Below, piece by piece: positions 1 through 64,000 of a stretch of DNA of 64,000 nt. The stretch is taken from positions 168,731,098 through 168,795,097 of the forward strand of contig NC_062217.1 of NCBI RefSeq assembly GCF_902686445.1. The letters are read 5' to 3'. How positions within the stretch are numbered: position 1 is the first letter of the stretch; every line of letters begins with the position of its first letter. Both the position numbers and the translations under genes were made by a program. Under the pieces are notes generated by a model. It was not told the DNA's origin. It searched no databases and saw only the letters and a program-made list of their open reading frames with translations. This DNA is from Sciurus carolinensis (lineage: Eukaryota; Chordata; Mammalia; Rodentia; Sciuridae).

Positions 1-1027
1 ATCAGATGGCAAGAAAGCAGAACTTGCTCCTGGCTGAAGGGGGCTGGTTGTTCCCCAGGCACAGGTAGGGCTTCACCATGATTCAGAGGCCCAGGGAAGC
101 CGCCATGATTGTTGGTCCTGTCCTCTTGGCTCTGGCCTCTGAAGGTCTATACTTTTTTTCTAGGCGCTGCCCAAGCCACAGGGACAGTCATTCTTTGAGG
201 ACCCACAACTCTTTGGAGGCCATTGACTCGAGGGCCTCATGGTGGAGTTTCCGCAACGCAACGTTACGTCCCCACCCTCCTCTGCACCTTTCTTTACTTA
301 AGAATAGGAAGACCATTCGTCTGCGAAGGCTGTGGCTTCTGTGGTCAGAGGTCACACCAAGCGAGGCGGAATTTGATCAGCTCCACAGAAGAGGTTTGGA
401 AGACTTGCTCTGGGGGCCCAGGGAGGTGCCTCTGCGGAGGGCCTCGCTTCCGGCCGGCAGCGGAAGCCGACGGGCCTCAGGACGCGGCATGAGGACGCGT
501 CCGTGGAGCCCCCGTAGTTATGCCTGGGTGCCGGTCCAGGCGTGGAGGGATGTCCCAGCGGCCCTCTTGGTGCTGCTGCTCTGGCACAGTGACGGGCAGG
601 AAGCCGGCACAGAACGAAGGCGTGGGAAGTGGTGGTAGAGAGACCAACCGGGTCTGGTGCAGATGGTGGGCGGCTCCCACGTCAGGTCAGAGGTGGGCCT
701 CTCCCAATTCTCTTGGCCTCAGGAAGCCACCTGAGATCCCTGAAGCTGGTGGGCATGCCACGCTGGGAAAATGAATCAAAAACAGACGCTGTCCTTCTGT
801 CCACTTGAAATTGTTTGTGACGAGAACTTAGTAGAGGTGACCCCGCCTGCAATCCTCAGAAGTCTCCTCTTCGACAGTTCCTCCATCCACATCTGGCCAT
901 CTAGACTGTGTCAAGGCCTGATGCCATCGTCCCACCACCCAGTGCAGCTCTAAGGCTGGACAGCCCTGGGAGATCTCTTCTAAGGACCAAGGATCAACCA
1001 TTTTTTTTCTTCTTTTTTTTGCCATAA
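1..1027. other. Unique flanking DNA, no gene seen
   Basis: GC-moderate sequence with a small CpG-rich patch around 430-520. The open frames here overlap on both strands and show no recognisable domain. A poly-T run lies at about 1002-1019. Confidence 0.5.
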
Positions 1028-1160
1028 AGGATGATTGAAAATACACGTGGACTTTGTGGGCCATACAGTTTCTGCTGTTGGTGCTGGAAAGTAGCCATCG
1101 ACAACAAGTAAATGGATGAGCGTGACTGTTTTCCAATAAAACTTTATTTATAAAAATAGT
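1028..1160 (+). mobile_element. Old hAT-type DNA transposon fragment
   Basis: Contains the run GACTTTGTGGGCCATACAG and later CCAATAAAACTTTATTTA, typical of a common non-autonomous mammalian hAT-like element. Another piece of the same kind is at 16,030-16,190. Exact subfamily not assigned. Confidence 0.6.
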
Positions 1161-2290
1161 TGGTGGCCTGAGTTCAGCTGACTGTGGGCATAGCCTAAGA
1201 TGATTTGGGACCTGATCCTCTCTTCAGGGCTTTTGCCTCTTGGCTCCCACATGGGGCCACCATTGGTGAGGACTTCTAATCTGGTTGCCTGGACCAGAGG
1301 AGGGGCTGAAGTTGGCTCCTCAGTCGCCAGAGTGGCGTTAACCAGACCCTGTGGTCTTGGCAAGCACCCAGGCTCCGGCCAAGCACACAGGTAGCTCGAG
1401 AGGTGAAGGCGGAGCCCAGGCTGCCCGAGGACGTGGCGGCGAGGGCGCACTTAAGAGGACCTGGACCTCCCAGCCCAGCACCTCCTGGTCCCACTCCTCA
1501 TCATTTCACAAAGGGCCACTTGTCAGAAATTCCTCTGCTGGCCACTGTTGACATTGCTGTCACTCTCCATTGGCGGGCCCCCTTCACTGATATGACGGAC
1601 AGTTTCAAACATGCTTGGAAATGCCGTCAGCTGTCCTTTGGAGGACAGCCCACCGGGACCTGATGAGCCAGAGCTGCTCGGAGGCCATTCCTTCCTGGAT
1701 GACATGTCCTAAGTGGCAGGTAATCCTTCCCTTAATCTCCTTGCTGCCCTGCACGGCTTATGGTAACCGATACCCCTGTGAATGGCACGGAGTCCGATTG
1801 AGTTACCTGGCGAGGCCCGGCTCCTTCCTGCTCCTCTCCTAATGGAATGTGTTCAGATAAAGGCACCTTGAAGTTGGCCACAGTCTCCCGAGATGCCGCT
1901 CTAAAGGGAAAATTTGATTTCCCCCAGGCTGCAGCCCAAATTAGGTTTTTATTTTCCCTGAAGTATTCCACCCAGGCTCCCCCATGGGGGCCACTGCACA
2001 CCTGTCTACAATTAGGGCCTGGGGCTGGGCTGGGGAGAACCCTTGGGGCTTAACTGCTTCCTACAGTGGCTTTGGCCTCTGAGTCCAGGGTCAGAGTAAC
2101 CCTGACTCTTGGGGAATTTCACTACCCAAATTCTTCTTTTCCCACCATGATTAAGGACTGTTCTACAGCCTGCTGGGTCACAGGGTCTTCATGGATTCAC
2201 TGGGACTGGAAGACTGAGTGACTTGATTTGGTCATTTGCAAACTTGTCTCTGGATTCTGGTCCCTCTCACTGGGGACATGGAAGACAGCC
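1161..2290. other. Unique DNA, no gene seen
   Basis: No domain, RNA gene or young repeat recognised. The overlapping open frames look like chance. Confidence 0.45.
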
Positions 2291-2430
2291 TCATGGAGCA
2301 GAGAGAGCCTTGCACTGGGTCCTTGAAACTAGCCTCTGACCTCTGAATTGTAGACTTACTTAGTGGGTGACCTTGACTATATCCCTGTCCTGGGCCTGTT
2401 TGTGAAATAGCTTGGTTAAATGATCCTTCA
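2291..2430 (+). repeat. Probable MIR fragment
   Basis: The series 'gtgggtgaccttg...ccctgtcctgggcctgtttgtgaaat' follows the MIR pattern. It is diverged and the ends are uncertain. Confidence 0.4.
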
Positions 2431-2655
2431 GGCCAGGCATGATGGTGCATACCTGTAATCCCAGCTACTTGGGAGGCTGAGGCAGGAGGATCACAAATTT
2501 GAGGCCAGCTTCCAACTTAGTAAATTCCTGCCTCAAAATAAATAAAAAGGGCCAGGGTTGGAGTTCAGTGGTGGAATGCCTCTGGGTTCAATCCCTAGTA
2601 CCAAAATAAAATAAAATAAAATAAAATAAAATAAAAAAGTAAAATAAAATAAAAC
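2431..2655 (+). mobile_element. B1/ID-type composite SINE
   Basis: A B1-like head (GGCCAGGCATGATGGTGCAT, then 'ctgtaatcccagctacttgggaggctgaggc' split by usual changes) joins an ID-type tail (GGGTTCAATCCCTAGTACC) and an (AAAAT)n tail to 2655. This head-tail combination is what points to a sciurid-type rodent. Confidence 0.9.
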
Positions 2656-3224
2656 AATCAGGTTTAGGGTTGCCAGATTTAGCCAATCAGTGTGAGTATG
2701 CCCTATTCCACATCCGGGGCCCACTTAATCTAAAAAATGATCTGAGGTTTATTTGACATTCAGATTGAAGTGGGTATGTTTGACCCCCCAGCCTCTCCTG
2801 TGGCTTCACCTCAAGTACCTTCTGAATCCCCACTTCGAGGTGCCTTTCTCGGTTCTCCGACTTGTGCTCGTGATGTTCTCCTGACTTGTATTCGCGCTCA
2901 AACCCAGGTCTGTTGAAGCGGGGTCCCCGGCAGCACCTCCCGTGCCGAAAGGCGTCCCTGGCACCGAGCTGGCGTCGGGTGGGGACTGGTTGAATGGGAG
3001 GGTGAAGGGTCTCCAGCTCAACCCACATCCCAGGGCCGTTCGACCTTTGTTTGACCTTCACGTGGTGTTGGCTCCAGGCCAGCGGGACTGCGTCCTTTCC
3101 CGAGCACCCTGCCTTTGTCCACGGTGGCTCCTCCTTCAGCTCCCGTCCGCCCCTCGTGGTGCGGCGTTGCACTGGGCAGAATCCTGAGCGCTGGAGCCGC
3201 CTGGCCGGGGGCTGATTCCCGCTT
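2656..3224. other. Unique DNA, CpG-rich in part
   Basis: The start (2660-2760) resembles an old repeat beginning GGTTGCCAGATTTAGCC. From about 2850 to 3200 CpGs are frequent. No exon recognised. Confidence 0.4.
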
Positions 3225-3335
3225 CTCCACTGCGTGTCTTTAACTCTCTGTGCCTCATTTTCTCACCTACAAGCTGGAGGCAACTCTATAACCTAGTGAA
3301 GGACGTGCATGGTGTTATTAGAATAAGGACTCTTC
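3225..3335 (+). repeat. MIR fragment
   Basis: 'ctctgtgcctcattttctcacctacaagctgg' matches the MIR core in + orientation. Diverged; ends approximate. Confidence 0.55.
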
Positions 3336-3959
3336 CTATTCCATCCACGAGTCCCAGCCTACCGTCCCATGGGGCCGCCTCCTCTACAAAGTCCTCCAGG
3401 GTTGAAGACCCAGCTCTACCTAGAGACCTCCAGAACTTTCCATGTCCTCGAATGTGAAGGGGTGCATGGTGCTTCCTTTTACCCACTCAGGAGAAATATC
3501 CACACCGGCACAGTGCCCGGCAGCGAGGGTGCTCTGCCAACGCCCGTGGTCAGCCTCTGCCAGGCCTGCAGGAGACCTGGCGACCGAGCTCTGGGTCTGG
3601 GGCTCCTGGTTCCACAAAGGCTCCTGTTTGTGACTGAGCCCAAGCAAGAAGCTGGACGTGCAGCCCAGAGTCCTGAGGCCACTGTCCAGAGGGACAGGAA
3701 CACGTGACCTGTCCAACTCCCTACCTAACAGAAGAAGTCTGCTGGGGGGACGGTGGAGAGGGTGGCCATCCCGAAGTCACTACCTCCCTGGTCCACGCAG
3801 GCCCAGACTGGGGGGCCGGGAGCGGAGAAGGTGGCGCACTGTCCCTCCCAGCATGCTTCTCCCGGGGCTCGGGGCCTGATATATGGCGTACACATTCCCT
3901 ACACCACCAGCTCCTCACCTCGAGAATAAAGGTCACTGTGAGCTTCAGCGGTTTGAGCT
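3336..3959. other. Unique DNA, no gene seen
   Basis: GC-rich sequence with overlapping chance frames on both strands. Nothing recognised. Confidence 0.4.
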
Positions 3960-4222
3960 AGTAAAGATTTTTATAAAAACTCACTGTCTTGATTTGTGTT
4001 CAAGTACTTTAAAGTTCACATATTTCTTGCTTGAACTTTGCTGGCTGTAGTCATTTCATCCGCAATCAGCCTGGATTGGTGCTGCTTATTCAGAGCCCAT
4101 CAATTACAGAGACCGGACTGCGGCGCCCGCTGCCCGTTCGCAGGCTCTGCCCCAGGCGAGCCGATTTATCTGACATTTAATAAGGAGTTTTAGATTTTGC
4201 GGCTTATCAGAAGAGCAGGGCA
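3960..4222. promoter_or_regulatory. Candidate conserved non-coding element
   Basis: A block of lower GC with homeodomain-like and other factor-like words (CAATCAG, CATCAATTAC, TTTAATAAGG) within GC-rich surroundings. It has no repeat signature and no open frame of note. This texture is common in deeply conserved enhancers. Conservation itself cannot be seen from one sequence. Confidence 0.3.
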
Positions 4223-4639
4223 CGAGTGCGGGTGAGCCGGTGAATCCCAAATCAGCGGCTACTCGGGGATCCCTCCCTGCAGCCCACTCTGGTCCTGCAG
4301 GGCTGCTCTGGGAGGTGGCAGGTCCCTCTTCTGCCCTGTGCTTTGGTTGTGCCTTCTGTCTTCTCCTAAAATTGTTTTACGGTTGGTGTCTTGAAATGGT
4401 TCCAGTGTTGAGAGGCCAGTGGGAGAAGCCCAAGCCCAGCCTTGGCAGGGAGAGGGGCTCTGAAATGGTAAACCGGGATCGATCGAGAGCTCGGGGTAAC
4501 GATGAAGATTCAAGCGACGTGTGATGACCGTGGACGTGAAGAGGATGAGGTCCCGGCTCTCAGTGTGGCGGAAGAGCAGTCTGGGGCGTGAATGCCGGGT
4601 GCTCGGACTGGCTGGGGGAGCCGGGTCTCCAACAGAGGC
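4223..4639. other. Unique DNA directly left of the provirus
   Basis: No gene or repeat recognised. It is continuous with 11,697 onward if the provirus and one target copy are removed. Confidence 0.5.
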
Positions 4640-4645
4640 GTCGAC
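4640..4645. other. Target-site duplication, left copy (GTCGAC)
   Basis: The six bases directly before the 5' LTR are identical to the six directly after the 3' LTR (11691-11696). This marks the integrase-generated staggered cut and shows that both proviral ends are original. Confidence 0.95.
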
Positions 4646-4780
4646 TGTCAGGGACCAAGAAGTTCTCATTCTGAGAACATTCTGACCTTTACAATAAGCA
4701 GCAGCGCCCCTCCCCCCTCCTGGCTGATAATTCTGACAGTATGGCGCCTATGGTGCCGTCCCTGCTTCTCTTCCGGGACT

Positions 4781-4826
4781 TCACCTTCCCGCCGTTGCGA
4801 ACCTCACCTTCCCGCCGGTGCGAACT
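4781..4826 (+). promoter_or_regulatory. 23-bp tandem repeat in U3 (enhancer-like)
   Basis: Two adjacent 23-bp units (4781-4803 and 4804-4826), each starting TCACCTTCCCGCC, differing at two positions. The GC-rich repeat sits about 80 bp upstream of the TATA box, where retroviral enhancers and promoter-proximal sites lie. The second copy is at 11428-11473. Function is inferred from position only. Confidence 0.6.
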
Positions 4827-4902
4827 TGCAGCCTATCAGGAGCCCAATAGAAGAACACAGCCAACCAGGCTGCACCTCGTCATACCCCTCATTCCCTGAG
4901 CA

Positions 4903-4910
4903 TATAAATA
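4903..4910 (+). promoter_or_regulatory. LTR TATA box (TATAAATA)
   Basis: A strong TATA motif within the 5' LTR. Transcription would start about 25-30 bases downstream, near 4932-4940. The 3' LTR has the same box at 11550-11557. Confidence 0.85.
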
Positions 4911-5045
4911 CCCCTGTGTGAACAATAAAAATTTGCAGCTTGATCAGAATTCCTGTCTTGCTGCCTCTCCCTGCATCTCTTGTCCCTTCATTCCTTCTCT
5001 CTTAGGTTTGCCTTTCCGCGTTGATGTCCCGCGGGTCGGGACAGT

Positions 5046-5063
5046 TGGCGCCCAACGTGGGGC
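5046..5063 (+). promoter_or_regulatory. Primer-binding site, tRNA-Lys1,2 type
   Basis: TGGCGCCCAACGTGGGGC begins two bases after the 5' LTR. It fits the 3' end of tRNA-Lys (CUU anticodon, Lys1,2), the primer used by Mason-Pfizer-type betaretroviruses. It is not the Lys3 primer of MMTV or the Phe primer of mouse IAP. An intact primer site is required for minus-strand DNA synthesis. Confidence 0.9.
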
Positions 5064-5200
5064 TCGAGCCTTTGTTTGAGAAGCGAACGCTGCCCTCTGG
5101 GGAAGACTTGGCCAAGCGGGATTCGGGATCGCCTCGGTGGACGCGACCGGGAGTCAGATCCAGGAGGAAATTGAGGCCAGCGCAAGGTGAGTGACGCACC
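5064..5200 (+). other. Retroviral leader before gag
   Basis: 137 bases between the primer site and the gag start codon. This is where dimerisation and packaging signals normally lie, though I cannot point to a specific structure. It ends with a consensus splice donor 15 bases before the gag AUG. Confidence 0.7.
5183..5191 (+). promoter_or_regulatory. Major splice donor (CAAG|GTGAGT)
   Basis: A near-perfect mammalian donor just upstream of gag, with the cut before 5186. In betaretroviruses a leader donor makes the spliced env message. It is kept although env is gone, and may pair with the acceptor at 10,813-10,814. Confidence 0.7.
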
Positions 5201-7321
5201 ATGGGACAAGCAGTTTCGTCACATGATTTGTTTCTGACGGGTCTCGAGGAGGCCCTCAAGACTCGGGGAGCGCGTGTTAAGAAAAAGGATTTAAGATCAT
5301 TCTTTTCATACATAGAGGATTTGTGTCCTTGGTTTCCCCTCGAGGGGTCAATTGATGGTAAAAGGTGGCTCAGAGTAGGAGACTGCCTCAAAGATTATTA
5401 TGAGACTTTTGGTCCTCAAAAGGTGCCTGTCACTGCCTTTTCTTATTGGAATTTAATTAATGAGATTCTTAAAAGCTCACCCTTTGACAGTGGTACTTTA
5501 AAACTTGTAAAGATTGGGGAGCAGGCAATGCAATCCACCTCTCGCCCCCCATCGGCATGCCCTTCGGTTAGTATTCAAATGCCCCCTACTAAGCCTTCTC
5601 AGGACCCTGGGACCCTCCCAGACCCCGGGAACCTCCCAGACCCCACCTTACCAAAAAAGTCCCCTAAAAGTCCCCCTAAGATTTATCCGGTTTTAAATCC
5701 CTATGATGACGTGACCCCAGAGGAGGAGGCTACCCTGGAGGAGGCAGCGGCTCGATACCATTCTCCAGACCTGCCACCTCTTAAAAATCCACCTCCCTCT
5801 TATATACCCCCTGCCTTTCGTGCTCCGGCCCTTCAGGGACCTACTGCCCCCCCAGACATTTTTTCCCCACTTCCCTTGCCTAATCTAACCCCTTTACGCG
5901 AGTCTCTCCAACATAGGCGGGAACAAATCCAACTTTTAAAAGAACTAAAAGCCCTTGATGCCGAGCTTCGCTCACTGGCCTTGGGCACGGAGTTAACACA
6001 AACTGGCCCAAGACCCCTCAATACTCGTAAGGTGAAGCCACGTGGTCAGCCTGTTCTTGCCTTTCCAGTCACTCGCAGTCAAGCAGATCAGCCCGCACAA
6101 ACTGAAGCAGAGAATTTAAAAGGAAGTCAGGAAGAGGAATCAGGGGAGGAACAAGAGGTAGAACCAGAGAGGGAACAAGAGGAGGACCAGGAATCAGGGG
6201 ATGAGGAGGAGCCCACCTCTGGACAGAGTGGAGCCCTTGGTTCTTATAAAAGGCTGAGCCTCCGCTTTCTTGAAAGACTTAAAAAGGCTTGTACACAGTA
6301 TGGCCCCACTGCACCTTATACACTGGCCTTGCTAGAGAACCATAGTACACAGTGGCTCACCCCTAATGATTGGAAATTTTTGGCCCGAGCCACCCTCAGT
6401 GCGGGTGACTTCCTGTTGTGGAACGCAGACTTTAGGGAATACTGTCGGGAAACTGCCCAAAAAAATTCAACCAAGGCTTCCTCTAAATCCTGGACCTATG
6501 TTAAACTAGTGGGTAATGCGCCATTTGATACTAACCCTAAACAGGCACGCTTTCCTACTGGGCTCCTAGCACAGGTTCAAACTGCTGGTTTGCATGCTTG
6601 GAGACGGCTCCCTCAAAAGGGCTCGGCCACCACCTCCCTAGCAAAAATTCGTCAGGGTCCTGACGAGCCTTACAGTGACTTTGTTGCCCGGCTTAATCTA
6701 ACTGCGGAGTGCTTACTTGGACCAAGTGAAAACGAGAGCTCCTTTGTAAAATATCTTGCCTTTGAAAATGCCAACCCAATATGTCAAGATGTTCTTCGGC
6801 CCCACAAAGATAAAGGGGACCTTTCTGACTTCATTAGGCTGTGTGCTGGGGTAGGAACAGCCCATGCCATGGGTCTCGCCATTGGTGCCGCCTTCACCAA
6901 GGCCCTTCACCACCCTGGCCCACGTACTTGCTTTACTTGCAAACAACCTGGCCATTTTGTGCGAGACTGCCCAACAGGGAAACTGGGTCAAGGACCCATA
7001 TCTCCTCAAACAGGGGCTAAACCACCTCCGCTCACCCTTTGCCCTAAATGTGGTAAAGGTCGCCACTGGGCCAAGGAGTGTAGATCCAAGACCAATGCCC
7101 TTGGACAGCCTATTCCCTCTAACTTCTCGGGAAACTCCTCTCGGGGCCAGCCCCTGGCCCCGACCACCCCCAGAGCAAACCCAGGGGCAATAAGGTTTGT
7201 TCCCTCTCAGACTCCCAACCCAATCCAGGCTCCCTGTCCTTCTCCACAATCACCTCCCTCCAACGTGCTACCCCAGGCAGCGCAGGATTGGACCTCTGTG
7301 CCTCCACCGATACAATATTAG
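5201..7321 (+). CDS. gag: Gag polyprotein, intact (706 aa)
   Basis: Structural polyprotein (matrix, spacer region, capsid, nucleocapsid). It starts MGQAVS, a good N-myristoylation signal, so it should be membrane-targeted. Two late-domain motifs follow: PPSY at residues 198-201 and PTAP at 214-217. Next come a strongly acidic stretch (about 305-345) and the capsid with the major homology region at about 485-498 (QG..E....F..RL). The nucleocapsid has two CX2CX4HX4C zinc knuckles (577-590 and 614-627). The length is normal for a betaretroviral Gag and there is no stop or frameshift. The end overlaps the pro frame; the GGGAAAC slip site at 7129-7135 diverts a share of ribosomes into Pro. The AUG is the first good start after the leader. 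Product assignment is near certain; cleavage sites are not assigned. Confidence 0.97.
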   Translation: MGQAVSSHDLFLTGLEEALKTRGARVKKKDLRSFFSYIEDLCPWFPLEGSIDGKRWLRVGDCLKDYYETFGPQKVPVTAFSYWNLINEILKSSPFDSGTLKLVKIGEQAMQSTSRPPSACPSVSIQMPPTKPSQDPGTLPDPGNLPDPTLPKKSPKSPPKIYPVLNPYDDVTPEEEATLEEAAARYHSPDLPPLKNPPPSYIPPAFRAPALQGPTAPPDIFSPLPLPNLTPLRESLQHRREQIQLLKELKALDAELRSLALGTELTQTGPRPLNTRKVKPRGQPVLAFPVTRSQADQPAQTEAENLKGSQEEESGEEQEVEPEREQEEDQESGDEEEPTSGQSGALGSYKRLSLRFLERLKKACTQYGPTAPYTLALLENHSTQWLTPNDWKFLARATLSAGDFLLWNADFREYCRETAQKNSTKASSKSWTYVKLVGNAPFDTNPKQARFPTGLLAQVQTAGLHAWRRLPQKGSATTSLAKIRQGPDEPYSDFVARLNLTAECLLGPSENESSFVKYLAFENANPICQDVLRPHKDKGDLSDFIRLCAGVGTAHAMGLAIGAAFTKALHHPGPRTCFTCKQPGHFVRDCPTGKLGQGPISPQTGAKPPPLTLCPKCGKGRHWAKECRSKTNALGQPIPSNFSGNSSRGQPLAPTTPRANPGAIRFVPSQTPNPIQAPCPSPQSPPSNVLPQAAQDWTSVPPPIQY

Positions 7322-8082
7322 ACTCTATGCAAGGACCTCAAATAATACCCACTAGGGTTGTAGGCCCCCCTCCACCTCATATGTGTGCTCTTATTCTTGG
7401 GAGAGCTTCTACCACCTTACAAGGGGTTCAGGTCTTCCCTGGCATCATTGATAATGATTACACTGGAGAAATTAAAATACTGGCCACAGCTGTTAACGGA
7501 GTAGCTGCCATCCCTGCAGGAACAAAAATTGCACAATTAATACTCCTTCCCCTCAATTCAGGAAATTCACCAGGAAACACAGCCTCTTTAGGTTCCTCTG
7601 ATGTGTATTGGGTCCAACCTATCTCCCACAAAAGACCCACTCTTACCTTATTTATTGAAGGAAAGAAATTCCAAGGGATCCTAGATACTGGTGCGGACGC
7701 CACAGTTATTTCTCAAAAATATTGGCCATCAGAATGGCCCCTCACCTCATCACTAACTGACCTTAAAGGAATAGGGCAGTCAAGAAACCCCTTAGTTAGC
7801 TCCAGGGTGCTTAATTGGACTGACACAAAAGATAACACAGGGAATAAAGGAACCGTTACCCCCTTCGTTGTTCCTGATCTCCCTGTCAACCTTTGGGGAC
7901 GAGACATTCTAAGCCAAATGAAAGTTATTCTTGCTAGTCCCGACTCTTTAGTCACTCATCAAATGCTTCGTATGGGCTTTATCCCTGGTACAGGCCTTGG
8001 AAGGCTAGGACAAGGACAGGTTGAGCCTGTACAGCCCATACAAAAAACAGACAAATTTGGACTTGGGTATGTGGATTTTTAG
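7123..8082 (+). CDS. pro: Pro: dUTPase-protease with C-terminal G-patch, intact
   Basis: Made as a Gag-Pro fusion by -1 shift at 7129-7135; there is no start codon of its own, and the frame opens after the stop at 7120-7122. The first part is a dUTPase: GSAGLDLCA (from about 7276), GRAST, the motif with IIDNDYTGE (about 7443-7470) and KIAQL. It would lower dUTP during reverse transcription. The usual glycine-rich fifth motif looks diverged. Next is an aspartic protease with active-site DTGA at 7684-7695, acting as a dimer to process Gag and Pol. A G-patch (about 7970-8030) closes the protein. dUTPase plus protease plus G-patch is the betaretroviral arrangement. No stop interrupts it; it ends with TAG at 8080-8082, overlapping the pol frame. 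Confidence 0.95.
   Translation, partial: LLGKLLSGPAPGPDHPQSKPRGNKVCSLSDSQPNPGSLSFSTITSLQRATPGSAGLDLCASTDTILDSMQGPQIIPTRVVGPPPPHMCALILGRASTTLQGVQVFPGIIDNDYTGEIKILATAVNGVAAIPAGTKIAQLILLPLNSGNSPGNTASLGSSDVYWVQPISHKRPTLTLFIEGKKFQGILDTGADATVISQKYWPSEWPLTSSLTDLKGIGQSRNPLVSSRVLNWTDTKDNTGNKGTVTPFVVPDLPVNLWGRDILSQMKVILASPDSLVTHQMLRMGFIPGTGLGRLGQGQVEPVQPIQKTDKFGLGYVDF
7129..7135 (+). promoter_or_regulatory. gag-pro -1 frameshift slippery site (GGGAAAC)
   Basis: G GGA AAC lies in the correct gag register (codons GGA AAC). The pro frame has a stop at 7120-7122, so it opens just before this site, and is free of stops from here to 8080. The same heptamer type is used at the gag-pro junction of Mason-Pfizer-type viruses. 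Confidence 0.93.
7143..7188 (+). promoter_or_regulatory. Predicted frameshift-stimulating RNA pseudoknot
   Basis: Seven bases after the slip site, GGGGCCA (7143-7149) can pair with TGGCCCC (7155-7161), seven pairs. The five-base loop between them, GCCCC (7150-7154), pairs perfectly with GGGGC at 7184-7188. This is an H-type pseudoknot with the spacing typical of -1 signals. The second loop (22 nt) is longer than in the best-studied examples. Pairing is read directly from the sequence; stimulation is inferred. Confidence 0.8.
8073..8079 (+). promoter_or_regulatory. pro-pol -1 frameshift slippery site (GGATTTT)
   Basis: G GAT TTT directly precedes the pro stop codon TAG (8080-8082) and is in the right register. 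A -1 slip reads GGA TTT TTA and enters pol, which is open from 8025. It differs by one base from the MMTV pro-pol site. I find only a short stem just downstream (GGTC/GACC near 8087-8097) and no clear pseudoknot. Confidence 0.8.
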
Positions 8083-9323
8083 TGTCGGTCCCTGACCCTC
8101 CTGTACCCCATGCAGACAAAATTATTTGGGAAACTCAAACTCCTGTGTGGGTGGATCAGTGGCCCCTTACCCAAGAAAAATTAGAGGCTGCCTCCATGTT
8201 AGTACAGGAACAGTTGACAGTCGGCCATGTGGAACCCTCAACCTCACCCTGGAACACTCCTATTTTTGTTATTAAGAAGAAATCAGGCAAATGGCGCCTT
8301 TTACAGGATTTGCGCGCTATCAATAAGGTTATGCGCCCGATGGGGGCATTACAGCCAGGCATCCCTACACCGGTAGCTATTCCTAGGGACTATTATAAAA
8401 TGGTCATCGACTTAAAAGATTGCTTTTTTACTATTCCTTTACATCCTGATGACAGACCCTATTTTGCTTTCAGCCTCCCCCGCATCAATTTTCAGGGCCC
8501 TATGCAAAGATTTCAATGGAAGGTCCTTCCCCAGGGTATGGCTAACAGCCCTAGTCTTTGCCAAAAATATGTTGCTCAAGCAGTAGACCCTGTGAGAGAG
8601 CGGTGGCCACAAGTTTATATATTACATTATATGGATGATTTGTTAATTGCTGCACCTAATACCTATGATCTTAACAATTGTTATTTGGATCTCTATAAAG
8701 CCCTTACTGCCTTGGGACTTCAGATAGCCCCTGATAAGGTTCAAACACAGGACCCCTACACCTACTTGGGCCTCAAACTTCAAACTAATCAAATTCAAAT
8801 CCCTAATATACAATTTCGTGTGGACCATCTCCACACTCTTAACGATTTCCAAAAACTACTGGGGGATATCCAATGGCTAAGACCATATTTAAAACTACCC
8901 ACCTATGTGCTTTTGCCTCTTAATGATATTTTAAGGGGAGATTCTGACCCTTCTTCTCCTCGAGAGCTTACTCCCGAGGCACGGCAAGCATTAATTCAAG
9001 TCACAGAAGCCATCGCTCAACAATTTGTTACACAAATATCTTATAACCTTCCTTTGGTTTTGGTTATATTACACACCCCTCATACACCCATGGGACTATT
9101 CTGGCAGCGGGATCCACATTTTAAAAATAAGGGTTGCCCCTTGCTCTGGGTTCATTTGCCCGCCACATCCTCTAAAGTTATTGCTGTCTATCCTGCTCAG
9201 GTAGCTTCTATCATTATTAAAGGTCGCTTGCTTTCTCGACAACATTTTGGCAAAGACCCTGATAACATTCTGATTCCATACACTAAGGATCAAACCCAAT
9301 TTTTGCTACAGACGAGGGATTAA
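8073..9323 (+). pseudogene. pol: pol part 1: reverse transcriptase, ended by a nonsense codon
   Basis: RNA-dependent DNA polymerase, reached by the -1 shift at 8073. The fingers and palm are complete: the first catalytic Asp in VIDLKDCFF (codon 8409-8411), the LPQG motif (about 8527-8538), and YMDD at 8628-8639 with both catalytic aspartates. Thumb and connection sequence follow without frameshift. A TAA at 9321-9323 stops translation just before the RNase H domain, and the same frame continues afterwards. A polymerase without RNase H and integrase could be made, but not a full Pol. Nothing else in this part looks damaged. I classify pol as a very young pseudogene; programmed readthrough is possible but not supported by any signal I can see. 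Confidence 0.93.
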
Positions 9324-10748
9324 TGGGGTATTGCTCTATCAGGCTTTTTGGGAATAATCGATAACCACCTTCCCAATGACCCCCTTTTGCATTTTGCTCA
9401 GTTACATCCATTTATTTTTCCTCGGGTTACTTGGAAGGCTCCTATTCCACAAGCCCTTACTGTTTTTACAGATGGCTCCAGCAATGGCCGTGCAGCCTTT
9501 GTTGTTGATAATCAGCCTACCACCTTTGACACTGCTTATCCATCAGCACAGCTTGTAGAATTGTTTGCTATAACACAAGTCTTTATGACATTTTTTGATA
9601 AACCTATTAATATTTATACAGACAGTGCTTACATTGCCCATTCTGTGCCCCTATTGGAGATTTCACCCGCCATTAAGGCTTCCTCCAACGCAGCCTTTTT
9701 GTTTAACCAGCTTCAACAACTAATTCAGGCTAGAAAACATCCATTTTTCTTAGGACATATTAGAGCACATTCTGATCTTCCCGGTCCCCTATCACGGGGT
9801 AATGCTCAGGCTGATGCAGCCACTCGGTCCCTTTTCCCAGTTCTTATTGGATCCATCCAAGAGGCCACAGATTTACACAAACTTCACCACTTAAATTCTC
9901 AGAGCCTTCGGTTACTCTGTAAAATTACCAGGCAACAAGCAAGGGAAATTGTAAAAGCGTGTCCTGCTTGCGTTGTCTCCCTTCCTATTCAACATCTGGG
10001 TGTTAACCCTCGAGGATTACTGCCCAATCAGATTTCGCAGATGGATGTTACTCACTTTCCTGAATTTGGGAAAACAAAGTACATACATGTTTCCATAGAT
10101 ACCTTTAGTGGCTTTATTTTTGCATCACCGCATTGCGGAGAAGCTACCAAGGATGTCATTTCTCATCTTGTCTCAGCCTTTTCCATAATGGGAAAGCCAG
10201 CACATACTAAGACAGATAATGACCCTGCATATACCAGTACCAAGTTCAAACAGTTTTGTGCCACTCTTCAAATCTCTCATACTACTGGAATTCCATATAA
10301 CCCTCAAGGTCAAGGCATTGTGGAACGTGCACACCTCACCTTAAAAACCTGGCTTACCCGCCTTAAGGCCTCTTCCCTTGCATTTACCACTCCCAGGGAT
10401 CGCCTTAATCATGCATTATTTGCTCTTAACTTTCTTACCCTAGACAATGAAGGACATTCGACCGCAGACAGACATTGGCATCCCTCTTCTAATTCTGCTC
10501 GCCCATCTGTTATGTGGCGCGATCCTTTAACAAATAAATGGAAAGGCCCAGATCCCGTCCTCATTTGGGGACGAGGCTCAGCTTGTATTTTAGATCAAGA
10601 ACAAGCAGCCCCAAGATGGTTACCAGAACGCCTGGTCAAACAGGTCAATGATTTACCACAACCCAGGGATGGAAACCTTCCCCCTGAGGATGAATCTTCC
10701 TCTCTTATAGATGCAGCCGACAATCTATGCGAAAAATCCCCTGAATGA
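9324..10748 (+). pseudogene. pol: pol part 2: RNase H and integrase, downstream of the nonsense codon
   Basis: Same frame as the reverse transcriptase, open from 9324 to TGA at 10746-10748. RNase H keeps its four acidic residues (codons at 9471 Asp, 9558 Glu, 9621 Asp, 9813 Asp). Integrase has the HHCC zinc site (His at 9876 and 9888; Cys at 9960 and 9969) and the D,D(35)E core: Asp 10044, Asp 10215, Glu 10323. The C-terminal domain with WKGPDPVL and GRGS is present. One oddity is that the codon two after the second catalytic Asp (10221-10223) is Asp where retroviral integrases nearly always have Gly. There is no start codon in a good context, so this part is probably untranslated from this copy unless the TAA is read through. 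Confidence 0.92.
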
Positions 10749-10841
10749 CAGACCCTGTGACTGCACACCATTGCTTCTCTGGATAATGGCTGCCTGTTCA
10801 CTGCTCTCCCACAGCCATGCAGGACTTGAGGACCCTGCTAA
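10749..10841 (+). other. pol-env junction with a retained splice acceptor
   Basis: The bases between the pol stop and the env tail hold a pyrimidine-rich run ending CTCTCCCACAG (acceptor AG at 10,813-10,814). Three bases on is an AUG (10817) opening only a short frame. With the leader donor this would give a small spliced RNA carrying the env remnant and the CTE. The env deletion junction probably lies here or near 10,842, as a stop (10839-10841) abuts the env tail frame. Confidence 0.55.
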
Positions 10842-11018
10842 GGTCCCCTCCTTTGCTTGCTGCTTATTGTATCTATAGGTCCTTTGATATTCAACAAGAT
10901 CATGGCTTTTCTTAAAGCTCAAATTGAGGCTATACAGGCGAAACCTATTCAGGTTCATTACCATCGACTGGAGATGATGGATCGTGATGGTGATCTTAAA
11001 AGACCATCACCCCTGTGA
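10842..11018 (+). pseudogene. env: Envelope transmembrane-tail remnant (58 codons)
   Basis: An open frame of 58 codons ending TGA at 11016-11018. It reads as a hydrophobic segment (LLCLLLIVSIGPLIF) followed by a cytoplasmic tail (NKIMAFLKAQIEAIQ, then a VHYHRLE segment). A membrane span running into a GP-hydrophobic-N motif and a basic amphipathic tail resembles the end of gamma/type D transmembrane proteins. The surface subunit, fusion peptide and ectodomain are all missing and there is no start codon. It shows that the ancestor carried an env in the normal place. Family assignment is from residue pattern only. Confidence 0.72.
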
Positions 11019-11170
11019 GCTGAACTGGACAGCCAATGACGGGTAAGATTCGTGAGAGCTCATACCAACCTAAGACAGGAAATGAGGGCCAGAGCCTCAT
11101 TATCCAATGACGGGTAAGGATGTTGCTCTGCCACGGACAACCTAAGACAGGCGCAGTTCCCGAGGGATTG
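11001..11170 (+). ncRNA. Constitutive transport element (CTE)-like RNA export element
   Basis: Two copies of a left motif CCAATGACGGGTAAG (11033-11047; 11104-11118) alternate with two copies of a right motif AACCTAAGACAGG (11067-11079; 11139-11151). Between the inner pair a perfect 7-bp hairpin forms (11081-11087 with 11095-11101, loop 11088-11094). A middle stem pairs 11051-11059 with 11125-11135. This gives a long hairpin with two internal loops of like sequence in opposite orientation, the known layout of the Mason-Pfizer virus CTE. That element binds host NXF1/TAP and exports unspliced RNA. The motifs and the segment after them agree closely with that element as I remember it. It sits between env and the 3' LTR, the expected place. 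Confidence 0.9.
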
Positions 11171-11278
11171 TCACTCCAGCCCTATACCTGTTCAGGCAAG
11201 CTGTGCCCCCGTCTCGCCACATAACCTCTATCACCCCCTTAAAATATGGCTATTGAAAAATGGTCAATAATTTTATAT
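11171..11278 (+). other. Proviral 3' non-coding spacer
   Basis: About 110 bases between the CTE-like element and the polypurine tract. It becomes AT-rich toward the end. I see no reading frame or structure in it. Confidence 0.6.
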
Positions 11279-11292
11279 AAGAAAGGGGGAAA
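11279..11292 (+). promoter_or_regulatory. Polypurine tract (plus-strand primer)
   Basis: AAGAAAGGGGGAAA lies directly against the 3' LTR. It resists RNase H and primes plus-strand DNA synthesis. With the intact primer-binding site and LTRs, all cis-acting elements for reverse transcription are present. Confidence 0.92.
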
Positions 11293-11690
11293 TGTCAGGG
11301 ACCAAGAAGTTCTCATTCTGAGAACATTCTGACCTTTACAATAAGCAGCAGCGCCCCTCCCCCCTCCTGGCTGATAATTCTGACAGTATGGCGCCTATGG
11401 TGCCGTCCCTGCTTCTCTTCCGGGACTTCACCTTCCCGCCGTTGCGAACCTCACCTTCCCGCCGGTGCGAACTTGCAGCCTATCAGGAGCCCAATAGAAG
11501 AACACAGCCAACCAGGCTGCACCTCGTCATACCCCTCATTCCCTGAGCATATAAATACCCCTGTGTGAACAATAAAAATTTGCAGCTTGATCAGAATTCC
11601 TGTCTTGCTGCCTCTCCCTGCATCTCTTGTCCCTTCATTCCTTCTCTCTTAGGTTTGCCTTTCCGCGTTGATGTCCCGCGGGTCGGGACA
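11293..11690 (+). repeat. 3' LTR of the provirus (398 bp)
   Basis: Same length and, by eye, the same sequence as 4646-5043. TATA box at 11550-11557; AATAAA at 11571-11576, which would end the proviral transcript. As an intact promoter it could also read out into the flanking host DNA from about 11,580. Confidence 0.97.
11571..11576 (+). terminator. Proviral polyadenylation signal (AATAAA)
   Basis: AATAAA in the 3' LTR, 13 bases after the TATA box; cleavage is expected 10-25 bases later. The matching hexamer in the 5' LTR (4924-4929) probably lies upstream of the cap site and so is not transcribed. That would avoid premature polyadenylation, as in retroviruses with a short R. Confidence 0.8.
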
Positions 11691-11696
11691 GTCGAC
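11691..11696. other. Target-site duplication, right copy (GTCGAC)
   Basis: Exact match to 4640-4645. The pre-integration site would have read aggc-GTCGAC-ggca. The six bases also happen to be a restriction site, but their exact position against the LTR ends fits a duplication, not a cloning scar. Confidence 0.95.
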
Positions 11697-13640
11697 GGCA
11701 CATGATGGCAACGCTGCAGCTGGGGATACCGGTCTTCTCCTTGGCCTGCGCCTTTTAGCTGAGGCCCAGACGAGGTAGCACATTTCCCTCTTTCTTCCAC
11801 CTACTCATCATGCTGGGGTCGAATCCAGGGTCTGGCGCGTGTTAGGCCCCAGTCCCAGCCCTACGTTTTTATGTTTGACTGCATAAGAGACTCGGGTGCT
11901 TATGAGGCTGCCTGACCATTGCTCTTTAATATGAGGACTCAGGTATCCAGTGGCTCTCTCCTACCGTGCTTAGCCCTGATCTCCTGGGCATACTGCGTGC
12001 TTCATCTGCCTGGCCTGGGTTTCCTAAAGCCTCCTTACGATGAAAATTTCCTTCCACCCAAGAAGCTGGTTGGTTGCGAGATGGTTGCTCTGGTCACTTA
12101 GGGCATCTTGGTAGGAAGAAGAGAATTCTTGGCTGTCACCACCTAGTTTCTAGGTTTTTCCCCCCAGGGATTTTCACCATCATTTTAGATATGTGGACTC
12201 ATTCGAGTTCAATTTGTGTCCCAACAGCAACGTGTGAAGGAGCCTTCCCCACGCCCCAGCAGCGTGGTGGCTCATTCCTCTGTCAGGCTCTCTCAGCTAG
12301 AGACCCCTCCAGTGTGGCCATCGCCACCTTCTCCTTCCCGAAGGACAATATCGTGTCTAGGAGGCCGATTCTCACACTGGCTCCTGGGTTCCGCCCCTGA
12401 GGTTCTATTAGTGGTGCCGAGATGGAGCCTGGGAGCAGGAACATGCAGGGGAAGTACTGCATGTGATCTCTCAATAGCTCATCCAGCACCGGGGCTGGTG
12501 CAGACCCCGCAGAGACCTCTCCCACAGGCCTGTGGGTGCAGCTGCCCAGATGTGGACACCCCAAACCTAGCCTGTCCCAGGGTGAGTCCTCCCTCCTCCC
12601 CGATCCTCCTCACCCGGGTTCCCCAGCTGAGCGAGCATCACAGTGACAGTTACTTCCTCTCCTCTCTCATGTTCCATCAACGACTAAATCCTGAGATTCT
12701 ACCTCAAAACAAACAAACAAAAATCCTGTCTATCTCCGTCCCAGGCGCCAATCCCCTGGAACGGGCCGTTGCCACCTCAGCTGGTGCCCCTGACCCCGTT
12801 CTTGCCTGGCTCATCAATTCTCTACACCAGCCACCGAGGGCTTCTTGTTTCTAAATGGCCAATCCGATTTTGCCATTTGTCAACTTAAGAGCCCTGAGCT
12901 GCCCCCCACTGCAGCTGGGATGAAGCAGTTCCTCTCTGCGTGGCTTGGGGGCCGGAGCTGCCCGTCCCTCCTCTGGTTTTCCACTGTCCCTCTCTGTGCT
13001 TCTGATCCCGGTGCCCTGGCACCCCCAGCCTCAGACTGCTGCACTCCTGGGCCCCTTCGGCCCCGCTGCCCACCCTGCCCAGCAGCACAGGCTCTTCAGC
13101 TCCCGATTTACCTGCAGAGGTCGCGTCCCTCCTCGCTTGTCTCGGCTCCTCTTGTCCTGGGCAGCCCCTTCTGCCCCATGCAGCACCTGCCACCCGTGTG
13201 AACACTGCCTGCTCAGTGGGCACCACCATACTCGGCAAAGGCATGGCGCATAGGTCTGGTCGCGCCACGGGCACCAGCCACTGACTCTGGCTCGCAGGTC
13301 AAATCCTAAGAACTGAAACTGCAGGAATTTTGTAAAACTGATTTTGCTGATTTTTGATTGACCATTTTAATCTACAAGAATGACCATTTTATCTGACTCA
13401 ATCTCACACCTTCATTCATAAATTTTTGTCCAACAAAGACATAAGCTCCCTCTTGGTTTGGAATGGAACATCTCTGCTCGTCAGTGAGGGCAAACTCTTT
13501 CTTAATGGTGTAGACTTTCGAATGCCAATTTCAGCTGGTTGCATGAGACTCATAAAGTGGGTATTAAAGACCCAAACTGGATTATTTTAAGATCAGAGTG
13601 CAACATCACGAAGGAAAAGCCCCCTCCCCTGGCTGGAAGC
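11697..13640. other. Unique DNA right of the provirus, with an ID-like fragment
   Basis: No gene seen. At about 11,808-11,862 the run CTGGGGTCGAATCCAGGGTC and AGTCCCAGCCC looks like a minus-strand ID tail fragment. The open frames at 12,216-12,854 and 12,885-13,274 overlap others and carry no known motif. Confidence 0.45.
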
Positions 13641-13650
13641 TGCAGAGCTG

Positions 13651-13716
13651 CACACCTGCATCACACCTGGTGTCACATCTGCGTCACACCTGTGTCACAC
13701 CTGCGTCACACCTGTG
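13651..13716 (+). repeat. Short tandem repeat, TCACACCTGYG-type units
   Basis: Five to six imperfect 11-12 bp units around TCACACCTG, alternating GTG and GCG/GCA ends. Confidence 0.8.
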
Positions 13717-14469
13717 CAGCATCCAGGAGGCTCCTGAGGGGGGCGGGCTGGGTGGAATCCTCAGAGAGGGCTCCGATGTTTTCATGGAATTTATGCTACC
13801 GGATTAAATATTTAGGTGATAATTTTTCACAAGTTATATGTTTGTTTTTCCTCTGGTGAAAATCTAATTTGTAAATAATTACTTTAGAAACAGACCTTTG
13901 TTTTTGGGAAGATTAACATTGCCGATGGCCACACCAGTCTCCAGCAGACCTACTTGACTTCTGAAGGTCACTAATGAATAGCCCAGTTCCAGTTGCCTTT
14001 CTTGCCCTGTTCCGTTTGCAGAGTGTGGATCCATGGAAGCATTTTCCCGTTTGATGGTAGTTGGCAAGAGGCTGCCATCTATGGACCCTTGACCCAATTA
14101 CACGCTGCCGTGAGACAGAAACTGCACCGGCCCTGGGGGCTCCAGGAGGAGCTTTGACCTAAACTCTGAGCACTGCGGGTCTAGATTTTTCGATTCCTTG
14201 ACTTACTGTTTATTTTGCAAAGGTGCTCAACGTGCTCACTGTCAGACCGACTCAAGGATCTCCTTTAAGGATCTTCCCCAGACCTTAGGTAAGGTCTGGT
14301 TCCCCAGCTTGCAGATGAAGAAGCTGAGGTGCTCAGCAGTCAGAGGATTGGTGCCCCGTGTTTCCCAGGACCCGAGGGTACAGCTGGGACTTGACCAAGC
14401 TAAACGATGGTTCCATTCCCAGTCATATTTGTCCCCCTTCCTCTTCCTCCTCGCCCTCCTCCTCTTCTG
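13717..14469. other. Unique DNA, no gene seen
   Basis: Includes an AT-rich stretch (13,800-13,920) and a possible diverged MIR near 14,300-14,400. Nothing else recognised. Confidence 0.4.
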
Positions 14470-14665
14470 CATGTGGTTCTGGGGATTGAATCCAGGGCCT
14501 CACTCGTGCTAGGCCAGCACCCCACTGCCGAGCTATGTCCCCAGCCCTTTTTATTTTATTTTGAGACAGAGTCTTGCTGGGTTGCCCGGGCTGGCTTTGA
14601 ACTTTCCATCCTCCTGCCTCGGCCTCCTGAGTAGCCGGGATGCACCAACACACCAAGCTCCCATC
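14470..14665 (-). mobile_element. B1/ID-type composite SINE, minus strand
   Basis: Reverse ID tail (GGGGATTGAATCCAGGG, then TGTCCCCAGCCC) followed by the reverse B1 head ('gagacagagtcttgctgg', 'tcctgcctcggcctcctgag'). The order is that of the SINE at 2431 read backward. Confidence 0.88.
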
Positions 14666-16029
14666 TACCTTCTTGATACTGGGAAGCCAGGCTCTTGGCA
14701 GAGATGCAGCGGATACAGAGGGGCGGAGGGGCACAGAGGGGTGCAGGGTCAGGAACTCACGTCCAGCCAAGGCTGATGCTGTAATCAGGCGCTCCCGCCA
14801 AGGCTGCGGAGGCTTTCTATTTCAGAACACCCCTCTAGAGCAGCCGCTCAAACCAGTTGGTCCTTCAGGCAAAAATAATGATATGGAGACAATAAAGCTA
14901 GCAAGAGCGGTGACTGTGGGAACAGGGCTGCGGCGGAAGGAGACCTGTCGCTGTGATTGTCCACCAGCAACGCCTCCATACACAGCAATGAGATGAAAAC
15001 AGCGATAAAGCTGTCTACGGCTAATTAAGGAAAGGGGGAGAAACGGCCTTAACAGAGCATGTCGCACAGAAACAAAGGGCTTGGGCGTCCTCAAGTTTAA
15101 ACCTGCGGGTGTGCCCGCCGAGATGGCAGCTTCCGGCTGGTTCCCGGACACCAGGGTCAGCAACGAGGGTCACTTGTTCCGCATCCTGGGCCTTAGTGCA
15201 CCTTCAGAGAAGTTTCCTGGGCGCCAGTCACCTGAGCTCGCCTGAACGATACACAGCAGGTGGCCTGAGAGCTGCCCAAGATGACCTGTTCCGAGGTAGG
15301 ATGGGCACTGATCACACGAGGCTGGAGGTGCCCAGGTGCCACGCTGGACTGGCCCTCACCAATCACGGACAGCCCATCACGACTGTTCTTGCACTCGCAA
15401 CCCTCTGGGGTCAGGGCCCCGGGCTGGGGTGCTCTCCCGGGAACACAGAATCAGAGGAACAAGACACCTCCGCAGCTTGCTCAGGTCAGCGCGGCTCTGG
15501 GCTGGGCGCTTCTCTCGCCCCAGCTGAGTGGCTCTTCAGTCCTGCAGGGTGCAGAGCCCGCACCCTCCGCCCTTTCTCCTGCCACTCCAGCCTCCAGCCT
15601 CGCAAGATGTGGTCCAGACACGGTGAGCTGAGGTGGGTTCCAGCCACCTGCCGTCCCAGTCTCCTCCACGGCTATGGTTCCCTCTGTCCAGACCCCTCCC
15701 TAGGCCTGGAGACCCTCGGCTGGCCCTGCATGCTTACCGCCCTGCTCCTCCCGGGCAATCAGGGGATGCCTCCCCGCCCCCTGGGTGGGCTGCGCTGCCA
15801 TCCCGTGACCCTCTAGTGCACTGCATAGTGGTCTCTGATAGGACAGGACTGTGTCTGCTGCTTTCCACTCCCACGTGGAGCTGGGGGCTGCCGCTGTGGT
15901 TGCCCGCCAGCGTTCAATGGCAAGAGTGAACCCAGGGGTGGCAGGCGCCAGCCCAGAGGGCCTTTCTGAGCAGAGACCGGCCAGGACAGAGCATCCTGTG
16001 CCTCAGGACTTCACTCGACAGTTTAGGGC
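14666..16029. other. Unique DNA, no gene seen
   Basis: 14,860-15,030 is AT-richer with GATAAAGC and CTAATTAAGG words and may be a conserved non-coding patch. The rest is GC-rich, with chance open frames such as 15,109-15,816. Confidence 0.4.
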
Positions 16030-16190
16030 AGGATCTGCAAACTTTTCTGCACCGACTGAAGGGCAAGTATTTGAGGCTTCGTGGGCAGAGTGTCCCACCT
16101 ACTCAACTCTGTCCATGTGGCACAGAAGCAGCCATGGCTAATGGAAAGAGATGCTCTTTCAATAAAAGTTTATCTAAAAGTCAAGCAGAA
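16030..16190 (+). mobile_element. Old hAT-type DNA transposon fragment
   Basis: 'ggatctgcaaacttttctgc', 'gaggcttcgtgggcagagtg', 'ctactcaactctgtc' and 'caataaaagtttat' occur in the order of the same common hAT-like repeat as 1028-1160. Diverged. Confidence 0.65.
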
Positions 16191-17894
16191 AGACAGTCAG
16201 CCCACGACGGCTGTTCCTGATCTTTGGCTGAGGCTTGGAAGGAGCCTCCTACTATCACTGTGCTGCGTTTCCTGGTGGGTGGCAGTCTCTGTGGACTGCT
16301 GGGCTCCAGGGAGTGGCAGATGAGCATCTTGTACTTTGGTTTTTGCTCTCCTCTTCCTTGGCTGTCGTGGGAAAGGCCTCGGAACCTTCTTCCAGCCCTT
16401 CGGTCAGTCTTCTCAGGACCTTCTGTGTCCTGCTGCCCAGGTCACTAAGAATGACCCATCTGCCCTGGAGCCGGGGGAGATGTACTGGGAGGTGGGGTTC
16501 TGGCTCCCTGGGGTCTCCCTTCACCAGCTCCTCTCTCCTCCAACCCCACCCCTGAGACCCTCTCCTACCCTCTCCAGTGCCTCAGTGATGACCCTGGCAG
16601 GACCTCTTCTGGCCACTAAGGGTGCGTCACAAACCTTCTCCAAACCAGGACGACATTTTGGTCATGAATCGACAGGCACTCTGGGACTCAGCTCTCTTCT
16701 ACTGTGCTGGGCAAAGTCAGGGTCAGCTGGCCACCTGGGGACCCGAATTGCCCAAGGCTGCCTCTCCACTATCTGACGCCCAGGCCAGGAAGTCCGAGGC
16801 AGGAGGCGGAACAGCTGACCTCTCTCCACCTCTGCGTGCCTTGGCGTGTGTCCCTTTTACCATCTTGCCTCAGAAGTCACGCAGTCACTTCTGCACCTTC
16901 TGCTCATAGAGGTGGTCACAAAATCCCAGCCAGGCTCAAGGGAGGCCACATGGGAAGGGCAGCACCCTGGAAGAGCATGCGGGCCCAGGTCTAGAGTCTG
17001 CCACGTTCCCCTTCCAGGGTCCTGCTGCCTGTCACTGTGCCATTTGAGTTGTTTGCAATCTTTTCAAAACTTCTGCAAAGCCAATGTCACTGTGCCCATT
17101 TTACAGACGAGGAGACTGAGGCTCAGAGAGAAAGGCAGGTGGTTCACATACCTCCCCTGAAGTTACTGAGCCCAGTTCTGTTGCCCTTGCGGTGTCCTCT
17201 CAGCAGCTATGTAACTTCTTACTTATGCTTCTGCATTTCCATTGTCCCCAGGTCTCGGGGGGTCTGTCTGTCCATTCTTTGACGGGGAAACACAGCCCTT
17301 TCTTGTGGACTCTGAAGGACGTGGAGCTTGGGCCTGGGCTCCCTTCTTAGCCGGGCTCCGCTGCTGCTCAAGGTAGCAGGCGGAAATAGTGACGCTGGGA
17401 AGTGGCACATCTATTAATTAATTCACCGTGACAGTGTCGAGCTGGTGATCAGGGCTGGTGTTCCACTCACTCTCAAACCCCTCGCGATTCCTGGTGCCGA
17501 GTTTTACTCTTGGGAGGTCATTGTCCAGGAGGACATCTGAGAAGCCACTGAGGGGCCTCCGTGCAGGCGCAGCCTTGGCCTCCCCAGCTCTTTTCTCCAG
17601 AGAAAATTGGTCAGATCAAGACACAAAATGCCATTGTTGGAGGAGGATGCAGTCGGAGCGGGGCTCCCCAGAATCCCAGCAGGCAGGGAGCTGTGCCTCT
17701 CCAGCGTCGGTCACAGCGCGCACTTCAGACCCCCGACAAAGGCCCAGTGTTAATTCCCCCAAGAGTATTTATTCTTCCCTGCTTTTTACAAATTTTTATA
17801 GCCTTAATGATCAGAAATGTTTAAGATGAGTAAAGTTCTGGGAATTATTATTTCATAGGCCTCCAGAGATCCCAGGATAGTGAACGAAGACTTC
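16191..17894. other. Mostly unique DNA, no gene seen
   Basis: A short minus-strand MIR core ('ttttacagacgaggagactgaggctcagag') lies at about 17,097-17,145. The rest holds only chance open frames. Confidence 0.4.
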
Positions 17895-18010
17895 TTGCTG
17901 AGTTCCCTCATTTTACAAACCGAAGATTAGAGAAGGGAAGTGACTTGCTTCAGGTCACACAGCACTTTGGGGGTCTCGCTGCCTAGACTGGAGGTTTTGT
18001 ACTCGGACCC
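17895..18010 (-). repeat. MIR fragment, minus strand
   Basis: 'cctcattttacaaaccgaag', 'gtgacttgcttcaggtcacacagc' and the following bases are the reverse of the MIR core. Confidence 0.65.
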
Positions 18011-18699
18011 GCTCTCATCTTCTGAGTCAGTGCTTTTTTGTTGGCCCGATGCAGCTGGTCAGCCACAGCTCTGAATTCTGTCTGGACTCTTCTTGTGCTT
18101 TCTGGGCCATCCAAAGGCGCTGGCAGGGACTCCTCTCACCGGCCTCCGCCCCCCTTCTTGTTCCGTCACGTCGTGCTCTCTGTTCCAGCCGTCCTGGGCG
18201 ATGTTCACTGTGTGGAGGAAGAAGTGGTTCTGTCGACACTCATGGGACCCCAGATTTGGTCTCCCGGCTCTGGCCACAGCCCCGCTTCAGCATCTGGACC
18301 CACTGACTGTGCAGCCTGATCCTGGATGGGCCGACTGGCGGCAGGAGCTTCCCCAGGCCGCCCCCTTCCCCTCTCTTCCTGCACCCATTTTGCTTCTGCA
18401 GTTGAATCCTCTCCCCAGAGCTCGGGTGGCGGTGCCTGCAGCCCCCCACGGCCCTCAAGGCCTCCCCGTCCTGTGCTTTGGTGGGAAGCACCCGAGGCCT
18501 TTCTCCTGGCTCTTCACGGAACAATCTCGTTCTCCAGTTCGCAGCATTTGATGACGACAGTAACGAAGACACAGAGTTCCACCCCCGCCGCAGGACGGTG
18601 CTCGGCCCCAGGAGCCCGGCAGCTCCGGGACGTCCTGGCGACCTTCGCATCCGTTCTCAAGGCCTGGCCATCACGGATGGTCCGGGTCCCACTCCAGGC
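18011..18699. other. Unique GC-rich DNA, no gene seen
   Basis: Overlapping open frames on both strands (for example 18,093-18,551 and 18,240-18,650 reverse) with no recognised domain. Confidence 0.4.
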
Positions 18700-18835
18700 C
18701 CCGGGGGATATTCTGAAGTGCAGATTTCTGGACCCCACTAGGATCTACCCCATCGGACCCTGGGAAGGGAACCCTGGAATCTGTATCTAAGGTCCCCAGG
18801 TGTTCCTAAGCCCCCGGAGCTTGAGACTGTGCACT
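18700..18835. mobile_element. Possible MER5-like hAT fragment
   Basis: 'gtgcagatttctggacccca' and 'ccccaggtgttcctaagc' recall MER5-type non-autonomous elements. Weak. Confidence 0.35.
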
Positions 18836-21779
18836 GGGGGAAGTTGGGAGGCTGGGTTGTCTGGCACACGTCAGCCACGAAGCAGCCGTCCCCAAACGAA
18901 GGGCTGAATCATCGGGGTCACAGCCCTGAACTTGACCTTCCGGGATCGCCTCCCACCTGTGCTCCACGCCGAGCGCCCACAGCCCAGGGGACGCCTCCTT
19001 TTGCGCACCACTGTCTCCTGGTCAGCAGCCCCTGAGGTTCGCGCTGGTCTTCGTCCCTTGGCTGGGACCGGTCTGTGTTCTCTGCTGCCCTTAACTGCTC
19101 CTGCCCACGGCACGCTGCAGGGGTCGCAGCTGCGGGCAGCCCCTCCTCACCTGTCTGCACTCAGGTGACCTCACCACTGTCCTCTGGAAAGGACGCGTGT
19201 CAGTGGTCACCAGGCCACAGAGGCTGCTGGGTCAGGTCTTCCCTTCCTCGGCCTCCTTCCCGGTCGCTCGAGCCCAGATGGACCGTTTTATCCCGAGACA
19301 GTTTACTTGCCCCCACCCCCGGCAGCAGCCCCCGCCGCAGCCTCGGACTTCTTTCTTTCTTTCCTCTCTTGGCTTCTCCCTCGGTCCCTCCTTCTCTGAT
19401 TTTGGGGACCGGGAATGGCTGTGGACTGGGTTGGTGCTCCCAAAGCCAGTGCTCAGGCACAAGCCCGTCCGCCCCTGCCACCCAGCCCTTCCCGGCTCAC
19501 CTGGGTGGTTGTCCTCTGCAGGGACGGCTCAGTCGCCTCACCTGCTGCGCAGCCCACAGCAGGCCCAGTTCCTTATGCGCCGCGTGGGTTTAATGCCAGA
19601 GCACCGTGGATTTCTCACGGCATTAACTTTACGGCGCCATCCCCTCTAAAACGGGGCAGATTGGGCAGGTCTTTCTGGGTTTTATGGTAAACCCAGTCAC
19701 CGTACAAGAAAAACTGGCTGTTTAAAAGCTAGTTAAACATGGTATGAATCATCACACCTTTTGTGACTGACAGCCTTCTCAGGACGGGCAGCTGGGTGTC
19801 CCTGCGCCGCCCATGGACTGGATGGGGCTCATGCTGGTGTCAGAGCAGGCCCAGGCCCCTGCCCTCCGCAGCCTCCTTCCACCCAGACCTGCAAACCACT
19901 TACGCTTTTCCTGTCAATTCCTAGGAATTCTGTCTAATAAGCACTGAGAACAAAGCCTTCTTGCATTTGTATGTCGGCTAGAGGGGCAACTGAGTTCCTC
20001 CACAATCTGAGTTTCAAATTCATTAGAGCACCTTTCTTTTAAACCCCTTGACATTCACCTCTTCAGGGAATCAGTGTCGGCCTGACGTGTGATCATGGCG
20101 TCTCATCCGCACCCCGGCTCTGGGCCCACGGGGGCTAACGGAGAATGTGTGCTGGTTGCCTGCAGTTCCCCGGAGAACGGGGACACGGAGAAGGCCACTC
20201 AGGCCTCGCAGGTCGGGCCACCAGCCAGCTGTGGCAGGCTGGAGAGGGCGTGCCAAGTCCCAAGGTGACTCTGACTTTGCAGGCTCCACCTTTGCTATTG
20301 TTATTTGTTTCAAGCTGGTTCACCAGCTGGGGCCTGAGAAGGAGTGGAGCTTACCAGGCCCAGCACACTCCCTCCTGTCCCTGAGTGAGCTGCTCAGAGC
20401 AGAGCTTTGAAGGGCCTGCCCTGCACTGTGGCTCTAGCCAGCGGGGACACCCCTGCAGGACACCAACAGGCTGGACGCCAGCCTGGGAACCCAGAAGCCC
20501 CAAACTGAGACAGAGCCTCAAGATGGGGGACAGGTCGAGGACAAGAGGGTGGCCCGTGGCCAGAACGCCTTGGGGAACAGAGCTTCAGGGTGGGCTGTCG
20601 TGGCAGGGAGAGGCCTTCAGAGCCTCCTGAGGCTGGGCAGGCACCCCAGGCTTTGCTGTCTGGCATGGGATGAGAGCAGGTGGCTTTTCTACACACTGAG
20701 CAAACTGGCCTTCCCTGCAGTGAGTGGTAAAGAGCAGGGGGCCGGAGAAAGGGGAGATCGGGGGTGCACGTGCGGGAGGGCAGGGTTGGGGAGCAGCAGG
20801 GCAGGCGGGAAAGGCTCAAGGCTGGATCACGTGTCAAAGAGGCCTTGAGCCTCAGGAGCCCTCGACCGTTGGTGCAAGAAAGGGCCTGAGTAAAAATGGC
20901 CTCAACAGCCTGAAGCAAAAGCGCCCCCTTCCCCTGGGCCCCGGCGAGGGCATCCTGAAATCCGCTGGTGTGCTTCACGACCTCTTTACTGGACTTGGTG
21001 CTGTTTCCTGGACGGGCCTGCGGGCCAGCACTCACCTTGGTCTGGTTCTCTGGGGTCCTCCTGCAGGGCCTCCCACCCCGCCTCTGTTCTGCAGGGATGA
21101 ATGGGAACATCCTGGGGCTGTTGCTCCATCCACCCCAAACATGGGTTTCTCGAGCCTTCCACCCTCATATCTCCAGGGCCCCGGTATCTCGGCTACCTCG
21201 GCCCAGGGGCTTCTACAAGGGCAGGCGGGTCTCCCCAGCCAGCTGTGCCCAGGGGCTGCTGCCAGCCCAGGTGCATAACAGAGCAGAAGCCAAGAGAGTG
21301 GTGGGCATTTGGGGTCCCCCAGGGCCCTCGGAACCCGTGGGATCTTCACCCACGGGTGAAGGTGAGGATCTTCACCCTCACAGGCAGAAAATGATCGTTC
21401 CACCCGGAGATCAAACAGTCGAAGGGCCGATCAAAAGGAGCTCATTGTACCTTGGGAACCTTGGCTTGTGGATTTTTCTTCCTAACAAAAAAATCATCAG
21501 GGAGAATCTCCAACTTCTGAAGTCCTTAAATCTAAACCTGAGCCGGCAGATTCCAGCCAGGACTCAGAGAAGCAGCTCCACCCTGGAGCCTTGGATGAAG
21601 GGCTCAGCCAGGAATTCATAAAGTATTTATTTAGCTGCCAAAAGCACCCCACCCTCCCTTCTTGTGTGTTAGAATTGATGCGAAGTTTCCGAGACAAGCC
21701 TGCGATTGCGGCTGTCACCAAACAATGCCATATTTCTTTTCTTCTCTTAAATTCTAGGGATCATTCCCTGTAAGAGGGC
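18836..21779. other. Unique DNA, no gene seen
   Basis: GC-rich with an AT-richer patch at 19,890-20,045. A small inverted repeat occurs at about 21,342-21,385 (GATCTTCACCC...GGGTGAAGGTGAGGATC). Open frames up to 238 codons (20,394-21,110, reverse) show no domain. Confidence 0.4.
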
Positions 21780-22200
21780 AATTTGTCTGTCAGGCAGGCA
21801 AAACAGGGGCCGCTCCCTGCCCTCATTAAACTGACAGCACGGTTATTAGCAGAAAACGATGCCAGTCCGCCGTGAAGCTAGCCACTGTTTTGTGGCGAGC
21901 GCCAGGGAGATATTTTCAGTAATTAATTTGATAAATATATTAATTATGAATTGAGTTGACAGTACAATCAGATTGTCAGGCTTCCAGACAGCCTCTTGTG
22001 ATAAGTAGCTCTGTGATGAAGTGGTTGGATTTCAAGCCTGTCATCCTGCCGGGCAGTCCCTTATCACCCGTCTGCCCATTCACTCTGTAATTTCCTGCGC
22101 ATTGTAATTAAATGGTAGCTTTCTGATTGGAAGTGACTCCTCAAACTTAATCTCTTTCTCTCTGAGTATGTGGGGGAGGGGACAAAAAAGCCCTTTGTTT
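21780..22200. promoter_or_regulatory. Candidate conserved non-coding element
   Basis: AT-rich island in GC-rich DNA, dense in homeodomain-type words (AATTAATTTG, TATTAATTATGAATTG) and without repeat signature or coding frame. Typical texture of a vertebrate developmental enhancer; conservation is not shown. Confidence 0.35.
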
Positions 22201-22503
22201 CAGGGTATTTTTTATGTTAAGAGGCAGGACTGCTCCCCCCACGCCCTTAAAAGAACCTGGGGCGCAGAGAGGGAGCCGGGGAACCAGGATGCTTCAGGGC
22301 CGTGAGGGGCGCAGGGCCGGGGGGACGTGCCACGTCCAGCATGGCCGCCTCTGACTCGGCCACTTGGGCTGGTGACCGCTCCTCACTCCTCTAAAGGCCT
22401 GTTTCCCAGCCAGAGAAAGAAAGCATGAGCCAAGATGGCCACACTGGTGGCCCCAGAACGGAGGTTCCAGGAGCCCATGGACGGCTTGCCAGCTCCTGGC
22501 CCT

Positions 22504-22530
22504 GGGGTCTGGGGAGGGGAGGGGGCTGGG
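22504..22530 (+). other. G-quadruplex-capable run
   Basis: Four G-runs of four or five (22,504-07; 22,511-14; 22,516-19; 22,521-25) with loops of 1-3 bases, followed by GGG. This is a strong quadruplex motif on the + strand. Confidence 0.7.
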
Positions 22531-22599
22531 AAAGAGGAGCCGGCCGCGTCAGCTGTTTTTCTCCAGGACAGGTCATTCAGGGAGTCCCTTGCCAGCACT

Positions 22600-22790
22600 T
22601 TTTTTTCCCTTTTGATGAAATTAATTATGAACACTGCCCGGGGTCATTTGACTCCGGAGATACTTGTCAAGATAAAATATTTCAGAAACACTTATATTTA
22701 ATAATTTAATATGGTGGTTCACATTTGGGTGCAACAAAGGGAATTATTGGTAATTGCAAATTTTAAAGAGGCAGGATGAAGCCCGGTAAC
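22600..22790. promoter_or_regulatory. Candidate conserved non-coding element
   Basis: Second AT-rich island with TAATTA-type words (GAAATTAATTATGAAC, AATAATTTAATATGG, GGTAATTGC). No repeat or coding signature. Confidence 0.3.
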
Positions 22791-25700
22791 GTTGAGGACT
22801 CTGGGACAGAACCAGGAAGGTCACCAGAGGGTTTCGCTCAGCAAGGCCCAAGGCCTGGCTTGAGGGTGGGCAGACTTGTCCTTTGTGTGCCCGGCAAAGA
22901 AGTTAATTCCTGAAACCTGAGCGGCAATGCCCAGGTGCCCAGCCTGGACGGACAGAGCCAGTTAGTCCTCGGAGAAGGGAGCGTTCTGCCTGGGAATCCT
23001 GGAGAGTCGGGATTGGAGACTCGGAGCCCCAGGCAGGCCCCGGGCCCTCTGGCTCAGGTACAAGACTCCAGATAAACTTGGCCTCCCAAGTCGGCAACCC
23101 TAGTCATGGAGCTCCCAGGAAGAGCACCCTCGGCAGCGCTCCTGGGGAGACCTGTGGCCACAAAGCAGAGCTGGAACATCATCTCGCCTTCCTCAGGAAC
23201 CCAGCATCTTCCTGGAACACCCGTGGCCCTTATCAATCACCTGGGAATCCTTGGCGCCACCTATGTGCAGGGAGCAGGGGTCACGGCATGGGAGGGCAGG
23301 GGCTTATCTGCATGAATTGGGAAGCCTCGTGTCAGAGTTCCCACCCACCAGGTTCTGTCCACTGGAATCCACCAGGACACGAAAAAAAAATCCTCAAAGT
23401 GACATGGCTTCGACTGCCTTTCACTGGAGGTGAGGCTGAACGTATGCAAATACCAATAATCAAGGCCCAGTTTTAACAGGAAATGAGGAAGTGATCACTG
23501 AGGACAGCCGCTGATTTCCACTCACGTTTCTTTCAGGCATGCGTGTTTCTTTCTTTCCCAAAGTTCCAGCTTGCTGTCCTTTTCTTAACTTTTCAAAGCG
23601 AACTTAAGAGCCTCCGCTATGAGCAGAGGTGAATATTTGCCTTTGTCAGATCATCCTCGAATCTGTATTTTAACACGTTCTCATTATATTTCAAAGAGCA
23701 GACATGATTGCTCTTGGGGGGAAAAAAAAGTAAGACCAAAGACAGGGAATATTCTCTTACCCACCCTCCACCCAGAAGCGTCCTCGTCTGTCCGAGCTGG
23801 CCGGGTGTCGGTTGTTAAATCCTGCATGAGGAACCACAGGCTCCTTTATTTGATACCAGAAGTGACTGGTAAGTGGACGCAAATTGATTTTGGAGAGGTT
23901 GGTAAGTGATAATCCTCCCCAGCTTCCCAGCAAAGAAAATACACCTATTCGAGGGAATTTTCAATTTGGGTTTGAACTTGCTGATGCCTTTTTAGAGTCC
24001 AAGTGGAAACTACGGAGCTTTTGTGTGCCAGTCAGGTGTCTTTGCTTAATGCCGAGGAGGAATGATAAATATGCAGGCGCTTTGATGTTCCTACCACACA
24101 GGCCTCCGGAGGGGCTGAGTAGAAGGCAGTTGACACTGTGGTTTCCATCCCTCTGCAGGGATCGAACGGATGCTTGAAAATAAATGGCACCTGTGGAGAA
24201 AGTGCGTTGTCCCTGATTATGTCACCGAGCCGCGTTCCCCATCCTGGCTCAAGGGCGCTGGGCTCAGAGCTCTTCCTGGCAGGGGAATGTGAAGGCAGGA
24301 AGGGGGGCAGGGACTCACTCTGGTTCATTCTGTTTGTGGGAAGCCCCCCTGAGGAGCCGGGCTGCTGGAGGAGCTGAGGAGACGTGGGACAGAGGCTAAT
24401 CTGCAGGCAGCGCTGAAAGGAGAAAGCTCTCCAGAGATGAATGCAGCTCCACTTGGCTGGGCCGCCTTCTTGGGGCCTCGATTTCCCCAACTGTAAAAAT
24501 GAAGGTTTGGCCTAGGCCATCCCTAACCTGCAATTTCCACCATGATTAGAATATGAAGTGGCCAAACTGTCCTTGTGTCAGGGTGGGTCCCTTGGAGGCC
24601 TCTGTGTCAGCCCCACCCCCTCAAAGTCAACCTTCCTTCCTGGTGCGGGTGGTGAGGGCCCAGGGCAGGGGGTGGAGAGCCAAGGTATCCCTGGAGAGTC
24701 TGAAGACCCCACCCAGCAACGGCTGCACGGTGACTTTCGGGGGCCTGGACACTGCTGCCTTCATGAACCTTTGCTCTATAAAACAGTATTTAAAGATTTG
24801 TTTTGTCCACTGCGTTGATCTAAAGATGAGTATAATCCTGGCTGGATTCACTACACTTCCATTATTCTTGCATGCATTTCTTTCTTCTGATTTTAAGGGA
24901 AATTAAAGTGAAAATGTTTTTGTAGGCCCTGAAGAAGCATGGCGGACTCTGGGTTCAATGAGTACGTGGGCCCGGTTTACTGCCTCCCTGGGAAGCCCCC
25001 CTGCCTTCAGAAGCTGCCAGCCCTCCTTTTGGGTTTGTACAGCCAACAACCAGAACCAGCCCTGACCAGAGGGACAGAAGCAGATGGAGCTCTGTACTGC
25101 TGAGCTGTGTCACATGAACTTGACTGAGAGGGAAGGTGGGGGCCATTGTGACTTCAGGGCCTAGCCCGGCTCTGAGCAGCTTGGTGCACTGGGACAGTAT
25201 GTGCCTTGGGGTCAGAGACCACTGGGCTCGCCTCTCCCCCATCCACTTCCTCTCTGAGTGACCCGGGGCCAGCTGCTTGCTCTTGGCCTCAGTTTTTCAA
25301 TCTGCAAATGGAGACAAATGTCTCCTGAGCAGCACAGCCCTTGGTCAGTGGGAGCTATTGTTGCAATGTCACACGTGAGGTGACCACAGGCTCCCTATTT
25401 TCCAGGCAGTCTCAGTATCCATGAGAGCCCCCAAGTGCATTCACGCTTGGCAGACCACAGGTCCAATTCCTGCTTCGTAACTTCCGGCCCCGTAGCTGCC
25501 CTCCTGGGGCTGACGGCGGAATGAGGCCGGGGTATTTTTGCTTTCCTTTCTCCAACAGATTTGCCAGACAAATCATCTGGAAATGATTGTGTGGGGACAG
25601 AAACTCGGGGGCCCTTGCAGGATTCTTCCCGTTAGTGCACTGGCAACAAACTTTTTGTAAGCTGGCCGATCACAGCCCTGAAGTCACGAGGTGCCACTCA

Positions 25701-27430
25701 GCTCTGAATCAAACCAGCAGGGGTTCTGAAGGCTCCTGTAATTTCGTGTGGAAGCAATACCTTAAATTAATATTTTCTTTAGTTCAAAAGGCTGCTTCGC
25801 CTTTGGCCGAGTGTTCCTGCTGCAGGGTACCAAGGAGTAGCCCTGGCCAGGAGGCCCCGCGATGTGGGGACAAAAGCCCCATGCACACATCAATAATGAA
25901 AAAATATCTCACCCGGCGGCATTAGTCCACCAAAAATGTTTTACACCAGTTGAGAACAAAAATCAATTCTGAAGTGCAGTATATCACGGCCCATAAATTA
26001 CACGTGTCCAATCAAAAAAGTGAGGGGAAAAGAGCAGAGGGGAGGACAGTGGCGTGTCCCTGGAGGTGGACTCCAGGCCCGGGCAGCTCCCCCACGGGTG
26101 CAGCGCCTGCTCACGGCCTCAGAAATGGGCGAGGAAGAGGGCAGCGCGGAGGCCGAGGTGGGAGGTGAGGGGCTTGGGCTCCATGTCCATTTGTCCCGCG
26201 TAGAGGTTCCCGCGCACCGCGGTCCTGAGCCTGCTTGGCCTGGCTGCCTTTGGCGCCTCCCTTGCCTCGAGGTCAACACCAGGAAGGCAGCTTGTGCACT
26301 CCCCTCACAGCTTGTCCACTCCCCTCAACCCCGAGTCCTCTTACCAGGGAGAGATTTGTTCCAAAGTGCAGAAGTTGTAGCCACAGTGACCACCCAAGTG
26401 GAGGGGTGGCCTCCTCACAGACCCCAAGCCCACTTGCTTTCCCAGTGACACATGGGACCCCCCACAATTCTTTCCAAGGAGCAGCTACCCCCGCTTTGCT
26501 GAGCCAAGTCAGAGGTGCCCTGACGGAGTTGCTGGGGTCCGGCTGCAGGGCTCCTGGCTCCCACTCAGGCCCCTGCCCCAGCTCCTACAGATGCCAGGCT
26601 TCGAGGCCTGGGCCCACCAGTCCCTCACCATCACCCACCCCGCCTGCAGGGCAGTGGTTCTAGCCAGGGCCACCTACAGTGGTGTGATCCCTCCGCAGCA
26701 GAATACCTGCCCCCTGCCTGCCCCCTGCCTGCCCCACTGCCTGCCCCCAATCCCATTCCCTCTAAAGCCAGAAGGAACCTCAGAGGGTCTCCAGTGTGAG
26801 CCATTCATTGTGCAGAATGGGAGGCCAAGGCCCAACGCAGGGCAGCAGCTGTTCAGGGTCACAGGGAAGGGCAGGTGGAGGGTCAGAACCCCAGCAATCC
26901 ACCCCAGGGCTCTCTCCTGAGCCCAGGGTAGGGTAGACATTGGGACAACTGTTAACTCGCCTCCTGCTGGGGACTTGGGGGTGCCACTCACAGCCACCAG
27001 CACCCTGCTCCCTACTCTTTCCAGTCAGTGAGATTCCCAGGAAGGGCCTGTGAACTTTCCACCAGTTCCCACTTTCCCAGAAGTGGGCACCCCTCTCTGT
27101 TCTGCGCTCACCCGAATGTTAACTGGAGCCCAGTGAGCGATAAGCAGACCATAACCCGCTTCCCAGCCTGGGTCTCTTAGGCTCCCAACCTACTGGTAAC
27201 TAAATCTCAGCTGGCTGCAGTCTCTGTCTCATGTGGGGGAAGGCGTCTGTCGGGCAGCAGATCCGTCATGCACCTCTGCTTGCAGCACAGCCGTGGCTCC
27301 CCCTGACCTGGCCCAGCTTAGAGCGCCCATGTGGCCCGACGCCGGTGACTGACAGTTAAGTAAGTTAGGGTCTCGGAGTTTGCAACTTTCTGTGCGGCAG
27401 GTATTTCATCCCAGGTTAATTTTGCATTTA
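22791..27430. other. Mostly unique DNA, no gene seen
   Basis: Holds short MIR-like pieces at about 24,465-24,530 and 25,200-25,330 and AT-richer patches near 23,860-24,090 and 25,740-26,010. A CCTGCC-type tandem repeat lies at 26,707-26,748. No exon or RNA gene recognised. Confidence 0.4.
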
Positions 27431-27559
27431 CGTGTTGCATCAATATTTATCATGTGCCATTTGGTACTGGGCTAGATCTCAGGGAGGGACCAGTGAACGT
27501 GACAATAATTCCACTGCTTTCCTGGAGCCTGTGGTCGGCCCCCTGGCTCCTCCCCACAC

Positions 27560-27740
27560 CCAGTGAGCACCCTCGGTACCTGGCAAGCCATTGTCCTCCA
27601 GGCCTTCACACAGGCTGCCTGGCTTTGCCTGGACTACCCTTTGTCCTCCCCCCCACGAGCTTCCTCAGCAGGCAAACTCCAAATCAGCCCATCCCATACT
27701 CCATCCTGGACGCCTGGCAGAAGCTGGCTCCTCCGTTCTC
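27560..27740 (+). repeat. Probable L2 fragment
   Basis: 'aggccttcacacaggctgcctggctttgcctgg' and the following bases follow the L2 3' end pattern. Ends approximate. Confidence 0.5.
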
Positions 27741-28555
27741 AGTTTGTGGTGACCGATCCAGCAACTTTGCATTGGCATAACCCTCCACTCACCCCTGCCT
27801 CCCCTGCCACCTGCCACCTCCCGAGCCGTCCTTACATCCTAACGCTCAGCACGGCGCTGCACAGCTGGGGTCTCCTCTTCCCTGTTCAGCTGACTCTCCT
27901 GCCACACACCCAAAGGTCTTACCCCACCTGCTTCTGCTCTGGTGTGAAACTGCATTCAAATTCAATGTGAAAATGACACAGTGACCTATTTTAAAAGAAA
28001 ACGTGTGTGTTCGGGGAAGCCAGGAACGATGGTACTTGGGGGGCAGGGGTTGAAAGGGAAAGAGAACCAGAGCTTGCGTCCACACCGGAGCGTCGCTTTC
28101 CCCAGGTTCTGTGCCTCTTGAGGATGCTGAAGGGTCTTGGGGCCTGAGGGTCGGCAGAGTCACAACCACCTGGGGAGAGGGCAGCTCTCTCACCTGCCAA
28201 AGTCAAGAACTTCACAGAAATGAGCCACACGGTGGCTCCCACGTGGTCCTGGCCTCTGCTAGAACCGTCCCCATGCCTCACCAAGTGCCCGGACCTGGAG
28301 GAGCTTGAAACTCTTAATTGACTAAGTGAGCAAGTGACTGATTAAGGAATAAAATTAAGCCAAAACAGCTGACAAAGTGAAATTATGACTCTTGTCAGTC
28401 AGTCAGATAGGAAGATTAATAAATTAACATGCACGGAGCCCCTGGGATTTCAGCAGTGTGTCAGGCCTGAGAAGCCACCAAGCTCTCATTTTAAGGCTAT
28501 GGACTTTACAGTCCAGGGAGGTTGGGGAACTTCCCCAATTACTCAACACCAAGCT
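27741..28555. other. Unique DNA, no gene seen
   Basis: Mixed composition with an AT-richer part at 28,310-28,430. Nothing recognised. Confidence 0.4.
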
Positions 28556-28745
28556 CATTCATGCATTTATTCTCTTGCCTAACATTTATGGAGAGTCTAG
28601 TATGACCAGGCACTTTGTGCATATGTAGGAGACATCAGAGAGAAAAATGCACAAAATCCAAGTTTCCTGCAGGTCCCATTCCAGCTGGGACAATAGACCA
28701 TGCACACGATAAGTTCGGAAATCAGATAACAGGCGAGAAGGAAAA
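28556..28745 (+). repeat. Old mammalian interspersed repeat
   Basis: 'catttattctcttgcctaac', 'gaccaggcactttgtgc' and a following '...ccagctgggacaatagacca' follow a common ancient repeat (TATTTATTGAGCACC-type). Related pieces occur at 27,430-27,545 and 57,105-57,230. Family not assigned. Confidence 0.45.
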
Positions 28746-29004
28746 CAGACCCAAGTGAAGGGCTGGGAATGTGTGGGGTGGTGTTTAAATAGTATGAATT
28801 AAGCAGTGGACAGAGTCGACCACACTGAAGCAAGATTGAAGGTTTCTGAGGGAAGCGAGAGGATTTGCTCTCTTGTTATGAACACTGAGCAAGCCTGTGT
28901 GTGTGCTTGGTGTGAGTAAGTGCTCGGCACCGTGTTTGACAGCACACTCACCCCCAACGACACCATCACTGACCTTGTTATTATTGTCCAGTGACATCCT
29001 CACG

Positions 29005-29045
29005 TCACCGTCATCTTCATCGTCATCATCATCATTATCAGCAAC
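29005..29045 (+). repeat. (ATC)n microsatellite
   Basis: CATCTTCATCGTCATCATC and following repeats of the triplet, interrupted. Confidence 0.8.
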
Positions 29046-29229
29046 ATCATTCTTCATCTTTATTCTCCCATCTGCAAGGCTTTCTTCCCCTCCTAATTTG
29101 TTTTCTCCTGGGAAGTGCTAGAGGCCAAGAGCTCACAACCATCATTGCCACAGGTAACTAACACCTTCCAGGAAGAGTTTCCTGGGACTTCCAGTCCAGG
29201 ACATTTCTGCTACTTCAGGATGGGGGAAA

Positions 29230-30480
29230 TTGTTGGGAACGGTAGAGAGTCAGGTTTTATCCTACTAACATGTTACAAGTTTGTCTGCTACAGATTTATG
29301 GATGCTGGAGGAGAAACAAGACTCCTGGGTCATAGAGAAAGGACAATTTATTACTCAGAACAGTAGCAGAAGCCAGGGTATCAGCACCGACATGAGTGAT
29401 CCGAGCCCTAATTCCTAGAGGACAATGTGATATGGGTTGGGGGTCCTGCTCAGGTAAGGATGCTCGTTACAAAAGAAGAGCACCAAGCTTAGGGCCACCG
29501 GAGCTTTTATAATGGGCAGTAAGTTTACTTGAACTCTGCCCTAGAGACAGACATGACCTTGTCATACTGCTCAGCTACCCTTTGCTCTGGACACTGAGAC
29601 TATCTTTATCTTCTAAGGTTGTTTTCAGTACAAATATCTTGAAAAGATGGTCTGGCATAGAGGAAATTGGGGCTTTGCTCTCAAGACCTATCTGCAGAAA
29701 CACAAGAGACCTAGGATAATTCTCAACCAACAGAGACTAAAGAGATCAGAGGTAAAGAAATACTTGTTCAGAGTCATTATTAGTTAGGCATTTATTCATC
29801 TTTTGGGAATTTTTGGATGGGTGAGAATCTAGGCTGTTATTTAGGGACTGCTTTTTCTGCCATGTCAGGGAGTCAGGATTATTCCTGGCTCTGGTTGGAC
29901 CTCTAGGGCTGCAACTTTTCCAGTGGTGTAATGTTGGATAATTTGCTCAGCCCATTTCTTTATCCTTGTAATAGGTATTTCTTTAGGTTCTTGGGAGGTT
30001 CAAATGATTTGCTGTCTCAGTCATGCTGAGCTCAGTAAAGATGGCAGGGCTAATGGCCATCCACCCGGAAAAGCATGGGTTTTAGGAAACCAACTGCAAA
30101 TCAGTGGCTCAGTCAGGTGATGAGGTGTGACCTGGCCCTCTGATACCGGAAGTAGGAGATAGACCTTTTAACCTTCTGTGCAGTGACTCTTTTAGATCTT
30201 TGGGATTGAGCTATTTCAGAATTTAAGGTGCCAGAACTTGTTTACACATGTCTTCAGAAATTGTGTTACAGTTAAAGCCAAAATAAGCATTCATATTGTT
30301 TCTAGCAATCTCTTTTAAAATCTCAAAGGTGAATCCAGGATATTAGTCTGTTCAGATACTGCATCAATACACATGCTATAAAGATCAAGTCTGTCACATA
30401 GAATCCAGAACAGACATATGTTTTCATAAACCATACAGCTCAGGAACTCCAAGATAGAGTTTCTATTGGTGTGAGGAGAC
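29230..30480. other. Gene-free stretch, possibly an old LTR element
   Basis: Composition and words (GGACAATTTATTACTCAGAAC, split by changes) suggest a decayed LTR retrotransposon, perhaps minus strand. I cannot name the family and see no open frame. Confidence 0.25.
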
Positions 30481-30689
30481 ACTCAACTCAATACATTAAA
30501 CACCTCCTCTGTGTCCACTCTCTGTCACGCAGTGGGATGACCCAGCTAGAGCTTCCCTGAAGGGGCTTGTGGGCACACCCGACCCAATTCAGAGTAACTG
30601 CCATGGGGAGGTTTAACAAGAAGATATGTCGGAGGCGGGGAGAGAATGCGGAGATAGGAAGGCGATTGCTGAGTAACTAAACCCTGAGA

Positions 30690-31027
30690 TCGGGTAACTT
30701 ATGAAGAATAAAGTTTATTTAACTCAGGGTTGCAGAGGCTGGATGTCCAAGGCCAGGGTGGTGGCACCTGCTTGTCTGGTCAGGGCCCTCTGCTGCGTCA
30801 TAACGTGGTGGAGGGAGGGCATCACACAGGGAGGCGGAGCAAACACGCCACCTCAGGTCCCCCTTCATCTTCCTATAAAGACCATAATGGCATCACTGGA
30901 GGCTCCTCCCTCCTGACCTCATCTAATCCCATTACCTCTCAAAGGCCCCACCTCCAAATCTATTAACACATGAATTGGAATTAAGTTTCCTATGCATAAA
31001 CTTTGAGGGACACATTCAGACCTTAGC
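30690..31027 (-). mobile_element. MaLR-type LTR, minus strand
   Basis: 'agtttatttaactcagggtt', 'gaggctggatgtccaaggcc', 'tcatctaatcccattacctc', 'ccccacctccaaatctatta' and 'acacattcagacctta' are the reverse of a MaLR (MST/MLT1) LTR. No internal region beside it, so probably a solo LTR. Confidence 0.75.
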
Positions 31028-31059
31028 GAGGTCACGCGTGGCGTTCTGAAGCGGGCGGA

Positions 31060-31215
31060 GCCTGGAAGAGCTGAGCCAAATCTCAGTTTGTTCTGGATTC
31101 CAGTCCTGACTACCTCAGTGACCTTCAGCAAACCACTGAAACCTAAACTTTTCTGGGGCTTCTTCCTCACTTGTAAGAAGAGAATGCTAAAATCAGTCCT
31201 GTAGAACCTCGTGAA
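31060..31215 (+). repeat. MIR fragment
   Basis: 'ccagtcctgactacctcagtgaccttcagc' and 'cttcttcctcacttgtaag' follow the MIR order. Diverged. Confidence 0.6.
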
Positions 31216-31754
31216 GATCAGAGCAAGCCACAGGATCAAGAAACATCATTTAAGCACACTGTGGGCCAGAAACTTAGATCAGGTCTCAGGAAGCAGACTG
31301 TCAGGACTGGGTGGACAGCTGGCAGCAGTACCTGTGAGCCAGGGAAGCTTGCAGGGCTGGACACTGGTAAGCAGCAAGGAGAGCTCAGCCACGGCAGGGA
31401 GCTGGGCCGCTGGGGTCCTTCAGAGTTGTTCTCAACTGAAGCGAAGGGGCCGAACTTGGCACCACCTTATCAGCCCGTCCCTGGGTGGGGACTGTCCTTG
31501 AGGAGGAAGCAGAACTGTGGGCAAGGCAGCTTCCTCAGCAGCTGGGGGGTGAGTGCCTTGGTCCTGAGGAGGGTTCAGGCAGCAACCGGGTCTACTACAG
31601 TGTGTGGAGCCAGCCGGCAAGTGCACTCAATCAGAACAGTGTCCTTTCTCTTGGGTCCTATCACTTTCTCTGAAGCCTGCAGTAGACTGAGACTCAGAAG
31701 AGGCTTCACCGTTAGGAGCAGGAAGCCGGCAGTAGAGTGAAGCAGACATCGTTA
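31216..31754. other. Unique DNA, no gene seen
   Basis: No gene or repeat recognised. Confidence 0.4.
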
Positions 31755-31920
31755 CCTCGTGTGCACGTAAGACTGCATGACCGATGTGATCCCGCAACAC
31801 GTACACCCAGAAAAAACGAGAGATGGCGCTCCATTGACGTGTGACCGGTCACAATGTATAACGCATTCTCCTGTCATGCACAACTCATTAGAACAAATAA
31901 AGAAATTAAAAAAAAAAAAA
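31755..31920 (+). mobile_element. L1 3' end (5'-truncated), squirrel-type
   Basis: 'cacaatgtataacgcattct', 'ctcattagaacaaataaaga' and a poly-A tail to 31,920. The same 3' end occurs in reverse at 32,485-32,600, so this is a repeated, lineage-specific L1 tail. Confidence 0.75.
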
Positions 31921-31933
31921 AGAGCCAAAGACT

Positions 31934-31985
31934 TGGCTCTGGCCCGGCTCTGGCCCGGCTCTGGCCCGGCTCTGGCCCGGCTCTG
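31934..31985 (+). repeat. 12-bp tandem repeat (CCCGGCTCTGGC)
   Basis: Just over four exact units immediately after the L1 poly-A tail. No purpose is evident. Confidence 0.9.
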
Positions 31986-32484
31986 CCTCACCTGGGTGCC
32001 GCCAGCTTGCCAGTGCTCCTGAAGACACTCTGCTCTCCCCCTCCCGCCCAACTTAATTCTTACTAGTGACCTTTCTATTTTCCTGAAAGGATCAGAGACC
32101 GTGGAGTATTTAATCAAATAGCCAAGTGCTACTTCTTAAGGGGAACTGGAGGATTCCTAGAAAGTCCTAGAAATCACATTCTCTCAATCACAGGCGCATT
32201 TTGCCTGGCCAGCGTTGGTGGGGGGTGTTGGCCTCACGTGGGTGGTTAGAGCAGAGGGGGGTGGGAAGACCTGCTGCAGACCCAAGCAGGTTCTAGGCAG
32301 CCTGACTCTCCTGAAGGCTTTCACCAAACACTGAGATCTGTTGCTCACATAGCCTGAGGTGGGCATGCAGGTGCGCACGCACTGGGGTGAATGCATAATG
32401 TATACCTATTACGAATTTACAGAAAGCAATACCCCTACATAGATCAGAATGCTTGGGCTGGCAGATCAGTCCTTTGTCTTCTTT
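31986..32484. other. Unique DNA, no gene seen
   Basis: Nothing recognised. Confidence 0.4.
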
Positions 32485-33385
32485 TGTTGTCGTTGTTCTA
32501 ATTAATTACACAGGACAGGAGAATGCATTTTGACACATCATACATAAATGGAGTATAACGTCTCATTCTTCTGGTTGTACATGATATAACGTTACACTGG
32601 TCATGTAATCATATATACACATAGGGTAGTAATGTCCTATTCATTCCACTGTCCTCGATACCCTCATACCCCCACCCCTTCCTTCATTCCCCTCTACTCA
32701 ATCCAAAGTCCCTCTATTCTTCCCTACCTAGCTACCCCAGTTTTATTATGAATTAGCATCTGCACATCAGAGAAAATATTTGAACTTTGGTTTTTTGGGA
32801 TTGATTTATTTCAATTAGCATGTTCATCCATTCACCAGCAAATGTCATCATTTCATTCTTCTTTAAGGCTGAGTAATATTCCATTGTATATATGTACCAC
32901 ATTTTATTTAACCATTCACCAGTTGAAAGGCACCTAGGTTGGTTCCATAGTTTAGCTATTGTGAATTGAGCTGCTATAAACATTGATATGACTGGGCACA
33001 GTGGCACATGCCTGTAATCCCAGCAGCTCTGGAGGCTGAGATAGGAGGATTGTGAGTTCAAAGCCGGTCTCAGCAATGGCAAGGCACTAAGTAACTCAGG
33101 GAGACCCTGTCTTTAAATAAAATATAAATTAGGGCAGGGATGTGGCCCAGCGGTTGAGTGTCCCTGAGTTCAATCCCTGGTACCTGCCTCAAAAAAACAT
33201 TAATGTGGTCATGTCACTACTGCATGCTGATTTTATGTCCTTTGGGTATAAACCAAGGAGTGGGATAACTGGGTCAAATGGTGGTTCCACTCCAAGTTTT
33301 CTGAGGAATTTCCATACTGCTTTCCACGGTGGTTGCCCCAATTTGCAGTCGCACCAGCAATGCATGAGTGTACCAATAAGGGCTT
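32485..33385 (-). mobile_element. L1 fragment, minus strand, split by a SINE
   Basis: 3' UTR to the left, ORF2 C-terminus to the right. Reverse translation at 32,880-32,790 shows the conserved L1 ending (MWYIYTMEYYSALKKNE). It continues after the SINE (33,199-33,385) with the next part of ORF2. 5'-truncated and not functional. Confidence 0.88.
32991..33198 (+). mobile_element. B1/ID-type SINE nested in L1
   Basis: B1 head (ACTGGGCACAGTGGCACATG), ID tail (TGAGTTCAATCCCTGGTACC) and A-rich end. Flanks CATTGATATG and CATTAATGTG are probable diverged target duplications. It shows that the L1 is older. Confidence 0.9.
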
Positions 33386-35250
33386 TTTAAAAATGGAAAT
33401 GAGCCCATGGTTAGCTCTGATCTTATGGAAGCCAAGGTCTAAGGTATTTGGGGTTCACACTCAGCCTGAATGAAGGTGTTGGGCAGAGTCTCCTTTCCAG
33501 AGGCACTGGATGAATACTTAGCAGTTTGAAGGGAGGCAGAAATTCAGTCATGTCTTCACTAGGGAACTAATGCTGGCCTTACCACAAAGAGCTAAACTCT
33601 CTCAGAATTTTGGCGGCTCTTCACTGGAATCCTCTTGAGAGCCAATAGTATTTCTAAAATAAAGACATCTATTTCTTGATTAGAAACTCCCTGTTCTCAG
33701 ATCCACCCCCACCTAGCCATCGTCCCACTGCGGATGGCTGTTGCTGCCTCCTCTCTCCCAGGCTGGTACCGCGATCATCACTGGTCACTGAAGCCAGAGC
33801 AGAACTTCCGGGCTCGGGACAGTGCCAGGGTGCAGAGCCCGCTGAGCCCCAGGAGCGCCCTGCAGGGTTCCTGTCATCGTGAGCACGGGGACATTTGGTG
33901 CCCTGTCACAGGGAGTTTTTAAAATGAATCGCAGCAAATGTGTTCGGTAGATTACGCATCCGTGAAAATGATGTTACAGAAGTGTGTCCCGCGGCAGGGG
34001 ACCGTCTGCAAGGCAGGTCGCGGGACGCAGGGCAGTCTGATTCGCGTCTGTGGACGCGAGGAGGCCCGGGCCGTGTGCCTGCACCCGGCGTCTGCGGGAA
34101 GGTCCAGCGCAGCACCCTGGCTTTTCTCCAGACAGGAGACTGGCCCTCCGTTTTCTCTTCTGCTCCTTTTCTGCTCTGGTCTTTCTGGGACATGCAAACA
34201 GTTCTTACACGATTAAGAAAGGAACGCTATAGAAAGTCTGCAGAGAAGGAGGCGGCCTCCTTCCTGTTGAGGCTGGACTCTCAGCACAAGGAGCCACCCG
34301 TCCTTTGTGCCCAGGAACCCCGGCTCCTTGCCTCAGCAGCCCTGGAGGCCTGGCTTCCTCGTGGGTGGGAGGGCTGAGCGGGCGAGTGCAAAGACATCAA
34401 GTCAGGCTCTACCTCCAGAGTGGAGGCCGCGGGAGAATCTTGTCCTCCCTGAAGCTCCTCTTCCTGCGATCCCCAGACTTGGGCTCCTGCGGGAACACTC
34501 TTGTCTCTCGACAGCCTGGACGTCTCCCAGGGCTCGCAGGGAGGGCCGGTGGCTTTGCCCACCCTCTGCTGCTGTGGAACTCCCGGGTTCTGAGTCCCTG
34601 CCTGGGGCTCGCGTGCCCTGCTGGTCGCAGCTCCCTGAGGTTCACAAGGACCCGGGCACGAAGCACGGAGCAGGCAGGCGAGCGTCCTCCTGAAGACACG
34701 CGTGTGCCTCTGCTCCGGGGCAGAGAGGGCGGCGCGGGCAAGGGCAGGGCAGGCGATGACAGTGGCGCTATCTGCAGATCTAGCTGCGGCTAAGGTTGCC
34801 TGGTTTGCAATTAGACGCAGGGTCGGGCGGGAGATCATTTCCCTCAGCAGGTTATCATTTGGACAGAATCAGGCTTGGCAGGCTCTGCCTGCTCCTGCTG
34901 CTCAGCCCTGGAGTCTGCACAGGAAAACGGGCTCACCTGGGGCACCTGCAGTGTCCACTGAGCAAACCGTGTTGCCCGTGGTCCCTCCCCGGCCCAGGAG
35001 GCCAGGTCCCCTCCCTTCCCACCGCGTCTGGCCGTGTGTGGGTGTACAGTGCTGCGCAGGGTTATCGGTCAGTCTCCCCACGAGACTACGACGAGGCTTG
35101 GTGCCCGCTGGCCCCCAGCACCGGGCACAGGGAAAGTACGGAGCAGACGATCGATAGGGAGAGGAATGAAACCTGCGGGCCCGGATGACGTGGGCGACAC
35201 CCACGTGACTGACGGCAGCCATCCGTCTGAGCCGATGGCCGACCGCCCTC
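33386..35250. other. Unique DNA, CpG-rich in part, no gene seen
   Basis: 33,980-34,120 and 34,640-34,770 are CpG-rich but not clearly an island. Long overlapping frames on both strands (for example 34,281-34,838 reverse) have no recognised domain. Confidence 0.4.
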
Positions 35251-35254
35251 CTGG

Positions 35255-35425
35255 GCATGCGTTCAGGTTCAGCGAACCTATAGCTGTGTGACTGTAGGCA
35301 AATCGCCTGCCGGCCCTGAGGTCGTCTTGTCCTCTGTTTGACGTGGATGCAGACAGTACTTTCATCGTCGGGCTGTAGTGAGGATTAAATGAGGTGGTGC
35401 CTGACCCAGAGGAGCCACACGGTGA
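35255..35425 (+). repeat. MIR
   Basis: 'agctgtgtgactgtaggcaaatcgcc' and 'gtgaggattaaatgaggtgg' are the MIR core and 3' part in + orientation. Confidence 0.75.
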
Positions 35426-35851
35426 ATAACAGTGTCCTTATTGTTGTGTCCCTTTGAGCCTCTTCCAGCCACAGCTGGAGGAGCCCTTGGTCATGAAATC
35501 CTTTGACGTCCTTGTGGATCTGGGCCTCTCCGCCCACCCACCTGTCACCGTGTCCTGTCTGCTCAGTGTCTCTGGGGTGGAGAGCAGAGGAAAAGGATAT
35601 TGGCGCCTTTGCTATGGGGGGCTCTGCATCTTCAGGGGGAGGGGCAGTTCACTGGCTGCTGCTGGGAATGTCATCTGAGCTGACCTGGTCCTGAGCCAGG
35701 GTCAGTGCAGGCCAGCATCCCCTCAGGGAAGGGGCAGCTCCTGAACCCCTGGCCGCTGCAGGAGATGTGGCATGGGCCGCTCCTCCACCTCCAGGACCAG
35801 GCCCCACCTGGGGCTGCTCTCTGTGGCTCAGGAAGAGACCAGTGCCTTCTG

Positions 35852-36635
35852 TTTTAATCTGGATGGTACAATGGGGACGAGCACCTGAGAAGGAAGTCAG
35901 ACCTTAGAGAAGCTTGATTCAGACACAGGGACAGGGGACACGAGTGTTGGCTTTTCTGCCCCATTAACAACCTGGTGTGTTTAAGGGTGGCATCTGACTC
36001 CTGATCCCAGAGGGCTCAGAGAGGCAAAGCACTTGCCACACGGTCACACAGCGGCTAAGTGGCAAAGGCAGGGCTTCCGACAGGCCTGGCAGTTGCAAAG
36101 CTTTCCCGAGTCCCACGGTCTCCACCATTGGCACTTCCGCGGCAGGTTCATCTGGGTGCTAGTCTTAAATAACCGTCGATGGCATGGAGGGAGCCTCTGC
36201 ACATGCAACATCCAATCACCAGGTTCCGAACACCGGGTCCCAGCTGGAGTGCCACGCGCCACAGATGAACAAGCCCGGCTTCCAGCCTAAGGACTCGCGG
36301 TGAGCCAGAGAAGCCATGTGGAGGCAAAATCTTATCCCACCTCAAGGTTCCTGCAGGCGGGGCCGGGCGACCTGTGCTTTGCTTATTTCTATTTTACGGT
36401 TTTGTTTGAAAGCATCGCCCATTGAACCTGTCAAGCTGAAGGCTGGCCGGGCATCCGAGGCACGAGTTCCTCAGCTGCTGGGGTGGCGTGCTCTCCTGGA
36501 TGAAGGAAGAGCCTTCCGGTTTTATGGAACCTAAGTTTTTGGTTCTTTTCCAGGATCTGAGCTTGGGAAGAAGTCAATCATCTTTCAAACCTTGGGGGGG
36601 GGGGGGTGGAAATTTACTACAAAATCTGTAGAAGT
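35852..36635 (+). repeat. Inverted duplication, arm A
   Basis: About 784 bp whose reverse complement recurs at 46,845-47,622 with only about 2-3% differences by eye. It contains a MIR piece (about 36,020-36,090) and a G-run (36,594-36,606), so it is duplicated ordinary DNA, not a transposon. The open frames inside are shared with arm B but look non-coding. Confidence 0.95.
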
Positions 36636-36861
36636 ATTTTAATTTCTTCCTTCAGTAGGTTCAACTGGGCTAACGAAAGTGGTGGCATTTTCAATCACGT
36701 TCACAGGAAAATTGGCCTGCCCAGCAGAACGGGACGGGGTTGTCTTTCTTCACTGTGCTGCACTGAAGTAGTTCTCTTCCCCGCTCCTTGTGTGTCGGGG
36801 GACTTACAGGCAGCATTTTCCTTAGTTCTCCAAGTGACCAGAGAGGCAGGGCGTCTCAGTC

Positions 36862-37630
36862 TATTCATGCTGCTATAACAAAAGACCATAAACTGGACGC
36901 CTTATAAACTGCCGACATTTATTTTTCACAGTTCTAGAGACTGGGTAGTCCAAGACCAAGGTACCTGTAAATTCCAAGTCAAGTGAGCCCCCTTCCCGGG
37001 TCATCGTAACTTTCTGCTGGGTTCTCACCTGGTGGAAGGACAGGTACCTCTGCGGGGTCTCTGTGATACAGCATCCTTCACACCGAGCCTCCCTCACGGC
37101 CTCATCACCTCCTGCTATAGTTTTAAGGTGGTTTGTTCCCCCTGAAACTCACGTCGAGGCTTGGTCCCTCTTTGGGAGGGGGGCCTCGTGGGAGGTGTTA
37201 GGCTCACAGGGACAGAGTCCTCGCAAATTGACCAACACCTTCCTCGCATAAGTGAGTTGTCTCTCCTGCTCTGGATTCCTTACCTCCAGAGCAGGTCGTC
37301 GTCACAGGAGGTCACCCCTCCTGTTTGGCCTTTTCCACAGGCCCCTACTTGCCCTTCCTCTTCTTTCTGCCGTGAGTTGAGGCAGCATAAGGCCCTCAAC
37401 AGAAAAAACTACCTTATCTTGGACTTTTCAGCCTCCAGAACCATGAGCCAAAATAAACCTTCTTTCTTTATAAATTACCCAGCCTCAAGTAGTTTGTTAT
37501 AACAACACACAACAAACTAAGACTCCTCCCAAAGACTGCACTTCCTAATAACACCACTTTGGGGATTAGATTTCAACACATGAATTTGGAGGCGGGAGAG
37601 GAAGACACACATATTCAGGCCATAGTGCAG
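36862..37630 (-). mobile_element. MaLR-type LTR, minus strand, interrupted by another LTR
   Basis: Left part (to 37,112): 'tgctgctataacaaaagacc', 'tttttcacagttctagagac'. Right part (37,525-37,630): 'ggggattagatttcaacaca', 'attcaggccatag'. Together they are one reverse MaLR LTR split by the insertion at 37,113-37,524. Confidence 0.75.
37113..37524 (+). mobile_element. MaLR-type solo LTR nested in an older one
   Basis: Starts TGCTATAG and holds 'gggaggtgttaggctcac', 'ggacttttcagcctccagaa', 'ccatgagccaaaataaacct' and 'ataaattacccagcctc'. It ends near CTAAGAC. The 5-bp repeat CCTCC (37,108-37,112 and 37,525-37,529) is a likely target duplication. Confidence 0.8.
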
Positions 37631-38639
37631 GTATAATTGTCTTGTCTTGAAGCTGCTTTGGCTCTGAGAAATAACTAGAGATAACTGGGGGATGGGACAA
37701 GGGACATACAAGCACCATGGGGGTGGTACTTCCCTAAACCTACCATTGGATATAGGGATCCTTGACTGGCAGGGCCCCTGGAGATCATCTCTTTGTTCCT
37801 TTTATAACTAGGAAAGGAGAGGCTGAGGGAAGGGCAATTTGTGCTAGATTCCCTCCAGTATCCACTTCCTCTAGGCAGAATGTCCCAGCATCCCTTGCAC
37901 ATGAGGTCATGCAACTAAAGCTGACAAATAAGATATAGAATTTCCAGGAAGCCTCCTCTGAGCGGAGGGGCGGTGCCCCCTCTTGGTTTTTTGACTTGCC
38001 TCCATTCTGCCTGAAACTCCCGGCTCTAGCCATCTTGGACCAGAAGGTCTGGGCCACCCCAATGGGAATGGGGTAGAGGAGAGCAGGAAGGAGTCTGGCT
38101 CTCAGTAGGCTTGACTCAGTGCCCTGAACTCCCCGCTTTGGATTTACTTTACGTGAAAGAAGTGAACTTCTCTTCTGCTCTTCTGAGTTTTTCTGTTCCA
38201 TAAACTTGAACTTGAAGAGTGCTAATGGGGACCTTGACTTCCTGCAGACCTTGACCAAGGAGTGAGGTTTGGGAGAGCAGCCTGCTATTCTGCCAGTGAC
38301 CCTGAGAACCTGGTGAACCAGTCACCCCCTGAAATGGCAGATCTTGAAGCTGAGTGCTGACGCAGGAAAAGACCTCATACTGTGCTCGAGCAGGAAGCCG
38401 GCGCCTGGCTCACCCACACTTTGCTCCCTCTCGGCTTCCCTGCCCCTGGCCCTCACCATGATCACCTCCTGGGATCCCCTCCTGTCTTCAGGAATTCTGC
38501 AGAAGTGCCTGTTGGGCAGAGGGTCACTATTTGGAGGGGAAAATTTTAATGTGCAACCTATATGTCCCATACCCCTACATAAATTCCAGAAGATTGAAGC
38601 ATTAATAGTTAATACCACCATAAAAAGGAACTCGTTGCA
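37631..38639. other. Gene-free DNA, perhaps old LTR sequence
   Basis: 'gcacatgaggtcatgcaact' and the end near 38,150 recall an old MaLR/ERVL LTR in + orientation. Not confidently assigned. Confidence 0.3.
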
Positions 38640-39350
38640 ATAAACACCTCAAAATTTTTTTGTGGGGAGATATTTCCAAATTTCAATTTCATGAGGAAAA
38701 ACTAAAAGGAAAGATTGAGAAATTTAACGACCCCCCCCCAAAAAGGCAAAAATTTCTCTTTGGGCAAACCAAACCAAAATTGTATAAGAAAAAGATTCCC
38801 CAAAGGTGACAAATGGTTGTTAGATTTAATATATCATAAATTCATTCAAATTGAAAAGAAATCACCATGATCTTAACTGGCCCCTGGAAAGGAAAGAAAA
38901 TTACCCTCTCCAAAATGCAAACAAATAGTATCTACTTTGAAAAAGTTTTCCACCAAAACAGTCACATAAATAAAAACCAAAAACATCAAAGAAATGCATC
39001 TTAACATGGCAAGTTAACATTTTAAAATGAGAATTCTATGCTTAGCAAGAGTTCAGAAAAATAGGAAATCTTACATTGGTATAAACTGTCCCAGGCTTTT
39101 CTCCTGGAAAGCAATTTAGCAGTATCTGAAACATTCATATCCATTAAATGAGTAGTTCCACTTCTGGGAATGTATCCCAGGAAAGTAATACAGAATGCAA
39201 AAGAAAAGCTTTATGGTCAGAGATGTGCACCTCTGTGCTATTTATCAGAGAAAACAGAAAGGACGCTGCTGAAATTTCTCCTTCTTGGGGAATATCTTAA
39301 AACTCCTGTGGAACAAGGTGGGATATAACTGTAAATTAGAAATGTAAAAG
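38640..39350 (+). mobile_element. Old L1 fragment (3' ORF2 region)
   Basis: 'tggaaagcaatttagcagta', 'tagttccacttctgggaatg' and 'tatcccaggaaagtaata' follow the conserved 3' part of old mammalian L1. No open frame. Confidence 0.6.
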
Positions 39351-39394
39351 GCACAACTCCAGACCAGAAACTATTGGGTAGTTTTTTTGTTATA

Positions 39395-42300
39395 AATCTT
39401 TGGCAGAGATTTCCTTAAAATGCTTTATTGAGGTGTACTCGACATACAATAACCATACATGTTTCAAATGTGTGATTGATAAGGCGTGACATACATACCC
39501 TTGAGGAATGTATGCACAAGCAAGATACTAAATACACGAATTCCCCCCTAAACTCTCCTCCCGTCCTTTCCCATCTCTTCCTCCTGCTCCTTTCCTACCT
39601 CCCTTGTGCCCCGGAAACCGTGGGTCTGCTTTCTGTCACGGTAATTCATTTTCTAGAATTTTGTTTGGAATTATACAGCATGAGCCCTTATTTGTGTGGT
39701 TTTTGGCTTATTTGTCCAGCATAATTATTTCAAGAATCATCTCTGCCGTTGTGCTTCTCATCAGTGGGACCCTTTTAATCGCTGACAAGTGCACCATTAT
39801 ACAGGTATACCACAATTTGCTGATGCTTTCATACTACGGTGATGAACATTTGGATTGTTTCCAGGTTTGAGCTTTCCAAATAAAGGCACCATTAACGTTC
39901 TCGCTCAAGGCTTTGTGAGGACATATGCTTACATTTCCCTTGGGTGAATTCCTGGGAGGGGGATGCGTGGGTCGCATGGAAGGTATACGTTTAACTTTTA
40001 AAGAGACAAAAACTCTTTCCTTACGTGGCTGTACTACTCTGCCTCCCCAGTAGTGTGAGTTGGCTCTTCAATAACTGTATGGTCGGTCTTACCAAATTCA
40101 GACCTTTTAATAAGCGAATAGTGTATCACACTGTTCATTTAAATTTGTATCAACCTAATGACTAAAGAGGCATTTTATTAATGTGCTTAATTGCCATCAA
40201 TATATGTTCTTGGATTTTTAAAAACATTCTGCAAATCTTTTAAATGGAGATATATTCTTATTACAGAGGCTTTGAATTTTACACGTAATGGATAAGACTC
40301 CATCATCAGATGCGTGCTTTGCAAATATGATCTCTAAGACAGCATCTTATCGTCTCAGTGTCTTATTGTCAATGTAGTTCAATGTACTAAATTTTGCTTT
40401 TATAGACCATGCATATTTGTCTAACCCAAGGTCACAAAGATTTTCTACTGTTTTCTTCTAGAAGTTCTATAGTTTCAGTTTTTACCTTTATTATTTCATG
40501 TTTTCGTGCTGTAGGCAAATGACATTTTCAATTTTCTGTGGTATCACCTGAATTAAATGTGGTAAAGAGATGGATTAAAGTTCATGTTTGCATGGGATCC
40601 CCAATCGGTCCAGTCTCTTGTTTAAAAGACTACCTTCTCTCCAATCGATTGTCTTTGCATCTGTTTTGAAAATCGATTGCCCATATTTGTGTGAGTCTGA
40701 GTCTGGGTTCTCTACCAATTCTTTGATTTGCTTGTCTATCTCGACCAACACCGGACTGTTTTAGTTCATATGGCTTCATAATAGGCCTTGAAGTCAGGCA
40801 ATGCAAATTTTCTCTTTGTCCTCTTTCAAAGTGTTTCAGGCTTTTGCATTTCATATGAATTTGAGAATTGTCAATTTCTACAGAAACATCCCACAGGAAT
40901 TTTGATGATATTAAATCAATACATCAATTTGGCCTAGATATGAAATCTTCTGATCCATGAGCTCACCTCAGCTCTCTGTTTAGGTTTTCTTCAATTTCAC
41001 TCAGCAGTGTTTTCAGTGTACAAGTCTTGCCATATTTTATCAGATTTATCTCTAAATATTTCATGTTTTTGTGCCATAGGCAAATGATATTTTCAATTTT
41101 CAGTGTGTTGGAAGCATATAGAAATGCAATTGGCTTTTGTAATTTGATCTTGTATCCTATAACCTTGCTAAACTCACTCATAGATTTTAACAGCATTTTT
41201 ATAAATTCCATCTGAGTTTTGATGAAGACAATCATGTACCTTGCAAATAGACAGTTTTAAATTCCGTATTTTCATTCTGGATTCTTGCCATTTCTTTTTC
41301 TTTCCTCATTCTCTTTATTAGAACCTTCGAGAAGATGTTGAATAGAAGTGCTGAGAGTGTTTGATCTAGGTTTGTTCCCAGCCTCAGGAAAAGCATGCAA
41401 TCTTTTGCCATTACTTGTGATGTTAGCTGTGAGTTTTCATGCATGTACCCTTGAAAAGCTGATAAAAATTCCTTTCCATTCCCGGTTTGCAAAGTGTTTT
41501 TATCTGGAACAGATTTTGGATTTTGCTAAATGCTTTTGCTGTATGCAGTGAGAGGATCATGTCTTACCTCTTTTTTAGTGCATTCCATTAACTGATTTTT
41601 AAATGTTAAAGCAACCTTGGATTCCTCGGATAAGCCCAATTGTTTGTATTTTATATCGTGTTATTATTTTTTATGTACAACTGTGTTTGATTGCTAGAAT
41701 TTGCCAACGCATCTGTGATTGTGAGGGCTCCTCATCTGAGTTCTCTTTCTTTATCATGTTCTCATGTGGCTTTAGTATTGAAGCAATGCGTCCCTTATAA
41801 GATGACTTCGAAAGCGCTCTCCCTCCTCAGGTTGCATTCATCAGTGATTCTGTTGTTTTCTTTGTGGGAAGGATTTTAGCTGAATATTCAAATTCTACCA
41901 CATGTCTAAGACAATCCAAGCTATCCCCCCTTTTTTTCCTTGAGTGAGGTGCAGTAGTTTCTGTCTGTAAGGACCTTTTCCATTTCATACAAGCTGTTGA
42001 ATTTATTGCTCCTAAGTTTCACATAATGTTTCCTAATTATCATTTTAATATCTATAGCACATGTACTGATATTACCTCGTTTGGCTCTAATATTTCTAAT
42101 TTTTGTCTTCCTTTTTTCCCCCTAGTTCATCTGGAGAGGGATTTATCATTTTATTGATCTTTTCAAAGAACCAGCTTTTGGCTCATGGATTTTGAGCACA
42201 GGGTTTTATTTTCATCTTCATTGGTTTCTGATTTTATCTTTATAAATCCTCCCACCACTTCTGCTTGCCTAGTTTATTTTCCTCTTTCCTGTTGCTTAAT

Positions 42301-43582
42301 GTGGAAACTGAAGTCATTGATTTGAGACCTTTGTTCTTATCTAACGTCAACATTTCAATGCTATAAAATTTCCTCTCTGTGTGGCTTTGGCTACATCCCA
42401 CGGATTTGGGTATGTTCTGTTTTTGTATACTGTAAAATATGTTTTAATTTCCTTTTAAAATTTTCTATGAGCCACTGGTTACTTAAAAGTGTGGTTTTTA
42501 GTTTCCCAGCATTGGGAGATTTTCTGTTATTGATTTCTAACATAATGCTCTTGTGGTCAGACAGCACGCTGTATAATAAGTGCCAATAACATTTATTGAC
42601 ACATTTTCATGGTCCAAAATAGATGTTCTGTGGGCACTGGAAAAAATGTATTTTACCATTGTGTAGAACATTTTCATCAATGTAAATTAGATCAACCTGG
42701 TTGATAGTCCTGTTCAAGTGCTCTGTATCCTCAGTGATTTCCTGCCTACATGTTCTGTCAATTTTTGAGCAGTTAGGAAAGGTATTAGCATCCTAATAGA
42801 GTTATGGATTTGCCTATTTTTTCTTGTAATTCTACCTGTGTTAGGTTTGTTTGTTTTGAAATTTTGCTATTCGGTGAAAAACTAATTAGGATTATTATGT
42901 TCTTTTGACTAATTCATCCCTTTATCACTATGAAAAAAATCTTTATCCCTGGCAATATTATTTACTCTAAATCTACTTTGATACTAAACTAGTCACTCTG
43001 GGATTTAAAAGAAATTAGTGTTAGCACACTAGTGTGTCCTTTTCTACCCTTTTACTTTTAACTCATTTCTGGTTTTGTTAGGGTGGGTTTCTTGTAAGCA
43101 GCATCTAGTTGGGTCTCATTTTTAAATCCAAACTGACAATGTTTGCCTTTTACTTGGAGGGATTTAGACTATTGTAAATTAATGTGATTATCAATAATAT
43201 TGGATTTACTTCTACTATTTTGCTATCCGTTTATTTTTTCCATCTGTTCTCCATTCCTTGTTTCCTCTTTTTCTGCCTAATTGTGGATGAACTGTCTTTG
43301 ATGACTTGGTCGTAACTTCCCTTTTAACTCATGAGCTCCAACTTTGGGTTGTGTCATTTCTGAGAGTGAGTTAGGGTCCGGAGACTACATCTTCAGTGTA
43401 TCACAGTCTAATTTCAAGTGATAGTATACCACTTTAAGTATATGACAAGGAATTTACAACATTATATTTTTATTTCTCTCTTTTGGGTCTTTATGCTGTT
43501 ATGTCATACATTTTATTTCTAAGTATTTTATAAACCCTAGAGTACATTATTATCATTTTTGCTTTATACAGTTGATTATCTT

Positions 43583-43617
<35 letters not shown>

Positions 43618-44067
43618 TACTGGGGATTGAACTCAGGGGCACCGGACCACTAGGCCACATCCCCAGCCCTATTTTGTATTTTATTTAGAGACAGGGTCTC
43701 ACTGAGTTGCATAGCACCTTGCCATCGCTGAGGCTGGCTTTGAACTCACGATCCTCCTGCCTCAGCCTCTGGAGCCGCTGTAATTACAGGTGTGCGCCAC
43801 AGCACCCAGCTAAACATTTTTAAATAATAAGAAAAAAATACTTAGTCTCGCCCACGTAACCCTATTTCTGGTACTCTTGAGTTCTTCGCGTACTCTGGTA
43901 TGTTCCTCCCCTTTGAAGTACTTTTCGCAGTTCGGGTTTCGTTGAACGTCATTCTCTTAATTTTTGCACGTCTTCAAAAGCCAATTTTATCTTCAGTTTT
44001 GAAAAAATGTGTTTGTTGGGTAAATAATTCTAGGAGGTCAGTTTCTTCTTTCAGTAATTTAAAGGTG
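39395..44067 (-). mobile_element. Long decayed L1, minus strand
   Basis: 3' UTR at the left ('tttattgaggtgtactcgac', 'aaataaaggcaccattaacg'). ORF2 remnants read in reverse at 41,235-40,963 (MSEFSKVIGYKI, MKYLEINLIK) and 41,492-41,232 (LLFNIFSKVLI). 5' sequence runs to about 44,067 with a SINE inserted at 43,585-43,810. Many stops; an old, dead copy of about 4.4 kb. Confidence 0.85.
43585..43810 (-). mobile_element. B1/ID-type SINE, minus strand, nested in L1
   Basis: A pure T-run of about 32 bases (reverse A tail), then the reverse ID part (GTACTGGGGATTGAACTC) and reverse B1 part ('gagacagggtctcactgag', 'cctgcctcagcctctgg'). The long uninterrupted tail suggests a fairly young copy. Confidence 0.92.
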
Positions 44068-44425
44068 TTTCCTAGGGCTGCCATAACAAAACACCACAGA
44101 CGGGGTGGCTTAAGCGACAGGAGTGTATTTTCTAACAGTCTGGAGGTTGAAGGCCCAGGCCGGCCGCGTTGGTTTCTCCTGAGATCGCTCTCCTCGGCCT
44201 GCAGACAGCCAGGTAGCTTGCCGTGTCCGCACATGGCCTGTCCTCTGTGGGCACACCTCCATTCCCCCTCCTCCTCCTGCAGGGACAAGAGTCCTCTTGG
44301 ACTGGCCACCCCTCCCCAGCCACGCCTCATTTAACCCCAGTTAAATCTCTGTCTCTAAATACAATCGCATTGTGGGTGGGGGTTGCAGGTTATGAATTTT
44401 GAGGGGACACAGTTCTGTCCACAGG
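44068..44425 (-). mobile_element. MaLR-type LTR, minus strand
   Basis: 'cctagggctgccataacaaa', 'gttggtttctcctgagatc' and 'ttatgaattttgaggggaca' are a reverse MaLR/MLT1-type LTR inserted at the edge of the L1. Confidence 0.7.
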
Positions 44426-44428
44426 AGA

Positions 44429-44565
44429 CAATGGCCCTAGAGCAGGGGTCCTCACCCTCAGAATCAGCTGGAGAACAGTTGCACCCTCGAGTTTCTGATT
44501 CAGCACCCCTGGTGGGACTTGGGATTTTGCATTTCTGATAAATTCCCGGATGACATTCATCTGCT
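44429..44565 (+). mobile_element. MER5-type hAT fragment
   Basis: 'gagcaggggtcctcaccctc', 'agaatcagctggagaacag', 'agtttctgattcagcacccc' and 'gggattttgcatttctgata' are in the order of MER5A. Confidence 0.7.
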
Positions 44566-46844
44566 GGGACGGTATCGTGCAAACACTCGGTCAGAACTTG
44601 AACGTGATCACGAGCTGTCTACACCTTCAGAGAGAGGAAACGTCCAAACCCAAAGTGTGCTTTCGAGGGGGTGTGACCAAGGGCAAATTTTACAAGTTGG
44701 CTTTATAAAATTTTCACACTTTTTCAAACTAAGAAGGTAGAAAAGAACCCCAGGAATCACACAAACAGGCATAAACAGGCAAATCCCCATCGGCGTGACT
44801 CGGCCCACCTGAACTCCAACGCGTCCGTGTTTTCCAAAACTCCACCAGAGTCACAGGCCTGAAGAGGCCTATTGGGTGAAGGTCTGCACTGTCCTGCTGG
44901 TTGCTAAACGGTACCTTACGGACACTATTTAGGTGGCACGAAATCCTTAGTCCTGACACCAGATTATTCTCCACAATTTATGCAGGTTGCCCTGAAATTT
45001 AACTCTTTTTGTGATCAGTTTCACAGGACAAGGATACTAGATCATTTTTAACCAGATCATTTTTTTTAACCTGTGTGACACAGTATGCCAGATAAAGAAA
45101 TCATTTCTTTCAGACCTTTAATCTCCTCCGACAGCGAAAGTAGTATTTGCTGAAATAAAAGTACACCTTGGCAGAAATGCGATGCTAATCCTCTTAGTTT
45201 TAATGGTTTGGAAATGGTTGGTGCAAGAAGGTAAACATTGTAGTTGATTAACAGGAAGGAAGTCAATTGTCCATGTAGCCACCGCTCTGGGCCGTACTGT
45301 ACAATGGTGCTTTCTCTTTATAAACCCCAAGCAAGGTCTCTCTCCATTTTAATGTTCTTACTTGAAAAGTGATCTCCTAGCACCAAGCAACTCCCGAGTG
45401 TTTGATTCCATTACCCCAAAAAGCAGGCGGTACACATTTCAAAACGACGTCCAACAAATCCCACTGATAACCAGTGTCACATCAATGGCTTATCAGGCCT
45501 GTTTTTTTATTGAAAATAGTCAGATATAATGAGGTGCTTCACATTTAAAAGTCTTAAATCTTTGGAAGCTCCAGGCCTAGATGGTTTTGATATTGGCTTA
45601 TTAAACTTGCACCAGGAGAGAAAGCGGGGGTGGATGGGTGGATGTGAGCAGAGGAAGAAAACCCAGAGCAGAGAGGAGGGAGCTTTGGGGGAGCAGGACT
45701 TAACCCCGCGGTGGCCAGGGTGAAAGGGCGGGCTCGCGGATGGCAGCTTCTGCTGGCATCTCCCGGGGGAGGACGCTGCTAAAGAGGCCTCATGGGCTTT
45801 CGAGCATCTAGTGTCCAGCTGCCTCTTAGAATCGTCCTTGACATTTTTGCAGTCTCCTTTGCAGTGACAAGCTTGGCGCTTGGTGACTTTCAGGAACTCA
45901 CCGTCCACTTAAACTGAGCCCTGGGTGAAGAAGACCTCGGGCCCACGTCGGTCAGCACTGCCGAGTGAGAAAGAAAGGGCCTTCCCAGCAGCTGAACCTC
46001 TGCAGCACCTGGTGTCAGGGCGCCCTGGCCGTTGCTGCCCATGGGACTCTGGTCTCGATCCTGCCAAGTCAGGACTGGCCTGTTTCACAGCTGAGGAGGG
46101 AGGTTCCATGGGGCTGAGAAAAGTGTCCTGGTTAGAACCAACCAGTGACTCTCAAAGCATCCTGCCCAGCCAACCCCGTCCCTGTCACCTGGGAGCACAG
46201 GTTCCACAGAGACCGGCTACATCAGAATCCCTGGGGTGGAGGTGCAGCAATGACCACATGGCCGTCTCTCCAGGGGACGCCGAGGTGCCCGCCGATGGCC
46301 GAGCAGGGCAGAAGCACTATTTCCAACAGAGGGTGGTAGGAGCTGACAGTGGAACTGGAAGAAGCAGACAGGACTCTGATGTCAGCGGTCACGGGTCAAG
46401 GCTGGCGAGGTCAAGGGTCCATCCTGCTGGGCGGGCTGCGGCTGTGAGGCGAGAGGTCAGCCCGCCGGGCAGGATGGAGAACGCCCAGGACCTGCGCCAT
46501 GAGGAGTCCCTCCTTCTCGCAGGGCCTCCCAGCCCGGAGCGCCCTCTCTGAGTGGGTCCCAGAGGAGACGCGACCCTGAGGACAATTCTGAGGTCCATGG
46601 GTGCCCTGGAAAGAGCCGCGCCATGCAGCTCCCGTCTCAGTGACAGTTCCCTACAGTCTCTGTGACCCGAGCACCGCTGGGTCTTAACTGATCGTCGACC
46701 TGCCGAGAGGGGCTCAGCAGAAGCCTGGCCCCCAAGCCCACTGCCCCTGCTTACTTCCCAGCAGCCAGTTCTCCCATCACTCCAAGGGCTTGGCCTGATG
46801 TCACCTCGGTCCCATCAGCTCCCTAGCTTGCCAATCAGGTGTGA
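44566..46844. other. Mostly unique DNA, candidate conserved patch
   Basis: 44,980-45,540 is AT-rich without repeat signature and could be conserved non-coding DNA. A weak MER5-like piece lies near 46,140-46,260. No gene recognised. Confidence 0.35.
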
Positions 46845-47622
46845 ACTTCTACCGATTTTGTAGTAAATTTCCCCCCCCCCCAAGGTTCTGAAAGATGATT
46901 GACTTCTTCCCAAGCTCAGATCCTGGAAAAGAACCAAAAACTTAGGTTCCATAAAACCGGAAGGCTCTCCCCTCATCCAGGAGAGCACGCCACCCCAGCA
47001 GCTGAGGAACTCGTGCCTCGGATGCCCGGCCAGCCTTCAGCTTGACAGGTTCAATGGGCGATGTTTTCAAACAAAACCGTAAAATAGAAATAAGCAAAGC
47101 ACAGGTCGCCCGGCCCCGCCTGCAGGAACCTCGAGGTGGGATAAGATTTTGCCTCCACATGGCTTCTCTGGCTCACCGCGTGTCCTTAGGCTGGAAGCCG
47201 GGCTTGTTCATCTGTGGCGCGTGGCACTCCAGCTGGGACCCGGTGTTCGGAACCTGGTGATTGGATGTTGCATGTGCAGAGGCTCCCTCCATGCCATCGA
47301 CGGTTATTTAAGACTAGCGCCCAGATGAACCTGACGCGGAAGTGCCAATGGTGGAGACCGTGGGACTCGGGAAAGCTTTGCAACTGCCAGGCCTGTCGGA
47401 AGCCCTGCCTTTGCCACTTAGCCGCTGTGTGACCGTGTGGCAAGTGCTTTGCCCCTCTGAGCCCTCTGGGATCAGGAGTCAGATGCCACCCTTAAACACA
47501 CCAGGTTGTTAATGGGCCAGAAAAGCCAACACTCGTGTCCCCTGTCCCTGTGTCTGAATCAAGCTTCTCTAAGGTCTGACTTCCTTCTCAGGTGCTCGTC
47601 CCCATTGTACCTCCAGATTAAA
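46845..47622 (-). repeat. Inverted duplication, arm B
   Basis: Reverse complement of 35,852-36,635. Small differences include changes in the tract before GAGAGCCTTCCGG and a shorter G/C run (46,870-46,881). The match stops abruptly at both ends. Confidence 0.95.
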
Positions 47623-50550
47623 CCCAGACAGCATCACACCCAAACCCAAACCCACACCAGAGCCTGTGTCTCTTCCCGTGCTCCCTGGGGTCTTCCCTAC
47701 AGGAAGAGGACAGGGAGCAGCAGGCAAGGGCGCTGGGCTCCGGTCCCCACTCTGTCCCTGCTGTGACACCTCCCCACGTCCCCTCACTGCCGCGAGGATC
47801 AGGAGAGCTGATCGGGCGGACGCTCGCAGGGTGGGATTCAGTCTCAGGCAGAGCAAGGAGACCAGCCTCAGGCCTCCAGTTGGAGAGCAGGGGCCTCCAG
47901 CGCTGGAGCAGGGAGTGACCAGGAGGAAAGGTTCGACTCCGCTTCAGGTGAAGGGTGCTTAGCCCTCGTGGGGTGACCGACCGTGCTGGTCATCCTAGGG
48001 CTTTTCTGTTTTAGCAACTAAAGTCCCAGAAACACCACCAGTATTGACCACTCTGACTCAAAGCCCAACTCAGTCCTTTATTATCATGTGACCAAACTCT
48101 CGAGGACTTGATTCTGATGTCTGTACAGTGGAGGTGTTAGCAATAATAATGATAATAAAACAGCAGGCCCTTCGCACTCTCTAATCACTACCTCTGGGCA
48201 GCCTGAGGCCTCCCTCCCCAGCCTCCCTCCCCAGCCTCCCTGCATTCCCCAGACGGTGGTCTCGTCTGGACCAGGCATGGAGCCGGCTTCCAAGGACCCG
48301 CTTCAGTGCCCGGAGCTCCTCCAGGGAGGGCCACACCTCTTGTGCTTTGCGTCGCTGTCCAGCAATGCGTGCACCACGTACTCCGCATTAGTCACAATGC
48401 CAGTTACCCCTCTGCCACCAGAACGGCACGACGCAAGTTCACCTGGATTCTCGAAGAACCAAGCGCGTCGGCCAGCACTGGATCGGTGGGCTCATTTCCT
48501 CAGGGCTCCACCCCAGTGGGGGTGCACAGAGCAGTAAGACCTTCGTGCTCGCTGAGGCATGGAGGGAGGTCAACTGACGTGCCCAAGGTCACAGCCAGAA
48601 GGTCAGGGAGCCGGGATCCAAGACTGGGAGAACTTGGTGGCACAAGACCTGGGCTGACTCACTCGGTCGCCACCAGGACACTTTTCAGGGAGCCCACGGG
48701 TTCCTGGAGAAGCCCCCTGGCGTCCAGTGGTCTCCCCCACCTTCCGCAGTAAAAACTCAGTCTCTGCTGGCCACCGCCTCTCCCCGGCCTGCAGACCCAG
48801 TGAGCCCCTAGTGCGGGCGGCGGGGGCTGCTGCAGGACCTGGGTCAGTGATCCCACGGTGCAGGGAGAGCCCCGAGACCGTCCCCCATCAATGCTCTTGT
48901 TGACTTGGTGCTCCCGCAGGGCGGCTGTGCCACTCTCGAGCCTCGAACGTGGGACGATCACAGGGGTAGGGGAGAATCACAGGCGGTGGAGGCTTCGGGG
49001 TTGCTCCAGAGAAAGGTCCTGTTTCAGTTCTAGAGTTTGTGAAAATGGCCTGCGGTTCACAGTGGGTCCCACCAGCTCTCCAGGCTCCGTCCTCCCGCCG
49101 GCCTCGCCCACACACACTCATGGCGGCTCGGGTACTGACTGCAGCCGGCGGCTCCCACGGGGACTTCTGGAGTCCTGAAATCACAGCCACCGAGCCTTCC
49201 TGGTTGAGGTCGAGGCCGGGGCATGTCTCTGTGGCTCATGCAGGCTGCCTCCTTGGGCAGGCGCACAGGGAGCCAGTGGGAAGGGACTGGACCCGGCTAG
49301 GGGCACATCCTTGGTGCACTGGCTGCGTGGCACCAGGCACGTGGCTTCAGCTCTCTGAGCGACACTGTCCTCACCTGTAAGCTGGGGCTGTGGTTCTCTT
49401 TGCATTAGAGGATTCTCATGAGGACGGGCAAGGTGGCACCTTTGGACCGTAGTCAAGTGGACGTGCTTGTGTCCGGACCCGCACATCAGCGCCCGGCTGC
49501 CTGGGTGCTGGGCGTGGTCCACAAGCACTCCACTTCTGAGAGTGATGGACGCTCCATGTGACAATAAGCAGAGTGGGTGGAGGCGAGGGCAGGGCCGGCT
49601 GTCAGGCCTCGTCTGAGAAGAGATATTGGAGCAGAGGGTGAGGGGCGAGTCTTGCTGTGTACAGAGGGAGAGCATTCCAGGCAGAGGGCACAGCAGGGGC
49701 AAAGGTCCTGTGGTGGAAAGGAGCTTGGCATGTTCCAGGAGCATCGAGCTAGCCTCATGCCTGGAGCCCAGAGAGCCAGGGAGAGAGGGAGCCATGGACT
49801 TGGAGAAGGGCCGGGGCCACCGTGCAGGTCACGGTAGGGAGTGTGGGTGGTACTGTAGGCGGGAGAGTTTGGGAAGCCACCGCAGGCTTGGAGCACAAGA
49901 CTGAATTGAGCTGGTTTGGGTTTTTCAAGGTCGCGAGGTTAATCCAAGGGCAGAGGCAGAAAGAGGGTGTTCAGGGCGGCCGCCGGGCAGCCGCTCACGC
50001 TCTGCTTCCCGCCCCCAGGAGGCTCGCTGGGTTCCAGGCGCTTCCTTCTGCCTCCGCTCTGCTTAGCCATGGTGACGGCCCGCTGCCCTTTCCGAGGTGC
50101 CGTGTGCACCCAGCGTGGTGCCCGGCTGTAGCCCACGCTTGCTGGAGTCCTGCCAGCTCTGAGCCGTGGGCGGTGCCAGGCTCCCATCCTCAGACAGGCG
50201 GCTCCGAGAGGAACAGTGCCTCAGCCGCGTCACACAGCTCACGGTGGCGACTGAGCCTGGATCCCAGGGCTCACTGACCCCGAGCCCTTCCGCAGTCCCG
50301 ATGCTCACCCCCAAACCCGGGAGGCCCCCAGGCAGAGCCACACCCAGCCCCGTACCCTCACAGCGTGGTCTCCGCCAACCGACCCACCCTGTGAACACAC
50401 CCCCGTCAACGCTTAACCCTGGGCCGAGTGATGGACAATGGTGGCACTTGCTACCGAGGACATTCCAGCATATGTCCACCACCTTCCTCAGCATCCTCCC
50501 CAACATCTTATGCCCGCCACACATTGAGCATCAACCACACTGAGGCAGCT
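47623..50550. other. Unique GC-rich DNA, no gene seen
   Basis: Small MIR-like pieces near 48,560-48,620 (minus) and 49,310-49,430 (plus), and a CCTCCCTCCCCAG tandem at 48,208-48,241. Long open frames overlap on both strands without domains. Confidence 0.4.
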
Positions 50551-50551
50551 A

Positions 50552-50668
50552 TTATTTCCTCATATTTTATAGATGATGAAAAAGATTCAGAGAGGTTGAT
50601 TAATTTGCCTGAGGTCACACAGATAAGAAGTGGCAGTACCAAGATTCAGAACCAAGCCCGTCTATTCA
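50552..50668 (-). repeat. MIR, minus strand
   Basis: 'cctcatattttatagatgat', 'cagagaggttgattaatttg' and 'gaggtcacacagataagaag' are the reverse MIR core. Confidence 0.8.
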
Positions 50669-53312
50669 TGCAAAGGGAATATTCCCATGAAAAATGCCTT
50701 CAAGAACCCATGGCACCCCAATTCCATCCCCCAGCCCATGTTTCCTCCTGGCTTTGGGTATTGGGAATCTGATCGGAGAGCCCAGGGGACGGGGCATGTG
50801 ATGACTTGGGTATATTAAAATCTTCCTTTGGGAACATGAGCAAATGCCTCCTGGTCCCTGAGGACCAGCCCTCCCCTCAGCCTCTGCTTAGAAGGCAGCC
50901 TGGTTGCTCTGGGCGCCGTCCTGATTCGCAGTCCGGGCGCGAGCCAGGAGCGGTTCCCCTTGACTGCCCCGGAGTTACAGAGAGGCTGTGCTTGGGTCTG
51001 GTTAACCTAATGTGCACGATAAAAATTTTTATTAAAAAAGGAAGAAGAAGCTGAGGGGACGGCAATCGGCCATGGAAGGGCATTATTTTTTATTGGAATT
51101 AGAATTCCTTTATTTAAAAAACACATAAACCCTCAATTTTCTTTCTATCACTTGGCTTAGCCGCCCGTGGAAAGTCCTGAGGGCGATTTCGATATTGGCG
51201 AGGAGAAGAGCCCCGGGCTGGCTCGCTTCTCCCAAGCTCTCCATCAAAGGGACTCCAGCTGTAGGCGCAGCAGACTTGGGAGCCCGTGGGCCTCCTGCGG
51301 GGGCCCTGGGCTGCCCCCAGACCTGAGCCCGAGGAATCTCCTGAGCGGCCTGCATTCTTAGCCACGTGCCCGGAGGCTTTGCAGAGACCCGGGTACTGTC
51401 CTGGGCACAGGGAATGCAGCACACAAGACCGATGTGCCCAGAGCCACGAGCTGGGAGCGCTGGTCTCAGGACGCAGAGCTGTGGGACTCCAGGGCCTGAG
51501 CTCCGGCGGCTGCACCGAGCCTCTGCCCAAGAGCAAGGCAAGGGTTTCAGACGAAGGCGACGTGACGCCAGGGGCAACCTCCCGCCTCTCCGCTCGATCC
51601 GAGCAAGTTTCCACGGGCAGTCAAAGCAGTGAGCAGGGCCCCTGGCGTTTGTCAGAGGCTAGTCTCAGGCCAGGTGTGCCGCACCGAGTCCGGTGGCCTA
51701 GGGGGTGTTTTGCAGAGGGGCTGCCAAGGTGGCGCAATGTGCCCCATGCCCAGCTGGCGAGCGTGGAGCTGGGTTTGCAGCAGAACCAGAGCAGACGGGC
51801 TGCCTCCCGCGGCTGAGCCCCGAGCTCCTGCCGCCCTGCGTTGGACCTGCCTGAAATCGTAGCTGGGCCAGTCTCTCCCCTGCACAGCCACCTGGTGGGG
51901 GCAGGAGCTGGTGCCGGTCCCCATTCTGCTTGTCCCCGTCTCTGGTCAGAGTGCCCGGAAGTCCCTCTCCCTCCAACCTGGGAGGGGTGTCCACATTCAC
52001 CTCGAGGACTGACAATAAAGCCACCTCTCCACCTGCTTGTGGCCCAGCTGTGCTGGTGGCTTGTCCTGCACTGGTGCCCACTGACTGCCCACTGCAGTGC
52101 TGCCCAGGCTGGCATCAGGGACCCAGAGAACTTCGCAGAAAAGCACCTGGTGGGAGTTCTGGAGCCGAGGTGCAGAGGGAGGAGGAGAGCTGGACGGGGC
52201 AGGAAGGGAGCCGTGCGGCACTGGGCCGGCTTGTGCTGGCCTCGGTGTGCGAACCCGTGCTGTTGCCTCGGGCTCAGGGTCAGGGTTGGGCTGTGACCAG
52301 GCGAGCGGGCTCCGGGTCCCCAGAGACACTGACAAGCCTCCCCTGCCAGAGGCTTCTTTGACGGAGGAGGAAAAGGGGCCAAGGACTGTTTTGTCTTTGT
52401 AACTGGACGGATTCACCACCCTGTCGGGGCCCACGACACCGCCAGCCCTTCTGGAGGCAGAGAGGCTAGCGTATCCAGACCTTGGGAGAGTCCTTGGAAG
52501 ACCAGCCACGTCCTGAGCACTGGAACAGGCGAGGCCCCTGCAGCTGCCGGTACCCAGGCCCCGGACAGGTTCCCCTCTGCTCTGCAAGCCTCCCTCTGTT
52601 GGGGGGTCGTGCACAGAGTCCCGGCTCCCACTCACTCTGGGCAAGTGGGAGTCACACTTCTGAGACGTTCCAAGAACCCTGGTCCACCGTGAGAATTCCC
52701 GCCTGGCTTCCAGGGCCTGGGCTCTGCAGGGGTCTGCCCTGCCCTCCACACCCCCAACGGGCGACGTCTCGGGTCTCTGAGCATCTAGGCTTGCTGACTG
52801 CTGAGCACAGGGCACCTCGGGGGACCAGGTCCCCAGGTTCCAGAGCATCCCTTAGAGAACCATTTTGCTCCTGCGTGACCCCACCCCCTCCGAAGGCCAG
52901 CCTTGATCTGCTCAGGAGGGTAGGTCCCCTCACCGAGCCCCTTTCCTCGAGATCCCCCCTCTTAAAATCTCCACCACTTCACCCCCACCCCCACTGGGGA
53001 CCAAGCCTCCAGCACAAGGACCCTTGAGGGACAAACCACACCCACCCCTCGCGAGCCCCAAGGGGGTCCTCCGGGGCTCCATCTAGTCCCCATTCACCTG
53101 CAGCTACCCAGCCTGCTTCCAGTGTTCACCCTAAGTTGTCACCGGGAGTCCTGGAGGAAATGGGATCTGGGGCAGTGACTTCCTTCATGGGGCTGAAGCC
53201 AGAATTGGGGACAGGCAGTTAGTGTAGAAATAGGGGATCGGGTCAAATGGAGGAAATGGAGGCCATGAAGCCATCTGCCTCTGGAAGCTGGAGACTGCCC
53301 CTGGGAGGATGG
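50669..53312. other. Unique DNA, no gene seen
   Basis: 51,000-51,160 is AT-rich (candidate conserved patch). 51,160-53,300 is GC-rich with many overlapping frames, the longest 283 codons in reverse (51,997-52,848), none with a recognised domain. Confidence 0.4.
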
Positions 53313-53702
53313 GATGTCAAGGATCCCCGGAGCTCATTGGTTACCGAATTTCCCTGCCCTTATCAAGGACTGCAAGCAAGGAGCTGCTAATGAATGCCCT
53401 GGGCCCTGCCTGGCTGAATCACCTTGACCCTCCCCCTGCCCCAGCCGCTTCTCACTTTTTACATCTCAACTGCAAACCCAGGCCTAGTCACACAGGCAGG
53501 AAGGAGAGATGGGGGGGGGGGGGAACTGGAGAACAAGAGACCTTAAGCTATAAAAGATGTAGGGTGCGCTCACTTCTTGGGACTTTAGAACATCAGCCAT
53601 GGCCCCCTTCTTCCTGCCGGGAGAAGTCTGTATTATTACCTTTAAATAAAACCTGCTTAATCTGCTTGCCTTGGCTGCTTCTCTAGTGTTCAATCTTCAA
53701 CA
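53313..53702 (+). mobile_element. Possible old ERV solo LTR
   Basis: TG...CA ends are possible. TATAAAAG at 53,549-53,556 and AATAAA at 53,645-53,650 are spaced like an LTR promoter and poly-A signal. No target duplication found. A G-run lies at about 53,510-53,523. Confidence 0.35.
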
Positions 53703-54953
53703 TTAGAGGGAGCAGAACTCGTCACCGGCAAATGGCGGTATCAGGGCCTCTTTGGGACAGGCTGGGGCTTTGGCCTGGACTCTTGACAGGTACAAGATTC
53801 GAAGCGGGAGGCAGTGGTGGGACATGCAGCCGCCGGGCAGAAAGCAGGTTCTCCTGCTGGACGGTGGCTCAGCGCGGCCCCCCTGACCTCCAGCCCTGGG
53901 AAGGGACGGGAGCCCTCGGTCCCGGGGCCAGCTTCACCTGTCCCCATGGGGGGGTAGGCGGGGTGTGCTTCACAGAGGGAGGGGCTCCTGTGTCTCATCC
54001 TGCAGAAGAGCAGGCTTCGCTGACCCTTGGCATCTCGGGAGCAGGCCGGCGCTGGGAGCGGGGGCGGTGGAGGGGGTCCGGAGGGTGCTGGTCTGGGGCC
54101 TGGGAAGGGACAGACCTGACCAGGGCTCCGCCGCCCAGCTCTCTCCAGCTCCCTCATCAGCTGCAAGAGCACGGGCCCTGGCTCCCTCCTCCTCTCCCAC
54201 GGTGCTCCCGCACTGCCACCCGGGTGCTCAGAAAGCCTCACCAGAGCCACCACCCAGTAAAGGGGCGAAGCAAAAACCAAAACTGCCATTTCAGCCGCAG
54301 CACCGTGTTTTCATGGGGATGTTGTGAGAAGGAGCCGGAACCCCAGCAGCTGGGAGCCCCAGGCCGACTCCCTCCCCAGGACGTGGAGGCTGGGCGTCAC
54401 AGGGTCACCAGAGGTGGGGCTGGGCTTCAGGTTGAGGGCCGGGAAGAGGCTCCCGCTCGCCGTTACCGCGTAGCACTGTAAAGCCACCGAGCTCAGAGAT
54501 GTCACCTGTATTCTTAGCCACCAGGGGTAAACGCACCAGCAATCCATCCTTACCCTGCAGTGAATAATGCCCTTCAGTTTTTACGGGATTAGCGGAGCTG
54601 GAAAGCTGACTTCCCTCGTCCTGCCCTGGTTGTCACAGCTGATGTGACAAGAACGGGGTAAGGCACGGCCAGGTGACATTTGTATACCCATTGTAGACCA
54701 TGCTTTCTCTGCTGATAAAACATCAGACGGCTTCTCATGCGACCCCGGCTGCGCTGGTCAGAGGCTCCCGAGGACAGGCTCCTCCTGTCTCCATCTCACA
54801 GGGGCGGAAGCGGGGCTCCCAGGGGCTGGGGCCTTTCCCAGGCTCGCGTGGCCAGAACAGCTGGGGCCCGAACAGTCCAGCCTCCCGTCCCTCTTCCCTC
54901 GGGATCCTGATCTTGTCCTGGGGCTGCACAGGTGCATTCAAGTTTTCTCAAAG
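53703..54953. other. Unique GC-rich DNA, no gene seen
   Basis: A 249-codon open frame (53,732-54,481) has no recognised domain and overlaps a reverse frame. Treated as chance. Confidence 0.4.
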
Positions 54954-55785
54954 TGGAGGCCCTCGGAGGTGCCCCGGAGGAGGCCCTCAGAGGTGCCCAG
55001 GCGGAGGCCCTCAGAGATGCCCCGGAGGAGGCCCTCAGAGGTGCCCAGGAGGAGGCCCTCAGAGATGCCCCGGAGGAGGCCCTCAGAGGTGCCCAGGCGG
55101 AGGCCCTCAGAGTGCCCAGGAGGAGGCCCTCAGAGTGCCCAGGTAGAGGCCCTCAGAGGTGCCCAGGGGGAGGCCCTCAGAGGTGCCCAGGAGGAGGCCC
55201 TCAGAGTGCCCAGGAGGAGGCCCTCAGAGGTGCCCAGGAGGAGGCCCTCAGAGTGCCGAGGAGGAGGCCCTCAGAGTGCCCAGGTAGAGGCCCTCAGAGG
55301 TGCCCAGGGGAGGCCCTCAGAGATGCCCAGGAGGAGGCCCTCAGAGGTGCCCAGGCGGAGGCCCTCAGAGTGCCCAGGAGGAGGCCCTCAGAGTGCCCAG
55401 GTAGAGGCCCTCAGAGGTGCCCAGGTGGAGGCCCTCAGAGATGCCCAGGGGGAGGCCCTCAGAGGTGCCCAGGGGGAGGCCCTCAGAGGTGCCCAGGCGG
55501 AGGCCCTCAGAGTGCCCAGGAGGAGGCCCTCAGAGGTGCCCAGGCGGAGGCCCTCAGAGTGCCCAGGAGGAGGCCCTCAGAGTGCCCAGGTAGAGGCCCT
55601 CAGAGGTGCCCAGGTGGAGGCCCTCAGAGATGCCCAGGAGGAGGCCCTCAGAGGTGCCCAGGGGGAGGCCCTCGGAGGTGCCCAGGCGGAGGCCCTCGGA
55701 GGTGCCCAGGTGGAGGCCCTCAGAGTGCCCAGGCGGAGGCCCTCAGAGTGCCCAGGGGGAGGCCCTCGGAGGTGCCCAGGCGGGA
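54954..55785 (+). repeat. 24-bp minisatellite (about 35 units)
   Basis: Units of the form GAGGTGCCCAGGMGGAGGCCCTCA, with 23-base variants lacking one G and variable third-block bases. Units of 24 bp keep a frame open while 23-bp variants shift it, which is why two long frames of PSE/ALRGAQ-type repeats run through it. No coding evidence. Confidence 0.95.
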
Positions 55786-57100
55786 GCAGAGGAGCAGGCA
55801 CAGGCCTCGCAGGTGCCGGGCCTCCGTAGTCTCCGAGGACTGTGCCCTGAGAGGCTCTGTGACAATTCCTGCCCGTGGAGAAGGAGGCCCTGGGCCTCGG
55901 GCGACCGGTGGCTTCACCGCGGTGGTGGAACTGAGCCAGGCAAGGCCCACACAGCCCTGGCCACGGGGTCAGGCTCGGCCATGGAGCTCCGAGCCCACTG
56001 TCTTCCCAGGTCACAGCTGAGGCCCCAGCTCAGCCGCGCTACGGGGTCAGGTGGGGCTTCGCCTTGCTGAGGGCCAGGGCAGGGCCTGACACCTGGGCTT
56101 GCCAAGAAATGTCCCCGCTGCAGGGGCTGCTGCAGCCACGCTGGAGCCAGAGTTCCCTCAGGACTCCTGCGCTCGCCCAGCCGCTCGCAGCCGGATGAGT
56201 GAGGAGACGCGCCACAGACTGGAGGAAGGAGGCGGAGGCTGCAGGCCTCGGGAGGCTGAGCTGGCCGCAGGGGTGAGGAGCCAGGAGCACGGGCAGCAGG
56301 GCCGCCTGTCCAGGCGTCCTGGGAGGGGGCGTGAGAGCCAGGGACCTATGGGTTCTGCTGGGTCCTCCCTCCACCCATCAGGGGCCACTGGAGATGCTTC
56401 CGGGCCCCGGTCAGCTGTCCCTTTAGCCTAAGTGCAGGCATGGATCTTTTCTGGGGTGCCCGCCCAGGAATGGGCAGAATCTGACAAAGTGGGCAGGGAC
56501 CCTTCAAGCCAGGACCAGGCTGGGTTCAGTGCCGACCCAGCAGCAGCGCGGCCAGGTGTCTTTGGTGGGGAAAGGCTGCCCCCTGGTGTTACCCAGGGGC
56601 ACTGCATGTGACCAGGACTCAAGACAGGGATGATGTGAGGTGACCCGGCACTTTGAAGCATCTCATGGTAGGGATGAGGAAACCGAGGCCCACGGTGCAC
56701 CCAGGGCCCCGAGTCGGTCAGGTTTTGAATGAGAGGTGGTATTTGCAGGAGGAAAGTAAAGAAGAAAAATTTCACCTGCTCTATTGAACACAGACTCTAG
56801 GGAACGGATGACGGTGAGCGAGCTCTAAAGTGAGCTCACCCCAGGTCCAGAGCCCAGGGGTCACGTCTCTTCCCAACTCTGCGTCCAGTGACGTCACGCT
56901 GGTGGCTTGAAATCAGTTACGTTGGAAGTATTTACATGTGGAATTCAGCAAATGCAACCCGGACCAGCCCCTGGAGATCTGGGTCTCAAACATCTGCCAA
57001 CACACCACTGCCCAGGGGCCCTTCCGAGATCCTCAGAGCTAGGGCTGGTTGGAAAAGCATATGAGCTCACTGAGCCTCAGTTTCTGTATCTGTAAAATGG
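55786..57100. other. Unique GC-rich DNA, no gene seen
   Basis: A MIR-like core is at about 57,060-57,110. Nothing else recognised. Confidence 0.4.
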
Positions 57101-57104
57101 AACA

Positions 57105-57235
57105 CACCAGTTCAACAAGTATCCCGTGCCAGGCACTATCCAAGGCACTGGAGACACGGGTACAGTACAAACAAGATAAAAGTCCCACATTTGTGAAGCT
57201 TGTATTCTGGTAGGGAGACAAACGAGGGACTCATA
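57105..57235 (+). repeat. Old mammalian interspersed repeat
   Basis: 'gtgccaggcactatccaagg', 'gaagcttgtattctggtagg' and 'gagacaaacgagg' match the pattern of the repeat at 28,556-28,745. Confidence 0.55.
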
Positions 57236-57616
57236 ATAGGTCATGGCCAAAGATGACCAAGCCACATGAAAAAGGAGTGGTGGTATATGTGGGACCGGAG
57301 AGGGGCCGGGCACCTGAGCAGGTCCTGAGGAAGTGCTGGGCTGAGCCATGGAGGGGAGCCGCTCCGGGGCAGTTGCCCAGCCAGAGGGGACACAGGGAAG
57401 AAGACTGCAGGGGGCGCATGCAGAGGCTCCTCCCCAGAAGCCAGCTTTCCTGGTTAAGGCTGTGGAGGGGGTGGGAGATGAGGTCCCAGAGGTGAGTGGA
57501 GGGGTGCAGGAGGACCTGGCACTTCTGTCTCACGTGGGGAGCCCCAGGGGGTCGTGCAGAGGGGCTGCTCAGGACTGAGGGGTCACTTAACGGGCTCTTC
57601 CTGAGCTCTTCATTGC

Positions 57617-57690
57617 TGAGGGGTGGGGGGGTGGGGAGGCTGGGTGGGGAGGCCAAGTGGGGAGGCCAGGAGGGGAGGCTGGGTGGGGCC
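57617..57690 (+). repeat. G-rich tandem repeat
   Basis: Imperfect units around GTGGGGAGGC; quadruplex-capable on the + strand. Confidence 0.7.
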
Positions 57691-59115
57691 CTGCAGCTGT
57701 GAACAGCCCAGGGTTCCCTGGCCTTTCTAACGGGGGCTTTGGGGTGAGGGGGGACTGTGTCTTCAGGCCTCCAGAAGCCCTTCCGGGGGCCTCTTGATGG
57801 CAGGCAGCCCACCCAGCGGGGCCCAATCTGTGAACCCTGGGCCCCTCATCCCCACCTGTGCCATGTCCCCCATTGATAAAGCAGGATTCTGAGCTCAGGG
57901 GACCTGGGCCTGCTGGGGGACATGGTTGGTGGGTGTGGCCTCCATTCCCAGGGGCCAGGCTGGGCGGGGGTGGCCTCGCAGGCTGTGGCCCAGAGGGCTT
58001 GGCTCCCGTGCCCCACTGGGCCTCCTGCTTCCCCCTCACCCCTGCCAGCTCCTCTCCCCCTTCTGGCCTCGCCTCTTCCTCCCCGGGAGCCTCTCAGCCT
58101 CCCTAGTTTCCAACAGGGATGAAGAGGTGGGACACACCTGGGAGCCGACCCCCCGTTTGGCCTCAGGCCCTACCTGGACCAGGAGCCCCTCCAGGGCAGC
58201 AGCTGCGTCCCTCACCCCGGCCTGAGGGACTCTGGTGGGGCAGTCGTGTCCACGACTGGCATTACTGGCGCACACTGAGTGTGGGGCAGGGAGCTGGTGC
58301 CCCGCTGGTGCCGCCTCCTGAGATCCTCACCAGCACCTGGTGAGAAGCCATGTTGTCACCTCCACCCAGGATCAGCCACGAAATGCCTGGGGTGCGGCAA
58401 AAACATCAATGCTGAACCCCTTTTGAAGATTTAAGAATTATTTAAAAACTTACTGAGAATCTCCAAGGCTGAGTGTTAAGCCAAGCCTGGCGTCCCTCTA
58501 AGCTTGACTGTGGAGGGTAGAGCCTGGGAGTCTGGCCCTGAACTCATCTTAAAAACGAAGAAACTGAAGCATAAAGAGGCGAAGCAAGGGCCCCGGGGTT
58601 CGTGCAGTGGGGAAACGGTGGAGGTGGGATTTCACCCCTGGTGCAGCTCCTTTGATGGTGAATTCAGCTCAACTGGCTGCAGGACGCCCAGACACTCGTC
58701 AGACATCACCCTGGGTGTGTCTGGGAGGTGTTCCTGAGTGACACGAGCAGGTGGCCCTCCCTCCTCCCACTCAGTGGAGGACCTGAAGAGAGCGGGAGCA
58801 TGTCCCTGGGAGAGAGCGGCCTCCTGCCCACCTGCTTTGGCATTGCCATTGGCTTTTTCCTGCCTTTGGACTAGAGTGGAACCTTCCCCACCGGCCTGGA
58901 CCGTAGCCCCTTGGCTCAGCCTTGAACTTGGACAGGAACTAGGACATCAGCTCTCTGGGTCCGAGCTCACACTCTGCTGGCACATCCTGGGACTTGTCAG
59001 TGAAGGGTTACGGAAAATAACATTCCTGCAAGACAGTCCCCGAGCGTGTGGCTGGGAGGAGGGAGGGGAAAGGAGCCAAGGACCAACCTCCCAGCAGATC
59101 CTTTCCTGCTAATGA
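57691..59115. other. Unique DNA, no gene seen
   Basis: GC-rich with chance open frames. No repeat recognised. Confidence 0.4.
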
Positions 59116-59116
59116 T

Positions 59117-59176
59117 GGGCCCTGGGGGAGGGGGCTGGGCCCTAGGGGAGGGGGCTGGGCCCTAGGGGAAGGGGCG
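59117..59176 (+). repeat. 20-bp tandem repeat, three units
   Basis: GGGCCCTRGGGGAGGGGGCT repeated three times with few changes. Confidence 0.85.
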
Positions 59177-59369
59177 GATACTGAATGCTGAGCCCTGAAA
59201 CTTGACCTTCCCGTGCAAAATTACTCCTATCTGATAAAACCAAAATCCCCTCTGTAGCCTATGGCCATTTTCGCATCCTGAAAATGAGCCCCGATGTTGC
59301 CCAAATCCGTGGAGGACTAAAGGCCTCTACGAATCCGTTGAGGGCTGCTTCCCGTCCTTTTGCGCTTAC

Positions 59370-59490
59370 AGCCAGCCCCATAATTGTGCGAGCCAATTCC
59401 CTAAAATAAACCCCTCTCCCTGCCTCTCTCCCCATCTCTGTTGTGCTGTTTCTCTGATCAGTCACAACCCCCGACGATACTGAATGGGTT
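59370..59490 (+). mobile_element. Probable old LTR/L1-type 3' fragment
   Basis: 'ataattgtgcgagccaattc', 'cctaaaataaacccctctcc' and 'ctgtttctctgatcagtcac' resemble the end of a common old mammalian repeat. Family unsure. Confidence 0.45.
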
Positions 59491-59629
59491 TTTAAATCAA
59501 ATTAGCAGAATAACCAAACTCCTGCCTGCGCTCATGCTTGCGACTTTCTTGTTCTAACTACCACTCCAAACGTTAATGGTGCCATCTCAAGTAGAGGAAA
59601 AGCTGAAGCACCCTGCGGTTCCCAAGACC

Positions 59630-60055
59630 CTGCATGACCCTCAGATCTCTCTTTGTGCCACTCATGCTGGTCCACACTGCTCCACCCACACGGGCCTCCT
59701 GGGTGTTCCCCAAGCAGGCCAGGCAGGTCCTGCCTCAGGTCCTTTGCACCTGCTGTGCTCTCTGCCTGGACTTTTCTTCCCCTACATGCTGGTGTGGCTC
59801 CCTCCCTCCTTTACATCTTGACTCACAGGTCACCTCCTTCATGACCCTCCACCCCATCTAATGTGGCCCCTTCCCTCATTTCTCACCCTTCCCTGCTTCC
59901 TTCCCCTGCCCCTGTTATCACTACCTGAGAGGACGGAGTCTACTATTTCTTATTTATAAGTTCCAGGGAAACAGCGCCCTGGGTCTGTTTCATTCACTGT
60001 CTCCAGGACTTAGAAACTCGGTACACATTATTTGGTGAATAATGAAACAGTCAAG
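59630..60055 (+). repeat. L2 3' region
   Basis: 'caggtcctttgcacctgctg', 'ctctgcctggacttttcttc', 'tcacaggtcacctccttcat', 'gtctgtttcattcactgtct' and 'tttggtgaataatgaa' follow the L2 3' consensus order. Confidence 0.7.
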
Positions 60056-60289
60056 GAAAGACCTTGATGACACCCGGAGACAGCACCCCGAGCATGTGCA
60101 CTTCTGCTGGGGACCCAGGAGGTGCCTGAGGTGACGGGAATGGACAGGTGCCTGCCTCCCCAGGACTCTGCGAGGGGCCCTGTGCTGCAGGAGGGGCCGC
60201 CTCTGTCCCTGGTCCCATGGACTCTGAGGAGTAAGGAATCAGTCCAGGTCGGGGAGGGTCTTGGGCCCCACGCACCTGGGGCTTTAGTC

Positions 60290-60720
60290 GACTTTCCCAC
60301 TGCTGGGACCAAAACCCAACAAGAGCAATCAGAGGAGGGAAGGTTTATTTGGGGCTCATGGTTTCAGGGGTCTCAGTCCACAGATGGTCGGCTCCATTCC
60401 CTGCGGCTCCAGGTGAGGACATCCTGGCAGCAGAAGGTGGCAGAGGAAAGTGGCCCAGGACATCACAGCAGGAGGCGGAGAGAGCTCTGCTCCGCAAAGC
60501 CACGCCCCCAGGACCCGCCTCCCCAGCCACGCCCACCTGCCTGCTGCCGCCTGGTTGATCCCTGTCAGGGGCCAGAGGCGCGAACTGGGCTGAGGCTCTC
60601 AGGACCCAACGGCGGTTCCTCCAGGCCTTCCCGCACTGCCCCACGCACGAGCCTGGGGACACCTCGCATCCACACCCAACACCTGGGATGCTCTCCCGTC
60701 TCCCAGTCACAGAGGTCTTG
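60290..60720 (-). mobile_element. Probable rodent LTR (MaLR-like), minus strand
   Basis: 'ggtttatttggggctcatgg', 'tctcagtccacagatggtcg', 'cagaggaaagtggcccagga' and 'cacgcccccaggacc' resemble a reverse LTR common in rodent DNA. Ends approximate. Confidence 0.45.
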
Positions 60721-63700
60721 GGAAAGACCCCTCCCAGGACCGGAAGACTCGGGGTGCAGGTCTCACCTCCCTAGGAGCTATTGTACAGTCAGGGGACCTC
60801 ATCCTTGTTCTAGAAGTTCCAGGCCAGTCCAGGTGTTTGCTCCTCTGCTCAAGAGACCTGGTCCTCACCTCTCAGGCTCAAGATGGCCCTGAGGCTGTGC
60901 CCATGGTGGGAGCTGACGCCCTGTGTGCCGTGCTGCCCACACCTCGGCTCCTGCCTGTTGTGGTCTTGGAGCTTGGGGATCGCGTGCAGGGCACTGCCGT
61001 GGCAGGTCCTCTTGGGTCTCTTGTCCCAGATCACACTCTGGTTTCCAGCTTCCCCTCTCCCGGCAGCCGGTGAGATCGTCCAGGCTGCAGGAAGCCTGGG
61101 CCCCAAGAAGGGGAGTGACCCAGGGCCCGTGGGCAGCCAGGCTGGGTCCACCTCAGGGCTGGCCCCGGCTGAGGCTTGGGCCGTTGGTCTCTGTGCCCTC
61201 TCTTGTTCACGAGGGTCCCACAAGGTCAGGAGTTTTCCAATGTTTTGTTTGAGAAGTTGAAAATTTTTGTTCAATATAGAACTTAGAGGAAGACCAGGGT
61301 ATAAAGCTGATGTGCTGCCCGATCTTGTGTAACTTGACTGGCGAGGGGAAGCTCAGCTGGATGGTACGGCGTTGCTCCTGGGTGTCTGGGGTGTTTTCAG
61401 AAGAGACAAGCCTTGGAATCAGTAGCCCCAGTAAAGAGGAGTCCCCTTCACCCAGGGCGCCAGCTCGGTCCATCCAATCCCAAGAGGAGGAAAAGGCAGA
61501 GGAAGGGTGGCTTCTCTCTTCTGGCGCTGGGACACATGGCTGCCCTCACACAGGAGAACTCCAGGCTCTTGGGCCGTCAGGCTCTGGGACTGTCCATCTT
61601 TGACCCCACCCTGCGTCTTCAGGCCTGGGGCTGAGAGTCCCACCACGGCCTCCTAGTTTCAGGCTTCCAGGGCCTCCAGGGTGCACATGGCAGATATGGG
61701 CAGACCCACACCCCCAGGTGCATAAGCCAATTCCCCTAACAAGTCTTTATTACATTCTGTGAAGGAAATACAAAAGCGAACAAAATCAAAATGGAGTTGC
61801 TTGTGTCAATGTCAACACTAAATGCAGCCGCAGGTGGCACAGGAGGGCTCTTATGCATGGCCACCTAAGAGTAACTACCAGGAAAGGGTGCCAGAGCCAC
61901 AGGCTTGCCCAGGGGACACCTGCAGCCTGGGACCCACACACCGTCGTTCAGACCTCAGACTTGCACCATGCTAGTTAATCGTTGTGGCCAAGTACTTCCT
62001 CAAATGTCTGACGTGATCCTCTCGTTGCTCTCCTTAAAACTCCCCGTTGCCCCAGCCCGGTTACTGTGGCATGCGGGTCCCTATTGCAGTGCTCCCCTGT
62101 CCCCCAGAATACCATTGTTCTGTGGAGGATCACTCGCTGATCTTTGTTTCACTGAGGGGAACCGTATCTGCGTGTGTCCTGGGCTTTCTCTGGAGAGCCG
62201 TGCTAATGCATCAGGTGATGGTGAATGTGATCGCCACAGGCCTCGTGAATTTGGGGGGTACCGTGTCCTGCACCCTGTGCTTGGCTCTCCAAGGACAGCT
62301 CAGCCCTCACTGCAGCCCAAGCCCACTGTTAGCCCCATGCTAGAGAGGGGCTCACGGAAGCCCGGAGTCAGGGAATCTGCCCAAGGGCGCAGAGACAGAA
62401 CCGTGATCCCCTTAGACAGAGGGGCCAGCTTGCCTGAAATCAGGGCACAGGCTGAGCCCCATCCCGGGCCCCAGGGGGCTGCTCAGAACACAGTTCAAAC
62501 CCCCGTTCTGCTCCCTTCCCTGTCCCCTCCAGTTCTGTGCTGCGTGACGTCACCAGCTTGGCCCTGCAAAGCGAGGCCTCTGTCTAGGTTTTAAATTCTA
62601 CCGCGACATCGAACTCTGTGCGTTCCTCCTTGCGAGGGCTTTCCATTCTGGGGTTTGCCTGAGTCGATGCGTGTGGTTCTGGTTCCATGACTTTCACAGC
62701 TGTCTAATATTCCAGCACTGGGATTCCACGACGTGCTCGTTCTCTTGGGCAATGCAGATACTTTAAAAGTTTGACATTTAGAAAAACCCCGCCAGCACTT
62801 TTGCACTCTGCCTGGGCGTCTTTTTCTACTGGTCCTCTTGCTGCCTGGGCCATTTGTGCCTTGAACCCTACCAGTGGTCAACTCCCTCCCCGTCCCACCT
62901 GTGATCTCGTCCCCGCTGAGGGAGATGGGAGCTGGACTTGGGGAAGACCTCCTCTCCTGGCCAGAGCCGGTCAACTACTGGGGGCTGGAGGGCTCAGTGC
63001 TCAGCCCACCCAGGGGCAGGGCCCACGGGCCAAGCTCAGACGGGACGTCTGTGGGAAGTGGAGGGCAGGGCCCCCTGGGTGGACCTTCAGAGCATTTCTC
63101 TGAAAGGCAGAGCCAGCTGAGGTGCTGCTGGGCTTCTCTGGATGCTCGGTCCCTCTGGGCTGCTGGCAGTGGTTTTGCTGCCACCCTGTGGCCAGGGATG
63201 GAGACGCAGGCTTGCAGTCCTGTGCAATTGCACCCGCGCAGATACCCCTAGCAAGGGGCAGAGTGTCCAGAGCAGTGAGGAGGCCGAACCAGAGCTACCT
63301 GTCAGCCCAGGTAGATCCCCGAACCACGTCGGAAGGGAAAACCCAGCTCCAGAAGAAAGGTAGCATTTGTACTACACGGATGACACGGTCTATAAACACA
63401 GTTTCAGCCAAGAGAGCAGAGGATTCAATGTCACAGAATGTACAGGAGGAAGTGGCATGTGGGTGAGTGTGGGAGAGGTCGCAGCACGTGGAGGGCGGGG
63501 AGGCGGCCGGTGGGGACACAGGTGGCCTTCACACACCTGCGGTGTGTTATTTCTTAAGCCGTGTGACTTACATGTACTTGTTGCCTTTGTTTTTAAAACT
63601 TTTCGTTTCTCAAATAATGCTGAACACTTCTTAAGAAGGGGAGGAAGGGAGGGAGGGGAAGAGAAGAGGAGGGGACACCTTAGGACCAGAACCGGAGCCA

Positions 63701-64000
63701 CCTCTGTTGGATTGTTCAGACCCCAGCCGGGGAGTGTCCTCTGCAGTGAGTTGGGTGTCCCCGTGTCACACCTCCGGCCAACGTCCCCCACACCGGGGCA
63801 CCTGATAGATCAACTCCCATGGGGAGCCGCGCTGGCCAGCACCAGGCAGGGACCTGCCCCGAGGGCGACCAAGAGTCGGAGACCCTCCCCACGGAGCCGC
63901 TGGGTCGTTTGGGTCCCAGAGACTGAACACTGGCTCCCTCTTCCCTTTCCCCACATCATCATGAAAAGTTCGCCCAGGGCATACCGCTGTGGGGACACCG
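60721..64000. other. Unique DNA to the window end, no gene seen
   Basis: 62,600-62,790 may hold a decayed L1 piece. A purine-rich run (GGGGAGGAAGGGAGGGAGGGG) is at about 63,638-63,675. No gene or RNA recognised. Confidence 0.4.

What the first reader, a model, noticed from the sequence alone, without database searches (positions are those of the whole stretch)
11001..11170. Complete CTE-like RNA export element in the provirus
Two left motifs (CCAATGACGGGTAAG) and two right motifs (AACCTAAGACAGG) alternate around a hairpin with consistent pairing. This reproduces the two-fold internal-loop design by which the Mason-Pfizer virus CTE binds NXF1/TAP. Both motifs are kept perfectly in both copies, which argues for recent function. 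With env gone, this RNA is the main feature tying the family to type D viruses.
Basis: partly seen in the sequence, partly recalled or inferred. Interest (0 to 1): 0.9.

Follow-up and report, generated by a model that had tools for sequence, protein, structure and literature searches.

The report
NXF1-recruiting RNA cassette shared among proviruses
A young retrovirus copy in an unnamed animal genome (probably a squirrel relative) carries an RNA signal whose key motifs closely match those of a monkey type D retrovirus and that is predicted to fold and pull viral RNA out of the nucleus, and closely similar copies of it sit in several virus families of the same genome that share little else around it, so it has likely been passed between them.

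Summary
Four exact motifs lie at 11033-11047, 11067-11079, 11104-11118 and 11139-11151, and the predicted fold places them as two opposed internal loops, AAGACA facing AAUGAC in each. The right motif is identical to the published SRV-1 half-CTE (13 of 13 bases), the left agrees at 13 of 15. The host genome holds 3885 exact half-sites (reversed pattern: 0). In 14 representatives 25 of 40 base pairs change on both sides and 91% of cells pair (35-45% with partners slid). By sequence, predicted structure and position it is an MPMV/SRV-type CTE; NXF1 binding and export are untested. One correction: env is not wholly gone (a 58-codon gamma-type tail remains), and Gag, Pro and the primer site also tie the provirus to type D viruses. 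The larger result lies outside the window: this CTE type (82-99% identical) occurs in five ERV groups; the regions beside it match only between two of the groups, apart from a 33-nt stretch in one further pair. Two groups carry either this cassette or an unlike one, in one case two tandem half-CTE hairpins. Exchange of the cassette is the best reading; its direction and mechanism are inferred.

The parts
4640..4645 (.). target-site duplication GTCGAC, 5' copy
   Evidence: read; same 6 bases at 11691-11696
4646..5043 (+). 5' LTR, 398 nt
   Evidence: identical to the 3' LTR, 0 mismatches
5046..5063 (+). primer binding site TGGCGCCCAACGTGGGGC, read as tRNA-Lys1,2
   Evidence: sequence; Lys1,2 assignment recalled
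5184..5192 (+). consensus-like splice donor AAG|GTGAGT upstream of the gag ATG (5201)
   Evidence: sequence; use untested
5201..7321 (+). gag ORF (MA, CA, two zinc knuckles)
7123..8082 (+). pro ORF (dUTPase, aspartic protease, G-patch)
8025..9323 (+). pol part 1 (RT, thumb), ends at an in-frame stop
9324..10748 (+). pol part 2 (RNase H, integrase), same frame after the stop
10799..10814 (+). possible splice acceptor (pyrimidine-rich stretch ending CACAG)
   Evidence: sequence; use untested
10842..11018 (+). env remnant: last 58 codons of a gamma-type TM, stop TGA at 11016-11018
   Evidence: TLV_coat 17.7 bits, below the cut-off of 22.5; 31/48 identical to P0049
11011..11166 (+). CTE including outer stems as in the MFE (11011-11015 with 11161-11166, 11017-11022 with 11154-11159)
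   Evidence: an alternative 5' strand for the second stem is GAACUG 11022-11027, fully complementary to 11154-11159
11033..11047 (+). left motif L1 (5' side of the outer internal loop, AAUGAC 11035-11040)
11047..11066 (+). inter-loop stem, 5' strand (pairs with 11118-11138)
11067..11079 (+). right motif R1, AAGACA 11072-11077 (5' side of the inner internal loop)
   Evidence: identical to the SRV-1 half-CTE
11078..11105 (+). terminal hairpin
11104..11118 (+). left motif L2 (3' side of the inner internal loop, AAUGAC 11106-11111)
11118..11138 (+). inter-loop stem, 3' strand
11139..11151 (+). right motif R2, AAGACA 11144-11149 (3' side of the outer internal loop)
11281..11292 (+). polypurine tract
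   Evidence: sequence directly before the 3' LTR
11293..11690 (+). 3' LTR, 398 nt
11691..11696 (.). target-site duplication GTCGAC, 3' copy

Best explanation
The RNA of window 11011-11166 is predicted to fold into a two-loop element of the constitutive-transport kind whose loop strands closely match those of simian retrovirus SRV-1, and it would recruit two host NXF1:NXT1 export receptors so that this provirus's unspliced RNA leaves the nucleus. The provirus keeps a consensus-like splice donor before gag and a possible acceptor before the env tail, so its genomic RNA is likely treated as intron-containing and held back unless exported; the CTE would overcome that without any viral protein (inferred). 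The element is not private to this provirus. It belongs to a large host-genome set in which the NXF1-type loop motifs recur while stems change in compensated pairs, and one cassette type sits in ERV groups that share little else beside it; crossovers in or next to the conserved motifs would explain this (junctions are seen directly in one case; template switching as the cause is inferred). Shown: sequence, arrangement, covariation, position, mosaic structure. Predicted: the fold. Inferred: NXF1 binding, export, exchange mechanism and direction.
For: Exact L-R-L-R motifs; opposed loops in the MFE; SRV-1 half-CTE oligos contain the identical right motif and the left motif at 13 of 15 (PMC4330393 passage). 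3885 half-sites and 1366 L-R-L arrays (tandem forms included) in the host genome, reversed controls 0 and 0. 14 representatives: 91.2% of cells paired, 25 of 40 pairs changed on both sides, 0 of 500 shuffles reach either value, slides give 35-45%. Spacer shuffles: z -2.97 to -5.50 in 13 elements. Inter-loop strands keep their length (21-23 and 20-22 nt in 67 rows), as expected if the site must fit the symmetric NXF1:NXT1 platform of PMC4330390 (passages). Mosaics: core alike in 292 of 292 ordered cross-group pairs of the 21 C2 rows, upstream in 16, downstream in 36; L030 vs L028 core 99%, flanks unmatched; L030 vs L053 flanks 95% and 93%, cores matching only 77% over 43 nt.
Against: No binding or export data. 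Ordinary shuffles of the 170-nt window fold nearly as well (z -1.38). In the shorter pieces the window's outermost stem gives way to a local 3' hairpin. In unconstrained MFEs both AAGACA strands are fully unpaired in only 10 of 62 distinct elements, and the L/R flank pairs form in 48 of 62; holding the loops open costs a median of 1.0 kcal/mol, at most 2 in 44 of 62, up to 4.8. In the 62-row set the extra-pair-type count is matched by 380 of 500 shuffles. The structure was derived from the sequences it was scored on, and the sample was chosen for one perfect half-site. Rfam has no match. Pol is interrupted, so this copy alone would not make full Pol.
Confidence: 0.9

Rival explanations
1. The element is a true CTE by descent but acts mainly in the cytoplasm: NXF1 bound to it promotes polysome loading of gag RNA rather than export, as proposed for a gammaretroviral pol element.
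For: PMC4174252 (abstract and passages): MLV/XMRV pol sequences raised gag RNA on polysomes about 100-fold with at most three-fold more cytoplasmic RNA; an AAGACA stem-loop within pol, in four or eight tandem copies, raised Gag synthesis, and the MPMV CTE substituted for pol.
Against: SRV/MPMV CTEs, which this one matches in loops and layout, are described as direct export elements (PMC7551171 and PMC10746203 passages). The two roles are not exclusive.
Confidence: 0.07
2. The element is a passenger: loops look perfect because the insertion is young and its family expanded quickly, not because the RNA works.
For: LTRs are identical over 398 nt, so this copy alone carries little information; in other copies half-sites decay, often by CpG transitions (20 of 56 changes in 93 halves).
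Against: Across ERV groups with unmatched flanks the loop motifs recur while stems change on both sides; a passenger would not keep pairing.
Confidence: 0.05
3. Chance repeats or a local duplication that happens to resemble a CTE.
For: Single motifs at 3 mismatches are no more common than expected by chance.
Against: The exact ordered half-site has zero reversed-pattern matches in 2.8 Gb against 3885 forward; the L1-R1 and L2-R2 spacers differ in sequence, so it is not a simple duplication.
Confidence: 0.01

Closest known systems
Constitutive transport element of SRV-1 / Mason-Pfizer monkey virus
   Same: AAGACA-containing right strand identical (13/13) and left strand 13/15 to the SRV-1 half-CTE oligos printed in PMC4330393; two loops in two-fold arrangement; downstream of env, before the polypurine tract.
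   Different: Only the SRV-1 half-CTE oligos were compared, so how far stems and hairpin differ is not known in full; the virus lineage differs (Gag 38% identical to simian retrovirus 8); binding and export untested here.
GPDRV and the env-less ERV-PDRV.1 of prairie dogs (PMC7354474; abstract and passages)
   Same: GPDRV is described as a type D betaretrovirus of a sciurid with a TM like that of MPMV; ERV-PDRV.1 lacks an apparent env and is highly repeated in a prairie dog genome. The GPDRV coordinates leave 265 nt between env end and polypurine tract, room for a CTE.
   Different: Their sequences were not fetched here, so kinship is inferred; that text has no hit for 'transport element' or 'export'.
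NXF1 intron CTE (Li et al. 2006, as cited in passages of PMC11379458 and PMC4330390)
   Same: CTE-like NXF1-binding RNA in a retained intron, of host origin.
   Different: Not compared: the search for the host's NXF1 locus did not complete.
Bat group VII endogenous betaretroviruses with predicted Tap-binding elements (PMC3621094, section 10 and passages)
   Same: Predicted TAP-binding elements in an endogenous betaretrovirus group distinct from the gamma-env group VIII.
   Different: There a motif search; here covariation and mosaic cassettes are shown. Sequences not compared.
MER11-derived CTE of SERV-K, MusD MTE, IAP RTE (PMC11379458 and PMC2674570 passages)
   Same: RNA transport elements of retroelements; MER11 and RTE lie near the 3' end; SERV-K gained its element by recombination.
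   Different: MER11 and MTE are longer, complex RNAs; the SERV-K paper finds no NXF1-binding loops of the MPMV kind in MER11. Sequences not compared here.

Membership tests
MPMV/SRV-type CTE | Two internal loops with AAGACA, related by two-fold symmetry | tested here: met
   predicted fold of the window; exact motifs
MPMV/SRV-type CTE | Loop strands homologous to a published type D CTE | tested here: met
   SRV-1 half-CTE oligos, PMC4330393: right 13/13, left 13/15
MPMV/SRV-type CTE | Stems supported by compensatory changes | tested here: met
   25 of 40 pairs in 14 representatives
MPMV/SRV-type CTE | Lies between the end of env and the polypurine tract | tested here: met
   env stop 11016-11018, at the 5' edge of the element; PPT 11281-11292
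MPMV/SRV-type CTE | Loops open in the predicted fold of each member | tested here: inconclusive
   window yes; both AAGACA fully unpaired in 10 of 62 unconstrained MFEs; 44 of 62 within 2 kcal when held open
MPMV/SRV-type CTE | Binds NXF1:NXT1 directly | not testable with these tools
   needs a binding assay
MPMV/SRV-type CTE | Exports intron-containing RNA without a viral protein | not testable with these tools
   needs a reporter assay
Type D betaretrovirus | Betaretroviral Gag, dUTPase and G-patch in pro, Lys1,2 primer site, gamma-type TM | tested here: met
   env only a remnant; Lys1,2 assignment recalled
A curated Rfam family | Match at gathering score | tested here: not met
   whether Rfam holds a CTE family was not checked

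The most novel reading that the evidence does not exclude
In this genome the CTE is a free-moving export cassette: one module of about 115 nt has jumped between ERV families with unrelated LTRs and upstream regions, its conserved loop motifs serving as the crossover joints, and CTEs sit in families with beta-type as well as gamma-type Env, so the CTE predates, or is independent of, the env capture that made type D viruses. In one family a tandem half-CTE design was replaced by the symmetric one.
Probability: 0.55. Interest if true: 0.75.

Novelty: new member of a known kind. Interest (0 to 1): 0.6.

Why it matters
CTEs of this kind are known from few viruses (recalled), so rules for their loops and spacing rest on little natural variation. 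Here one genome offers over a thousand natural copies of several types, including an asymmetric two-hairpin form that could test whether the two-fold symmetry matched by the NXF1:NXT1 dimer (PMC4330390) is needed. It also bears on a question left open in PMC3621094: whether the CTE was present before the gamma env was acquired. And it suggests that RNA export signals change partners between retrovirus lineages like a gene module.

Tried and rejected
Chance: rejected by reversed-pattern controls and by only 3 hits, all bacterial, in the 257-Gb prokaryote collection. Viral contigs: the L..R pattern gave 0 hits; the R..L pattern gave 2, of which L083 lies within an open frame of a contig that looks like phage or bacterial DNA, and L082 was not examined. 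Rfam: nothing at gathering score; four weak matches at E up to 10, none a transport element by name. The plain folding z-score is too weak to use. My first LTR parser mis-set some LTR starts; the mosaic result was therefore rechecked by BLASTN on fixed flanks, and those figures and the junction reading are what I rely on. The 14 representatives were picked by those cluster labels, which affects which rows were picked, not the pairing counts. Host NXF1 intron control and the count of hybrid elements: the genome search did not complete. Host naming: dropped. Gag 77% identical to a marmot entry only suggests a squirrel relative.

Full report
What is in the window. A provirus lies at 4646-11690: LTRs of 398 nt without a difference, 6-bp target-site duplication GTCGAC, primer site TGGCGCCCAACGTGGGGC. 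Gag, pro (dUTPase, protease, G-patch) and pol domains are found by Pfam; pol is split by one in-frame stop between the RT and RNase H parts. With a mammalian rate of 2.2e-9 per site and year (recalled), zero differences between the two LTRs give a 95% upper age of about 1.7 million years; gene conversion could make it look younger.

Env. It is not wholly lost. Frame 10842-11018 encodes 58 residues that match the C-terminal end of a gamma-type Env (TLV_coat, 17.7 bits, below the curated cut-off of 22.5) and are identical in 31 of 48 residues to the Env tail of P0049, a JGI-sourced protein. Its stop codon, 11016-11018, touches the outer stem of the RNA element. Of ten other loci of the same group in the sample, four are co-linear with the window across the deletion (L011, L012, L063, L077); three have about 300 nt more there (L016, L029, L072); L021 matches nearly all of P0049's Env part, itself incomplete, in two frames; two keep part (L065, L075). 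So the env-less form is one of several states, seen at five places including the window.

The RNA element. L1 11033-11047, R1 11067-11079, L2 11104-11118, R2 11139-11151 are exact copies. In the minimum-energy fold R1 faces L2 in the inner loop and L1 faces R2 in the outer loop, so the two sites are turned end for end, the two-fold design of the MPMV/SRV CTE; AAGACA faces AAUGAC, unpaired, in both. The SRV-1 half-CTE template oligos printed in PMC4330393 (passage) contain the same 13-base right motif and, on the other strand, a left motif that agrees at 13 of 15 positions. That paper says each symmetrical unit has a conserved AAGACA and accommodates one Tap-p15. PMC4330390 (passages) models the NXF1:NXT1 dimer as a symmetric platform for this RNA.

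How many. The pattern GACGGGTAAG-N10-40-CCTAAGACAGG has 1896 + 1989 exact places in the 2.8-Gb host assembly, its reversal none. The L-R-L pattern, which also catches tandem forms, has 658 + 708, its reversal none. The 100 places listed (my count) belong to 73 elements, all on contig C1 up to 121.6 Mb; by that ratio some 2,800 elements would carry at least one perfect half-site (extrapolation). All 73 were fetched.

Structure test. In 71 of 73 loci all four motifs could be placed; L068 and L073 failed. Five loci (cluster C4) have a different design and were set aside, which leaves 67 rows with the window, 62 distinct. Segments between motifs were aligned separately. A 40-pair structure with loops held open was scored on 14 representatives, one per combination of upstream, core and LTR cluster plus the window. 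There 91.2% of cells pair, 25 pairs have changes on both sides, 54 extra pair types; partners slid by 1-3 columns pair in 35-45%; of 500 column shuffles 0, 0 and 3 reach these values. In all 62 rows the figures are 88.9%, 25 and 64, and 0, 1 and 380 of 500 shuffles reach them, so the type count is not informative there. The structure was derived from the same sequences, which favours it over slid versions, and relatedness is not fully removed. A second test keeps the motifs and shuffles only spacers: z -2.97 for the window and -2.97 to -5.50 over 13 elements; shuffles with as many inter-loop and hairpin pairs were 0 of 200 in 12 of 13 and 1 of 200 in L009. In those shorter pieces the window's outermost stem is lost to a local hairpin. 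Inter-loop strands vary by only 2 nt in length (21-23; 20-22) while the hairpin segment ranges from 28 to 35 in 67 rows. Against the model: unconstrained single-sequence MFEs form the inter-loop stem in 59 of 62, the hairpin in 62 and the loop-flank pairs in 48, but leave both AAGACA strands wholly open in only 10 of 62; open loops cost 1.0 kcal/mol at the median.

Sequence constancy. In 93 half-sites whose partner half was perfect (54 of them in the 27 elements with two perfect halves, so not free of selection by my search), 56 of 1953 motif bases differ; 20 of these are CpG transitions (L3 C>T 15, L4 G>A 5), and two others recur (L10 G>T 9, R11 G>A 8).

The mosaic. Clustering gave 6 core types. 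The window's type, C2, has 21 rows in five sets that differ upstream and downstream: D3/U3 (11 with the window), D4/U4 (2), D5/U5 (4), D7/U6 (2), D8/U7 (2). Over all 292 ordered pairs between sets the cores match, 82-99% identical over 114-116 nt. The 310 nt upstream match in 16 of 292 (U5 with U7 only, 71-82% over 104-118 nt); the 280 nt downstream in 36 of 292 (U5 with U7, 86-90% over 85-91 nt; U3 with U6, 20 of 44 pairs, 33 nt). So most of the sets have unlike surroundings, and U5 and U7 are partly related. In D4/U4, L030 carries C2 and L053 carries C4: flanks 95% over 310 nt and 93% over 190 nt, cores matching only 77% over 43 nt; L030's core is 99% identical to L028's of D5/U5, with no flank match. 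The left junction lies in or next to GACGGGTAAG and the right in or next to CCTAAGACAGG; L030 keeps the second half-site of the other design downstream, which suggests that C2 came in. L030, L032 and L068 are 91.6-95.5% alike over 600 nt upstream and lie far apart, so the hybrid multiplied. A second case is U6: L061 (C6) and L040 (C2) are 92% alike over 184 nt upstream and 76% over 120 nt downstream, cores alike over 16 nt only; direction unknown. Integrase pieces of C2 carriers in U4, U5 and U7 are 30-54% identical to the window's (no match in U6), far below the RNA's similarity. Gene conversion between proviruses would give the same picture as template switching.

Two Env kinds. The open frames before the CTE match GP41 in U10 (L059, 40.0 bits) and weakly in U1 (L044, 24.7 bits, below the cut-off of 29.6), and TLV_coat in U4 (L053, 141 bits) and U8 (L052, 324 bits); the one frame tried in each of U2, U5 and U6 gave no Env match. 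So CTEs accompany beta-type and gamma-type Env. PMC3621094 (passages) leaves open whether the CTE existed before the gamma env or came with it; this favours the former, or exchange, and does not settle it.

A variant design. C4 loci have L-hairpin-R twice in tandem. Folded alone, 8 of the 10 units of five loci pair GGGU (or its variant) with ACCU around a short hairpin, making one loop site each; unit 1 of L014 and unit 1 of L050 do not, and in unit 1 of the others part of the AAGACA strand is paired.

Relatives. Gag is 77% identical to a marmot entry and 38% to simian retrovirus 8; in a tree of 23 rows (22 of the 51 hits, chosen by me, and the window) it pairs with the marmot entry (SH-aLRT 85) and then with a JGI entry (100). 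The host is therefore probably a squirrel relative, which no call proves. GPDRV and ERV-PDRV.1 of prairie dogs (PMC7354474, abstract and passages) are the likely published kin; the search of that text for 'transport element' and 'export' gave no hit.

In print. Searches of the held library for the CTE with NXF1 and internal loop, with betaretrovirus, with AAGACA, with intracisternal A particle, with MusD/env-less, and with recombination and rodent, and for squirrel or prairie dog terms, were seen as titles and starts of abstracts. Apart from PMC11379458, where a SERV-K lineage gained a different transport element by recombination, none of those describes such an exchange; most subscription papers are not held.

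Verdict. A true CTE by sequence, predicted fold and place, in a young provirus; function inferred. The mosaic spread of the cassette is the surprising part.

Noticed in passing
loci L014, L042, L050, L053, L064: Two half-CTE units in tandem instead of one two-fold element.
   Followed up: partly
L030, L032, L068: Hybrid proviruses: a full CTE cassette stands where the first half-unit of the tandem form would be; the other unit remains downstream in L030 and L032.
   Followed up: partly
G000:C2:73039822-73047922: Four CTE matches at exactly 2673-base spacing, which looks like a tandem array of a proviral piece.
   Followed up: no
G000:C2, about 119-123 Mb: Dense cluster of similar C1-type CTE variants in the partial listing.
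   Followed up: no
window 54955-55780: Minisatellite, 24-bp unit, about 35 copies, open in more than one frame.
   Followed up: no
window 4781-4825 and 11428-11472: Two-copy 23-bp repeat in both LTRs.
   Followed up: no
P0049: JGI-sourced protein joining a Gag matrix start to an Env, related to this family; it looks like an in-frame internal deletion product.
   Followed up: partly
window 9321-9323: In-frame stop between the RT and RNase H parts of pol.
   Followed up: no
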